The translations under genes were made by a program, and so were the position numbers. The notes below the pieces were generated by a model. That model was not told the DNA's origin and ran no database searches. It worked only from the letters and a program-made list of their open reading frames with translations. 49,551 nucleotides of DNA from Deltaproteobacteria bacterium (GTDB taxonomy: Bacteria > Desulfobacterota > Desulfobacteria > Desulfobacterales > Desulfatibacillaceae): positions 1 through 49,551 of the forward strand of contig JACRLG010000027.1 in NCBI GenBank assembly GCA_016235345.1. The letters run 5' to 3'. Every line of letters starts with the position of its first letter. Within the stretch, counting starts at the first letter, position 1. Shown here piece by piece: positions 1 to 49,551 of this stretch.

Positions 1-19
1 AGAGCTTATTCGTAAATAA
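1..19 (+). repeat. IS left terminal inverted repeat
   Basis: agagcttattcgtaaataa, exact inverted match to 907-925. The sequence continues taatatttacat, a subterminal stretch also present just inside the left end of the element at 29545. Confidence 0.9.
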
Positions 20-82
20 TATTTACATAGACAGAATTTTTAGCTATAATGTCTCATTGTTAATCATAGTCATGGAGACATT

Positions 83-571
83 ATGGCAAAAATCCAGTCG
101 TGGGAAGTTTCCGATTCTTTTTGGGCGGTGGTCGAGTCTCTGGTTCCGCCTGCCAAGAGGGATCAAAGCCGGGTGTATAAACGTAAGCAAGGTGGTGGTA
201 GAAAGCCGATACCGGCACGAAAGATTTTCGAGGCCATTGTATTTGTGCTCCGCACGGGCTGCCAGTGGCAGGCTCTTCCTAAAGAGCGCTTCGGTAGCCC
301 CAGCGCAATTCACACCCATTACATGCGCTGGATGAAAGCAGGATTTTTTGTTGCTCTTTGGCGGGCGGGCCTCGCTGAATACGATGAAATGGAAGGCATC
401 TCCTGGAGTTGGCAAAGTATTGACGGGGCGATGGTCAAAGCGCCGCTTGCTAGGGAAGCGGTCGGAAGAAATCCGACTGACAGGGGGAAAAAAAGGGACA
501 AAGCGCCACATCATGGTGGACGGGCGTGGTGTCCCTCTCTCGATCGTCGTGACAGGAGCAAATCGGCATGA
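83..571 (+). CDS. IS5-family transposase, upstream frame (OrfA)
   Basis: The upstream frame of the IS transposase. It holds the N-terminal DUF4096-like DNA-binding region (FWAVVESLVPP, GRKPIPARKIFEAI, LRTGCQWQALP) and the first catalytic aspartate in the context SIDGAMVKAPL. In-frame homology ends at NPTDRGKK (codons at 476-493); beyond that the frame reads an unrelated basic tail, while the matching continuation GTKRHIMVDG lies in the +1 frame. The junction is a G5-A7-G3 tract at 483-497. A +1 ribosomal shift after AAA-AAA, or loss of one A by transcriptional slippage, would restore a full transposase of about 279 residues. Whether this is programmed or an inactivating mutation cannot be told from one copy. 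Confidence 0.85.
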   Translation: MAKIQSWEVSDSFWAVVESLVPPAKRDQSRVYKRKQGGGRKPIPARKIFEAIVFVLRTGCQWQALPKERFGSPSAIHTHYMRWMKAGFFVALWRAGLAEYDEMEGISWSWQSIDGAMVKAPLAREAVGRNPTDRGKKRDKAPHHGGRAWCPSLDRRDRSKSA

Positions 572-920
572 TGTCAGCCAGCTCGAACTGGTTATGGATG
601 AAATCATTATTGAACGCCCCGATGATGTGGAACAGCATTTGTGCGCTGACAAAGGCTATACCGGTGAGCCTGCTCAAGCTGCTATTCGGGCGAAAGGTTA
701 CATACCTCACGTAAAACAGCGCGGAGAAGAAATTCGTGAGAAAAAAACTATTCCCGGATACAAAGCCCGCCGATGGGTGGTCGAGGTCTCTCACTCATGG
801 TTCAACCGTTTCAGGAAACTACTGGTCAGGTATGAAAAACTCACCGACTCCTACTTGGCCCTTTGTCATTTGGCTGCGGCAATAATCGCCTCACGAAAGG
901 CAGGGCTTATTTACGAATAA
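348..920 (+). CDS. IS5-family transposase, downstream frame (OrfB, catalytic)
   Basis: The downstream frame carries most of the DDE catalytic core: GGKKGTKRHIMVDGRGVPL, then the second aspartate in CADKGYTG, and the glutamate in WVVEVSHSWFNRFRKLL, the usual C-terminal signature of this group. Genuine homology begins near 489; the stretch from 348 to about 488 is the out-of-frame shadow of OrfA. It probably has no independent start and is made as a fusion with OrfA through the A7 tract at 488-494. The C-terminus runs into the right inverted repeat. Confidence 0.82.
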   Translation: MLLFGGRASLNTMKWKASPGVGKVLTGRWSKRRLLGKRSEEIRLTGGKKGTKRHIMVDGRGVPLSIVVTGANRHDVSQLELVMDEIIIERPDDVEQHLCADKGYTGEPAQAAIRAKGYIPHVKQRGEEIREKKTIPGYKARRWVVEVSHSWFNRFRKLLVRYEKLTDSYLALCHLAAAIIASRKAGLIYE

Positions 921-925
921 GCTCT
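907..925 (-). repeat. IS right terminal inverted repeat
   Basis: ttatttacgaataagctct, exact complement of 1-19. It overlaps the last codons and stop (918-920) of the transposase frame, a common economy in IS elements. On the reverse strand it continues into ag, matching the right end of the MITE at 29706. Confidence 0.9.
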
Positions 926-1278
926 TAGTATCTGCGGAGCGGAACCCATGATGGAGCGGATTTTGGTGATCGAAACAATCCTGCGGAAATTCCTCAGGCG
1001 CATTGGCGAACTATCTGGTGGGTCTTTGGGGAGGACGATTTCTTTTTTCAAGGTGCATCAAAATTGACGACCACGCGCGGCTAAAGGCTGAAAAAACCTT
1101 TGGCAGAAGGGGTGCGCCTGTTCTTTTTTTCTCCTGGCTTCCGGGCAAAGCCGCCGAAATCCCCGCCGGGGAAGTGCTCAAGCGCGCGCTTGCTGCCATC
1201 TATTAACTGAGTCTTCTGCACCAAAAAACATGTTGGGTGAACCGAAACGATGTGCAGAACCACCCAAGCCAACCTCGT
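926..1278. other. 353-bp stretch without a supported gene
   Basis: Between the IS right end and the end of the nuclease-like gene I see no convincing coding region. Short frames on the plus strand (from ATG 951, 38 codons; from TTG 1003, 67 codons) have no good ribosome-binding site and no recognisable domain. The stretch may be the remnant of whatever the IS landed in. Confidence 0.5.
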
Positions 1279-1779
1279 TTACTTCGCTTTTTTCAGCAGA
1301 ACGGAAAGGTCTATTCTGTAATCCTTCCAGTGAAGTGCATCTATGCCCCTTTTTCGCATTTCCTTGATTTTGGCTTGATCCTTCTGGCCCCGTGGGCAGG
1401 AAACAAGGCCTATCACCCTTTTGAGGTGATTTGAGCCCAAGCCCTTTCCGTGCTCCTTTTTCCGTCCTCTGCCGCAATACCTTTCGGATGTCTGCTCTAG
1501 TTGCGAAAGGGCGTGGGGGAAATCAGAACCCTTCAGTTCAACTATAACCACAACAAAATGTTGCGCATCCTTTGCCCTGCACACGAAAATGGCGTCAGCC
1601 GTCCGCTCACCTTTTTCTGCGGCCTTAGCTTCAAGCCTGACCCTCACAACCTCGTCGCCCTTCTCGTGGGTAATGGTAAGGTTGCGCCGTTTCTCGCCTA
1701 TGGAATTTTTCATTTCGACGCCATGCCCAGGAAACATCTGCGCCACGGCTTGCGCCAGATCAGACCCGGAATCAGCCAC
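1279..1779 (-). CDS. Small PD-(D/E)XK nuclease-like partner of the ATPase
   Basis: A 166-aa protein translated from GTG at 1779, chosen because GGAGGAAG lies 3 nt upstream; a longer frame from TTG 1842 has no such site. The start lies 8 bp inside the end of the ATPase gene, so the two are likely translationally coupled. The core reads TADAIFVCR, then a hydrophobic strand ending VVVIVELKG, then a helix SQLEQT. This D...(hydrophobic)-E-x-K arrangement resembles a PD-(D/E)XK nuclease fold, as in many restriction and defence effectors. Both termini are rich in Lys and Arg. I do not recognise a named family; the nuclease call is an inference from the motif spacing and the partner. It could instead be a non-enzymatic substrate adaptor. 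Confidence 0.6.
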   Translation of the reverse strand: MADSGSDLAQAVAQMFPGHGVEMKNSIGEKRRNLTITHEKGDEVVRVRLEAKAAEKGERTADAIFVCRAKDAQHFVVVIVELKGSDFPHALSQLEQTSERYCGRGRKKEHGKGLGSNHLKRVIGLVSCPRGQKDQAKIKEMRKRGIDALHWKDYRIDLSVLLKKAK

Positions 1780-3049
1780 GGCCTTCCTCCAGGTCCAAAA
1801 GTGCGTCGAATTCGCGGCCAAGCTGGTTGGCGGTGGCGTCAACCTCGTCGGAATCCATCAGCCCGGTTTTCTTGTCAATTATGCTGACAGCCTTCCCGTC
1901 CGCCGTAAGACGGTATGCTGCGACCTCCTTGGGATCGAGAAGGTGATGATTTTCGGGCATTTCAGCACCAAGATGATCGCCACACCGTGCCTCTCCCATT
2001 CTGAAAGGTGGATATTTTTGGCAAAATGCAGAATAACTCATAAATGTTTGCATGAGGTTGTTTATTGTATAAAGCACATAAGGTGAATGCGTGGTAATAA
2101 AAAAACTGCGGTTTTGATTTACGAGATAGGCTATCGTTTCGACTACAATTCGTTGAGCGGCGGGATGGAGATGGGTTTCGGGTTCCTCGAAGATGAAGGA
2201 TGTATCCGAAAACTCAACGCCCGCCGTAGATGCTGCTGCGAAAAAAGGCCAGGTTTCCATCTGTCCTGACGTAATTGCCGAAAGAGGCATCATTTTACTT
2301 ACATTGCCCATTTCCTTATCAATTATATGAGTACCGAATTCCCATCCCTTATTCTGTCCCGTTCTTTTATACGAAAGTTCACCTTTGAGCGCATTTCGCT
2401 GAAAATCACGTAATTTAATAAACAAATCATCCCTTTTATCATTAAAGTGATAATTAAAATTGTTTCCTATGAACCGCTTTTCGTACTGTCTTTCGGCATA
2501 ATCGAGAATTGTGATGAATTTTCTGAACGGCAACGGCAGATAATTTCTATATACAACTCCCATTTCATTTTTAAAAAACATCGAAATCATAGCTCGTTCA
2601 GTTGGAATGAACACATTGTTGACAAAAGGTGAAATCCCTTTTGATGAAGCCCTCTCGTTCCATGTGTCTGCCCATTGTTGCATTTGACTTGCGAGGACGC
2701 TGTTAAGTTTCACTTTACCGTTTACGTTGCATCTTATCTGCCAATCAATATTATTTGACGCGTCAGAGTAATGAATTGATGTATTCTTGGCTGTGTAATA
2801 ATAAAAAGGCGTTCCGCGCAATTCATTTAAAATTTCCTCAATTATTTTTCCCTGCCATCCTTTTTCTTCCGTGTTTTCACGTTTGTACCTTTGATCGAAT
2901 TCTGACTGGAGAGTTCTAAAAAAATACAGCACCTGGGCGGCGAGGGATTTTCCAGAAGCCTGGGGGCCGACCAGCACGGTGAGGGGCTTGACTTCGATTT
3001 TCAGGTTTTTTATGGGGCCGAGCCCGCTGATTTTGAGAATTTCCGGCAT
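1772..3049 (-). CDS. AAA/ABC-type ATPase (AAA_15/OLD-like), putative defence ATPase
   Basis: A 425-aa P-loop ATPase of the SMC/ABC-like class found in overcoming-lysogenization-defect (OLD) and abortive-infection proteins. Seen: N-terminal ISGLGPIKNLKIEV, Walker A GPQASGKS at residues 28-35, an ABC-like SGQ near 264-266, Walker B IFEEPETHLHP at about 286-296, and a switch histidine in TTHSPY at 319-324. The middle of the protein (about 70-250) is unfamiliar. ATG 3049 is preferred over ATG 3124 because AAGAAGG stands 6 nt upstream. No TOPRIM domain follows; the second activity appears to be the coupled ELK-motif gene downstream. Its central part (2400-2900) is clearly more AT-rich than the flanking chromosome, consistent with horizontal acquisition. 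Confidence 0.85.
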   Translation of the reverse strand: MPEILKISGLGPIKNLKIEVKPLTVLVGPQASGKSLAAQVLYFFRTLQSEFDQRYKRENTEEKGWQGKIIEEILNELRGTPFYYYTAKNTSIHYSDASNNIDWQIRCNVNGKVKLNSVLASQMQQWADTWNERASSKGISPFVNNVFIPTERAMISMFFKNEMGVVYRNYLPLPFRKFITILDYAERQYEKRFIGNNFNYHFNDKRDDLFIKLRDFQRNALKGELSYKRTGQNKGWEFGTHIIDKEMGNVSKMMPLSAITSGQMETWPFFAAASTAGVEFSDTSFIFEEPETHLHPAAQRIVVETIAYLVNQNRSFFITTHSPYVLYTINNLMQTFMSYSAFCQKYPPFRMGEARCGDHLGAEMPENHHLLDPKEVAAYRLTADGKAVSIIDKKTGLMDSDEVDATANQLGREFDALLDLEEGRG

Positions 3050-3230
3050 CGGGGGCCTTCTTTCCGGCGAATTTTTGACGGTTTGAGGTTCAAACACCGG
3101 CTGGATAAAAAAGTATACACCCATTTATGCTTCAAATCCGTATCAATATCAAGGGGATTTGTTGAAAATCACCAAACCGGAAAAAAGGCGGGGGGGGGGG
3201 GAGAGGAAAAGCACCAAGCCCTGAAAACCG

Positions 3231-3272
3231 GCGGCGGTTATGTGCTTGCGTAAGCAAGCACATAACCGCCGC
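3231..3272. terminator. Perfect 19-bp hairpin, candidate terminator/insulator of the sdh operon
   Basis: Arms gcggcggttatgtgcttgc (3231-3249) and its exact complement (3254-3272) around a gtaa loop. The gene upstream on the minus strand is sdhB. No T-tract follows on either strand, so intrinsic termination is not certain; it may be an mRNA 3'-end stabiliser or a repeat. Confidence 0.55.
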
Positions 3273-3280
3273 TTAATAAT

Positions 3281-3310
3281 TGGGGGTCCGGGGGAACGCA
3301 GTTCCCCCGG
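3281..3310. repeat. G5/C5 hairpin, copy 1
   Basis: gggggtccgggggaac, loop gca, gttcccccgg; stem 3288-3297 with 3301-3310. It shares the leading block gggggt(c/g)cggggg with a second hairpin at 8879-8921, so this looks like a dispersed element. Confidence 0.6.
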
Positions 3311-3376
3311 CCGCCGGAGGCATATCTTTTGCTTTTACTGTTCTGCCTTTACTGTGTCGCCTCTGCTGTTCCGCCT

Positions 3377-4144
3377 TTACTTTTCCTTCGAGAAAAAGCT
3401 CGCCTTGAAGAACTCGCGGTTCATGCGGGCGATGTGGGAGATGGAGATTTCCTTGGGGCAGTCGGCCTCGCATTCCTTCTCGTTGGTGCAGTTGCCGAAT
3501 CCAAGGCAGTCCATGGCGCGGAGCATGGCAAGCACGCGCTTGGCGGCTTCGGGGCGTCCCTGGGGAAGGAGCGCCATCTGGGAGACCTTGGCTGACAGGA
3601 AGAGCATGGCGCTTGCGTTGGGGCAGGATGCCACGCAGGCCCCGCAGCCGATGCAGGCGGCGGCGTCCATGGAGCTTTCGGCGTTATCCTGAGGAACCGG
3701 GATGGAGTTGGCTTCCGGGGCCGAGCCGGTGTTCACCGAGACGAAGCCGCCCGCCTGGATGATGGTGTCGAAGGCCCCGCGATCCACCACGAGGTCTTTT
3801 ATGACTTTAAAGGCGCGGGCGCGGAAGGGCTCGATGGCGATGGTGTCGCCGTCGGAAAAATGCCTCATGTGAAGCTGGCACAGGGTGGTGCCTTTTTCCG
3901 GGCCGTGGGCGCGCCCGTTCACCACCGCGCCGCACATGCCGCAGATGCCTTCCCGGCAGTCGTGGTCAAAGGCTATGGGCTCGCGGCCTTTTAAGGTCAG
4001 TTCCTCGTTAACTTTATCCAGCATTTCAAGGAAGCTGGAATCAGTTGAGATTTCGCGGGCTTCTATGGTCTCAAATGCGCCTTTTTTGGATCCGCTTGCC
4101 TGCCGCCAGACCTTAAGCGTCAAATTTATGTCTCGTGCGCTCAC
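3377..4144 (-). CDS. sdhB: Succinate dehydrogenase/fumarate reductase iron-sulfur subunit
   Basis: A 255-aa iron-sulfur subunit that carries electrons between the flavin of SdhA and the membrane heme/quinone subunit. [2Fe-2S] ligands are C63, C68, C71 and C89 ([10 protein letters not shown], then TTLC). The C-terminal half has [12 protein letters not shown] and [18 protein letters not shown], the ligands for the [3Fe-4S] and [4Fe-4S] clusters. Start is GTG 4144 in the overlap GTGA with the sdhA stop, with AGGAG 6 nt upstream; an in-frame extension further upstream lies inside sdhA and is not used. It is the last gene of sdhCAB. Confidence 0.95.
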
Positions 4145-6054
4145 TTGTAGCTCCTTTGGGTGAGTTTCACGTTTTCGAACGTAAGGGGCTCCTTGTGGAA
4201 ATTGGGGGCCGCGCCATCGCCCGCGTATTCCCAGCAAGCCGCGTGGCAGAAATTTTCGTCGTCGCGCTGGGCCTCGTTTTCCGGGGTCTGGAAGGCCTCG
4301 TTGAAGTGCCCTCCGCAGGATTCCCGGCGCGTCAGGGCGTCTGTCACCATGACTTCCGCAAATTCCAGGAAATCCGCCACGCGGCCCGCGCGTTCAAGGG
4401 ACTGGTTGAAATCGCTGCTGTCGCCCGGAACCAGCACGTTTTCCCAGAACTCGGCGCGGATTGCCGGGATGCGATCCAGGGCCTTTTGAAGCCCTTCGTC
4501 GGTACGCCCCATTCCGCAGTTGTTCCACAGTAAGAGACCGAGTTCCTTGTGGAAATCATCCACAGTGCGTTTGCCCTTTATGGAAAGGAGCTTGTTGGTT
4601 TTGGCGGACGCCGCTTTTTCGGCTTCAACAAAGGCCGGGTGATCGGTGGTGATGGTATCCAGCCCGCCGCCAGTGAGGTAGCCGCCTATTGTGTAGGGGA
4701 TGACGAAGTAGCCGTCCGCAAGGCCCTGCATGAGAGCCGAGGCCCCAAGGCGGTTTGCGCCGTGATCCGAAAAATTGGCCTCGCCGAGTACGAAAAGGCC
4801 CGGAACAGTGGACTGGAGGTTATAATCCACCCAGAGCCCGCCCATGGTGTAATGGATGGCCGGGTAGATCATCATGGGGGTGGTGTATGGGTCGTCGCCG
4901 GTGATTTTCTCGTACATGGCAAATAAGTTGCCGTATTTTTTGCGGATAACTTCCTTGCCATCCCGATTGATCGCGTCGGCGAAATCGAGATAGACCGCAA
5001 GCCCGGTTTCGCCCACGCCCATTCCGGCGTCGCACATGAGCTTTGCGTTGCGGCTGGCGACATCACGGGGGACAAGGTTTCCGAAGCTTGGGTACTTGCG
5101 TTCAAGATAGTAGTCGCGGTCGGATTCCGGGATATCCTGTGGCCTACGGGTGTCACCCTTGGTCTTGGGAACCCACACGCGCCCGTCGTTGCGCAGGCTC
5201 TCGCTCATCAGCGTCAGTTTCGACTGGCTGGTGCCATGCACCGGAATGCAGGTGGGGTGAATCTGGGTGAAGCAGGGGTTGGCGAAAAAGGCCCCTTTTT
5301 TGTAGCAGCGCCAGGATGCCGTGACGTTGCAGGCCATGGCGTTGGTGGAAAGAAAAAACACGTTGCCGTAACCGCCCGTGGCCAGAACCACGGCATGGGC
5401 CTCGTGGCGCTCCATCTGCCCGGTGACGAGGTTGCGCACCACGATTCCCCGCGCCCTGCCGTTAACAACCACGAGATCGAGCATCTCCCGGCGCGGGAAC
5501 ATGGTGACCTTGCCGACGGATATCTGCCGGGCAAGGGAGCTGTAAGCGCCAAGCAAAAGCTGCTGGCCGGTCTGGCCGCGCGCATAGAAGGTGCGGGAAA
5601 CCTGGGCTCCGCCGAAGCTGCGGTTGGCCAGAAGCCCGCTGTACTCGCGTGCAAAGGGGATGCCCTGGGCCGCGCAGTGGTCAATGATAAGGTTCGATAC
5701 CTCCGCAAGCCGGTAGACGTTGGCCTCCCGCGCCCGGAAATCGCCGCCCTTTACGGTATCGTAGAAAAGCCGCCAGACCGAGTCTCCGTCGTTGGTATAG
5801 TTCTTGGCCGCGTTTATGCCGCCCTGGGCCGCTATGCTGTGCGCCCGTCGGGGGCTGTCCTGGATGCAGAAGGTTTTTACGTTATAGCCAAGCTCGGCAA
5901 GGGATGCCGATGCGCTTCCACCGGCAAGCCCGGTTCCAACCACTATCACCGTGAATTTGCGCTTGTTGGCGGGATTGACGAGCTTCAGATCCGCCTTGTG
6001 CCGTTGCCACTTGCTCTCGATTGGTCCGCCTGGAACCTTGGAATCAAGCGTCAT
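4141..6054 (-). CDS. sdhA: Succinate dehydrogenase/fumarate reductase flavoprotein subunit
   Basis: A 637-aa flavoprotein that interconverts succinate and fumarate on the cytoplasmic face. The dinucleotide-binding loop [12 protein letters not shown] is at residues 38-49, and [12 protein letters not shown] at 72-83 provides H72, the expected covalent FAD attachment. The long N-terminal leader before the FAD fold, and the sequence style, match type-B enzymes of Desulfobacterota, Bacteroidetes and epsilonproteobacteria (family knowledge). In sulfate reducers the enzyme can work with menaquinone in either direction. It sits 33 bp behind sdhC and overlaps sdhB by 4 bp. Confidence 0.95.
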
Positions 6055-6087
6055 GGGATAACTCCTTGAATATTTGAGCGCGGGGGA

Positions 6088-6744
6088 TCAGCCCGCGACG
6101 GAATTGACCGCGAAAAGGAAAAAAAGCGGCAGGGCCCCAAGCCCCACGGCCACAAGAAGGCCGAAGACAAGGGAGAGCTTTTCGATCCCCGGCATGTACT
6201 TGGGATGGTTGGCCCCAAGGGTCTGGAAGGCGCTCCAAAGTCCGTGCCGCACGTGAAGGGCAACCACGATCATGGCGGCGGAATAGAGGCCGACGTTAAC
6301 GGGGTTGCGGAAAAAATCCGACACGAAGGCAAACAGGGCGTCGGGCGCTGGCGGGTTCAAGCGAAAAGCGTAGAGATGCCAAGTAACGAATGCGAGAATG
6401 AGAATGCCGGTATAGGGCATGGTGGCGGATGAGAGGGTGCGCCCGCCCGCCCATTTTTTTCCGTGATAGCGAACGGGCCGGGCCGCCATGTTTTGTAAAA
6501 AAAGTGTAAGGCCCATTGAAATGTGAACGCAGGCGAAAAGGATGAGGCCGATTTCCGCAGCTTTCACCACGATGGCCAGTTCGTGGAGATGCTCCGCGTA
6601 GGAGTTCAAGGCCGCAGGCCCAAGGTAGGCGGTGAAATTTCCCGCAATGTGCCCGGCCAGGAAGCCCAGAAACCCGAGGCCGGTAAGGGCCATGAGGGAT
6701 TTCTTTCCCACCGAGCTTCCAAAGGTGCGAATTACCCAATCCAT
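6088..6744 (-). CDS. sdhC: Succinate dehydrogenase cytochrome b subunit (type B)
   Basis: A 218-aa integral membrane subunit with five hydrophobic segments, the single-anchor form typical of type-B quinol:fumarate reductases, which bind two b hemes. Candidate heme ligands are H32 (LAGHIAGN), H74 (ACVHISMG), the histidine in VTWHLYAF and one in VALHVRHGL. ATG 6744 is used because GGAGG lies about 7 nt upstream; the reading frame is open further upstream but that part covers the promoter. First gene of sdhCAB. Confidence 0.93.
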   Translation of the reverse strand: MDWVIRTFGSSVGKKSLMALTGLGFLGFLAGHIAGNFTAYLGPAALNSYAEHLHELAIVVKAAEIGLILFACVHISMGLTLFLQNMAARPVRYHGKKWAGGRTLSSATMPYTGILILAFVTWHLYAFRLNPPAPDALFAFVSDFFRNPVNVGLYSAAMIVVALHVRHGLWSAFQTLGANHPKYMPGIEKLSLVFGLLVAVGLGALPLFFLFAVNSVAG

Positions 6745-6832
6745 AAACTTTTCCTCCACAGATAGGTAACGGAATGAAGGGGAAAGCGAGTAAAATTGCG
6801 ATTGACCCGATTCCCGAAAAGAACTGCACAGT

Positions 6833-6861
6833 TTTCTAGACCCATCGGAAAAACAAGTCAA
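6833..6861 (-). promoter_or_regulatory. Sigma70-type promoter of sdhCAB
   Basis: On the minus strand TTGACT (6861-6856) and TAGAAA (6838-6833) are separated by exactly 17 nt. Transcription would begin near 6826, giving a leader of roughly 80 nt before sdhC. Confidence 0.65.
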
Positions 6862-6947
6862 CCACTTTTCTCATTTTTCAGCAATTAAGATTATTGTTGA
6901 TAAAACAGTACTGATTATGTATTCCGAGATCGGAAACATCAAGTGTC

Positions 6948-6989
6948 TTGACAAAGGCCGCCAAAATAGTTAACTTGTAAATTAACAAG
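6948..6989 (+). promoter_or_regulatory. Promoter/operator region of the toxin-antitoxin pair
   Basis: TTGACA at 6948-6953 is followed after 17 nt by TAACTT (6971-6976). The proposed -10 region lies in overlapping inverted repeats: gttaa (6969-6973)/ttaac (6982-6986) and cttgt (6974-6978)/acaag (6985-6989). This is where an autoregulating HigA-type antitoxin would be expected to bind (inference). Confidence 0.5.
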
Positions 6990-6997
6990 GATGCCCT

Positions 6998-7372
6998 GTG
7001 ACACTGGACAAGGAACTGCTTATTGAAGGCGATTGTTTTTCCATCTACGAAATAATCAGGGATGGAAAGCCTTTGATAAAAAAATTTTTGCTGTCCCTTC
7101 CTTCCGATTTGTTAGAAAAAATCAAAAAGGAACTTCAGTTTATAGCCTTTAAGGGAACTCCCAGAAACGTACAGAAATTCGCCTATGAGGGCGACGGAAT
7201 CTGGGCCATAAAGGCGAAGCAGGTTCGGATTTACTGTTTTTACGAAGGAAACCGGCTGATCCTTCTTGCCCACGGCGTGGTCAAAAAGCGCCCCAAGGCC
7301 AATCCGGTTGACCTGGAAAAAGCAAGGACGCTCAGAAGCGAGTGGAAAAAAATGAAAGGAGGAATGCAATGA
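6998..7372 (+). CDS. HigB/RelE-type (Gp49-like) toxin
   Basis: A 124-aa protein of the phage-derived Gp49-like/HigB group of ribosome-dependent mRNA interferases. Supporting features are the segment RNVQKFAYEGDGIWAIKAK, the strand VRIYCFYEGNRLILLAHGVVKK and the basic KRPKANPVDLEKA helix. GTG 6998 is preceded by AAGGA. Its stop overlaps the antitoxin start in ATGA (7369-7372), and toxin-first order is the rule for higBA. It is divergent from the sdh operon, with the promoter/operator in between. Confidence 0.83.
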   Translation: MTLDKELLIEGDCFSIYEIIRDGKPLIKKFLLSLPSDLLEKIKKELQFIAFKGTPRNVQKFAYEGDGIWAIKAKQVRIYCFYEGNRLILLAHGVVKKRPKANPVDLEKARTLRSEWKKMKGGMQ

Positions 7373-7722
7373 CAAGAGAACTGACCTGGTTTGAAAAGGA
7401 ACTGGACAGAACCAGGCATGCTTTCGCCTTCCGGCTGGCTGGCCTGGAATTCGAGCTTACCGAGGACATAGCCACTCTGATGCAGGAAAAAAAGGTTACG
7501 CGGGCCGAACTTGCAAGGCGCATGGGCATAAGCCGGGCGGCGGTGACAGCGTTTTTGCGGGACGGGTCCAATCTTACGCTAAAGCGGATGCTCAGAATCG
7601 CCGATGCCCTGGGCGCTGAACTCACCGTCAAAATCGGCGGGAAGGAGGCGGTTGAGTCTGTGACTGACGCCGGTTCGCCGGAAACTGCGGAGATCGAGCC
7701 CCGGCAAGCTGTTGGAGGATGA
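7369..7722 (+). CDS. HigA-type antitoxin, helix-turn-helix protein
   Basis: A 117-aa protein with a Cro/CI-type helix-turn-helix: TLMQEKKVTRAELARRMGISRAAVTAFLR followed by NLTLKRMLRIADALG (about residues 40-90). It would neutralise the upstream toxin and repress the shared promoter. ATG 7369 is selected because AAAGGAGG lies just upstream within the end of the toxin gene. The acidic C-terminal tail (SPETAEIEP) is not part of the HTH fold. Confidence 0.85.
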   Translation: MTRELTWFEKELDRTRHAFAFRLAGLEFELTEDIATLMQEKKVTRAELARRMGISRAAVTAFLRDGSNLTLKRMLRIADALGAELTVKIGGKEAVESVTDAGSPETAEIEPRQAVGG

Positions 7723-7794
7723 TTTTCCGGAAAAAGCGTGATATGCCGTAAAGCGAGCTTCGGGAAAACCCAACCTTTTTCGGACCCCTTTTCC

Positions 7795-8751
7795 ATGCCA
7801 GACGAACCGTCATCCCCCCTAAAAAAAAGCCCGCTCAGGCGCGCCGCCGGTGTCGCAAAACTCCTTTTCACGCCCGTTGCAGTGGCCTTCATACTGTGGG
7901 CCGGATGGATGAACCGGCAGTCCCTGGCATCCACCCTTCAAACCGCCCTCTGGGGACGCCTCGCCCTGTCGGCCCTTCTCTGGGCCGCCGCGCACTTCGC
8001 GGCCCCCATCATGGCCTGCCTGGTTCTATCGGGCGGCTCCTTCAAGCTCGATTATCTATCGGCCTACGACATCCACGCGAAAAACCTTCCGGCGCGATAC
8101 ATACCGGGCGGGGTCTGGCACTCGGTGGGCCGGGTGGCGGCCTTCCACGCCCTGGGCGCGCCAGCCCGGAGGCTCATCCTTTTCGTTTTCCTGGAAAACT
8201 CCCTGGCCCCGGCCACCGGCTTTTTGTTTGGCGGATTGATCGTAACCGGCCTTAGGGGCCTTGCAGGATGGGGCGGGGTGGGGGCGGCGGGCGCGGCGGT
8301 GGGGGCGGCTGCCCTTCTGGCCCTGCCCGCAATCGGCAGGCGCTTCGTTCTGGGCGGGGAGCCCTTTCCCACGGCGGTGTTCATCAAGGCCTGCGGAGCC
8401 ATGATACTCTTCTGGGCCGGGATCGCGTCCTCGTTCACTGTCTTTGTCTCGGCCTTCCCTGACGCATTTTCGAGGCTTGCGCCCATTTCCGTGGCCGGGA
8501 CCTACATGTTTTCCTGGGCCGCCGGGAACCTGGCCATATTCGCGCCCCAGGGCATAGGGGTTTTCGAGACCGTGGCCGCAGGAATCCTGAACGGCTCGCT
8601 TTCGGTGGGCGCGGCTGCCGCGCTTCTGGTGGCCTTCCGGGGGGTGGCTCTGGTGAGCGACGCAGGAAGTTTCCTCTTGGCCCGGCTTGTCGTAATGATT
8701 TTGAGGAATAGAGAAAAAAATGAGGGCGGCAGGCCCAAAAGACCTATGTGA
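7795..8751 (+). CDS. Flippase-like integral membrane protein (lysylphosphatidylglycerol synthase TM region/UPF0104)
   Basis: About 318 aa with roughly eight hydrophobic segments. The segment KNLPARYIPGGVWHSVGR and the later APQGIGVFETVAAG are typical of the UPF0104/AglD-like membrane domain that in MprF moves lysyl-PG. There is no aminoacyl-transferase domain, so it is not MprF itself; related stand-alone proteins are thought to act in lipid or glycan export. The start is uncertain: neither ATG 7795 nor GTG 7738 has a good Shine-Dalgarno. Confidence 0.75.
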   Translation: MPDEPSSPLKKSPLRRAAGVAKLLFTPVAVAFILWAGWMNRQSLASTLQTALWGRLALSALLWAAAHFAAPIMACLVLSGGSFKLDYLSAYDIHAKNLPARYIPGGVWHSVGRVAAFHALGAPARRLILFVFLENSLAPATGFLFGGLIVTGLRGLAGWGGVGAAGAAVGAAALLALPAIGRRFVLGGEPFPTAVFIKACGAMILFWAGIASSFTVFVSAFPDAFSRLAPISVAGTYMFSWAAGNLAIFAPQGIGVFETVAAGILNGSLSVGAAAALLVAFRGVALVSDAGSFLLARLVVMILRNREKNEGGRPKRPM

Positions 8752-8941
8752 TATTACTGCTTATAGGCTGTTTCATAACCCCCATGCGGGTGAAGGCCAT
8801 ATTTCAATCATCTCATTCAAGCCTCGAAAGTATTGATGATTTGGGACTATTATTCTGAAAATATAAAGTTTTTTGAAAGGGGGTGCGGGGGAAACTTTTT
8901 TTTCAAAAAAGTTTCCCCCGCAAAAGCAATTCCTAAAAAGG
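8752..8941. other. Intergenic hairpin block bracketed by inverted repeats
   Basis: 190 bp between convergent genes. ggctgtttcataac at 8766-8779 is mirrored, with one mismatch, by gttatgaaacggct starting at 8941, which overlaps the last codons of the next gene. The interior is AT-rich and carries the second G5/C5 hairpin. Confidence 0.5.
8879..8921. terminator. G5/C5 hairpin, copy 2, candidate bidirectional terminator
   Basis: A perfect 17-bp stem, gcgggggaaactttttt (8885-8901) with 8905-8921, around loop ttc. The inner T and A tracts give U-rich arms. It shares gggggt(c/g)cgggggaa with the hairpin at 3281 and lies between two converging genes. Confidence 0.6.
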
Positions 8942-10093
8942 TTATGAAACGGCTTCTATCATTAAAAGCGCCGCGTAAACAGCCCCTGAGTGATCCGAAA
9001 CCTCCGGGGCCAAAAAGCCCACGTCCGGGGAAGCGGGGTCGCAGGCGGAAAGAAGCTCGTTCGCGGCCTCGGCCAGCCCCTCCGGGCCTGCTTCAATGAG
9101 GCGCTTCAAAAGGCGCGATGAAAAATCCGAGCCTGCGCCCCTTTCCTTTTCCCGTTCGGAAAGACCCTGAAAAAAGCCCTCCACGATTTTTTCCACAGAA
9201 AACTCCGGGGCGAAAACAAGCCCGCCCGTTCCGTTTTCCCGGTCAAGCCTCATGCGAAGAATCGTATTGACGAAAAAATAGATGCCGGAATCCATGGGGT
9301 CGGGCAGATCATCGTCTTCTCCGCCAATCAGCGGGTCATGCCCGCGTGCGGTTATGAGTTTTACCTCCGGGCGGCCTTCGGAATCCGGGCGCACCACGAA
9401 GTCCCCGGCGGCGTGGTGCCAGGGGGACAACTGCTCCCCGCTTACGGGCTCGTAATAATAGGCAAGGATGCGGGACGCCTGGAAATAGACTTCGTCAAGA
9501 AATGCGTTGTCGGCGAAATATGGGCCTTTTATGGTGTCCCAGACTCTCAGTCCAATTTCACCCGTTGCCGGGTTTTGGGCAAGGTGGAACTCGAAAAAAC
9601 CGGTGAGCCACGAAGTCATCAGAATCGTGCCGGAAAGACAAGCGTACTCGCCCTCGAAAAACCCGTAAGACCCTGGCAGATACTTTAAGGCTGAAGCCGC
9701 GTCCAGCTTTTCGAGAACCCCGACCTCCCGCCTCGCCATGAACCGGGCCATTGGCGCGAGGGCCGCGTTGGCGCACAGAACCGCCTGTTTTCCGCCGCCT
9801 TCGATTTCGATCCGCGCCGGGTGATAGAGCGCCCCGTGCTTTTCGGCGATGATCCCAACCCGTTCCGGTTCATGTCCCCCAAGGGCGAGGGTCAGGGCAG
9901 GAAGGGCCGGGCCTCCCAGAATCCGTTGCAAAAGCCCGAAAAAGTCGGCGTAGGACGGGCCACCTGTTTCTGCCTCACCCTGGCGGGAAACCGGGAGCGG
10001 GCGGGAGAGCCATTCGCGGTCGGCTTCCGCGTCCCCTTCGCCGGTTGAAATGAAATATTTGAATTCGGGATGACTGTTCACTTTTTTCCCCAT
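8942..10093 (-). CDS. Unknown 383-aa protein coupled to larC
   Basis: I do not recognise this protein. It has no signal peptide or membrane segment. Distinctive stretches are FKYFISTGEGD near the N-terminus, LPGSYGFFEGEYACLSGT, ARGHDPLIGGEDDDLPDP and MDSGIYFFVNTILRMRLD; the centre is rich in aromatic residues. Start ATG 10093 shares one base with the larC stop (TAATG), so translation is probably coupled and the two may work together; an open extension upstream lies inside larC. The last codons fall in the 15-nt inverted repeat at 8941-8956. Confidence 0.8.
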   Translation of the reverse strand: MGKKVNSHPEFKYFISTGEGDAEADREWLSRPLPVSRQGEAETGGPSYADFFGLLQRILGGPALPALTLALGGHEPERVGIIAEKHGALYHPARIEIEGGGKQAVLCANAALAPMARFMARREVGVLEKLDAASALKYLPGSYGFFEGEYACLSGTILMTSWLTGFFEFHLAQNPATGEIGLRVWDTIKGPYFADNAFLDEVYFQASRILAYYYEPVSGEQLSPWHHAAGDFVVRPDSEGRPEVKLITARGHDPLIGGEDDDLPDPMDSGIYFFVNTILRMRLDRENGTGGLVFAPEFSVEKIVEGFFQGLSEREKERGAGSDFSSRLLKRLIEAGPEGLAEAANELLSACDPASPDVGFLAPEVSDHSGAVYAALLMIEAVS

Positions 10094-11250
10094 TAGACAC
10101 CAGAACCCGCAACGGCCCGGTAAATCTCCTGGATGGGCGCGCCATTTGCAACGGCCGCCCTGCGGCATGATTCGTATTCCGGGGTGACGCGAATGGAGCC
10201 GTCGGGCGTCACCACCTCCTTGGCGGCTATGTCGCCAAAGGGAGTCGAAACCGTGACCACCCTTCGCACCAACTTGGTCCGGGCCGCCTCGCACCAGCGC
10301 ACGCCTATGGTGGTGGTTTCCGAAAGAATGAGCCTTATGAGCTGGTCCCGAAGTTCCGGTGGGCAGACAACCTCCACCAGGGTCGCCGGGCGGCTTTTTT
10401 TCATCTGGACCGGGATGAACATCACGTCAAGCGCTCCCTCGGAAAGGAGCCTCTCCATGAGAAACCCGTAGATTTCCGGGTTCATGTCGTCGATTTCGGT
10501 GGAGATCACCGTCACCCGGTCGTGGTCAAGGGACGCGGAAGGCTGGCCCAGAAAAACCCGAAGCGCGTTGGGGCCGCGTGAAAGAACGGCGGAGCCGAAG
10601 CCGAAACCGGTGGCGCTTATCGTCATTTCCGGCATTGGGCCGAAGGACTCGCAGAAGGTGGACGCTATGGCCGCGCCGGTGGGGGTGACGAACTCGAAGG
10701 CCGCGTCAACGCCGTAAACGGGGACGCCCTTTAGAAGCCGCACCGTGGCTGGGGCGGGGTTGGGCAATACCCCGTGGGCGCATTTGATGAGGCCGGTCCC
10801 CATGGGCAGGGGCGAGGCCGTTAGGCGCTTGATCTGAAGGGCCTCGATGAGCCAGGCCGCGCCGGCGACGTCGATGATGGCGTCCACCGCGCCCACCTCG
10901 TGAAAATGGACGTGATCGGGCGTGGTTCCGTGAACCCCGGCCTCGGCCTCGGCAAGACGGGTGAAAACAGCCAGGGCCCTTGCCTTGACTGATTCAGGAA
11001 TCGCGGCCCCTTCGATTATTTTTCTGATGTCCGAAAGATGGCGCTCCGGCTGGGGCTCGGTTACGTTCACGCTCACCCGTTTTCCGGAAAGCCCGCCACG
11101 GTTCTCATCCGTGATCGAGATGTCGAAGCCGGAAAGCCCAAGGGAATCCATGGCCCGGCGGAACCCGGTCTCGTCCGCGCCCAGGCTTAGAAGCGCGCCC
11201 AGGGTCATGTCGCCGGAAATCCCCGAAAAACAGTCAAGATGGGCTATCAT
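10093..11250 (-). CDS. larC: LarC, nickel insertase for the NPN (lactate racemase) cofactor
   Basis: A 385-aa LarC family protein (formerly DUF111). LarC inserts nickel into pyridinium-3,5-bisthiocarboxylic acid mononucleotide in a CTP-dependent step. Seen: the N-terminal signature DCFSGISGDMTLGAL, the metal-region HVHFHEVGAVDAIIDVAGA, TPTGAAIAS, and the C-terminal block STEIDDMNPEIYGFLMERL. It is one continuous frame, unlike Lactobacillus plantarum where a programmed shift joins LarC1 and LarC2. No larA, larB or larE lies in the window. It follows an acyltransferase by 16 bp and is coupled to the unknown 383-aa gene. Confidence 0.93.
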   Translation of the reverse strand: MIAHLDCFSGISGDMTLGALLSLGADETGFRRAMDSLGLSGFDISITDENRGGLSGKRVSVNVTEPQPERHLSDIRKIIEGAAIPESVKARALAVFTRLAEAEAGVHGTTPDHVHFHEVGAVDAIIDVAGAAWLIEALQIKRLTASPLPMGTGLIKCAHGVLPNPAPATVRLLKGVPVYGVDAAFEFVTPTGAAIASTFCESFGPMPEMTISATGFGFGSAVLSRGPNALRVFLGQPSASLDHDRVTVISTEIDDMNPEIYGFLMERLLSEGALDVMFIPVQMKKSRPATLVEVVCPPELRDQLIRLILSETTTIGVRWCEAARTKLVRRVVTVSTPFGDIAAKEVVTPDGSIRVTPEYESCRRAAVANGAPIQEIYRAVAGSGV

Positions 11251-11266
11251 ACGTTTCCCCTGGATT

Positions 11267-12097
11267 TCAGAGCCGGGTCAGAATCCGGCGCAGGAGGCTC
11301 TTTCTGGTGTCCTGCTCCCGCTTGATCAGAAGGTCGCCTATCTGGTCGGTTATGGAATCCCCCACAGCCTTCCTGATGCCGTAAAGAACCGCCCGGTCGT
11401 GGGCCTTTCCGGCGAAGGGCGTGGTTTCGATGGGTTTTCCGAAGGAAAAATAGAAGCGTTCGGGCCGGGGGATTAGGGTGGGGCCTATGCCGCGCGCTAT
11501 GGGCGGAATGGCCTCGCCGTTTCGCATGATCTTCGAGACGATGCCCTTTTTTTCCAAGAGCTTTCCCACGCGGGACTTCAAAAAATCGTCCGCGTCGTAA
11601 AGTATGGACCAGGCGTTTTCCGGCCCCACCGAGGCCATTGGAATTATTGGGTAGCCGTGCTCAACAGCCAGGCGCACAAAACCGGCTCTCTCCTTCCAGA
11701 TTAGCTTGTAGCGCTCGCCCTTGCGCTTGCAGACCTCGCGCCCGCCGCCCGGAAAGACCACTATGTTTTCGCCCGCCTCCATGAGCTCCGAGCAGATTTT
11801 CGGGGTGCCAAGAACCCCGCCGATGGCCTTTAAAAAATCGCCCCACACCGGAAGCATGAAATGGAACCGGTCCCCCAGGCCGCGAAGGTAGATGCCCTTT
11901 TTGCGGTAAAGTACTGCGGCCAAAAGCGGAATGTCGAAAACCCCGTAGATGGTGTGGTTGCCCACGAAAAGATAGGGGCCGCCTCCTTCGGGTATGTTCT
12001 GAAGACCGTATGTGACCGGGGAAAAATACTTCCGCAGGGGCGTGGTGAGTAGCCACACGGTGTTGGGGGAAGCCCGTACGTAGTCGTGTTTTTTCAT
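11267..12097 (-). CDS. Lysophospholipid acyltransferase-like protein (MGAT/PlsC superfamily)
   Basis: A 276-aa acyltransferase of the LPLAT superfamily. The catalytic block is FVGNHTIYGVFDIPLL at about residues 50-65, and the acyl-acceptor block VVFPGGGREVCKRKGE lies near 115-130, with PIIPMASVGPEN after it. The NHT(x5)D spacing and FPGGGRE are typical of the DGAT/TMEM68-like subgroup rather than classical PlsC. It would esterify a glycerolipid at the membrane; the substrate is not evident. First gene of the leftward acyltransferase-larC-unknown run. Confidence 0.85.
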   Translation of the reverse strand: MKKHDYVRASPNTVWLLTTPLRKYFSPVTYGLQNIPEGGGPYLFVGNHTIYGVFDIPLLAAVLYRKKGIYLRGLGDRFHFMLPVWGDFLKAIGGVLGTPKICSELMEAGENIVVFPGGGREVCKRKGERYKLIWKERAGFVRLAVEHGYPIIPMASVGPENAWSILYDADDFLKSRVGKLLEKKGIVSKIMRNGEAIPPIARGIGPTLIPRPERFYFSFGKPIETTPFAGKAHDRAVLYGIRKAVGDSITDQIGDLLIKREQDTRKSLLRRILTRL

Positions 12098-12191
12098 GAT
12101 GGGCCGGAATGTTCATGGAGGGTGAGCGGGAGCGGATTATCCGTCTGGTTTCAGGGGAAATTTCCGCTCCCGGTTCGGATCGGGATGATGG

Positions 12192-13016
12192 TCAGTGGGG
12201 CTGGTTTACGGCTTTGTGCTTGGCCTCCATCCGGGCCTGGGCTTTTTCGGCGTTCAATTTCACCGGGCCCTGCTTGAAAAGCACCCCTTCCAGCCAGTCA
12301 AAGCCGAATTTCATGAGGGCTGTGTCGTCGTTGCGCATGGCCTCCACAAGGGCCGCATCCACCTCGTAAACAGACAAGAACGAGCTGTCGAAAACGAAGC
12401 TGCGGAAGCGGTCCAGGTCGTAGCTTCCCAGGAAGAACATCTTCTTGGCCTCGGAGGTGAGCTTTATCATGTCGGGAAAGGAGCGCTTGCGCACCACCAG
12501 GTTGGCCCAGCCCGCGTTCATGTCGTCGTAGATGTCAACGCCCTGGTCCTTGCGCCATTCGCCCACGCTCCAGTTTTTTTCCCGGGCAAAGCCCTTGCAG
12601 TGGGGCTCCCTTACCAGAAAATAAAAGCGCTGGTTCTGATCGGCTTCCTTGGGGCGAAGGGTGCCGTGGCCGATGGGGTAGTAGCGGCAGGCGGCGGGCC
12701 TGTCCTCGTAGACCAGGCAGCCGTCCTCGCGCACAAAGGGGCAGGTGCGCTCGGCGTCGTCCATCATGCGCAGCACGGGCACCGGCAGATCGGTCTTTTC
12801 CAGAAGCTCCGGCACCGAGTAAAGGGACAGGAATTCGCCGGATGAAAGGCCCAGGCGCTTTTTGAGCCTTAGGATGTCGTAAGGGGTGAGTACTATGGTA
12901 AGCCCCCGGCAGCAGCGGGTGAAGCAGTCGTTTTTGCTGTCGCAAAGAAAATCGAAGCGGCTCTCGTCCGAAAGCTGCACGGGGTCTATCTGTGCCTGAT
13001 TTTTGATCTGTTCCAT
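12192..13016 (-). CDS. YkgJ-family cysteine cluster protein
   Basis: A 274-aa protein with the zinc/iron-chelating CxxxC-type domain: FLCDSKNDCFTRCCRG (residues 24-39), then CPFVREDGCLVYEDRPAACRYYPIG. The C-terminal 120 residues are helical without a named domain. Function is unknown for the family; the cysteines suggest a metal or Fe-S site. An 8-10-nt distant weak RBS precedes ATG 13016. A second, different YkgJ-type protein is at 18572. Confidence 0.85.
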   Translation of the reverse strand: MEQIKNQAQIDPVQLSDESRFDFLCDSKNDCFTRCCRGLTIVLTPYDILRLKKRLGLSSGEFLSLYSVPELLEKTDLPVPVLRMMDDAERTCPFVREDGCLVYEDRPAACRYYPIGHGTLRPKEADQNQRFYFLVREPHCKGFAREKNWSVGEWRKDQGVDIYDDMNAGWANLVVRKRSFPDMIKLTSEAKKMFFLGSYDLDRFRSFVFDSSFLSVYEVDAALVEAMRNDDTALMKFGFDWLEGVLFKQGPVKLNAEKAQARMEAKHKAVNQPH

Positions 13017-13208
13017 TATTACTTCCCTTCCTTTAAGTAAATGCCAGGGGGAACATAATGGCGAAGAAAAAGGAAGTCAACCCGGAGAAAGAGGAAAGCG
13101 CCCTCATTTTCGGATGAAAAGCTAAGGCGGTGTTTTAAGGGCAAGGCCCGGTCGGGAAAAAGAGTGGCCGTAATGTGGCTTGTCGGCGGCTTGTGAACAG
13201 GGGCTTTT

Positions 13209-14936
13209 TCAGGCGGCGGACGGGAAAACGATCTCGAAGGCGGCCCCCGATCCCACCTGGGATTCGGCCCTTATGAATCCGCCCTGGAGCTTCACTATCT
13301 CCCTTACCGAGGCAAGCCCCAGGCCCGTGCCCTTGCCTGGTTCCTTGGTGGTGAAAAAGGGGTCGAAGATGCGGGGAAGAACTTCCGGGACAATGCCGAA
13401 GCCTGTGTCGGAGACCCTGAGGCGCACGTAGTTTCCGGCGGGCGCGTCGAAAATATCGGCAAGGTCCTTTTCAGTGGCGGTTTCCGTGCGGACCGTGAGC
13501 CGCCCGCCCTGGGGCATGGCGTCTCCGGCGTTGAGATAGAGGTTCCACAGAATCTGCTCGATCTGGGTGGGATCGGCTTTGATCGAAGGAAGGGAGGGCA
13601 GAAGGTCCAGCCTGATGGTGAGGTCTTTCCTGGCGCGTCCGAAGACTTCCGCCGTGTCCGCCACCACCCGGTTCATGTCCACCTGGCAGATTTCCGCCTG
13701 GCCCTTGCGCGAAAGGCCCAGGAGCCTGCTGGTGAGCCTGGAGCCGCTGGCCACCTGCCGCTCGATGTTTTTGAGGCGGGCGTGGGGCGGGGAGTCGGGC
13801 CGGGCCTCTATGAGCATGAGGGAGACGTTGCCCTGGATGGCCATGAGAAGATTGTTGAAATCATGGGCGACTCCGCCTGCGAGTATTCCAAGGGCCTGGA
13901 TTTCCTGGGCATGGATCATGCGGCTCGCCAGGTGGTTCCTCTCGGCCTCGGCGGTTTCGCGCATCCCGTGTTCAAGGGCCAGGCTGTCATTGACAGAAGC
14001 CAGGTCGTTTGCGCTCTTTTCCCATCGCTCCTGGAACAGGGCGTTTTGCAGGGCAAGGCCCATTTCAGCAGCGCAGAGGCTTAAAAGGTGCTCGTCTTCC
14101 TCGTCAAAGGGGCTTTTGTCATGCTTGCGCGCGAGGTTGAGAACGGCTACTGTTTCCGTTCCGGCGAAAACCGGCAGCGAGATGAACGAGGGCATTCCGT
14201 AGCGCGGCTTGTTGGGCATGAGGGTGCGGGGATCGTTTTCGATGTTCTGCACCCGCAAGGCGGCCCCGGTCTCCACCACCTTTCGCATGATGGGGGCGTC
14301 GGCCCCTATGGGAAAGTCCGGCGGGGCCTCACTGTTGACGCCCTGGTGGCCCACCAGCCGGAAGGACAGGGACAGGGCTCCGTCCTGGGATTGGCGGTCC
14401 GAACTCACCGCGAACACGGAGCCTATGGAAGCGCCCGAAAGCATCATCGCCTGCTCCATGAGCGTGGACAACAGAACGTTCATGTCAAGGGTGACGCCCG
14501 CAACCTTCATCATGTCGCGCAGGACCAGGATGCCCGAAACCTTGCGCTCCAGCCTGCTGTCCGCATACTTCATGCGCTCCAGCATACTTCCGAAGGCGTC
14601 GGCCAGCCCGGCCAGTTCGCGTGTGCCGCGCAGAGCTTCCAGGGCTGCGGTGTTCCCGGCCACCGCAGTTTGGGCGGCCTTCTCCACGTCATGTGCGAAA
14701 ACGGTTATTCTCTCGAAAAAATTGCGGATCATAATGAGCCCGGCCAGCACCACCAGAAGTGACAGGCCCAGGAAAAATATACGAAGGGGTTCCCAGTCGG
14801 CGATGTTGTCCCTGTTGAGATACAGAAGAAGCAGGATGGGAAGCCCGGCAACCAGGCTTTCTATTATGGCGAGCCTTCGCCTCAGGGCGGAAGAGGCTGT
14901 TTTTGGGCGCGTGCTGGAATTGGGCATTGCGCACAT
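13209..14936 (-). CDS. Membrane sensor histidine kinase with GAF domain
   Basis: A 575-aa histidine kinase. Two membrane helices at about 24-40 and 52-70 form a hairpin with almost no periplasmic loop, followed by a HAMP-like/coiled region (70-140), a GAF domain (about 150-300), a coiled coil, and a HisKA domain with H358 in GGVAHDFNNLL. The ATPase has the N box (WNLYLNAGDAM), G1 (VSDTGFGI), F box (FDPFFTTK) and G2 (GKGTGLGLASV). The HDFNN class is common in deltaproteobacterial kinases of the NtrB-like group. No response regulator is adjacent, so the partner is unknown. Starts at ATG 14936 or 14927. Confidence 0.92.
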   Translation of the reverse strand: MCAMPNSSTRPKTASSALRRRLAIIESLVAGLPILLLLYLNRDNIADWEPLRIFFLGLSLLVVLAGLIMIRNFFERITVFAHDVEKAAQTAVAGNTAALEALRGTRELAGLADAFGSMLERMKYADSRLERKVSGILVLRDMMKVAGVTLDMNVLLSTLMEQAMMLSGASIGSVFAVSSDRQSQDGALSLSFRLVGHQGVNSEAPPDFPIGADAPIMRKVVETGAALRVQNIENDPRTLMPNKPRYGMPSFISLPVFAGTETVAVLNLARKHDKSPFDEEDEHLLSLCAAEMGLALQNALFQERWEKSANDLASVNDSLALEHGMRETAEAERNHLASRMIHAQEIQALGILAGGVAHDFNNLLMAIQGNVSLMLIEARPDSPPHARLKNIERQVASGSRLTSRLLGLSRKGQAEICQVDMNRVVADTAEVFGRARKDLTIRLDLLPSLPSIKADPTQIEQILWNLYLNAGDAMPQGGRLTVRTETATEKDLADIFDAPAGNYVRLRVSDTGFGIVPEVLPRIFDPFFTTKEPGKGTGLGLASVREIVKLQGGFIRAESQVGSGAAFEIVFPSAA

Positions 14937-15362
14937 CTCGCTTTTGAAGGAAAAGGGCGGCCCTGATTATCCGGTCAAACCTGGGAAAATCATGTGTAAA
15001 ACCCGTTTTTTTCGTGCATGATTGAGCAAAAGATATGATGTGCACGCCCGAAAAACCGGTATTTTTACATCATGCCATGCGCCGTCAGGAAAACGGCATT
15101 GCTGTTGACGCATCAATCATGGAGTATTGATGCGCTTTATTGCAACAACATAATACCACGAAGAAGAAGCAAATGTAAAAATTATCTTTTTTCCGGGTCG
15201 ATATTCCGTTATGTTTAACACACGTTAAAAATAAGCGGGCGCATCAAATCGATTTTTGGAGCATATGGGCATCCTCATGGTTGACAGCGTTGATGCTTCA
15301 ATGGCAATCATGATTTTGGGGTTTTATTGCGGCCTTATATCAGGCATAGCAAGGAGCAACAG
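14937..15362. promoter_or_regulatory. 426-bp divergent intergenic region with GCATCAA boxes
   Basis: Separates the leftward kinase from the rightward CYTH gene. The heptamer gcatcaa or its complement ttgatgc occurs four times: 15110-15116 (+), 15127-15133 (-), 15241-15247 (+) and 15290-15296 (-), that is, two inverted pairs. The first pair extends to a 9-bp perfect inverted repeat (15109-15117/15126-15134). TTGAC promoter-like cores (15105, 15281) abut a box in each pair. A repressor or activator site is a reasonable inference; no regulator gene is next to it. Confidence 0.5.
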
Positions 15363-15974
15363 ATGAACGAATTTATCGAGGCCGAAGTGAAGTTCCACCT
15401 CACTGACCCGCAAAAACTGCGCGACGGGCTTGTTGCCTGCGGCGCTGAATTTTTGGGAAGGGCCTTTGAGACTAACGCGATATGGGACAACGAGCAGGAT
15501 GAGATGGCCGCCCGTGGCGGGCTTCTGCGCCTGCGCCGGGACGGCTCATGCCGTCTTACTGCGAAGCTGCCGCCCGAAAACGCCGATGCGGATTTCAAGG
15601 TAAGCAGGGAATGGGAGGTCACGGTCTCGGATTTTACAGCGATGGAGGCCATTTTGAGGGCCCTGGGGTTTTCGCCCAAAAGGCGCTACGAAAAGGAGAG
15701 GGAAACCTGGCTTATTGGGAAGGTCCACGTGACCCTGGACAGGATGCCCTTCGGGTGGTTTGCCGAGCTTGAGGGCGAAAGGGACGAAATCAGGAGTCTG
15801 GCGGCCCGGCTGGGCTTTTCCTGGGAGCGCCGGATAATACTCACCTACATGAGGATGTTTGAGATCATCAGAAGCGGCGAGGGCCTTTCCGCGACCGAGC
15901 CCACCTTCGATCTCATGAAGGGGGTTTCCGTTCCAATTGAAAGGTACCTTCCGGCCTTCGAGGCCGGGGCGTGA
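15363..15974 (+). CDS. CYTH domain protein (class IV adenylate cyclase CyaB-like)
   Basis: A 203-aa protein of the CYTH superfamily, which binds triphosphates in a beta tunnel. The N-terminal E-x-E-x-K signature is in IEAEVKF; further conserved charged strands are LLRLRRDG, RLTAKLPP, REWEV, KERETW and HVTLDRMPFGWFAELEG. The style matches the CyaB/thermophilic adenylate cyclase branch; thiamine triphosphatase or another triphosphatase activity is equally possible. ATG 15363 is preceded by AAGGAG; an upstream in-frame ATG at 15327 has none. A dispersed hairpin repeat starts 6 nt after its stop. Confidence 0.85.
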   Translation: MNEFIEAEVKFHLTDPQKLRDGLVACGAEFLGRAFETNAIWDNEQDEMAARGGLLRLRRDGSCRLTAKLPPENADADFKVSREWEVTVSDFTAMEAILRALGFSPKRRYEKERETWLIGKVHVTLDRMPFGWFAELEGERDEIRSLAARLGFSWERRIILTYMRMFEIIRSGEGLSATEPTFDLMKGVSVPIERYLPAFEAGA

Positions 15975-15980
15975 GCGCCC

Positions 15981-16096
15981 GTCTAAAACGCGAACTGCCG
16001 CGTCAGATGGGCGCGGGCGGGTCGGAATGTACGAAAAGTAGTATTCCTTCCCGCCCGCGCCCATCTTCCTTGCATTTCACCTTTTTAACCAGGTTT
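15981..16096 (+). repeat. Dispersed hairpin repeat, copy A
   Basis: Outer arms gtctaaaacgcgaactgc and the 3' block ccttgcatttcacctttttaaccagg are shared with the copies at 18370 (inverted) and 26363. The core is a perfect 17-bp stem, agatgggcgcgggcggg (16005-16021) with 16050-16066, topped by a ggaat/attcc stem. It lies between the converging CYTH and tkt genes and may act as a bidirectional terminator. Confidence 0.75.
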
Positions 16097-16122
16097 CACA
16101 TCTTGCCTTTTTCAACAGACTG

Positions 16123-18126
16123 CTACTTTCCCGCCAGTTTCAGGGCTTCTTCAAAAACCTTTTCCGCCGTGAACCCGAATTTTTCCAGCACCGTGTTTCC
16201 GGGCGCGGAAGCGCCGAAATGGTCGATTCCCATCACCTTTCCGGCAGAGCCCGTGAAGCGCTCCCAGCCGTAGGTGACCCCGGCCTCCACGGCAAGGCGT
16301 TTCGTGACTGATGCGGGCAGCACCGATTCGCGGTAGCTTTCATCCTGGGCCGCGAAAAGCTCCCAGGAGGGCATGGAGACAACGCGGGCCTTGACGCCCC
16401 TTTCCGCCAGCTTGTCGGCTGCCGTTACGCAAAGCGCCACTTCCGAGCCGGTGCCGATAAGGATTACGTCGGGAGTCCCGGCGGTGTCCGCCATCACGTA
16501 GGCCCCCCTGGAAAGCCCGGATGCTGCCGAGTACCTGGTCCTGTCGAAAACCGGCAGGTTCTGGCGTGAGAGGATGAGGGCCACGGGCTTTTTGAGGCTT
16601 ACCGCAGTCTTCCAGGCTTCCACCGTCTCGTTGGCGTCCGCCGGACGGATGACGGTAAGCTGTGGGATGATGCGCAAGGATGCGACGTGCTCCACGGGCT
16701 GGTGCGTGGGGCCGTCCTCGCCCACGGCAACGGAGTCGTGGGTCAGAACGTAGATTGCCGAAATTCCCATGAGGGCTGCAACCCTTATGGCCGGGCGCAT
16801 GTAGTCGGAAAAAACCAGGAAGGTTGCGCAATACGGAATCACGCCTCCGTGCAGGCTCATGCCGCTTGTAATGGCGGTCATTGCGTGTTCCCGCACACCG
16901 AAGCGGATGTTGCGGTTATCGAAATGAAGGGGCTCAAAATCGCCCGTGCCAGCAATGATGGTGTTGTTGGATGGGGCAAGGTCCGCCGAGCCGCCCAGCA
17001 TGGTTGGAATTTTGGCGGCTATGGCGTTCAAGGCCTTGCCGGAGGCCGCCCTTGTGGCGACGGGCTTGGTTTCCGGGCCGAAAAAGGGAAGGTCCGCGTC
17101 CCAGCCATCCGGCAGTTTACCGGCAAGAAGGGCCTCGTACTCTGCGGCGATTTCCGGGTGGGCCGCCTTGTATGCGGCAAATTTGCCCTCCCAGTCCTTC
17201 TGGGCCTTTTGGCCCTTTTCCACGCAGCCTCTGAAAACCGAAAGGGCCGTGTCCGGAACCGTGAAGGGCTCCTCGTAGGGCCAGTTGAGATTCTTCTTGG
17301 TGATCAGAATTTCTTCAGCCCCCAAAGGTTCCCCGTGGGCCTTGGGGGAGTCCTGGCGCGCCGGGGAGCCGTGGCCAATGTGGGTTTTTACCATTATGAG
17401 GCAGGGGCGGTCCTTGTCCTCCTTCGCCTCGTCAATGGCGGCGGCAACGGCGGAAAGGTCCGTTCCGTCGGCCACCTTTATCACCTGCCATTTGTAAGCT
17501 GTAAAACGCGCGGCCACGTCCTCCGTAAAGGTGATGTCGGTTTTGCCCTCAATGGAAATCCCGTTGTCGTCGTAAAGGCAGACGAGCTTGGCAAGGCCGA
17601 GGTGCCCCGCAAGGGATGCCGCTTCGCCGGAGATGCCCTCCATCATGCACCCGTCGCCGCAGACCACGTAGGTATAATGGTCAACCACAGGGTGTCCTGG
17701 GCGGTTGAAGCGCGAGGCCAGAAAGCGCTCGGCCATGGCCATTCCCACGGCGTTTGCCACGCCCTGCCCAAGGGGGCCGGTGGTGGTTTCAACGCCCTTG
17801 GTGTGGCGGTATTCGGGGTGCCCTGGAGTCAGGCTTCCCCACTGGCGAAAATTTTTGAGATCGTCAAGGGCGAGGTCGTAGCCGGTGAGGTAAAGCAGGC
17901 TGTACAGAAGCGCCGAGGCATGGCCTGCGGAGAGCACGAAGCGGTCCCGGTCGGGCCAGGAGGGGTCTTTCGGGTTATGCTTCAAAACCCTGGTGAAGAG
18001 CACCGACGCGGGCGCGGCGAATCCCATGGGGGCTCCGGGGTGGCCGGAATTGGCCTTCTGCACCATGTCCATGGAAAGTGTGCGAAGCGAGTTGACACAA
18101 AGCTCGTCCAGATCAATCTTGCTCAT
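16123..18126 (-). CDS. tkt: Transketolase
   Basis: A 667-aa full-length transketolase, a thiamine-diphosphate enzyme moving two-carbon units between sugar phosphates in the pentose phosphate pathway. The ThDP motif [26 protein letters not shown], with DDNGISIEG, lies near residues 155-190. [21 protein letters not shown] and the central FGVREHAM are also seen, as is the C-terminal domain. Start ATG 18126 follows GAAAGGA. Single-gene unit; a hairpin repeat lies beyond its 3' end. Confidence 0.96.
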
Positions 18127-18571
18127 GGAAAATGTCCTTTCAGGCGGATTCGATGTTTCGCAGGGTTTTTGCTAACACGCTCGCCCCGCGATTGCAAACT
18201 GCCATTTTGGGATACGATTTCCAGACTTTCGGCAAACATATCTGCCACTTCTTTAACGGGCGGTCAACGTCATGGGCGAAAATTTTTGAAGAAAATCGCC
18301 ATATTGTTGGGTTTTGCATTCAAAACAGTAATTTGCCGATTGTAAAATTTTTATAAACGGCTTGGTGTTAAGCCTGAATAAAAACGATGAAGCGCAAGGA
18401 ACGTGAAAAGCCAATGAGCCAAGCGTACTAAATGTACGTGGCGGAATTGGCTTTGAAACGTGACACAGCGATTCGCGTTTTTAGACGGGCGGTTAAGGGT
18501 TAGCTCTTGACGCGGAGTGTTCAAGATGGGATTAAGAAGGGTTTTTTAACCGCAACATGGAGCACAAGAAA
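18127..18571. other. 445-bp divergent intergenic region holding repeat copy B
   Basis: Between leftward tkt and the next rightward gene. The tkt side should contain its promoter; TTGACC with a poorly spaced TATGTT is the only candidate seen on the minus strand and is weak. The middle (18370-18490) is an inverted copy of the dispersed hairpin repeat. No reading frame here is convincing. Confidence 0.5.
18370..18485 (-). repeat. Dispersed hairpin repeat, copy B
   Basis: In minus orientation it reads gtctaaaaacgcgaatcgctg, a variable palindromic core, then ccttgcgcttcatcgttttta and ttcaggctt. The core stem is aaagccaat (18407-18415) with attggcttt (18446-18454) and encloses a gtac..gtac inner palindrome. 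The core sequence is unrelated to those of copies A and C. Confidence 0.75.
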
Positions 18572-19276
18572 ATGGATCACGATTTTTCCGAAATTTTCGC
18601 CCGTTACGAGGCCCTTAGAGCCCAGACGGATTCGGCCTTTCTCCGCGTAAGCGAGGCCCACCCGGACTGCGTCGCCTGCAAATCCGGCTGTGCGGACTGC
18701 TGCCACGCCCTTTTTGACCTGTCTTTCATCGAGGCGCTTTACATCAATTCCAAGTTCAACAGCGAGCTGGATGAAAGCAGCAAGGGAAAAATCCTGGAAC
18801 GCGCCGATCAGGCGGATCGCAAGATAGCCCTCATCAAAAAGGAAGCCTATCAGGCCGTCAAAAAGGGCAGAGAGGCCGACGAGGTCCTTTCCCGCGTGGC
18901 CTGGGAGCGCGTGCGCTGCCCCCTTCTTGGGGATGACGACCGCTGCGCCCTGTACGAGCATCGCCCCATAACCTGCCGCCTTTACGGCATCCCCACCTCC
19001 ATCGGCGGCAAGGCCCACACCTGCGGAATGAGCGGCTTTGCGGAAGGGACGCCCTACCCCACCGCCAACCTGGACGCAGTCCACGGACGCCTTCTGGAGC
19101 TTTCGACGGAAATCGTCAAAACCCTCCCAACCAAATACATCGGCCTTACGGACATGCTGGTGCCGCTTTCGATGGCGCTTCTAACCATCTATAACGACGA
19201 ATACCTGGGCATCAGAAAGCCCGCACCGGAGAACGGCGAACCCCAAAAAGCCGGAGATACCGGGAAAGGGGACTGA
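18572..19276 (+). CDS. YkgJ-type cysteine cluster protein
   Basis: A 234-aa protein with the metal-binding cysteine cluster CVACKSGCADCCH (about residues 34-46) and a second set CPLLGDDDRCALYEHRPITCRLYG (about 117-140), the same domain class as the protein at 12192 but otherwise different. Between them is a charged helical region. ATG 18572 has GGAG 9 nt upstream; ATG 18557 is an alternative without a good site. First gene of a tight rightward cluster (2-bp gap to the next). Confidence 0.82.
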   Translation: MDHDFSEIFARYEALRAQTDSAFLRVSEAHPDCVACKSGCADCCHALFDLSFIEALYINSKFNSELDESSKGKILERADQADRKIALIKKEAYQAVKKGREADEVLSRVAWERVRCPLLGDDDRCALYEHRPITCRLYGIPTSIGGKAHTCGMSGFAEGTPYPTANLDAVHGRLLELSTEIVKTLPTKYIGLTDMLVPLSMALLTIYNDEYLGIRKPAPENGEPQKAGDTGKGD

Positions 19277-19278
19277 AA

Positions 19279-19623
19279 ATGGCCATGACCGAGGAGGAGG
19301 AAGGCAAGAAAAAGGCGGTCTTTGACCAGATGCGCCCAAGGAACCAGGCACATATCCTTAAAAAGGGCTATGACAAGTGGGACCCCTTTCTGGTGCCCAA
19401 AGACCCCATAGACATAAGGAAGGACGCCACCAGCCGAACCACCCAGCAGCTCGTGCGGGAGTTTCTCCAGGAAAGGCAGGGGGACGCCCCTTCCCACGCC
19501 TTCAGCCGGGGTGTTCTGGAACTGGCCCTGGGAATAGTGAACAACGAGGAGCGCTTCATAGGCATGTTCGAGTTCGCGGCTTGGTATCAAAGGCTTCTGG
19601 AGCGGGAAAAGGGTGGAAAATAA
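19279..19623 (+). CDS. Small unknown protein between cysteine-cluster and methyltransferase genes
   Basis: I do not recognise this 114-aa soluble, charged protein. It has an acidic/basic N-terminus (MTEEEEGKKK), the segment KKGYDKWDPFLVPKDPIDIRKDATSRTT and a helical C-terminus (RFIGMFEFAAWYQRLLERE). Its start follows the preceding stop by 2 bp and its end overlaps the next gene by 11 bp, so it belongs to the operon and is likely real. Confidence 0.7.
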   Translation: MAMTEEEEGKKKAVFDQMRPRNQAHILKKGYDKWDPFLVPKDPIDIRKDATSRTTQQLVREFLQERQGDAPSHAFSRGVLELALGIVNNEERFIGMFEFAAWYQRLLEREKGGK

Positions 19624-20422
19624 CCCTCTGCCTTCATCCTTTGTTTTGGGCGCGGTAAGCCTTTCCGGGCGTGCGACGCCTTCCGAGATCATCCAAAAGG
19701 CGATGCTTTCCGGATTTTCGAGCCGGGAAGCCAGGAACGCTCTAAAGAAGCTGGTGGACGGCGGCGCTCTTGAGTATGTCTGCGAAAACGCCACAGTTTA
19801 TGCTGTTCCGTCCTTCGCGGCTCCGGTAAGGGTGGGGAGGCGGCTTTTCCTGTGCAGGCCGGGCATGGAGCACTCGCTTCCGTTTGAGGGCGCGATCCCG
19901 GTTATTTTGAGGGAGGGGGCCTCCTTCGGAAGCGGCAGGCATCCAACAACAAGGCTTTGCCTTGGCCTTCTGGACGAGGTTATGGTGGCCATGCCGGAAA
20001 CCCTGTGCGAACAGGCCCTGGACGTTGGCACGGGAAGCGGGGTTCTGGCCATAGCGGCTGTAAAACTGGGCATAAAAAGGGCCATCGGCCTTGACCGGGA
20101 ACCTGACGCAATCGCCGAGGCCCGCAATAACGCGGCCCTAAACGGCGTTTTTGATCGAATAGTTATAAGCGGAGGCGACGCAGGGGCGGTTTCCGGCGGG
20201 TTCTGCCTTATTCTGGCAAACCTTCGCGCGCCAACGCTTGTTTCCCTGGCGGGTTTTTTTTCGGAAAAGCTCCATAAGGGCGGCTTTCTGGTGGTTTCGG
20301 GCCTTCACCCCGAAGAGGCGGATAATTACGAGGCAAAAGCTCAGACAGCAGGTTTGCGGCTGTCCGAAAGGCGCGATGAAGGCGCATGGAGCGGCCTTTC
20401 CTTTCAAAAATCAACGGGTTGA
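19613..20422 (+). CDS. PrmA-like SAM-dependent methyltransferase with N-terminal winged-helix-like region
   Basis: A 269-aa protein. The C-terminal part is a ribosomal protein L11 methyltransferase-like fold: GASFGSGRHPTTRL (102-115), SAM motif I DVGTGSG (137-143), the acidic residue in GLDREPDAI, and LANLRAP (201-207) in place of the usual NIL motif. The N-terminal 70 residues (ATPSEIIQKAMLSGFSSREA, then ARNALKKLVDGGALEY) look like a winged helix rather than the normal PrmA substrate domain, so the target may not be L11. Start GTG 19613 lies 11 bp inside the previous gene. Confidence 0.82.
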   Translation: MENNPLPSSFVLGAVSLSGRATPSEIIQKAMLSGFSSREARNALKKLVDGGALEYVCENATVYAVPSFAAPVRVGRRLFLCRPGMEHSLPFEGAIPVILREGASFGSGRHPTTRLCLGLLDEVMVAMPETLCEQALDVGTGSGVLAIAAVKLGIKRAIGLDREPDAIAEARNNAALNGVFDRIVISGGDAGAVSGGFCLILANLRAPTLVSLAGFFSEKLHKGGFLVVSGLHPEEADNYEAKAQTAGLRLSERRDEGAWSGLSFQKSTG

Positions 20423-20459
20423 ACCCTGAAACCGGGATGCGCCCAAAGGACGGACTAAG

Positions 20460-21098
20460 ATGGAAGAAAAACCCAAAAACGTTGAAGAATACATCGCCAA
20501 GTGGCAGGACGCGGTCAACCTGAACCCCGGCTGCGGGCATTCCCGCTACAACCTTGCAGTGGGGCTCATCGGCCTGCACCGTTTTGAGGAGGCCATAGAG
20601 CACCTTCAGGAAGCCCTGGAAAACTCCCCCAACCTTGCCGAAGCCTACGCACAGCTTGGGGCCATAGCCTTGCATCGCGGCGATCTTGAAGGCTGCCTTC
20701 AATACAACCGCATGGGCGTCAACTCCCGCGCCGGTTTTTCCGTGGGCTGGGCCAACATCGGCTTCTGCCTGCTTCAAAAGGGCGAGGTGGAAGAGGCCGA
20801 GCGGGCGCTCCGTAAGGCCATCGCCTATAATCCCAAGTTCATCCAGGCTTACACGTCGCTTGCTTCCGCCTACTTCATGCAGGGCCTTATTGAAGAAAGC
20901 ATCGAGGCCTGCCGCAAGGCCCTGGAGCTTTCCCCCGAATTCGCCGTGGCCCACGCCAACCTGGCCCTGGCCCTCCTTGAGCAGGGCAACGCGGCGGAAG
21001 CGGCCCATCACAGGGATGAGGCCAAAAAGTACGGCTACGAGGTGCCGGAAGGGCTCTCTACTCAGATAGATGCGGCCTTGCAGGCTGACGGGGGTTAG
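20460..21098 (+). CDS. Tetratricopeptide repeat protein
   Basis: A 212-aa protein made of about five consecutive TPRs; repeats are visible as NPGCGHSRYNLAVGLIGL, SPNLAEAYAQLGAIALHR, SVGWANIGFCLLQKG, NPKFIQAYTSLASAYFMQG and SPEFAVAHANLALALLEQG. No signal peptide. TPRs mediate protein-protein contacts; the partner may be another product of this cluster. The half copy of the dispersed repeat begins at its stop codon. Confidence 0.9.
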   Translation: MEEKPKNVEEYIAKWQDAVNLNPGCGHSRYNLAVGLIGLHRFEEAIEHLQEALENSPNLAEAYAQLGAIALHRGDLEGCLQYNRMGVNSRAGFSVGWANIGFCLLQKGEVEEAERALRKAIAYNPKFIQAYTSLASAYFMQGLIEESIEACRKALELSPEFAVAHANLALALLEQGNAAEAAHHRDEAKKYGYEVPEGLSTQIDAALQADGG

Positions 21099-21129
21099 AA
21101 GCCTGCCTGAAACGCAAACTGCTGTGTCA
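21098..21129 (+). repeat. Dispersed hairpin repeat, half copy D
   Basis: gaagcctgcctgaaacgcaa followed by actgctgtgtca reproduces the 5' arm of copy C (26363 onward). No matching 3' arm follows, so this copy is truncated or rearranged. Confidence 0.65.
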
Positions 21130-21285
21130 TCCATGAGGGTATAGCCCCTGGTGGCCAAGGCTTTTTCGTTGCCGGGGCGCGCCAGCGCAAGAGGTTCTTT
21201 TTTGAGAGTAACCGCCAAGCCTTCCGCGCCGCTTGAATTGGCGGGATATTTTTGAAAGCGGACACAAACCGATCTTTTTGGCCGG

Positions 21286-21672
21286 ATGGAATCGGGTTTG
21301 CCCATGAAAGAGAATCTGGCGATACGATCCAAAATCTGGATAGAGGACGCCGACGGCAAGGTGGTCATAGGCTTCGGCAGGCTGCGGATGTTAAAGGCCA
21401 TAAAACGCCACGGCAGCCTGCACGCGGCGGCCAAGGAGCTTAAAATCGGCTACCGGGCGCTCTGGGCCAGAATTTCCGCCACCGAGGAAAGGCTGGGAGC
21501 CCCCCTTCTGATCAAAAGGCAGGGCGGGGCGTCGGGGGGAGGCTCGGCCCTGACCCCCCTTGGCGAAAAACTTCTTGATGATTTCGAGAAGATCCACACG
21601 CAGGTTGAAAAAACCGCCGACACTCTTTTTGCGGAAACATTCGGGAAGGACAGTCAGGAGCCTTACGATTGA
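21286..21672 (+). CDS. ModE-like winged-helix regulator without molybdate-binding domain
   Basis: A 128-aa (122 from ATG 21304) DNA-binding protein. The block GFGRLRMLKAIKRHGSLHAAAKELKIGYRALWARISATEERLG is the LysR/ModE-type winged helix, followed by LLIKRQGG and LTPLGEKLLDDFEKIH. ModE proteins lacking the C-terminal molbindin domains are common in anaerobes and often regulate metal or anion uptake; no molybdate genes are nearby. Neither start has a clear RBS. Confidence 0.8.
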   Translation: MESGLPMKENLAIRSKIWIEDADGKVVIGFGRLRMLKAIKRHGSLHAAAKELKIGYRALWARISATEERLGAPLLIKRQGGASGGGSALTPLGEKLLDDFEKIHTQVEKTADTLFAETFGKDSQEPYD

Positions 21673-21708
21673 AAACCTTAAAAGGCTTTTGCAGCCAAAT
21701 GCTATGCC

Positions 21709-21996
21709 CTATCCAACAGCTATAAATGCAGCTATTCCGGCTATTACAACACAAGGCAAAAGCTGTAAAAACCATTTATACCGATAATTTTTCAAAAGCG
21801 CCAAACCGGAAAAAATTAACGAAACTGTCAATGGCGTAAATGCGAAAAAAAATACCCACGTCCATGCTCCTTCACACATATGAATATGCTCTGGCGGTAT
21901 GAGTAATTCTATCAACGCCGTGATGCTGAGATAACCGGTAAAAATCGAAAAAAGCAATTCAATGAATCCGAAAATTTTTGAACATTTTGCCGCCAT
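21709..21996 (-). CDS. Small three-helix membrane protein, unknown
   Basis: A 95-aa very hydrophobic protein with three predicted membrane segments (about 8-32, 45-66, 74-94) and a polar loop PPEHIHMCEGAW. Its DNA is far more AT-rich than its neighbours, which suggests recent arrival. Converges with the ModE-like gene. No family recognised; weak GGAG 11 nt upstream of the start. Confidence 0.55.
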   Translation of the reverse strand: MAAKCSKIFGFIELLFSIFTGYLSITALIELLIPPEHIHMCEGAWTWVFFFAFTPLTVSLIFSGLALLKNYRYKWFLQLLPCVVIAGIAAFIAVG

Positions 21997-22112
21997 TTAT
22001 GGATGCGCTCCAAATAGCTTCGTTTCGCAGAGCTTTTCCCCAACAGCATTTAGCGCCTGTAAAAAGGGGGCAGGGCCAAGAGGCCCCGCCCATTTATTTT
22101 TCAAGCCTTGGG

Positions 22113-22439
22113 TTAAAACCTCGGAACCCGCCGTTCCGGCACGAAATCAGGGGCCTTTTTGCCTTCGGCCACTTCGGGGGAGACATAGAGCAGGCAGTAG
22201 CAGCTTCCGAACTCGGCCACGTCATCCGCCCTGTATTTGCAGGGGCAGAAGATGTCCGAATCGATCTCCCGGTCGCCCAACGCAAGCCGGCAGGGGCAGG
22301 ACATGTAGCCGAAGCGGGCCTTGTTCTCGATGAGCCCTTCCAGGACCTCGAAAACCCGCTTTTTGTCCGGGTTGAAAAAATACCCCTTGGGCTCCTGGAT
22401 TTTTTTCAGGGTTTCATACAGCTTTTCCGCGTCCGTCAT
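22113..22439 (-). CDS. Ferredoxin:thioredoxin reductase catalytic subunit-like protein
   Basis: A 108-aa protein with the full cysteine set of the FTR catalytic (beta) subunit: CPC at 48-50, CPC at 65-67 and CYC at 80-82. In plant FTR these hold a [4Fe-4S] cluster and an adjacent redox disulfide that passes ferredoxin electrons to thioredoxin. The plant-type variable subunit is absent here, as is usual in anaerobes. The start overlaps the glutaredoxin stop in ATGA, so the two are coupled and the glutaredoxin is the likely partner. Confidence 0.92.
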   Translation of the reverse strand: MTDAEKLYETLKKIQEPKGYFFNPDKKRVFEVLEGLIENKARFGYMSCPCRLALGDREIDSDIFCPCKYRADDVAEFGSCYCLLYVSPEVAEGKKAPDFVPERRVPRF

Positions 22440-22684
22440 TGATCCAAGGCCTTTCTTATTGCCTCTTCCTTGAAGCCCACTATCACGGTGTCGCCGATGA
22501 TTAAAGTGGGAAAGGAAAGGTTGGGGTTCACCTCCCGCACCGCCTCTATGGCTTCCTTCCTGGCGTCACCGTCCAGCCTGTCCACGTCAACCGCGTCAAA
22601 AGGTACCGAACACTCGTTCAAAAGGGCCTTGGCGCTCTTGCAATGGCTGCACGTGCTAAGAGTGTAAATTTTGATCGGGGGCAT
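22436..22684 (-). CDS. Glutaredoxin-like/NrdH-type redoxin
   Basis: An 82-aa thioredoxin-fold protein with active site C12-S-H-C15 (YTLSTCSHC), the cis-proline in LSFPTLIIGDT, and the C-terminal GFKEEAIRKAL helix. It is shorter than thioredoxin and fits the glutaredoxin/NrdH/MTH-type class. It is probably reduced by the coupled FTR-like protein, giving a ferredoxin-driven disulfide reduction route. Confidence 0.92.
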   Translation of the reverse strand: MPPIKIYTLSTCSHCKSAKALLNECSVPFDAVDVDRLDGDARKEAIEAVREVNPNLSFPTLIIGDTVIVGFKEEAIRKALDQ

Positions 22685-22785
22685 ATGGGGCCTTTCCCTT
22701 AAGGTTATTGATTAGCACTTGAAAGTCCGCTAAAAATAATACGCAATGCGTTCTTTGGCAAGCCCCTTTCACAGGTTAGCCCATC

Positions 22786-23451
22786 ATGGCTGATTCCGAC
22801 ATCATCCTTGTTTTCGTGCGCCTTCCAAGGCCGGGAGAGGTTAAAACCCGGCTCGGAAAAACGATGGGAAACAGGGCCGCTGCCGAAATCTACAGGGCCT
22901 TTGCGGAGGATGTGATGGATACGGTGAAATCAACCGGTTTCGCCTTCCAGGTCCATTTCTCCCCGCCCGGCGAACAAGAGGCGGTCCGGGCCTGGCTGGG
23001 CGGCGTCGATCTTGTCCCGCAGACGCCCGGAGACCTTGGAGCGCGGATGCGAAACGCCCTTGCCGGGGCCTTTCTAAACGGGGCGGAACGGGCGGTGGTT
23101 ATAGGCTCGGACTCGCCCGACCTGCCAAAATCAGCGCTTTCGGAAGCCCTGGACGCCCTAAAGCGACACGACGCGGTGATCGGCCCGGCGGGCGACGGAG
23201 GCTATTACCTCATAGGTTTTTCCAGCAAGGGCTTTTCGCCGGAGGCCTTTTCCGGCCCGGAATGGGGAACCGGGGGTGTTCTGGCCGACACCCTAAGGAT
23301 TCTGGAAAAAGCCGGGGCGAGCCTTCACACGCTTCCGGCCCACTGGGACGTGGACACCAAAGAAGACCTTGATCGTCTGATGGAACGCGCCAAAGGCTCA
23401 TCCTTCATGGAATCGCGCACCATGGCGGCCTTATCGGGGATTCTGCCGTGA
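22786..23451 (+). CDS. TIGR04282 family glycosyltransferase (DUF2064)
   Basis: A 221-aa nucleotidyl/glycosyltransferase-fold protein: the N-terminal FVRLPRPGEVKTRLGK, GSDSPDLPKSAL and IGPAGDGGYYLIG are the family hallmarks. TIGR04282 proteins often sit beside TIGR04283 and have been linked to arsenosugar-like products in some genomes; no arsenic gene is present here, so the substrate is open. It overlaps the next gene by 4 bp (GTGA). Confidence 0.9.
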   Translation: MADSDIILVFVRLPRPGEVKTRLGKTMGNRAAAEIYRAFAEDVMDTVKSTGFAFQVHFSPPGEQEAVRAWLGGVDLVPQTPGDLGARMRNALAGAFLNGAERAVVIGSDSPDLPKSALSEALDALKRHDAVIGPAGDGGYYLIGFSSKGFSPEAFSGPEWGTGGVLADTLRILEKAGASLHTLPAHWDVDTKEDLDRLMERAKGSSFMESRTMAALSGILP

Positions 23452-24122
23452 AGCTCTCCGTCATCATCCCCACCTTGAACGAGGACAAACGCCTGCCGGG
23501 GCTTTTGAATTTTCTCGCCGGAAAAGGCCTCGAAATCATAGTGGCCGACGGCGGAAGCGGCGACGGAACAGCCGCCATTGCACGCTCCTTCACGCCACTG
23601 GTCGTGATCTCCCCTCCTGGTCGCGGAATCCAGATGGCCCGTGGCGCAAGGCTCGCAACCGGCGACGTTTTGCTTTTCCTGCACGCGGACACCCTGCTTC
23701 CGGGCGCTTTCAAGGCCATTATCGAAAGGGCGCTTTCAAGGCAGGGGGCGGTTTTCGGGGCCTTCCGGCTGGACATCAGGCCCATCTCACCCGCCCTTCG
23801 CCTCATCCGGCTTGGGGCCAACCTGCGAACCCGGCTTTTCTCGCTTCCCTACGGAGACCAGGCGGTTTTTGTCCGGCGGAGCGTTTACGAAAAACTGGGG
23901 GGCTTTGCCGAAATCCCCATAATGGAAGACGTCGAACTCGCCCTCCGCCTCAAAAAGGCCGGGCGCTTCGTAATGGCAGAGGGCAGCGCCGTGACCAGCG
24001 CCCGCCGCTTTGAAAAGGAAGGCGCGTTAATGGCCTGGCTCAGAAACCAGAACCTTTTATGGCGCTATCTTCTGGGAACCCCGCCGGAAAACCTGCTCCC
24101 GCGCTATCGCCCCGTAAGGTGA
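23448..24122 (+). CDS. TIGR04283 family GT2 glycosyltransferase
   Basis: A 224-aa family-2 glycosyltransferase: SVIIPTLNEDKRLPGLL, VADGGSGDGT, LLFLHADTLLPGAF (DxD-like HAD) and PIMEDVELALRLKKAGR with the ED(V/L) catalytic base. It usually pairs with TIGR04282, as here. Start is GTG 23448 inside the upstream stop. Confidence 0.9.
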   Translation: MKLSVIIPTLNEDKRLPGLLNFLAGKGLEIIVADGGSGDGTAAIARSFTPLVVISPPGRGIQMARGARLATGDVLLFLHADTLLPGAFKAIIERALSRQGAVFGAFRLDIRPISPALRLIRLGANLRTRLFSLPYGDQAVFVRRSVYEKLGGFAEIPIMEDVELALRLKKAGRFVMAEGSAVTSARRFEKEGALMAWLRNQNLLWRYLLGTPPENLLPRYRPVR

Positions 24123-24132
24123 AGGCTCTGCC

Positions 24133-24864
24133 TTAGAGTTCATCGGCTGAAAAAGCCTCGCCGTGACCGGGATATATGATTCTCGCCCCCCTGTCCAAAA
24201 GGAGCCGCCAACTGTTGTGCAATATATCTATATTTTCGGCAAAGGGCGGCTTGCGGGTTTTGGCCAGAAAAGGAAGCTCGTTATAGGCGAGATCGCCCAC
24301 AAAGGCCCGCCCGTCGTCCGTGAGAACTGTGATCGAGTCTTTCGTGTGGCCCGGAGTTGGAATGGCCCTGGCCGAAAAGCCCCAGGGCTCAAGGGATGTT
24401 TCTTCGTTTACGTAAAGGTCCGCCCTCACCGGCTCGTAGCGGGTCACCCAGGCCGTGACTGACGGAAACCTTCGGGCCAGCCGCACCAACTGGCGGGTGA
24501 GGAAAATCTGCCCGCCGGGAATCGACATTTCCCCGTGTGCCAGGGCATCGGCCCCGGCCTCGTGAACCATCACGGGACACCCGCTGGCCTTAACCACCCC
24601 GGCAAGCCCGCCCACGTGATCGTAATGAACGTGGGTGACGATGCCGAGTTTCAGCATGTCGGGCCGTATGGCAAGATCGTTCATTTTTTGAACGATACGT
24701 CCGCCCGCGCCGGGGACTCCCGCATCGATCAGAACGTATCCGGCCCGGCCCTTTAAAAGGTAGGCCCTGGCCATGCCGAGTTTCAAGGTATGGATCGTGT
24801 CCAAAATTTTGCTCCCGAATTTGAACCACAGGTTTAGGCAGGCCTTTTTGCGCCCGGTAATCAT
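24133..24864 (-). CDS. MBL-fold metallohydrolase
   Basis: A 243-aa metallo-beta-lactamase fold hydrolase. The dinuclear metal motif is T-H78-V-H80-Y-D82-H83-VGG, with later ligands in PTPGHTKDS, FVGDLAY and YPGHGEAF. It resembles the broad glyoxalase-II-like/quorum lactonase-like group; the substrate cannot be told. Converges with the glycosyltransferase pair. Confidence 0.9.
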   Translation of the reverse strand: MITGRKKACLNLWFKFGSKILDTIHTLKLGMARAYLLKGRAGYVLIDAGVPGAGGRIVQKMNDLAIRPDMLKLGIVTHVHYDHVGGLAGVVKASGCPVMVHEAGADALAHGEMSIPGGQIFLTRQLVRLARRFPSVTAWVTRYEPVRADLYVNEETSLEPWGFSARAIPTPGHTKDSITVLTDDGRAFVGDLAYNELPFLAKTRKPPFAENIDILHNSWRLLLDRGARIIYPGHGEAFSADEL

Positions 24865-25138
24865 TAAAATCGAGCCCCCCCGGCCCTGGAGGCAAAATCG
24901 CAGGTCACCGCCGTTGACGCGGACGCCTTAGTCTGATAGCATGGAAAGATGACGGGAATAAGGCTTATCCGTGCAAATTCTCACAGGCGAAAAAATCGGC
25001 GCATCAGGCACGATGTTGAACCGGCCCCTGCAAGGTCCGGGCAAATCTGTCAACGCATGAAATAATTCTTACCGGTTCATCGTTCGATTAATCAATATAG
25101 GCTTTGGCAACCCGAAAAATATATAGCGAAAATCTGCC
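24865..25138. other. Divergent intergenic region
   Basis: 274 bp between the leftward MBL gene and the rightward phosphatase. The last 70 bp before 25139 are AT-rich (gattaatcaatatagg, aaaatatatagcg) and probably hold the phosphatase promoter. No further gene or strong hairpin seen. Confidence 0.4.
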
Positions 25139-26362
25139 ATGCGAGCCCCCAGAATACTGATAGCCCTGCCTGATGAAAACAAGCGCCGGAGCTTGTCCGA
25201 GTGCCTGATCAACTGGGGCTACCAGATCACGCCCGCCTCCGACGGTTTAAGCGCCTGGGACATCATAGAAAACGACGGGATATGGCTGGTTATCGCAAGC
25301 GTGGCGCTTGCGGGAATCGACGGCCTGGAGCTCACCCGGCGAATCAGGGCCGCCGGTCTTTCGTCCTACCTCTACGTGGTTCTCATTACAAGCCAGGAAA
25401 AGGAGGCCGACCTTCTCCAGGCGATGGAGGCCGGAGCCGACGAATTCGTCCTGGAGCCCTTCGGCCCGGAGGAAATCAGGGCCAGAATCCTGGTGGCCGA
25501 ACGCATACGCCAACTGGAGGAAAGCCTTGAGCTTCGGCACAAGGAGCTCTGGGAGACCAACCAGCGCTTAAGCCGCGCCCAGGACGTGATCACCCGCGAC
25601 CTGGAAGCGGCGGCGCGAATCCAGCAGGGGCTTTTGCCCGTTTCCACCAACAACCTTTACGGGTACAGCTTCGAGTCCCTGTTCATTCCGTGCAACGTGG
25701 TGGGCGGGGACATGTTCAACTTCTTCCCGGTGGACAGCCAACACCTGGCCTTCTACCTCCTGGATGTTTCGGGCCACGGGATACCGGCTGCCATGCTTTC
25801 CGTGGCGGTTTCCAAGACCATATCGTCTCTTCCCTTCCACGAAAACCTGCTCAGGGGCGGTACCAGCGATCTTCCGGGCCACGAGATGACCTCTCCGGCC
25901 TCTGTGGTGCGCGAGCTGGACCAGCTTTTCCAGACCAACGCCCTCATGGAGCAGTACTTCACCATGATCTATGGGGTCCTCAACAAGGAGACCGGCGAGA
26001 CCTGCTTCACCCAAGCGGGCCACCCGCATCCGGCCTACGTGCCCCACGTGGGCGAGCCTCACCTTGTGGGCGCGGGCGGGCTTCCGGTCGGGCTTGTACA
26101 GGATGCGGATTTCGCCGAAACCAGCATGGTTCTTTACGAAAACGACAGGCTCTTTCTGTATTCCGACGGCATAGTGGAATGCTCAAACCAGGAAGGCGCG
26201 CGTTTCGGAACAGACGGCCTTCTGGGCTTTCTCACCCACAACAGGGACCTTCCCCTTCACATGCTCATGCGAAGGCTGGGGGAGGAAATTTACCGTTTTC
26301 ACGGCAGCGACAATTTTGAAGACGATATGAGTGTCCTCGTAATCGAACGCAACGGCTCTTAG
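25139..26362 (+). CDS. RsbU-like PP2C phosphatase with degenerate receiver domain
   Basis: A 407-aa protein: receiver-like domain (1-120), a coiled coil (about 122-160), and a SpoIIE/RsbU PP2C-type serine phosphatase (about 165-405) with VVGGDMFNF, DVSGHGIPAAMLS, QAGHPHPAYV, LYSDGIVECS and DDMSVLVIE, all metal-site blocks present. The receiver lacks the phospho-acceptor Asp: the equivalent residue is S54 (eight before G62 of GIDG), and the conserved Lys before PF is E106. It is therefore unlikely to be controlled by classical phosphorylation. Such phosphatases usually dephosphorylate an anti-sigma-factor antagonist; none is adjacent. Confidence 0.92.
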   Translation: MRAPRILIALPDENKRRSLSECLINWGYQITPASDGLSAWDIIENDGIWLVIASVALAGIDGLELTRRIRAAGLSSYLYVVLITSQEKEADLLQAMEAGADEFVLEPFGPEEIRARILVAERIRQLEESLELRHKELWETNQRLSRAQDVITRDLEAAARIQQGLLPVSTNNLYGYSFESLFIPCNVVGGDMFNFFPVDSQHLAFYLLDVSGHGIPAAMLSVAVSKTISSLPFHENLLRGGTSDLPGHEMTSPASVVRELDQLFQTNALMEQYFTMIYGVLNKETGETCFTQAGHPHPAYVPHVGEPHLVGAGGLPVGLVQDADFAETSMVLYENDRLFLYSDGIVECSNQEGARFGTDGLLGFLTHNRDLPLHMLMRRLGEEIYRFHGSDNFEDDMSVLVIERNGS

Positions 26363-26488
26363 GAAGCCTGTATAAAAACGCGAACTGCTGTGTCAGGCAT
26401 CGTAGCGCGGGTCGGTCATATACGAACAGTATTATTCCTCCCCGCGCTTCTCGCCTTCCTTGCATTTCATCGTTTTTATCCAGGCTTC
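26363..26488 (+). repeat. Dispersed hairpin repeat, copy C
   Basis: The clearest copy. The outer arms gaagcctgtataaaaacg (26363-26380) and cgtttttatccaggcttc (26471-26488) pair at 17 of 18 positions, and an inner stem agcgcggg (26404-26411)/cccgcgct (26441-26448) forms the variable core. It starts at the base after the phosphatase stop codon. Confidence 0.8.
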
Positions 26489-26597
26489 TTGCCAACCCAT
26501 TTAACAGGCGATTACATGCCTACAAGTTAGTAATGTTTATCACAGACAACTCTGCGCGGCGTTTTTGCGTGAGATAAATCGGGAGACGGGTTTCAAC

Positions 26598-28322
26598 ATG
26601 AGCGTAACGGAAAAAGAGGCTGCATCCAAAACCGAAACAATCGGCGGCGAATCCAACGACTTTGTAAGGGCTGCCGTGGCCGAGGACGTGGCAAACGGAA
26701 AAAACGGCGGGCGGGTCCACACGCGTTTTCCGCCGGAGCCCAACGGGTATCTGCACATGGGCCACGCCAAGAGCATCTGCCTCAATTTCGGAATAGCGCG
26801 ACAGTTCGGCGGAAAATGCAACCTGCGCTTCGACGATACCAACCCGGCGAAAGAGGACGTGGAATACGTCAACTCCATTAAAGAGGACGCCCGCTGGCTT
26901 GGGGCGGACTGGGAGGACCGCGAGTTCTACGCCTCCGACTACTTCGACAGGCTCTACCTCTTTGCCGAGGAACTGATCCAAAAGGGCCTTGCATACGTGG
27001 ACTCCCTTTCCGCCGAAGAGATCAGGCAATACCGGGGAACCCTCACCGAGCCGGGCAGAAACAGCCCTTACCGGGACCGGTCCGTGGAGGAAAACCTGGA
27101 CCTCTTCCGGCGCATGAAGGCAGGCGAATTCCCCGACGGAACCCACGTCTTGAGAGCCAAAATCGACATGGCTTCAAGAAACATAATTCTGCGTGACCCC
27201 ACCATCTACCGCATAAGGGCAGCCCATCACCACCGGACAGGGGATGCGTGGCGCATCTACCCCATGTACGATTTCACCCACTGCCTCTCGGACGCCCTTG
27301 AGGGCATTACCCACTCGGTCTGCACCCTGGAGTTCGAGAACAACCGGCCCCTCTACGACTGGGTGCTTTCTAACGTCTCGGCCCCCTGCCACCCGCGCCA
27401 GATAGAATTTGCCCGGCTCAACCTCACCTACACGGTTTTGAGCAAGCGAAAGCTCATCAGGCTAGTTTCAGAGAACAGGGTTTCCGGCTGGGACGACCCG
27501 CGCATGCCCACCATCTCAGGGGTGAGAAGGCGCGGGATTCCGCCTTCGGCTATTCGCTCCTTCTGCGAAAAAATCGGCGTGGCCAAAAGAGACAGCACCG
27601 TGGATGCCGCCCTTCTGGATCACTGCATCCGCGAGGACTTGAATCCAACGGCCCCCCGCGCCATGGCGGTTCTAAGGCCGATAAAGGTAATCATCGAAAA
27701 CTACCCGGATAATTCCGTTGAGGAACTCGACTGCCTAAATCACCCGGAAAACCCGGAAATGGGCAGCCGCATGGTCCCCTTTGCACGGGAAATCTTCATC
27801 GAGGCGGAGGATTTCATGGAAGAGCCGCCCAAGAAGTATTTCCGGCTCTCCCCTGGCCGGGAGGTTCGGCTACGCTACGCCTATTTCATAACATGCACGG
27901 GCGTGGATAAGGACCCCGAAACCGGGGCCATAACCGCCATAAGGGCGACCTACGACCCTGCCACACGGGGCGGAGACGCTCCCGACGGCCGCAAGGTGAA
28001 GGCAACCCTGCACTGGGTGGCGGGCCCCACAGCTTTTTCGGCCACGGTGAGGCTTTACGATCACCTTTTCACAAGGCCCGACCCGGACGGGGAGGAGGAT
28101 TTCACCGCCTGCATCAACCCGGCTTCGCTCGAAACCCTTACGGACTGCCGCCTGGAGCCATCCCTCAAGGCCCTGGGGCCGGGCGAGCGGGTGCAGTTCG
28201 AGCGGCTGGGCTATTTTTTCACCGATCCCGTCGAGAGCCGCCCCGGCGCTCCCGTCTTCAACAGGATAGTGGGCCTTAAGGACGCCTGGGCGAGGATAGT
28301 CAAATCGGGGAAGACCGAATGA
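26598..28322 (+). CDS. glnS: Glutaminyl-tRNA synthetase
   Basis: A 574-aa class I aminoacyl-tRNA synthetase charging tRNA-Gln directly. The ATP motifs are [16 protein letters not shown] (HMGH at 53-56, the HIGH box) and VLSKRKL (the KMSKS box); the two C-terminal beta-barrel anticodon-binding regions follow. GlnRS rather than GluRS is supported by FDDTNPAKE and the length. ATG 26598 follows a GGGAG at a somewhat long distance; an upstream GTG 26565 is less likely. Overlaps the MFS gene by 4 bp. Confidence 0.95.
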
Positions 28323-29539
28323 AAACCACCGGTGCAATGGCGGGTAAATTACCGCGCACGGTGGTTGTGTTAGGGCTGGTGAGCTTTTTCACCGACCTTT
28401 CCTCGGAGATGATCTACCCCCTTCTGCCGGTGTTCCTGGCCGGGGTTCTGGGGGCCGGCCCGGCCATTCTGGGCCTTATTGAAGGAGTCGCCGAAACCAC
28501 GGCATCGGTGCTGAAACTGGCTTCCGGGTACTGGGCGGACAGGCTCAAAAAGCGCAAGGGCCTGGTTCTTCTGGGCTACGGGATTTCAAGCATCGCCCGG
28601 CCCCTGGTGGGGCTGGCCCTTTCCTGGCCCTTCGTGCTGGTTCTCCGGTTCACCGACCGCGTGGGCAAGGGCATACGCTCGTCACCTCGGGACGCCTTAA
28701 TTGCCGACGCGGCCCCGCCCGAACGAAGGGGCGAAGCCTACGGCTTCCACCGGTCCATGGACCACGCAGGAGCTGTTGCTGGCCCCCTGGTGGCCGCCCT
28801 TCTCATGGGGGCCTTCGGGATGTCCATGAGGCATGTCTTTTTGTGGGCGGCCCTTCCCGGAGTGGTGGTGATAGCCCTGATACTTGCGGGCGTGCGGGAA
28901 ACGCCGAAAACGGCGGCAACCGCCAAGGCGGCCAAGGCCGCAAAAACGGAGTCAGGCGAAACGGGCGGGCTTTTCACGCCCGATTTCAAGCGCCTTCTGG
29001 CGGCCCTGGCCATTTTCACCCTGGGTAACTCCACCGACGCCTTTCTGCTTTTAAGGCTTTCCAGGGCAGGGGTTTCGGTCCAGGGCGTGGCATTCATGTG
29101 GTCGGCCTTTCACGTTGTCAAAATGGCCTCCACTTATCTTGGCGGGCGCGTTTCAGACCGGCTTGGCCGGAAGGGGATGATTCTTTCCGGCTGGATTCTC
29201 TACGCGGCGGTCTACGCCGCCATGGGAGTCATTGATAATACCGTCGGCGTGATTACGATCTTCCTGATTTACGGCCTCTACTACGGGCTCACGGAGCCCT
29301 GCGAAAAGGCCTGGGTGGCCGATCTGGTTCCTCCGAACGCGCGCGGCAGGGCCTTTGGCCTTTATAACGGAGTCGTGGGCATAACCGCGCTTCCGGCAAG
29401 CATTCTTTTCGGCCTTTTGTCCGAAACCCTGGGAATGCCTGCGGCCTTTTTCACCGGAGCCGGTCTGGCCGTGGCCGCATCATTCCTTCTTGCGGGCGTG
29501 GCGGCTCCCAAAAACGGGGTATGCGAAATAGCCGCCTGA
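28319..29539 (+). CDS. Major facilitator superfamily transporter
   Basis: A 406-aa membrane transporter with about 12 hydrophobic segments. The N-terminal [19 protein letters not shown] and the loop [21 protein letters not shown] are typical of a prokaryotic MFS subgroup whose substrates are unassigned. The central cytoplasmic loop has an alanine-lysine run (TAKAAKAAK). Start ATG 28319 lies in the glnS stop (ATGA), so it is co-translated with glnS. The MITE begins 5 bp after its stop. Confidence 0.9.
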
Positions 29540-29544
29540 CCTTT

Positions 29545-29706
29545 TGAGCTTATCCCTAAATAATATTTACATTCGATTGTGGCTTCATCCCAACCAACTG
29601 TGTTGCCCTCCTCACGGCATCGCTCGCTATGCCGTGAGGAGATGCGCCTTGTTGGTTGGGCGAATCCGCAATCTCGCTGTCACAATCTTATTTAGGGATA
29701 AACTCT
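29545..29706. mobile_element. MITE-like non-autonomous relative of the IS at position 1
   Basis: A 162-bp non-coding element. Left end tgagcttatccctaaataa and right end (reverse strand) agagtttatccctaaataa form terminal inverted repeats. The left end matches the IS left end, including subterminal taatatttaca, at about 25 of 28 bases; the right end matches the IS right end through taaataag. Inside, cccaaccaac (29589-29598)/gttggttggg (29651-29660) and a perfect 13-bp stem ctcctcacggcat (29608-29620)/29629-29641 fold the middle into a long hairpin. Confidence 0.8.
29608..29641. repeat. Perfect 13-bp stem inside the MITE
   Basis: ctcctcacggcat, loop cgctcgct, atgccgtgaggag. It is nested within the 10-bp cccaaccaac/gttggttggg arms. 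Confidence 0.8.
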
Positions 29707-29814
29707 TAGGACCAAAGCCTTTTCCCGTGCGCCGGTATGGGGTGGGATGAACGGGTTTTTAGCCGGGCGCGATTTTTAATTTGTTGAATTTTTTGATATA
29801 AAGGAGCGAGAGTG

Positions 29815-30447
29815 ATGCAGCCTGACGAAAAGAAATGCCCCCTTTGCGGGGAAACCATAAAAATGAGCGCCGTCAAATGCAGGTTCTGCGGGGAGTTCCT
29901 GGACAAGGCCCAGGAAGCCGCCCAAGGCGCGGCGGGCGCTGGCAGGCAGGCCGAAGGCGGGGACAGCAAAGTCTATTACCAGGGCAACGTTTCCAAGGTT
30001 CTGCTTCTGGGACCTTATGCCTACGGAATCTTCGTCTTCATCATGTCCCTGGTCCTTTTGTTCATGCTGGAAGGGTCAAAGCGCGAACTTGGCTATTACG
30101 CGGCGGGAATACTCATCCTGTCCTGGGCGGGATATTTCCTGGCCAAATATTTCCAGTGGAAATCCAGGTCATTCAGGGTCACCGGGGAGCGCGTTGAGAG
30201 CGAAACAGGAATTTTGTCCAAAAGCATAGTTAACATCGACATGTGGCGGGTGCGCGACATCCGTTTCGAGCAGACCATTTTCGAAAAAGTGCTGGGCGTG
30301 GGCTCGGTTTCCTTTTTTACTCCCGAAAAACCGAACGCCCCGCTGGTCATAGGACCCATAAAGGAGGCCAGAAAACTGTACGACATAATGAAGGAGGTGC
30401 AGGTCACGTCAGACCGAAAAAGGGGCGTCGTGCGCCTCGAATCATGA
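29815..30447 (+). CDS. Zinc-ribbon, two-helix membrane protein with bacterial PH-like domain
   Basis: A 210-aa protein: N-terminal zinc ribbon with C8, C11, C22 and C25; a Gln/Ala/Gly linker; two membrane helices (about 60-85 and 92-115); and a C-terminal bPH_2/YdbS-type domain (FRVTGERVESETGILSKSIVNIDMWRVRDIRFEQ, then VGSVSFFTPEKPNAPLVIGPI). The ribbon fused to a membrane PH domain is a recurrent but uncharacterised architecture. ATG 29815 is preceded by AAGGAG. Confidence 0.85.
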   Translation: MQPDEKKCPLCGETIKMSAVKCRFCGEFLDKAQEAAQGAAGAGRQAEGGDSKVYYQGNVSKVLLLGPYAYGIFVFIMSLVLLFMLEGSKRELGYYAAGILILSWAGYFLAKYFQWKSRSFRVTGERVESETGILSKSIVNIDMWRVRDIRFEQTIFEKVLGVGSVSFFTPEKPNAPLVIGPIKEARKLYDIMKEVQVTSDRKRGVVRLES

Positions 30448-30590
30448 TTCTTTTGTTTCAGGCCGGGCATTTTAAGCGGAATCTGTATAAGATGAGATGC
30501 CGCTTTGGGGAGCGGCGGATTGAACGGACATCCCACTGACTTATTCATCAATGCAATTGAAGGCAAATACGTTCACTAAAGGAGGCTTTC

Positions 30591-31862
30591 ATGGCCAAGA
30601 TAATGCTCTTCATAGACGGTACGTGGTTGTACGCAAATAACAGAAGGCTAAGTGAATCCTACGGGGACGCCAGCTACAGGGTGGATTTCGGAAAGCTGCC
30701 GTCGGTTCTCGCCGAGGAGGTGAGCCAATACCTTGGAAAAGCCGACATAGACGTTGTTCGCACCTACCTCTTTGCAAGCTATGCAATAAATTACAACCCC
30801 TTGGATGAGGACGCGGTTTTGCGCCGCAAGGATTTCTTCGACATGCTGAAGGAGGAATACCATTACGAGGTCGAGGTTTTCCCCATAAATTACATTGGCC
30901 GCAGGCTCAGGAAGACCGACCGTGACCCCGGCGACACCTTCGAGCCCAAGGAAAAATGTGTCGATATAGCCCTTGCAACCAACATGCTCTATTACGCGGC
31001 CATTCCCCAGGCCTACGACATAGCCATAGCAGTTGTGGGCGACCGCGATTTCATGCCCATGCTTCAAAGCGTGCGCCGCCTCGGAAAACGTGTGGCAATA
31101 GCCAGCATAAAGAACTCCTGCGCACCGGAATTCGCCGATCCGCACGACGACGCGCGGGTGAAGGACTACGACATCATCTGGCTGGATGACCTTCTGCAGA
31201 AACTGGAGCTAAAGTGGGAGCGCCACCAGTTGAAGTGCGAGAGCCCCGTTCACAAGGGGAATCCTTTGGTCTGGACCACCTTCCACCCTAGGAAGAACCA
31301 GAAGTTCTACTGCGACATCTGCCGCCAGGAGATTTCCCGCCAGCGCTACGCCGGGTACCAGGATTACGCGCCCCCGCCCGCCGAGCCCGGCCAGGAAAAT
31401 CTTCCACCCATGCCCTCCGCGCCCGCAGTCCGGATTCCGGGCGTGATAAAGAAGCTCTTCAACGACCGGGGATTCGGCTTCATCTCGACTGAAATCGGCG
31501 ACTATTATTTCCATCTCACCGACCTGGTGCCGGGTCTCGATTTTTCCGAATGCATGGAAAACCTCACGGTGGATTTCGAGGTCAAGCGCCCCCCGGCCAA
31601 CGGCAAGGCGGGAGCTGCCCAGAAGGTGGGACGCCACAACCCGGAACTGGGCATGGCTTATCAGCCTTCCGAGTATCCGCCAGACCCCTACGCGGACGAG
31701 GATCAGCCTATGGACGCCCCTGGCGAGTCTTACGATGCCGCCCCTGTCGAGGCAGGCGATGAAGGCGAGCCCGCTCAGCCGGACCCGGCCCCCCCTGCTG
31801 CTCCCAAAGACGAAGACTTTTTCGACGACGAGGAAGACGGCCAGTTGAAGTATATAAAATGA
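30591..31862 (+). CDS. NYN-domain nuclease fused to a cysteine cluster and a cold-shock-like domain
   Basis: A 423-aa protein. Residues 1-205 are a NYN (LabA/PIN-like) RNase domain with acidic residues D9 (LFIDGTWLY), D125 (CVDIALATNMLYYA), D151 and D153 (VVGDRDFMPML). A short cysteine-containing segment follows (C216, then C241-D-I-C244, possibly zinc). Residues 282-335 resemble a cold-shock/S1-like OB fold: GVIKKLFNDRGFGFIS matches RNP-1 and DYYFHLTDL RNP-2. The C-terminal 80 residues are Pro/Glu/Asp-rich and disordered. This suggests a single-strand RNA-binding nuclease. Start ATG 30591 has AAAGGAGG. Confidence 0.88.
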   Translation: MAKIMLFIDGTWLYANNRRLSESYGDASYRVDFGKLPSVLAEEVSQYLGKADIDVVRTYLFASYAINYNPLDEDAVLRRKDFFDMLKEEYHYEVEVFPINYIGRRLRKTDRDPGDTFEPKEKCVDIALATNMLYYAAIPQAYDIAIAVVGDRDFMPMLQSVRRLGKRVAIASIKNSCAPEFADPHDDARVKDYDIIWLDDLLQKLELKWERHQLKCESPVHKGNPLVWTTFHPRKNQKFYCDICRQEISRQRYAGYQDYAPPPAEPGQENLPPMPSAPAVRIPGVIKKLFNDRGFGFISTEIGDYYFHLTDLVPGLDFSECMENLTVDFEVKRPPANGKAGAAQKVGRHNPELGMAYQPSEYPPDPYADEDQPMDAPGESYDAAPVEAGDEGEPAQPDPAPPAAPKDEDFFDDEEDGQLKYIK

Positions 31863-31942
31863 TATGGTAACCGTTTCCAGTGCGGCATTTGAACTGCCCG
31901 CCGGGACATCCTTAAAAACATCAAGACCTGGAGAAAGAGACA

Positions 31943-32458
31943 GTGGCGAACCCCATAGCCCTTTTCGAGACCACAATGGGCGATTTCATGGCTGAAATCT
32001 ATTCCGACCTCATGCCCAAAACCGCCGAAAACTTCATCAAGCTCGCCAAAAGCGGCTTTTACGACGGCCTTCACTTCCACCGGATCATAGACAACTTCAT
32101 GCTCCAGTTCGGATGCCCGGAAAGCCGCGATCCCAAAAGCCCGCGCTGCGGAACCGGCGGCCCTCCCTGGGGATGCGTGGAAGACGAGTTTCCCGAAAAC
32201 GCCAAGTTAAGCAACGAGCCGGGCACCCTTTCCATGGCCAACACGGGCCGCCCCAACTCCGGCGGAAGCCAGTTTTTCATCAACCTGGTCCATAACGATT
32301 ATCTCGACTGGTTCGCCCCCGGCCCGTCCAGGCACCCGGTTTTCGGAAAGATCACCGAGGGTATGGACATCATAAAGAAAATCGGCAAGGTGGCCACCGA
32401 CCGCAGCGACCGCCCGGTCACGCCTGTAAAGGTGATAAGGATCACCGTGGAAGACTGA
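31943..32458 (+). CDS. Cyclophilin-type peptidyl-prolyl cis-trans isomerase
   Basis: A 171-aa cytoplasmic cyclophilin with the catalytic arginine in [13 protein letters not shown], the substrate site [17 protein letters not shown] and [18 protein letters not shown] Pro/Cys-rich insertion ([18 protein letters not shown]) lies where many bacterial forms have a shorter loop. No signal peptide. GTG 31943 follows GGAGAAAGAGA. Confidence 0.93.
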
Positions 32459-32543
32459 ACCTTTTCTCGTCAACTGCCGTAACCAGGGCGGGGGCCTTCC
32501 AAAAACCGGGGGCGCCCGCCTTTTTCATCCCCCAGGAAAGCAG

Positions 32544-32576
32544 AAAGGCCGGGAACGATGTCGTTCCCGGCCTTTT
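32544..32576. terminator. Bidirectional Rho-independent terminator
   Basis: Perfect 15-bp stem aaaggccgggaacga (32544-32558) with 32561-32575, flanked by A and T runs on both sides. It lies between the converging cyclophilin and S41 protease genes. Confidence 0.85.
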
Positions 32577-32618
32577 GCATCCAGCGGCAACTTGAGGATT
32601 GTCACCTCCCCCTTCCGG

Positions 32619-33842
32619 CTACCTCGTCAGGAGCTTCACGGCGGTTATCATGGCCACGTCCCTGGGATAGCGGGTCTTGGGGTCCAGCTTCAAAAGGGCC
32701 GCCGTGGTGCGCTCATCGGTGTCGGCCAGAAAATCCGGCAAGAGCCCGTTGGTCTGCCAGCTTCTCCCCTTGGGCGAGTACATGGCCCCGGTTATGAATT
32801 TCACCCGATAGCCATTATCAGTGGCGAAGGTTGTCTCGAAAACGCCTTTTCCGTAGGTGCGCCCGCCCACCAGAAAGGCCCTGCCGTGATCCTGGAGCGC
32901 CGACGCCACCACTTCCGCAGACGAGGCCGTGCCCCTGCCGATCAGCACGGCCATGGTGAACCTTGCGGGGTTTTCGTTGGACGAGGCCACTGCCCGGACC
33001 TTTGAATCCTTTTGAACCACGCGGATCATGATGGACTTGGCGGGCAGAAAAAGCTCCGAGACCTTTAGGGATTCCTCGAAAATGCCGCCCCCGTTGCCCC
33101 TCAAATCCAGAATCAGCCTGCTCACCCCCTGGGTTGCCAGCTTGTCCAGTTCCGCTTTCATTTCATCGGCAATTCCGAGGGTGAATTTCTTTAGCTCCAT
33201 GACGGCGGTGGTTGCATCCAAGAGGGTGACCACCAGGTTCTGGGTGGCCACTTTCTGGCATTTCAAGGTGACCTCGAAGACCTGTATATCGCGGTTCACG
33301 GTAAGGGCCACCTGGGTTCCTTCCGGGCCGTCCAGAAGCTCCGAGACCTCGGTAATCTTCTTTCCTGCAAGGCTTTGGCCGTTTATGCGCAAAATCCGGT
33401 CATGGGGCTTCAACAACATGTCAGCCGGGGAATCGGGCATGACCTCACTTACGGTAAGGCTCCCCTCCACCGGGTTGAAGGTTGTGCGGATGCCGATGGA
33501 AACCTGCTCGCCCTTCAAGCTGTCCACAACCTGGGCGTACTGGTCCGGGGTCCACAACTGGGCCAAGTCCGGGTGCTCCGGCGGAGACACGTGCCTCAGC
33601 ATCCCCTTTATGGCCGCGTAATAGAGGGCGTCCTCGGTGAGGGTTGGGCTGTAGTAATTTTTAAGAATGAGCCCCCTGATCTCCTCGAAGGAGGCTTTCG
33701 CCTCCGGGATGTCCTGGGAAAGGGCCACCGGGAAAAGGGGCTTTATTGCCGCCTCGTCCGAGGCCAGGACGATGGAGGAAAAGAGGATGAAGGCTGCGCA
33801 GAAAAGGAACGCAAGGGGCCGCTTGGCGAGTTTTGGCATCAT
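32619..33842 (-). CDS. S41-family C-terminal processing protease
   Basis: A 407-aa exported serine protease. The N-terminus is a signal peptide (RPLAFLFCAAFILFSSIVLA). A PDZ domain is centred on IGIRTTFNPVEGSL, PHDRILRINGQ; the protease domain has LDLRGNGGGIFEES, the catalytic serine in GRGTASSAEVV and the lysine in YGKGVFETT. It acts on C-termini of periplasmic proteins. ATG 33842 is preceded by AAGGA; the frame runs further upstream into the terminator region and that part is not coding. Confidence 0.92.
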   Translation of the reverse strand: MMPKLAKRPLAFLFCAAFILFSSIVLASDEAAIKPLFPVALSQDIPEAKASFEEIRGLILKNYYSPTLTEDALYYAAIKGMLRHVSPPEHPDLAQLWTPDQYAQVVDSLKGEQVSIGIRTTFNPVEGSLTVSEVMPDSPADMLLKPHDRILRINGQSLAGKKITEVSELLDGPEGTQVALTVNRDIQVFEVTLKCQKVATQNLVVTLLDATTAVMELKKFTLGIADEMKAELDKLATQGVSRLILDLRGNGGGIFEESLKVSELFLPAKSIMIRVVQKDSKVRAVASSNENPARFTMAVLIGRGTASSAEVVASALQDHGRAFLVGGRTYGKGVFETTFATDNGYRVKFITGAMYSPKGRSWQTNGLLPDFLADTDERTTAALLKLDPKTRYPRDVAMITAVKLLTR

Positions 33843-33954
33843 GGCCGGGCATCCTTTGTCTTCTTGGGATACTGGAAGGAAAATGTCGGGGCGGAACCTG
33901 GACCTTTGGGGGCTTGAACGGACGGAGCCGGAAAGCGGCGGATGGAACGGCATC

Positions 33955-33982
33955 AAAAAAGGGGCGGCGAATTCGCCGCCCC
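33955..33982 (-). terminator. Terminator of the ribosomal protein supercluster
   Basis: On the minus strand ggggcggcgaattcgccgcccc (22-nt palindrome, 33982-33961) is followed by TTTTTTG. It lies 120 bp past rplQ, the last gene of the cluster. Confidence 0.85.
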
Positions 33983-34102
33983 TTGTCACGCTCTGCACAT
34001 ATTTTTCGCGTCCGCATGGCCATGCCGACCGGACCGGTTGAAGGCCAAAAAATCCGGCCTGTCAACCTTTCGGGTCAACGGGGCTTGCGGATGCCACCGG
34101 TG

Positions 34103-34591
34103 TTACGCCGGGGTTTCGACGGGCTCTGCGGCCTTGGCCGGAGCTTCCGGGGCCTTTTCCTTGCCTGCGGCCTTCTTGTCGGCCTTCTTGCGCCCGGCAA
34201 AGGTCTTGTTGCGCTTTTCCTTCTTGAACTCTATGGGCTCGCCCACGAGTTCGATCAGGGATATGGGCGCCTTGTCTCCGGGGCGTAAGCCGATCTTGGT
34301 GATGCGGGTGTATCCGCCGTCAACCTGGCCGAAGCGGCCCGATGCCTCGAAGAAAAGATGATGGACGATGTCCTTTTTGCGTATCACCGCCATTGCCTGA
34401 CGCCTGGCGTGAAGATCGCCCCTCTTGGCCAGCGTGACCATCTGGTCGGCCCAGCGGCGAAGCTCCTTGGCCTTGGCGTCGGTGGTGCGGATTTTTCCGA
34501 ATTCGAAAAGGGCAGTCACGAGATTCCTGAAAAGGGCATCGCGATGGGCTACCGAGCGGCCTAATTTTAGTCCGGCATTCCTGTGTCTCAT
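34103..34591 (-). CDS. rplQ: 50S ribosomal protein L17
   Basis: A 162-aa L17; the conserved part ([47 protein letters not shown]) ends near 120. The last 40 residues are a Lys/Ala/Glu low-complexity tail not found in short L17s. Start overlaps the rpoA stop by 4 bp. Confidence 0.97.
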
Positions 34592-35616
34592 GGGTTCGCC
34601 GAATCTCCTTTGATTTCTTTTTCTTCAGGTGGAACGAACCCCTCCAGCTTCATCCCGAAGGAAAGGCCCATGTCGGAAAGAACTTCCTTGATTTCATTCA
34701 AGGACTTGCGTCCGAAGTTCTTCGTCTTGAGCATTTCGTTTTCGGATTTCTGAACCAGTTCCCAAATCCTGTGTATGTCGGCGTTTTTTAGACAGTTGGC
34801 GCTTCTTACGCTAAGCTCCAGCTCATCCACGCTTCTGTACAGGTTCTCGTTGAAAACCGGGTTGGAGCTTTCCTCGCGGAAAACCACCTGTTCGGGTTCG
34901 CCTTCGTCCTCGAAGGTGATAAAGATGGAAATCTGGTCCTTCAGGATTTTCGCGGCAAAGGCCACGGCTTCCTCGGGCCGGATGCTTCCGTCCGTCCACA
35001 CCTCGAAGGTGAGCTTGTCATAGTCGGTTTTCTGACCCACGCGGGCGTTGCCCACCACGTAGTTGACACGGCGTATGGGTGAAAACACCGAGTCGATGGC
35101 GATGGTGCCGATTGGGTCTTCTTCGTCCTTGTTTGCCTCGGCCAGCGCAAAGCCCTTGCCCAGCTTGCAGTTCATCTCGATGCGAAGATTCGACCCCTCG
35201 GAAAGGGTGGCGATCTTGTGATCGGGATTGAGCACGGTGACGTGGCCGTCCGGGCTTGAGATGTCACCGGCAAGGACCGGGCCGGGAGTCTGCTTCTCAA
35301 GGATGAGCTTGCGGGGGCCGGCGTCGTTCATGGAAAGCCGGACTTCCCGCAGGTTCATGATGAATTCGGAGACGTCCTCCATCATTCCGGGAATCACCGT
35401 AAACTCGTGCATGACGTTTTCGGTGTAGATGGAGGTTATGGCCGCGCCGTGGAGCGAGGAAAGGATGATGCGGCGAAGCGCGTTGCCAAGGGTAAGGCCG
35501 TATCCCCGCTCCAGCGGCTCGCATACGAACTTCCCGTACGTGGGCGTGCTTTCCACTTGAACCTTCTGGGGCTTTATCAGCTCCTTCCAGTTCATGCTCA
35601 TGAGCTCCTTTGGCAT
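34588..35616 (-). CDS. rpoA: DNA-directed RNA polymerase alpha subunit
   Basis: A 342-aa alpha subunit: N-terminal dimerisation domain ([22 protein letters not shown]) and C-terminal alphaCTD with [16 protein letters not shown] and [15 protein letters not shown]. Either ATG 35616 (GGAG 6 nt before) or ATG 35595 (AAAGGAG 9 nt before, giving MNWKELIKP) could start it; the latter matches the usual family N-terminus better. Confidence 0.97.
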
Positions 35617-35786
35617 GTCATTCTCCGCAGTTTATCAGCCCGTTCAAAAGGCTTGTTTTGACGGTTTTCATGACGCCGGCCACAAAATTGGCTTTCGGCG
35701 CCACGACTGGCAAGGCCATAAGCAAGGCTTAAGTTGAAGGATGCGGCCAGGCCGCAAAAAAGAACACCTCGCACCAGAAACAGGCT
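35617..35786 (-). other. 170-bp gap between rpsD and rpoA
   Basis: Holds a small stem tgcggc/gccgca (35742-35756) whose U-run, on the transcribed minus strand, precedes rather than follows the stem, so it is not an intrinsic terminator. An internal promoter for rpoA-rplQ is possible but none was identified. Confidence 0.4.
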
Positions 35787-36413
35787 CTACTTGGAGTACA
35801 ATTCCACGATAAGCTGTTCCTGCATGGGCATGGTGAGCTCTTCCCTCATGGGGTAAGCCTTGACCGTTCCCGTAAACTGCTCTTTGTCCAGTTCGAGCCA
35901 CTGGGGAACGCCGCGCCTGACGGCAGCCTCCAGCGCTTCAACGATTACGACCGTCGTGCGGCTCTTCTCCTTCACGGAAATCTTGTCGCCGACCCTTACA
36001 AGCGCGGACGGTATGTCCACCCTTTTGCCGTTGACGAGAAAATGACCGTGACGGACGAGCTGCCGGGCCTGATTCCGGCAATTGGCGAAGCCAAGCCGGA
36101 AAATTATGTTGTCCATCCTTCTTTCGAGAAAGACCAGAAGGTTGGTGCCGGTGACGCCCTTTTGGCTGTCCGCCTTCTCGAAGGTAAGATGAAACTGGTT
36201 TTCGGTCAGGCCATACATACGCTTGACCTTTTGTTTTTCCCTCAACTGGATGCCGTAGTCGGAAACCTTGGTACGCCGCTGACCATGCTGTCCGGGTGGA
36301 AAGGATCTGCGGTCGAATGCGCATTTTTCCGAGTAACAGCGGTCACCCTTGAGAAAAAGCTTCAGGTTCTCACGCCTGCATAACCTGCAGGCTGCACCGG
36401 TATAACGTGCCAC
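35787..36413 (-). CDS. rpsD: 30S ribosomal protein S4
   Basis: A 208-aa S4 of the zinc-binding form: C9, C12 (CRLCRRE), C26 and C31 (CYSEKC). The S4 domain [31 protein letters not shown] is present. S4 is a primary assembly protein and in E. coli an autogenous repressor of the alpha operon. Confidence 0.98.
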
Positions 36414-36467
36414 CCCAAACCTCCGTAGTAATTCGTGGTTCCTTTGTCCGATGAAAGAAGAAGCCCC

Positions 36468-36854
36468 TTAAACGCGGCGTCTCTTCCTGGGACGGCAGCC
36501 ATTGTGGGGGATGGGCGTGACGTCCTTGATGAGTGTCACGGAAAGTCCCGCAGTCTGAAGGCTGCGTAGGGCCGATTCCCGCCCTGATCCCGGTCCCTTG
36601 ACATAAACTTCAACCGTTCGCATTCCCTGTTCCACGGCCTTCTTGCCGGCGTCTTCACCGGCCATCTGGGCCGCGAAGGGCGTGCTTTTGCGGGAACCCT
36701 TGAAACCGGCGACTCCTGCCGATGACCAGGACACCACGCCTCCCGTGGGATCGGTGATGGTGACGATGGTGTTGTTGAAGGTGGATTGGATATGTGCAAC
36801 ACCCACCGGAATGTTCTTTTTTTCCTTTTTACGGCTGACCTTGCGTTTGGCCAT
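36468..36854 (-). CDS. rpsK: 30S ribosomal protein S11
   Basis: A 128-aa S11 ([31 protein letters not shown] end). ATG 36854 gives the normal N-terminus MAKRK; the upstream open frame is not used. Confidence 0.98.
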
Positions 36855-37018
36855 GGCTTTTCGAGCGCCTTTCGCACATGATGACGCCAATCATCGATTT
36901 TGACGGCGTCTGTCCGGTTTAAGTGATTTCCGGATTTTTTTGTCGCAGCCAGTTCATGAAACGAAATGACTGCGGGTTTTCGGGTGTAACCGGCGTCAAA
37001 AGCCCGGCCCTTTGCCCG
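36855..37018 (-). other. 164-bp gap between rpsM and rpsK with inverted repeat
   Basis: ttttgacg (36898-36905) and cgtcaaaa (36994-37001) are an 8-bp inverted repeat bracketing about 90 nt. Neighbouring cluster gaps are mostly under 30 bp. A ribosomal-protein binding site is a possibility only. Confidence 0.4.
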
Positions 37019-37402
37019 TTACTTCTTCTTGGCTGCCGACTTTTTCTTGACAGCGGCCCTGCGCGGACCTTTTCTGGTCCTTGCATTGGTCTTGGTCCTC
37101 TGCCCGTTTACGGGAAGGCCTTTTCTGTGCCTCAAGCCCCGGTAGCAGCCCAAGTCCATGAGCCTTTTTATGTTCATGGAAATAACGGACCGCAATTCAC
37201 CCTCAACACGGTATTCGCCGTCAAGAACCTTACGAATCTCGTTGATCTGGGATTCGGTGAGATCGTCGGTGGATGTGTTGGGGTCAACATTCACCGCGTC
37301 AAGGATCTTCTTCGACGTGGAACGCCCGATTCCGAAGATGTAGGTGAGTCCTACCTCGATGCGCTTTTTTTTCGGCAGGTCAACGCCCGCGATGCGTGCC
37401 AT
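37019..37402 (-). CDS. rpsM: 30S ribosomal protein S13
   Basis: A 127-aa S13: [45 protein letters not shown] and a lysine-rich tail. Starts 6 bp after rpmJ. Confidence 0.98.
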
Positions 37403-37408
37403 GGATGC

Positions 37409-37522
37409 CTATCCTTGTCTCTGTTTGTGGCGTCTGTTCTCGCAGATCACCCGGACGACGCCCTTCCGTCTCACGATCTTGCATTTCGGGCAAATCTTCT
37501 TCACGGATGCTCTAACCTTCAT
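37409..37522 (-). CDS. rpmJ: 50S ribosomal protein L36
   Basis: A 37-aa L36 read directly from the sequence: [19 protein letters not shown], then [17 protein letters not shown]. The zinc ligands (CPKC, C and H) are present, so this is the C+ form. It fits exactly between infA and rpsM. Confidence 0.96.
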
Positions 37523-37553
37523 TGTAAACTCCCCTTCATGAAAACGGCCCGGA

Positions 37554-37772
37554 TCACTTGGACCGGTAGGTGATCCTCCCCCGTGTCAGATCGTAGGGAG
37601 AAAGTTCAACCGTCACTTTGTCTCCGGGAAGAATCTTGATGAAATGCATGCGCATCTTGCCCGAAATATGGGCAAGCACCATGTGCTTGTTCTCCAGTTG
37701 AACCTTGAACATGGCGTTAGGCAGCGTTTCGGTAACCGTGCCCTGAACCTCTATGGCTTCTTCCTTGGACAT
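37554..37772 (-). CDS. infA: Translation initiation factor IF-1
   Basis: A 72-aa OB-fold protein of the family's normal length ([32 protein letters not shown]). It blocks the ribosomal A site during initiation. 9 bp after map. Confidence 0.97.
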
Positions 37773-37781
37773 CCTTCTTCC

Positions 37782-38531
37782 TTAATCAATGAGGCTCAAA
37801 ACGAGCGGACCGTTTTCCGTGACCGCAACAGTGTGCTCAAAATGAGCCGACAGCGAACCGTCCCTGGTCACCGCCGTCCATCCGTCCGAAAGAACATCCA
37901 CCTCGTGCCCGCCCGCGTTGACCATGGGCTCGATCGCAAGGGTCATTCCGGCCCTTAGGACCGGCCCCTGGCCCGGAGTCCCGTAGTTGGGAATCTGCGG
38001 GTCCTCATGCAGGCTGCGGCCAATGCCGTGGCCGACAAACTTTCTGACCACCGAAAATCCGTCGCCTTCCGCGCTCTTTTGAATGGCGTGGGAGATGTCG
38101 GAAAGGCGTCTTCCCTCTTCCACAAGCGAAATGCCGACAAGAAGCGCCTGCTCGGTTGACTTGATCAACCGCCGGGCTTCTTCAGATACTTCGCCGATGG
38201 CTATGGTTATGGCCGAGTCCCCGAAAAAACCCTTGTAGGACACCCCGTAATCCATGCTCAGGATGTCGCCCTCGCAAAGGGGGCGGGACGCCGGGAACCC
38301 GTGCACCACCTGTTCGTTGACCGAGGCGCAAAGGCAGAACGGATAACCCCTGTACCCCTTGAACGCGGGCACGGCCTTGTTTTGCCTGCACAGCTTTTCG
38401 GAGAGAGCGTCAAGCTCAAGGGTGCTTACCCCAGGCTTCGCCTCCTCCCGCAAACGACCCAGAATCTCGGCCACGATGCGGTTTGCCACCCGCATCTTTT
38501 CGATTTCCTTGGGGGATTTTACAATTACCAT
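37782..38531 (-). CDS. map: Methionine aminopeptidase, type I
   Basis: A 249-aa cobalt/iron-dependent aminopeptidase removing initiator methionine. Metal ligands lie in SMDYGVSYKGFFGDSA (two Asp), GHGIGRSLHEDP (His), AIEPMV (Glu) and ARFEHTVAV-like SAHFEHTVAV (Glu). It directly follows secY; adk, which often lies between them, is absent here. Confidence 0.96.
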   Translation of the reverse strand: MVIVKSPKEIEKMRVANRIVAEILGRLREEAKPGVSTLELDALSEKLCRQNKAVPAFKGYRGYPFCLCASVNEQVVHGFPASRPLCEGDILSMDYGVSYKGFFGDSAITIAIGEVSEEARRLIKSTEQALLVGISLVEEGRRLSDISHAIQKSAEGDGFSVVRKFVGHGIGRSLHEDPQIPNYGTPGQGPVLRAGMTLAIEPMVNAGGHEVDVLSDGWTAVTRDGSLSAHFEHTVAVTENGPLVLSLID

Positions 38532-38538
38532 CTTTTGC

Positions 38539-39852
38539 TTACGAACGCCCCTTGACCCGCATTCCCTTTTTCAGAAAGCCGTCGTAATTTCTCGTTATCA
38601 TATGGCTTTCCATCTGGCTCAGGGTGTCGATGGCCACGCCAACCACGATGAGGAGGGCCGTTCCGCCAAAGTAGAACGGAACCCCGGCCTGGATGCTCAA
38701 AACCGAGGGAAGCACGCACACTGCGGAAACGTAAAATGCACCTCCAAGGGTAATGCGCGTAAGCACCCTGTCAATATAGTTGGCGGTGCTCTTTCCGGGC
38801 CTGATGCCGGGAATGAATCCGCCGTGCTTTTTGAGGTTGTCCGCCACGTCCACCGGGTTGAACTGAACCGCAGTGTAGAAGTAGCAGAAAAACACGATCA
38901 GTACAACGTAAGGCACCTGATAGGCCCAGGAGCCGCGCATCATGTGCTCGGCCACTACCTTCAGCCAGCCGACGTCCACGAAACTGCCTATGGTGGCTGG
39001 CACCATGAGCACGGACGAAGCGAAGATGGGGGGAATGACGCCCGACGAATTGATCTTCAAGGGCAGATGCGTGCTCTGCCCCCCGTACATTCGCCGACCC
39101 ACCACCCGCTTGGCGTACTGCACCGGAATCCTTCTTTGGCCCGATTCCACGAAAACGATGATGAAAATGACTCCCACCATGATTACCAGGATGGAAAGCA
39201 TGATGAACACCGACATGTCGCCGTTCTGCACAAGGCGAAGGGTCTTGAACACCGCGTTGGGAAACCTTGCGATGATTCCTGCGAAAATTATAAGCGAAAT
39301 GCCGTTGCCGATGCCTCTTTCCGTTATCTGCTCACCAAGCCACATAATGAAGGCGGTGCCGGAGGTGAGCGTGATGACGGTCATTATCCTGAAACCCCAG
39401 CCGGGTTCTATAACGATGGAAGCCCCGGACGCCGCCTTCATGGCCTCCAGGCCCACGGCTATGCCGAATCCCTGGATGATGGCCAGAACGATGGTTCCGT
39501 AACGGGTGTACTGGGTAATCTTCTTGCGTCCTGCAGCGCCTTCTTTGGACAGCCTCTCAAGGTGGGGTACGACCACCGTAAGAAGCTGAAGGATGATTGA
39601 AGAACTGATGTAGGGCATGATTCCGAGGGCGAAAACCGACAGATTCTCGAACGCGCCGCCCGAAAACATGTCGAAAAGCCCCAGTAGGGTGCCCCGCTGA
39701 GCGGCGAAATAGCTGGCAAGGGCCGTGCCGTCGATTCCTGGCGTGGGTATGTGAACACCCACGCGGTAAACGGCGATAAGGGCCAGGGTCACCAGTATCC
39801 TGCGCTTCAGCTCAGGAATCTTCAGTATGTTGCCGAATCCGCTGCCGACCAT
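38539..39852 (-). CDS. secY: Preprotein translocase subunit SecY
   Basis: A 437-aa membrane protein with ten hydrophobic segments, the channel of the Sec translocon. N-terminal [21 protein letters not shown], plug-region [25 protein letters not shown], and [20 protein letters not shown] are diagnostic. Confidence 0.97.
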
Positions 39853-39855
39853 GCT

Positions 39856-40317
39856 TTATTCCGCCTCGACCGGTGGAGTTGAAGCCTCGATGGTTCCGCC
39901 CGCGTTCACTATCTTGTCGTATGCAGCCTTGGACCACTTGTCGGCCTTCACGGTGACAGCGTGGCTGATGTCGCCGTCGGCCAGTATCTTTATGCCGTCG
40001 GGGCGACCGGAGACGAGGCCCGCGTCGTAAAGGGCCATTTCGTCGATCACGGAGCCGGCCTCAAAACGGGCCAGGTCGCGCACGTTGACAATGGCGTAGA
40101 TTTTCCTGTCGATGGGCTTGAAGCCGCGCTTGGGGAGCCTGCGATGAAGGGGCATCTGGCCGCCTTCAAAACCCACCCAGGTGTTGCGGCCAGCACGGGC
40201 CTTGGCGCCCTTGCAGCCCTTGCCCGCGAAGGTTCCGGTGCCGCTGCCCGGCCCACGGCCAATGCGCTTTCTGTTTTTCTTCGCTCCCGCAGGGGGAGCC
40301 AGCTCGTGCAGTTTCAT
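39856..40317 (-). CDS. rplO: 50S ribosomal protein L15
   Basis: A 153-aa L15 (KLHELAPPAGAKKNRKRIGRG; GFEGGQMPLHRRLPKRGF). 3 bp before secY. Confidence 0.97.
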   Translation of the reverse strand: MKLHELAPPAGAKKNRKRIGRGPGSGTGTFAGKGCKGAKARAGRNTWVGFEGGQMPLHRRLPKRGFKPIDRKIYAIVNVRDLARFEAGSVIDEMALYDAGLVSGRPDGIKILADGDISHAVTVKADKWSKAAYDKIVNAGGTIEASTPPVEAE

Positions 40318-40324
40318 CTTGTTC

Positions 40325-40510
40325 TCAAGCCTCCGTGACCTTCACCATGTCGCAGACTTTATGGATCATGCCCCGGATGCAGGGGGTGTCCTCAAGAACG
40401 ACCGTGCGGTGCATCCTGGTAAGTCCCATTCCCCGAAGCACCTTGCGATGCTTTTCGGGTCTGGTGATCATGCTCTTTACCAGGGTGACGGCGATTTTTT
40501 TGTCAGCCAT
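40325..40510 (-). CDS. rpmD: 50S ribosomal protein L30
   Basis: A 61-aa L30 (KIAVTLVKSMITRPEKHRKV; IRGMIHKVCDMVKV), normal bacterial length. Confidence 0.96.
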   Translation of the reverse strand: MADKKIAVTLVKSMITRPEKHRKVLRGMGLTRMHRTVVLEDTPCIRGMIHKVCDMVKVTEA

Positions 40511-40519
40511 GATGCCCTC

Positions 40520-41017
40520 CTATATGGAAAGCTCCTCAACGCTCTTGTCGCGCCTCTTGGCCACGGCCTCGCGGCTTTCCAGCCTGGAGAGCCCTTCGAT
40601 GGTTGCCTTGATGACGTTGTGGGGGTTGTTGGAGCCCATGCACTTGGTGAGTATGTTGTGGATGCCGACGGCTTCCACCACTGCCCGGACCGCACCGCCC
40701 GCGATGATTCCGGTTCCGGGGGAGGCGGGCTTCAGAAGAACCCTGCCTGCGCCGAAATGGCCCAGAATTTCGCTGGGGATGGTGTTGTTGACCACGGGCA
40801 CGCGGATCATTGCACGCTTTGCGGCTTCAACGCCCTTCCTTATGGCTTCGGGGACTTCCCCGGCCTTCCCCAGGCCGAATCCCACGCTGCCTTCCCCGTC
40901 CCCCACAACCACAACGGCTGAGAACGAGAAGCGGCGTCCGCCCTTGACCACCTTGGCCACGCGGCTTATATGCACGACCTTGTCGATATAATTCTTTTCA
41001 TTTGCGCTTGGCTTCAA
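40520..41017 (-). CDS. rpsE: 30S ribosomal protein S5
   Basis: A 165-aa S5: double-stranded RNA-binding domain [19 protein letters not shown] and [20 protein letters not shown], then ALRLLP-like [20 protein letters not shown]. Confidence 0.97.
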
Positions 41018-41034
41018 GTTAGCGTCTCCTTGCT

Positions 41035-41403
41035 TCAGAAATCTAGTCCGCCTTCGCGTGCACCGGCGGAAATGGCCTTTATACGGCCATGATACAGGAA
41101 TCCGTTGCGGTCAAAGACCACCTTGGACACGCCTTTTTCAAGAGCACGCCGGGCGACGAGTTTTCCCACGTACTCGGCTGCGGCCACCTTGTTTTCAAAC
41201 TTTTCGTGGTCGCGCACTTCCTTGTCCAGGGTGGAGGCGGAAACCAGGGTCCGGCCTTCGGTGTCCAGCACAACCTGGGCGTAAACGTGCCGGGCGCTGC
41301 GAAATACGGATAGCCTGGGGCGCTCGGAGGTGCCTTCGATGTTCTTCCGCACCCTCTTCTTGCGCTTGGCATGGGCGACGATGTTATCCTTGACCTTACC
41401 CAT
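41035..41403 (-). CDS. rplR: 50S ribosomal protein L18
   Basis: A 122-aa L18 ([42 protein letters not shown]), binder of 5S rRNA. Confidence 0.97.
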
Positions 41404-41406
41404 GAC

Positions 41407-41994
41407 TTATTTTCCCTTTCCGCCTGTTTTTCCAGCCTTGCGCATGATCTTCTCCGTGGAATACTTGATTCCCTTGCCCTTGTAAGGTTCGGGCGGACGA
41501 AGCCTGCGAATGGCCGATGCGGTCTGTCCCAAAAGTTCCTTGTCGATCCCGGTGAGCGTGATGGCGTTCTTCTTGTCCACCGTGGCGGATATCCCATCGG
41601 GAAGCGGGAACTGGATGGGATGCGAAAAACCCAGGGCGAGGGACAGAGTGGTCCCGGAAACTTCGGCCTTGTAGCCTATTCCGTTGACCTCAAGAATCCT
41701 TTCAAAGCCCTGGCTCACGCCCGTCACCATGTTGGCCACAAGCGCGCGGGTCAGGCCGTGCAGCGCGCGGGTTTCGCGTCCGGGATCCCTTGGGCGGACG
41801 ACTATGAAATCGCCTTCCACCGCCACATCCACGTTGGGATGAAGGTCCCGCGCAAGCGTTCCCTTTGCGCCCTTGACCGTGATAAGAGCCCCGTCAATGC
41901 TGACGGTGGTCTTCACCGGTATGCTTATGGGTTTCTTGCCTATCCGGGACAGTTTTTCCGGAATATCTGTCGGTTTGTCATCAACCGGGGACAT
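41407..41994 (-). CDS. rplF: 50S ribosomal protein L6
   Basis: A 195-aa L6 with both repeats (SRIGKKPISIPVKTTVSIDG; PEPYKGKGIKYSTEKIMRKAG). An AAGGAGG stands just before ATG 41994, supporting a 14-residue N-terminal extension before the usual SRIGKKPI start. Confidence 0.96.
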   Translation of the reverse strand: MSPVDDKPTDIPEKLSRIGKKPISIPVKTTVSIDGALITVKGAKGTLARDLHPNVDVAVEGDFIVVRPRDPGRETRALHGLTRALVANMVTGVSQGFERILEVNGIGYKAEVSGTTLSLALGFSHPIQFPLPDGISATVDKKNAITLTGIDKELLGQTASAIRRLRPPEPYKGKGIKYSTEKIMRKAGKTGGKGK

Positions 41995-42080
41995 GTCGCC
42001 TCCTTAACGCGGCAGCGGGTACGGTTCTTTCCGTTGAAAACCGCCACGCCGCCTTAACCGTGGGTGTCTGGAAAGTCAGA

Positions 42081-42479
42081 TCACCAGACCTTGCACACGA
42101 GTTCTCCGCCCACGTTTTTCCTGCGGGCATCCTTGTCGCTCATCACCCCGCTGGACGTGGTCAGGATGGCGGTGCCCAATCCGTTCAGAACGGGCTTGAC
42201 GGCATCGCGCCCCACGTACACCCGCCGACCGGGCTTGGATATGCGCACGATTGACTTCAGTGCGGGCGTCTGGGTTCCGCTGTACTTGAGATAAACCCGC
42301 AGCACGCCCTGCTTGCCGTCGGCGGTGACCTTGTAATTCTTGATATAACCTTCGTCCTTCAGAACCCGCGCAATCTCAACCTTCACAAGGGAGGCCGGTA
42401 TGTCTACCTTTGAGAAACGGGCTTTGGAGCCGTTTCTGATGCGCGTGAGCATGTCGGCGATGGGATCCGTGATTGCCAT
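42081..42479 (-). CDS. rpsH: 30S ribosomal protein S8
   Basis: A 132-aa S8 ([43 protein letters not shown]). ATG 42479 has GGAG 6 nt upstream. In E. coli S8 is the spc operon repressor. Confidence 0.97.
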
Positions 42480-42519
42480 ATTGCACTCCATCTAAACGGA
42501 AAATTCCGAAGGCGTTATC

Positions 42520-42705
42520 CTACCAGGATGACTTAGTAACGCCAGGCAGGTCGCCCTTGGATGCCAGGGTCCGGAAGCAGATCCTGCAGACGCCAAACTG
42601 GCGCATGAACGCCCTGGGCCTGCCGCACAAGGGGCAACGGTTGTAGGCCCTGACCGCAAATTTTGGTTTGCGGGCCGCTTTCGCCTTTAAGGATTTCTTA
42701 GCCAA
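42520..42705 (-). CDS. rpsN: 30S ribosomal protein S14, zinc type
   Basis: A 61-aa short S14 with four zinc cysteines, C24 and C27 (CPLC), C40 and C43 (CRIC), ending KSSW. Confidence 0.97.
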
Positions 42706-42756
42706 AACCCTCTTCCTTTCGTTTCTTTACCCTAAAATATGTCACAGCCCAGGCTT

Positions 42757-43296
42757 CTACTTGCGGAAGGGCATTCCCAGAAGCTCCAGGAGCTTTCTGC
42801 CTTCCGCGTCGGTTTCGGCGGTGGTGACTATGGCAATGTTGAGACCCCGGACTTTTTCGATCTTATCGTAATCGATTTCGGGGAAAATTATCTGCTCGCG
42901 GATGCCCAGGGCGTAATTTCCCCTGCCGTCAAAGGCTTTTGCGGAAACGCCGCGAAAGTCGCGCACACGGGGAAGGGCCACGTTCACCAGCTTGTTCAGA
43001 AAATCGTACATCCGGTCCCGCCTGAGGGTCACCATGAGTCCGATGGGCATTCCCTGGCGGATCTTGAAGGCCGCGATGGATTTCTTGGCCTTGGTCACCA
43101 CTGGCTTCTGCCCGGCGATCTGGGTGAGTTCCACCATGGCCGCGTCTATCACCTTGACGTTGGCCACCGCTTCACCGAGGCCCATGTTCAAGACGATGCG
43201 GCTAAGCTTGGGAATCTGCATCCTGTTCTTATAGCCGAACTCTTCCGCAAGCTTGGGGGCCGTTTCAGTTTCGTACACCTTCTTCAAGTACGACAT
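42757..43296 (-). CDS. rplE: 50S ribosomal protein L5
   Basis: A 179-aa L5 ([41 protein letters not shown]), another 5S rRNA-binding protein. Normal length. Confidence 0.97.
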
Positions 43297-43317
43297 TTTT
43301 TAAAACCTTTCGCCCCG

Positions 43318-43665
43318 TTACTTGGAGTCCAAATGCTCGCCGCATTTCGCACAGGCACGCACCTTGACCTTCTTGCCGTTTTCCTGGCTTTCCAGCACCT
43401 TGTAGCGCACACGGACGGCCTGGGTGCACTTGCCGCAGAGAACCATTACGTTGGAAGCATTGATGGGGGCTTCCTTCTCTATGATTCCGCCCTGGCGCAT
43501 GGCCCCTCCCGGTTTCTGGTGGCGCTTGACCTTGTTGAGATTCTCAACGATCACGCTCCCCTTGTCCGTGAGCACCTTCATCACCGTACCAATCTTGCCC
43601 TTCTGGTTTCCGGCGATGACCTTGACCTTGTCGCCCTTTTTTATGGGACCTGTTTCGTTTGCCAT
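43318..43665 (-). CDS. rplX: 50S ribosomal protein L24
   Basis: A 115-aa L24 with the KOW motif (KKGDKVKVIAGNQKGKIGTV). The C-terminus has two CxxC pairs, CGKC and CAKC, which could bind zinc. Confidence 0.97.
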   Translation of the reverse strand: MANETGPIKKGDKVKVIAGNQKGKIGTVMKVLTDKGSVIVENLNKVKRHQKPGGAMRQGGIIEKEAPINASNVMVLCGKCTQAVRVRYKVLESQENGKKVKVRACAKCGEHLDSK

Positions 43666-43693
43666 AACACCCTCTTATAAGGAACGCCGCAGA

Positions 43694-44062
43694 TCAGAGA
43701 ACTTCCGGCGCCAAGGAAACGATCTTCATGAAACGCTTGGCCCTGAGCTCGCGGGCCACGGGGCCGAAAATACGCGTTCCGATGGGCTCCCTTGCCTGGT
43801 TGATCAAAACGGCCGAGTTGTCGTCAAAACGGATGTAGCTTCCGTCGATGCGGCGCACTTCTTTTTTCGTGCGCACAACCACGGCCTTCATGACGTCGCC
43901 CTTTTTGACCTTGGAGTTCGGAATGGCCTCCTTCACCGACACCACTATGATGTCGCCAAGGGTGGCGTACCGCCTCTGGGACCCGCCCAGAACCTTTATG
44001 CACTGCACCGCCTTGGCGCCCGAATTGTCCGCCACGGTGAGCTTCGATTGCATCTGGATCAT
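43694..44062 (-). CDS. rplN: 50S ribosomal protein L14
   Basis: A 122-aa L14 ([45 protein letters not shown]). Normal length. Confidence 0.97.
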
Positions 44063-44077
44063 GAAACGCCCCCTTTC

Positions 44078-44335
44078 CTACACCGCCTTTTGGACGATCC
44101 CGGATACGCGCCAGCGCTTGGTCCGGGATAGGGGGCGCGATTCGGTAATCAGCACCCTGTCTCCAGTTTTGCAGGCGTTTTGCTCGTCATGGGCCGAATA
44201 ACGTTTACGGCGGCGCACGTATTTCTTGTAGTCGGGATGCAGCACCGTGCGCTCAATCAGCACCACAACGGTCTTATCCATCTTGTCGCTGACCACCGTG
44301 CCGATCAACCTTTTTTTGGATCCGCGCTCTTTCAT
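44078..44335 (-). CDS. rpsQ: 30S ribosomal protein S17
   Basis: An 85-aa OB-fold S17 ([33 protein letters not shown]). 1 bp after rpmC. Confidence 0.97.
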
Positions 44336-44336
44336 G

Positions 44337-44564
44337 TCACGCCTTCTTTTCAGCCTCGTTCAAGGACGCCCCTTGCGCGGACTTCTCCTTGAGTATGGTT
44401 TGAAGCCTGGCCAGGTCACGGCGTTGCTGCCTCAACTTCATGGGGCTCTCCAGCTGGCCTGTGGCATGCTGGAACCTCAGATTGAAAAGGGCGTGGTACG
44501 CATCCGCAACCTTGGCCTGGATTTCCGACGCAGTCAGGGACCTGATTTCCTTGGCTTTCATCAC
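44337..44564 (-). CDS. rpmC: 50S ribosomal protein L29
   Basis: A 75-aa helical L29 ([34 protein letters not shown]). Overlaps rplP by 4 bp. Confidence 0.96.
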
Positions 44565-44974
44565 ATCCTACTCCGAGCAACTATTTTGGTCCTGATGGGA
44601 AGCTTGTGCTTGGCCAGAAGCAGGGCTTCCGTGGCCAGCGTTTCGCTCACGCCGTCCATCTCGTAGAGAATCCTGCCGGGCTTGATTATGGCCTGCCAGC
44701 CTTCAGGAGCTCCCTTGCCCTTGCCCATGCGGGTTTCAAGAGGCTTTTTGCAAAAGGGCTTGTCCGGGAAAATCCGTATCCAGATTTTTCCGCCCCTCTT
44801 GACGTGACGGGTCATGGCGATACGGGCAGCCTCAATCTGCTTGGAGCTGATGGCGCCGCACTCGGTGGCCTGAAGCCCGTATGTTCCGTAATTGAGGTCG
44901 CCTCCGCGCCATGCGGTGCCCCTCATTTTTCCTCTTTGCACCTTGCGGTGCTTGACCTTCTTGGGACTTAGCAT
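44561..44974 (-). CDS. rplP: 50S ribosomal protein L16
   Basis: A 137-aa L16 ([41 protein letters not shown]). Confidence 0.97.
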
Positions 44975-44990
44975 TGCCTTAGGCCCCTTC

Positions 44991-45650
44991 TCAGGACGCG
45001 GTTTCTAAAAGGACCGCACCCTTATCCAGGATTTCTCCCTTGAAAATGTAAACCTTGATGCCGATTATGCCGTATGTGGTCTTGGCTTCGGCAAACCCGT
45101 AGTCGATGTCGGCTCTCAGCGTGTGATGGGGCATTCTGCCTTCACGATACCACTCGCGGCGGGCCATTTCAGCGCCGCCCAGGCGACCGGAGCAGATGAC
45201 CTTCACTCCCTGGGCCCCGAAACGCATGGCTGAAGTGACGCCGCGTTTCATTGCCCTGCGGAACGCCACCCTGCGAATCAACTGGCCGGCCACGTTCTCG
45301 GCCACCATCTGGGCGTCCACCTCGGGTTTGCGCACTTCCTGGACCTCGATATGCACGTCCTGAACCGTGAGCTTTTCCAGGTCCTTTTTCAGAAGCTCGA
45401 TCTCCGAGCCCTTTTTACCGATGACGATACCCGGCCTTGCGGCGAATATTATCAGCCGGACGCGCTTGGCCGAGCGTTCTATCTCGATCTTGGATATTCC
45501 GGCGTGGTTCAGCTTGGCCTTCAAGAAACGGCGTATCCTGAAATCCTCGTGAATATAGGTAGGATACTGCTTCTTGCCGGCAAACCACCTGGAATTCCAG
45601 GTCTTGACGATGCCCAGCCTCAATCCGATTGGACTTACCTTCTGGCCCAA
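44991..45650 (-). CDS. rpsC: 30S ribosomal protein S3
   Basis: A 219-aa S3 with KH domain ([20 protein letters not shown]) and the C-terminal [20 protein letters not shown], part of the mRNA entry channel. Confidence 0.97.
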
Positions 45651-45668
45651 AATGGTCCTCCTTTGGTA

Positions 45669-45995
45669 CTAATCTTCCAATATCACCGTTATATGGGCCA
45701 TGGGCTTCAAAATCCGGTTGGCCCGCCCCTGGGCGCGAGGCCTGAAACGTTTGAGCTTGGGTCCCTGGTTGACGATTATGTTCGCCACCTTGAACTTGTC
45801 AACGTCCCCGCCCTGTTGTTCGGCGTTGGCCGCCGCAGACTGAACCACCTTGCCGATTATGGCTGCGGACTTTTGCGGCATGAACTTCAAGGTGTTGATT
45901 GCCTTCTCAACCGCGTTTCCCTTAACCACAGCGGCCACCCAGCGGGCCTTCTGCGCCGATACGCGGATGAACCTGGCATGAGCCATTACCTTCAT
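45669..45995 (-). CDS. rplV: 50S ribosomal protein L22
   Basis: A 108-aa L22 (ARFIRVSAQKARWVAAVVKG; RPRAQGRANRILKPMAHITV). ATG 45995 (AAGGA 9 nt upstream) gives the normal length; the longer open frame runs back into rpsS. Confidence 0.96.
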   Translation of the reverse strand: MKVMAHARFIRVSAQKARWVAAVVKGNAVEKAINTLKFMPQKSAAIIGKVVQSAAANAEQQGGDVDKFKVANIIVNQGPKLKRFRPRAQGRANRILKPMAHITVILED

Positions 45996-46017
45996 TTCAC
46001 CCATCCTTCGGCGGGGC

Positions 46018-46305
46018 CTATTTTTTACCCGACGCCTTTGTCTTTTTATCCCCAGCATGGCCGTAGAAGGTCCGCGTGGGAGAAAACTCGCCAAGTTTAT
46101 GGCCCACCATGTTTTCCGTAACGAACACGGGGATGAACTTCTTCCCGTTGTTCACGGCTATGGTGAGTCCGACCATTTCAGGCAGGACCGTTGAGCGCCG
46201 GGACCAGGTCTTGATCACCTTTTTCGATTGCGTATCCTGGGCCGCGGCCACCTTTTTCACCAGGTGATCGTCAACAAAGGGCCCCTTTTTCAACGACCGC
46301 GGCAT
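46018..46305 (-). CDS. rpsS: 30S ribosomal protein S19
   Basis: A 95-aa S19 ([39 protein letters not shown]). Confidence 0.97.
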
Positions 46306-46449
46306 GGCCGCCTCCGTCTTCTGCTTAAAGGTTCATATGATCCGACAATGTCCCGATTTTTCGCTTCCGTTCCGCCGACCCGAAGGCAGGAAAAAACGCA
46401 TCGGAACTCCCCCGTTAACTTTCCACGGGGTTCGGGACAGTGAAGACTG
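46306..46449 (-). other. 144-bp structured gap between rplB and rpsS
   Basis: Most junctions within this operon are under 30 bp. This one has an outer inverted repeat tgtcccga (46349-46356)/tcgggaca (46432-46439) and an inner stem ccccgt (46410-46415)/acgggg (46425-46430). It ends before the GGAGG of rpsS. Role unknown. Confidence 0.5.
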
Positions 46450-47274
46450 CTACTTGCGCTTCTTGACGATGAGGCTGTCAGAAGGCTTCTTTTTCCTGGT
46501 CTTGAAGCCCTTGGCGGGCATGCCCCAGGGTGAACACGGGTGCCTGCCGCCGGACGACCGGCCTTCACCGCCGCCCATCGGATGGTCAACCGGGTTCATT
46601 GCAACGCCCCTCACCTTGGGCCTTCTGCCGAGCCAGCGTGCCCGGCCAGCCTTGCCCAAGGAAAGGTTTTCGCTTTCGACGTTACCCACCTGACCGATGG
46701 TGGCCATGCAGCGGGTGAGCACCAGACGGACTTCACCGGAGGGAAGCCTTACCTGGGCGTAGTCGTTGTCCTTGGCCACGAGCTGGGCGAAGGTCCCGGC
46801 GGAACGGACAATCTGGCCGCCCTTTCCGATCTTCAACTCCACGTTGTGAATCAGTGTGCCCAGTGGAATGTTGGACAAGGGCAGCGCGTTTCCCGGCTTG
46901 ATGTCGGCGGTTGCGCCGCTCATCACCGTATCGCCGACCTTCAGGTTCACCGGGCAGAGGATGTAGCGCTTTTCGCCGTCCGCGTAAAAAAGGAGGGCGA
47001 GCCGGGATGAACGGTTGGGATCGTATTCGATGGCTGCGACCCTTGCCGGAATTCCGCTCTTGTTGCGCTTGAAATCCACCATCCTGTAGTGCCGCCTGCT
47101 TCCGCCGCCCTTGTGACGCGAGGTTATGCGACCGTAGCAGTTTCTGCCGCCGCTTTTCTTGAGCGGTGTGAGGAGGCCCTTTTCCGGATCCTTTTTGGTG
47201 AGTTCCTCGAAATTAGCGAATTCGAAAAACCTTCTGCCCGGAGAGGTGGGTTTGTTCTTTTTGATGGCAGCCAT
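46450..47274 (-). CDS. rplB: 50S ribosomal protein L2
   Basis: A 274-aa L2 ([42 protein letters not shown], the peptidyl-transferase-site histidine region). ATG 47274 follows GGAAGGG; an upstream open frame overlaps rplW. Confidence 0.97.
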
Positions 47275-47284
47275 AAGTCCCTTC

Positions 47285-47572
47285 CTACACTCCGTCGAAG
47301 AATTCGATGCTGGCACCCTGCGCCAGTCTTACGACGGCCTTTTTCCAGTCCCTCTTTTTTCCAACGGTGCGTCCCCTACGCTTGACCTTGCCGTTGACGT
47401 TCAATGTCTGAACGTCTTTGACCGTGACCTTGAAAATCTTTTCAATCGCGCGGGCGATTTCCACCTTGTTGGCGTCCGGCAACACCTCAAAGACGTACTG
47501 GTTGTGGGTGTCTTTCAGCCTGGTGCCCTTTTCCGTGATGAGCGGACGCCTTATAATGGCGTATGCATTCAT
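47285..47572 (-). CDS. rplW: 50S ribosomal protein L23
   Basis: A 95-aa L23 ([38 protein letters not shown]), the exit-tunnel docking site for trigger factor and SRP. Overlaps rplD by 4 bp. Confidence 0.97.
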
Positions 47573-48192
47573 GCCTCAAACCTCCCCCGGATGCCGTCTA
47601 TGGCTGCGGCGTCCAGAATCAGGTGGTCGTAACGCAGGATGTCGTACACGTTGAGACCCTCAACCCGCAACACCTTCACGTTCGGTAGGTTTCTGGCGGA
47701 GAGCTCCAGGTTTTCGTCCTTGCCGTTCACCACCAGGAGAGCCTTTTTGAGCGCGAGGGCCGAACAGATGGCCGCCACGTCGCGGGTCTTGATGCGCTCC
47801 AAAGAGAGGGAATCAATGACCTTGAGCGTCTGATCGACGAGCTTCGAGGAAAGGGCCATCGCCAGAGCCTGGCGGCGGACCTTTTTGGGCACGGTATAGG
47901 AGTAGTCCCTGGGATGCGGACCGAAAACCGAGCCGCCGCCCCTCATGATGGGGCTGGAGCGCTCGCCTCTGCGTGCGCGGCCCGATCCCTTCTGCTTCAT
48001 CTGTTTCTTGCCGGTTGCGTTTACGTCGCTGCGGTTCTTGACCGATGACGTACCGCGCCGGCGGGCGGCCAGCTGGGCCACCACAACTTCATGAAGTATC
48101 CAGGGTTTGATCTCGACCGAGAAAACATCGTCGGAAAGCTCTATTTCCGAGACCTTCTCGCCCTGCTTGCTGTAAACATCTGTGAGCGCCAT
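47569..48192 (-). CDS. rplD: 50S ribosomal protein L4
   Basis: A 207-aa L4 (GTSSVKNRSDVNATGKKQMKQKG; FGPHPRDYSYTVPKKVRRQA). In E. coli it autoregulates the S10 operon. Confidence 0.97.
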   Translation of the reverse strand: MALTDVYSKQGEKVSEIELSDDVFSVEIKPWILHEVVVAQLAARRRGTSSVKNRSDVNATGKKQMKQKGSGRARRGERSSPIMRGGGSVFGPHPRDYSYTVPKKVRRQALAMALSSKLVDQTLKVIDSLSLERIKTRDVAAICSALALKKALLVVNGKDENLELSARNLPNVKVLRVEGLNVYDILRYDHLILDAAAIDGIRGRFEA

Positions 48193-48210
48193 ACTAACCT
48201 CGCCTCTTTT

Positions 48211-48846
48211 TCACCAGAACGCGGACTTGGGTTTGCGGACCTCCACGAAGGATGATCCCGATCCCGGAACCGCTCCCTTGACGAGAATCAGGTTTTGTTC
48301 CGGACGCACATCCACGATGACGAGGTTGCGGGTGGTCTGCCGCGTGTCTCCGTAATGCCCCGGAAGCCTCTTGCCCTTGACAACCCGGCTCGGCCAGGCC
48401 GATGCTCCGATGGAGCCCGGACGCCTGTGATGCATGCAGCCGTGGCTGTCGGGTCCGCCGGCAAATCCGTGGCGCTTCACCGAGCCCTGGAATCCGCGTC
48501 CCTTGATTTTACCTGCAATGTCAACCTTCTCGCCTACGGCGAAAATGTCGGCTGTGAGCACCTGGCCCAGGTTGAAGGCCGAAGGATCGAGAACTCCGAA
48601 TTCCTTCAGCACGCGGAAAAGCTTTCCGCCGCTCTTTGCAAAATGACCCGCCGCAGGCTTGTTAACCCTCTGCTTCTTGGCCTCAAGAAAGCCCACCTGT
48701 ATGGCGTCGTAGCCATCGGTGGCCTTTGTCTTTATCTGAGTCACCACGCAAGGCCCAACCTGGATCACCGTCACGGGAACATGACGCCCGTCTTCGGCGA
48801 AGATGCCCGTCATTCCCAGTTTTTTACCTAAAAGCCCCTTCAACAT
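48211..48846 (-). CDS. rplC: 50S ribosomal protein L3
   Basis: A 211-aa L3 (LLGKKLGMTGIFAEDGRHVPV; GFAGGPDSHGCMHHRRPGSIG). ATG 48846 follows GGAGGAGAGG. A GC-rich 122-bp gap precedes it. Confidence 0.97.
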   Translation of the reverse strand: MLKGLLGKKLGMTGIFAEDGRHVPVTVIQVGPCVVTQIKTKATDGYDAIQVGFLEAKKQRVNKPAAGHFAKSGGKLFRVLKEFGVLDPSAFNLGQVLTADIFAVGEKVDIAGKIKGRGFQGSVKRHGFAGGPDSHGCMHHRRPGSIGASAWPSRVVKGKRLPGHYGDTRQTTRNLVIVDVRPEQNLILVKGAVPGSGSSFVEVRKPKSAFW

Positions 48847-48968
48847 GGCCTCTCCTCCGGTTTCGCCGGCTTTCCCGAAATACCCAACCGACTCGAACGT
48901 CAAACCCGCGTGTTTTTTTCGCCGACAACAAAAAAGGTTTTCGGACGAGGCGGGGAATGGAACCGCTT

Positions 48969-49280
48969 TTAGACCTTTATCTCCACGTCAACACCGGGGG
49001 AGAGGTCCAGCTTCATGAGCGCGTCGACGGTCTGCTGAGTGGGTTCCAGAATATCCAGAAGCCTCTTGTGTGTGCGAACCTCGAACTGCTCCCGGCTCTT
49101 CTTGTCTATGTGGGGCGAACGAAGCACGCAGTGCTTGCTTATGCGGGTGGGGAGCGGAATCGGTCCCACAACCTTGGCCCCGGTGTTCCTGGCCGTTTCC
49201 ACGATATCGCTCGCGGATTGATCCAGGAGCTTGTGGTCGTAAGCCTTAAGCCGGATTCGGATTTTCTCGTTCATCAACAT
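48969..49280 (-). CDS. rpsJ: 30S ribosomal protein S10
   Basis: A 103-aa S10 ([40 protein letters not shown]), also the NusE partner in antitermination. ATG 49280 has AAGGA upstream; ATG 49274 is an alternative. Confidence 0.97.
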
Positions 49281-49298
49281 GGCTTTCGTCCTTATGGC

Positions 49299-49551
49299 TT
49301 ACGCTATGATCTCGGCAACCACGCCAGCGCCCACGGTGCGTCCGCCTTCGCGGACCGCGAACCGGAGTTCCTTCTCCATGGCGATGGGGGTGATCAGCTC
49401 GGCGGTGACGGAAACGTTGTCGCCGGGCATGACCATTTCAACGCCTTCGGGAAGGGTCACGATCCCGGTCACGTCCGTTGTGCGGAAGTAGAACTGGGGG
49501 CGGTAACCGTTGAAAAACGGGGTGTGACGCCCGCCTTCTTCCTTGGACAAA
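49299..49551 (-). CDS. tuf: Elongation factor Tu, C-terminal part (cut by window end)
   Basis: The last 83 residues of EF-Tu domain 3: [32 protein letters not shown] and the end [16 protein letters not shown]. The gene continues beyond 49551. 18 bp before rpsJ, the usual str/S10 junction. Confidence 0.97.

Follow-up and report, generated by a model that had tools for sequence, protein, structure and literature searches.

The window, that is, the whole stretch of 49,551 nucleotides that was analyzed, contains three full copies and one half copy of a dispersed hairpin element, as originally predicted, and the model and arm matches deviate from the predicted positions by no more than about 5 nt. 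The features are as follows:

15977-16094, + strand: full hairpin, somewhat decayed (covariance model 80 bits, E 2.4e-22; fold z -7.4 on the + strand and -8.3 on the - strand)
16110-16124, + strand: outer right terminal repeat of the 15977 copy, the second complement of the left arm (approximate match with at most 4 errors, TTTCAACAGACTGCT)
18372-18490, - strand: full hairpin (covariance model 130 bits, E 9.6e-38)
21101-21130, + strand: decayed left half of the element (left-arm match with 2 mismatches)
26366-26485, + strand: full hairpin (covariance model 125 bits, E 4.7e-36)
26499-26513, + strand: outer right terminal repeat of the 26366 copy (approximate match with at most 4 errors, ATTTAACAGGCGATT)

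The copy at 15977 starts 2 nt past the stop codon of the CYTH-domain gene 15327-15974, the copy at 26366 starts 3 nt past the stop of a response-regulator/SpoIIE phosphatase gene (25139-26362; both families assigned by Pfam), and the half copy starts 2 nt past that of the TPR gene 20460-21098, in agreement with the predicted start of three copies within about 7 nt of a stop codon. The C-terminus of the 25139-26362 product ends within about 2 residues of those of three of four homologues, the fourth being slightly longer. The 18372-18490 copy sits between divergent transketolase and CxxCxxCC-domain genes.

The covariance-model scores were obtained with filters off, using a model that was built from 67 copies including the one at 18372-18490 and excluding those at 15977 and 26366. 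Near 21101-21130, the same model gave only 11 bits (E 0.43), and no right arm was seen in the 170 nt that follow this half copy. The left-arm pattern matched four times in the window with 0.03 matches expected, and none of 100 shuffles reached four. All three full copies folded far better than 200 shuffles on both strands (z -6.4 to -9.2), with the antisense strand folding better in each case, and the half copy folded no better than 200 shuffles (z +0.75). Scanning the window against Rfam 15 yielded no match at gathering score, and a simple scan for intrinsic terminators flagged none of the three full copies.

The genome-wide scan suggested along with the prediction found further copies. In the genome of origin (G000), a pattern search gave 338 left-arm matches and none in the control, and the structure model detected at least 150 copies, with all 150 scored candidates passing. 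Identical core types recur across this genome, and the 15977 and 26366 copies share an apical motif, so that the view of the inner parts as unrelated between copies was mistaken. Across the order, the structure model had hits in 50 of 116 genomes, and across the phylum in 81 of 297, the genome of origin being counted in both. Genome G103 (98% complete) has 601 terminal-repeat matches at up to 2 mismatches, and G112 has at least 36 copies in 5.1 Mb. The hairpin architecture recurs in other genera. Rfam searches of five loci at E values up to 1 returned one tRNA and two other matches that fell far short of their gathering scores, and a literature search limited to open-access papers found no published description of it. 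The copies thus make up an extensive family of probably mobile hairpins that spans Desulfobacterales and their relatives, with hundreds of copies in some genomes, many of them at gene ends.

The element is about 119 nt long in its own genome and mostly 153-155 nt in other genera, where it includes the outer right repeat. It forms a rod of conserved paired segments separated by fixed mismatches. A MAFFT alignment in which the copies kept long flanks yielded a poorly folding consensus and was replaced by an alignment of 67 of the 106 paired G000 copies, restricted to four common arm-length classes. Of the 2412 cells in this alignment, 93.6% were paired, and slid controls gave 38-47%. Covariation was found in 24 of 36 pairs, and 390 cells had changed on both sides, compared with 128 in shuffles; none of 500 shuffles was as high. 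Such matched changes on both arms point to the folded shape as the property that evolution preserves. Mismatches persist as well: column pair 16.108 is C.A in all 67 copies, 20.104 is C.T in 33 and T.C in 27 (with CG in 5, TT in 1, and TA in 1), and 29.95 is C.T in 53, T.G in 9, and C.A in 5, never being Watson-Crick.

The element is strongly oriented relative to genes. The upstream gene is co-oriented at 87 of the 106 paired copies of the own genome, and 40 of these 106 start exactly 2 nt after a stop codon; the suggested check of position relative to stop codons thus showed a peak there. In the sister genome (G001), the corresponding values are 82 of 103 and 35 of 117. According to the Pfam families of the neighbors, the copies are dispersed beside core genes. 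Insertion may occur in or next to the stop codon, in which case the first letters of the element would restore the stop.

Several sites occupied in one genome are empty in the sister species. At locus L216 of G001, the 320-nt intergenic region orthologous to that of the 18372-18490 copy contains no hairpin of this kind, and at L224 the 80 nt after the gene orthologous to 20460-21098 lack the half copy. One copy stands between two genes whose spacing in G001 is 10 nt, as read by eye. In other genera, the terminal inverted repeats are GAYGGNYTCGTAAAAAGTC and its complement, and exact 6-bp target duplications flank 6 of 15 elements (shuffled mean 0.47, maximum 3 in 1000 shuffles); this count used a stricter left-end rule and includes one element without a left flank, and an earlier, looser placement with some misplaced left ends had been near chance. 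Further duplications were seen beyond the 15-element set. The terminal repeats are partial in G000, where 38 of 106 copies have an outer right repeat that is recognizable with at most 4 errors. Around these 38 the flank identity was at chance, and 3 of them showed a match of 5 or 6 letters at some offset. Because of the sites that are empty in the sister species and the 6-bp target duplications in other genera, we consider it likely that the element is a non-autonomous mobile DNA hairpin of the MITE/REPIN-like kind that is moved in trans by another enzyme.

We also compared 12 candidate shared sites of G000 and G001, of which five are among the six probable shared sites that were counted, the other seven being left out because of weaker same-site evidence. 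The 210 pairs of the six sites comprised 164 unchanged pairs and 38 that had changed on both sides and were paired in both genomes; 6 had changed on one side, and 2 had changed on both sides and were not paired. These copies were aligned by the structure model, which biases towards pairing, and only three of the six sites have both flanks consistent within 12 nt, so that some could stem from separate insertions at one gene end. It also counts against the preferred reading that, of 70 G001 flanks with an alignment to sampled G000 sequence, 44 lead to positions where no copy is listed. With these reservations, the hairpin persists at the probable shared sites with changes matched on both arms.

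The retention of hairpins at the probable shared sites, together with the sense orientation and the stop-codon position in both genomes, would also be expected of a cis-acting 3'-UTR RNA, that is, an mRNA stabilizer, processing site, or terminator that is conserved for its RNA function and only occasionally mobile. Against this, wobble pairs are scarce on the sense strand: outside one constant column, the 67-copy alignment has 7 GT and 37 AC cells, although AC cannot pair, and the counts are 36 versus 122 in a second set and 41 versus 52 in G001, the latter two having been aligned by the pairing-biased structure model; much of the AC count comes from a few columns, for example 25 of the 37. 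Moreover, the mismatches on the + strand of 128 copies of two genomes were C.T, T.C, or T.T 1104 times and purine-purine 26 times, and these pyrimidine-pyrimidine mismatches of the sense strand are purine-purine mismatches on the antisense strand, which is the better folding one in the window copies. The scarcity of wobble and the kind of mismatch thus give no support for an RNA that has the same sense as the upstream gene. As the window scans also found neither an Rfam family nor a terminator, and as one copy splits two closely spaced genes, we regard the 3'-UTR reading as rather improbable. The original prediction had left a choice between selection on RNA structure and a MITE/REP-like element with exchange of cores. 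Its structural part holds in that the structure is clearly conserved, its mobile part largely holds in that the element is MITE/REPIN-like with cores nearly independent of the arms, and the RNA part found no support. What the mobilizing enzyme recognizes could be the antisense strand relative to the upstream gene, in the form of single-stranded or extruded DNA.

Nested segments of the stem are nearly independent of each other, whereas the two arms of each segment are linked. This shuffling of modules is weaker in G001 (between-segment values 0.07-0.50), and the G001 set and the second segment set were again aligned by the structure model. Linked arms in otherwise unlinked segments, as well as the small number of one-sided intermediates, would suit arm copying, in which template switching during replication rewrites one arm from the other and pairing is kept by mutation rather than by selection. 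Such copying should erase mismatches, yet those at 16.108, 20.104, and 29.95 persist, and the architecture is found again in other genera, so that we think this explanation unlikely. A tentative alternative, which we put forward as a possibility, is that the hairpin evolves like a ladder with exchangeable rungs: folded copies would recombine, or templates would switch between them, so that interior segments are swapped on both arms, and the element would settle in stop codons, restore them as a self-sealing insert, and then be kept as a folded structure. Exchange on both arms at once would keep positions on opposite arms linked across about 80 nt and leave positions on one arm unlinked at a distance of about 20 nt. 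In the preferred reading of a mobile element, the sequence would drift through compensated changes and the swapping of hairpin interiors between copies. Each copy may keep its fold because selection acts on folding, for the sake of mobility and perhaps of a role in the 3' UTR as a hairpin shaping the mRNA end.

For the preferred reading of a mobile element moved in trans, we searched for a partner. The 106 paired copies, with 57-108 nt between the left and right arms, are too short to hold a transposase gene. Inspection of 20 loci in which a terminal repeat was solitary or far from the next one revealed no transposase. Fifteen of these loci had an open frame of at least 110 codons; with up to two frames taken from each, 17 of these frames and the L166 frame were scanned against Pfam. 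Of these 18 frames beside or between terminal repeats, 15 matched ordinary families, among them biotin ligase, ABC transporter, URO-D, PP2C, flagellin, GtrA, and a restriction-type helicase (L178), 3 matched none, and none matched a transposase. The 736-bp terminal-repeat pair at L166 was rejected as an autonomous element, as it encloses a GtrA-like frame and no transposase.

Mobilization of a true REPIN by a RAYT (Y1/TnpA-REP) transposase, the link suggested originally, was searched for and not found. PF01797 was absent from the hits in G103 (98% complete) and G001 (83% complete), the single match in G000 adjoins a different palindrome, and the 92 kb surrounding 31 Y1 loci contain 2 elements, little above a background such as the at least 36 copies in the 5.1 Mb of G112. 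Y1 transposition is not expected to produce target duplications. Conserved inverted ends around a compensated spacer hairpin do follow the REPIN plan (PMC3116915), but for the reasons given we rejected this origin as very improbable.

Integron attC sites, which are imperfect palindromes after stop codons, have a similar size, position, and folded bottom strand and likewise conserve structure rather than sequence; this identity is nevertheless most improbable, as our copies lie scattered next to core genes and in other genera have target duplications at their flanks, and as an integron integrase above cut-off was found only in G103 and G027 and not in G000, G001, G101, or G077 among six element-bearing genomes.

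REPINs, inverted REP doublets of Pseudomonas, share with the element the conserved inverted ends, the less conserved hairpin spacer with compensatory changes, and the hundreds of extragenic copies (PMC3116915). Unlike them, the element shows no detected RAYT dependence, has 6-bp target duplications in other genera, covaries through the whole rod including its ends, and has fixed mismatches, a stop-codon peak, and relatives across many genera. The MITEs ERIC, NEMIS/Correia, RUP, and YPAL are similar stem-loops of about 100-200 bp, most with terminal repeats and target duplications (PMC2229807). YPAL duplicates 3-26 bp at targets at or beside dyad symmetry, whereas our element duplicates 6 bp in other genera and favors gene ends; a nested symmetric exchange of stem segments is not described for these MITEs in the portion considered (PMC2229807). 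In GTAG/CGTC REPs, stem sequences also vary with complementary changes between subfamilies, but REPs are 20-40 bp long, bear a GTAG or CGTC tag, and frequently use GT pairing (PMC3733652), which is rare in the approximately 119-nt element. By reading, no such head motif stands at its stem foot: the G000 ends are RACAGCC/GGCTGT, and CGTC occurs only inside the paired ends in other genera.

Through its stop-codon position, this family clearly exemplifies insertion without damage to the target gene. Its covariation is so dense that one can test how mobile DNA without coding function retains its shape while its sequence turns over, and it could separate selection, arm copying, and exchange between folded copies as the cause.

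The dispersed hairpin repeat described in the original prediction is present in the window as three full copies of an imperfect palindrome of about 119 nt and one decayed left half:

15977-16094, + strand, full copy
18372-18490, - strand, full copy
26366-26485, + strand, full copy
near 21101-21130, half copy (decayed left half)

Allowing up to three mismatches, the left-arm pattern gave 338 matches in the genome of the window (G000; reversed pattern 0) and 192 in the sister genome G001 (reversed control 2), the only genome of the same genus in the search; each of the 38 other genomes had 0-4 matches, which is the level of the controls. With a cut-off of E 1e-10, the structure model gave 106 or more matches, about one per 7.5 kb, in 40 G000 tiles of 20 kb, a non-random sample chosen on contigs already known to bear copies. 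Both arms were present in 106 G000 copies (0.94 Mb examined), including one (C28:51879) that resembles a chance match and was excluded from later alignments. Tandem groups of two or three elements, spanning no more than a few hundred bases, were seen at L131 in genome G003 and at L114 in G001. A subclass with other outer arms (AGGGCG..CGCCCT, with C/G-rich letters before and after) and an interior of the same kind occurs at G000:C23:110496, C23:143927, and C24:138031. The window also holds a second repeat, GAGCTTATYCSTAAATAATATT, at 2-28, 29546-29572, and 29684-29705; two copies are direct, and one is inverted at a distance of 116 nt. These resemble the termini of a further small palindromic element; an 18-letter form of the repeat had no exact match among 416 loci searched.

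The structure was analyzed in a nearly gap-free alignment of 67 of the 106 paired copies, comprising four common arm-length classes. Pairing was found in 93.6% of 2412 cells and fell to 38-47% when, as a control, the partner was slid by 1-3 columns. Both sides had changed in 24 of 36 stem pairs, with 390 double-change cells observed versus 128 in shuffles, and the top nine mutual-information values all lay on stem pairs. Pair 31-93 showed all four Watson-Crick types (GC 35, CG 20, TA 7, AT 4). Certain mismatches were also kept, namely 16.108 (C.A in 67 of 67), 20.104 (C.T 33, T.C 27, CG 5, TT 1, TA 1), and 29.95 (C.T 53, T.G 9, C.A 5).

Opposed unpaired positions on the + strand of 128 copies from the two genomes were C.T, T.C, or T.T in 1104 cases and purine-purine in 26, so that the opposite strand carries the purine-purine mismatches, and it is this opposite strand that has the lower folding energy in each of the three full window copies. 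Wobble pairs were rare: with the constant column left out, the 67 copies had 7 GT and 37 AC, 25 of the latter in two columns, and the model matches had 36 GT and 122 AC (193 in G000) or 41 GT and 52 AC (117 in G001), with much of the AC falling in a small number of columns. Mismatch kind, strand folding, and rare wobble thus do not support selection acting on an RNA co-directional with the upstream gene; the antisense strand is mildly favored.

The divergent cores were examined by corrected, normalised mutual information between the stem segments S1-S5 of the rod. In the 67 copies, the two arms of one segment were linked at 0.94, 0.89, and 0.84 in the second to fourth stems, 0.78 in the apical stem, and 0.38 in the outermost. 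Linkage between segments was -0.08 to -0.02 for S2-S4, -0.04 to 0.07 for S1-S4, 0.05 to 0.13 for S3-S4, 0.21 to 0.28 for S2-S3, and 0.32 to 0.57 for S4-S5, and there were 50 different three-segment combinations. The 193 G000 matches gave 0.71-0.81 for arms, -0.07 to 0.03 for S2-S4, 0.03 to 0.05 for S1-S4, and 0.29-0.32 for S3-S4, whereas the separation was weaker in G001 (arms 0.60-0.93, between segments 0.07-0.50). As arms are linked and segments largely independent, the interiors look exchanged or replaced symmetrically, in G000 more freely than in G001. Some elements of both genomes carry in their apical loop a smaller hairpin with the sequence CCCAAGAA..TTCTTGGG, as at L025:1568-1590 and 11 further loci; it is either an insertion nested within the element or part of an older, longer form.

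Exact 6-bp direct repeats flanked the outer repeats in 6 of 15 elements from other genera, and a seventh had 7 bp (shuffled mean for 6 bp 0.47, maximum 3 in 1000 shuffles); further cases exist, which had been selected for having such repeats. Flank identity around the G000 copies was at chance level. Sister-genome sites without the element were found at L104, compared with C10:63096 of G000, and in the L216 region, the counterpart of window copy 18372-18490. The suggested link to a TnpA-REP-like transposase was not found; the sole match of G000 to this family (PF01797; L119, G000:C17:83390-86629) has its own flanking palindrome, gggcgagacgcccgcgctcccagg, unrelated to the element. Y1 transposases and integron integrases are each absent from some element-rich genomes and so are not required.

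The covariance model matched 50 of 116 genomes of the order (E 1e-5 or better) and 81 of 297 of the phylum (E 1e-7 or better), own genome counted in both. Per-genome copy counts are lower bounds, as few candidates were scored per genome; deeper scoring gave at least 145 copies in G027, 67 in G103, 50 in G003, and 45 in G077. Beyond mere hairpin form, variants of the blocks CTGCGTTGCGC, GTAC-loop-GTAC, and GCGCCTTG were common to nine order loci and two other phylum loci that were read. In 114 of 194 order genomes and 76 of 121 genera, but not in G000, there was an exact match to a 19-mer from the ends typical of other genera (control, 3 hits in all). The core pattern led to 13 named contigs, all Desulfobacterales, Desulfobacteraceae, or Deltaproteobacteria MAGs. 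A 20-mer was present in five viral-contig stretches, four of which had model matches; two of the four, which may be one and the same sequence, had two matches each at 48-50 bits. Full elements in the IMG/VR contigs L263 and L266, one in L263 with AAAGCAT on each side, suggest phage carriage.

Copies probably persist in place. Among 117 G001 and 193 G000 copies, we found six probable shared insertions, identified by upstream flanks that agreed to within 6 nt in their distance from the element. At five sites the upstream alignment came to 0-14 nt from the element, and at one it ended 294 nt short; downstream, three flanks agreed within 12 nt, two were displaced by 55-57 nt, and one was missing, and at least the first 50 nt beyond the element were without alignment. 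The weaker sites possibly reflect re-insertion at the same gene end rather than descent. At two sites, the two species share outer arms rarely found in the set (GACCG/CGGTC and GAGAACG/CGTTCTC), which argues for descent. With the copies aligned to the structure model, which leans towards pairing, 164 of 210 stem pairs at the six sites were unchanged, 38 had changed on both sides and were paired in both species, 6 had one-sided changes, and 2 had changed on both sides and were unpaired.

The position shortly after stop codons, first noticed in the window copies, recurred throughout G000, where genes were called with a purpose-built hexamer model. The upstream gene was co-oriented in 87 of the 106 copies and opposite in 19; the distance from the stop was exactly 2 nt in 40 copies, 1 nt in 9, and 3 nt in 4, and in 7, the chance match among them, the gene end fell inside the left arm. 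In G001, an upstream gene was called for 103 copies, of which 82 were co-oriented with it; 35 copies lay at 2 nt. For the gene preceding 26366, the end lies no more than about 2 residues from that of three of four homologues. At L123 and L143, reading by eye showed the rest of the original stop codon beyond the far-side duplication, which is exact or nearly so, as though the element had inserted behind the stop's T and completed the codon with a GA of its own. The 100 nt past the stop contain on average 2.6 stop-like triplets (744 genes), so that, were such a triplet a requirement for insertion, chance alone would place about 28% at the stop itself. Among the 74 co-oriented G000 copies whose gap measured between -2 and 100 nt, 40 (54%) had a gap of exactly 2 nt and 53 (72%) one of 1-3 nt; part of the bias can therefore come from the insertion target and part from selection or preference.

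We favor the view that the element is a mobile DNA hairpin whose copies would be kept as folded structures, and that an enzyme would recognise it through its ends and the folded strand. The data show the structure of the element, its spread, the duplications in other genera, the empty sites, and the position at stop codons, and they show persistence in place as probable. Which strand would be recognised, how interiors would be exchanged, and how the stop codon would be chosen are parts of this mechanism that we infer, as is whether the hairpin in the mRNA would benefit the host.
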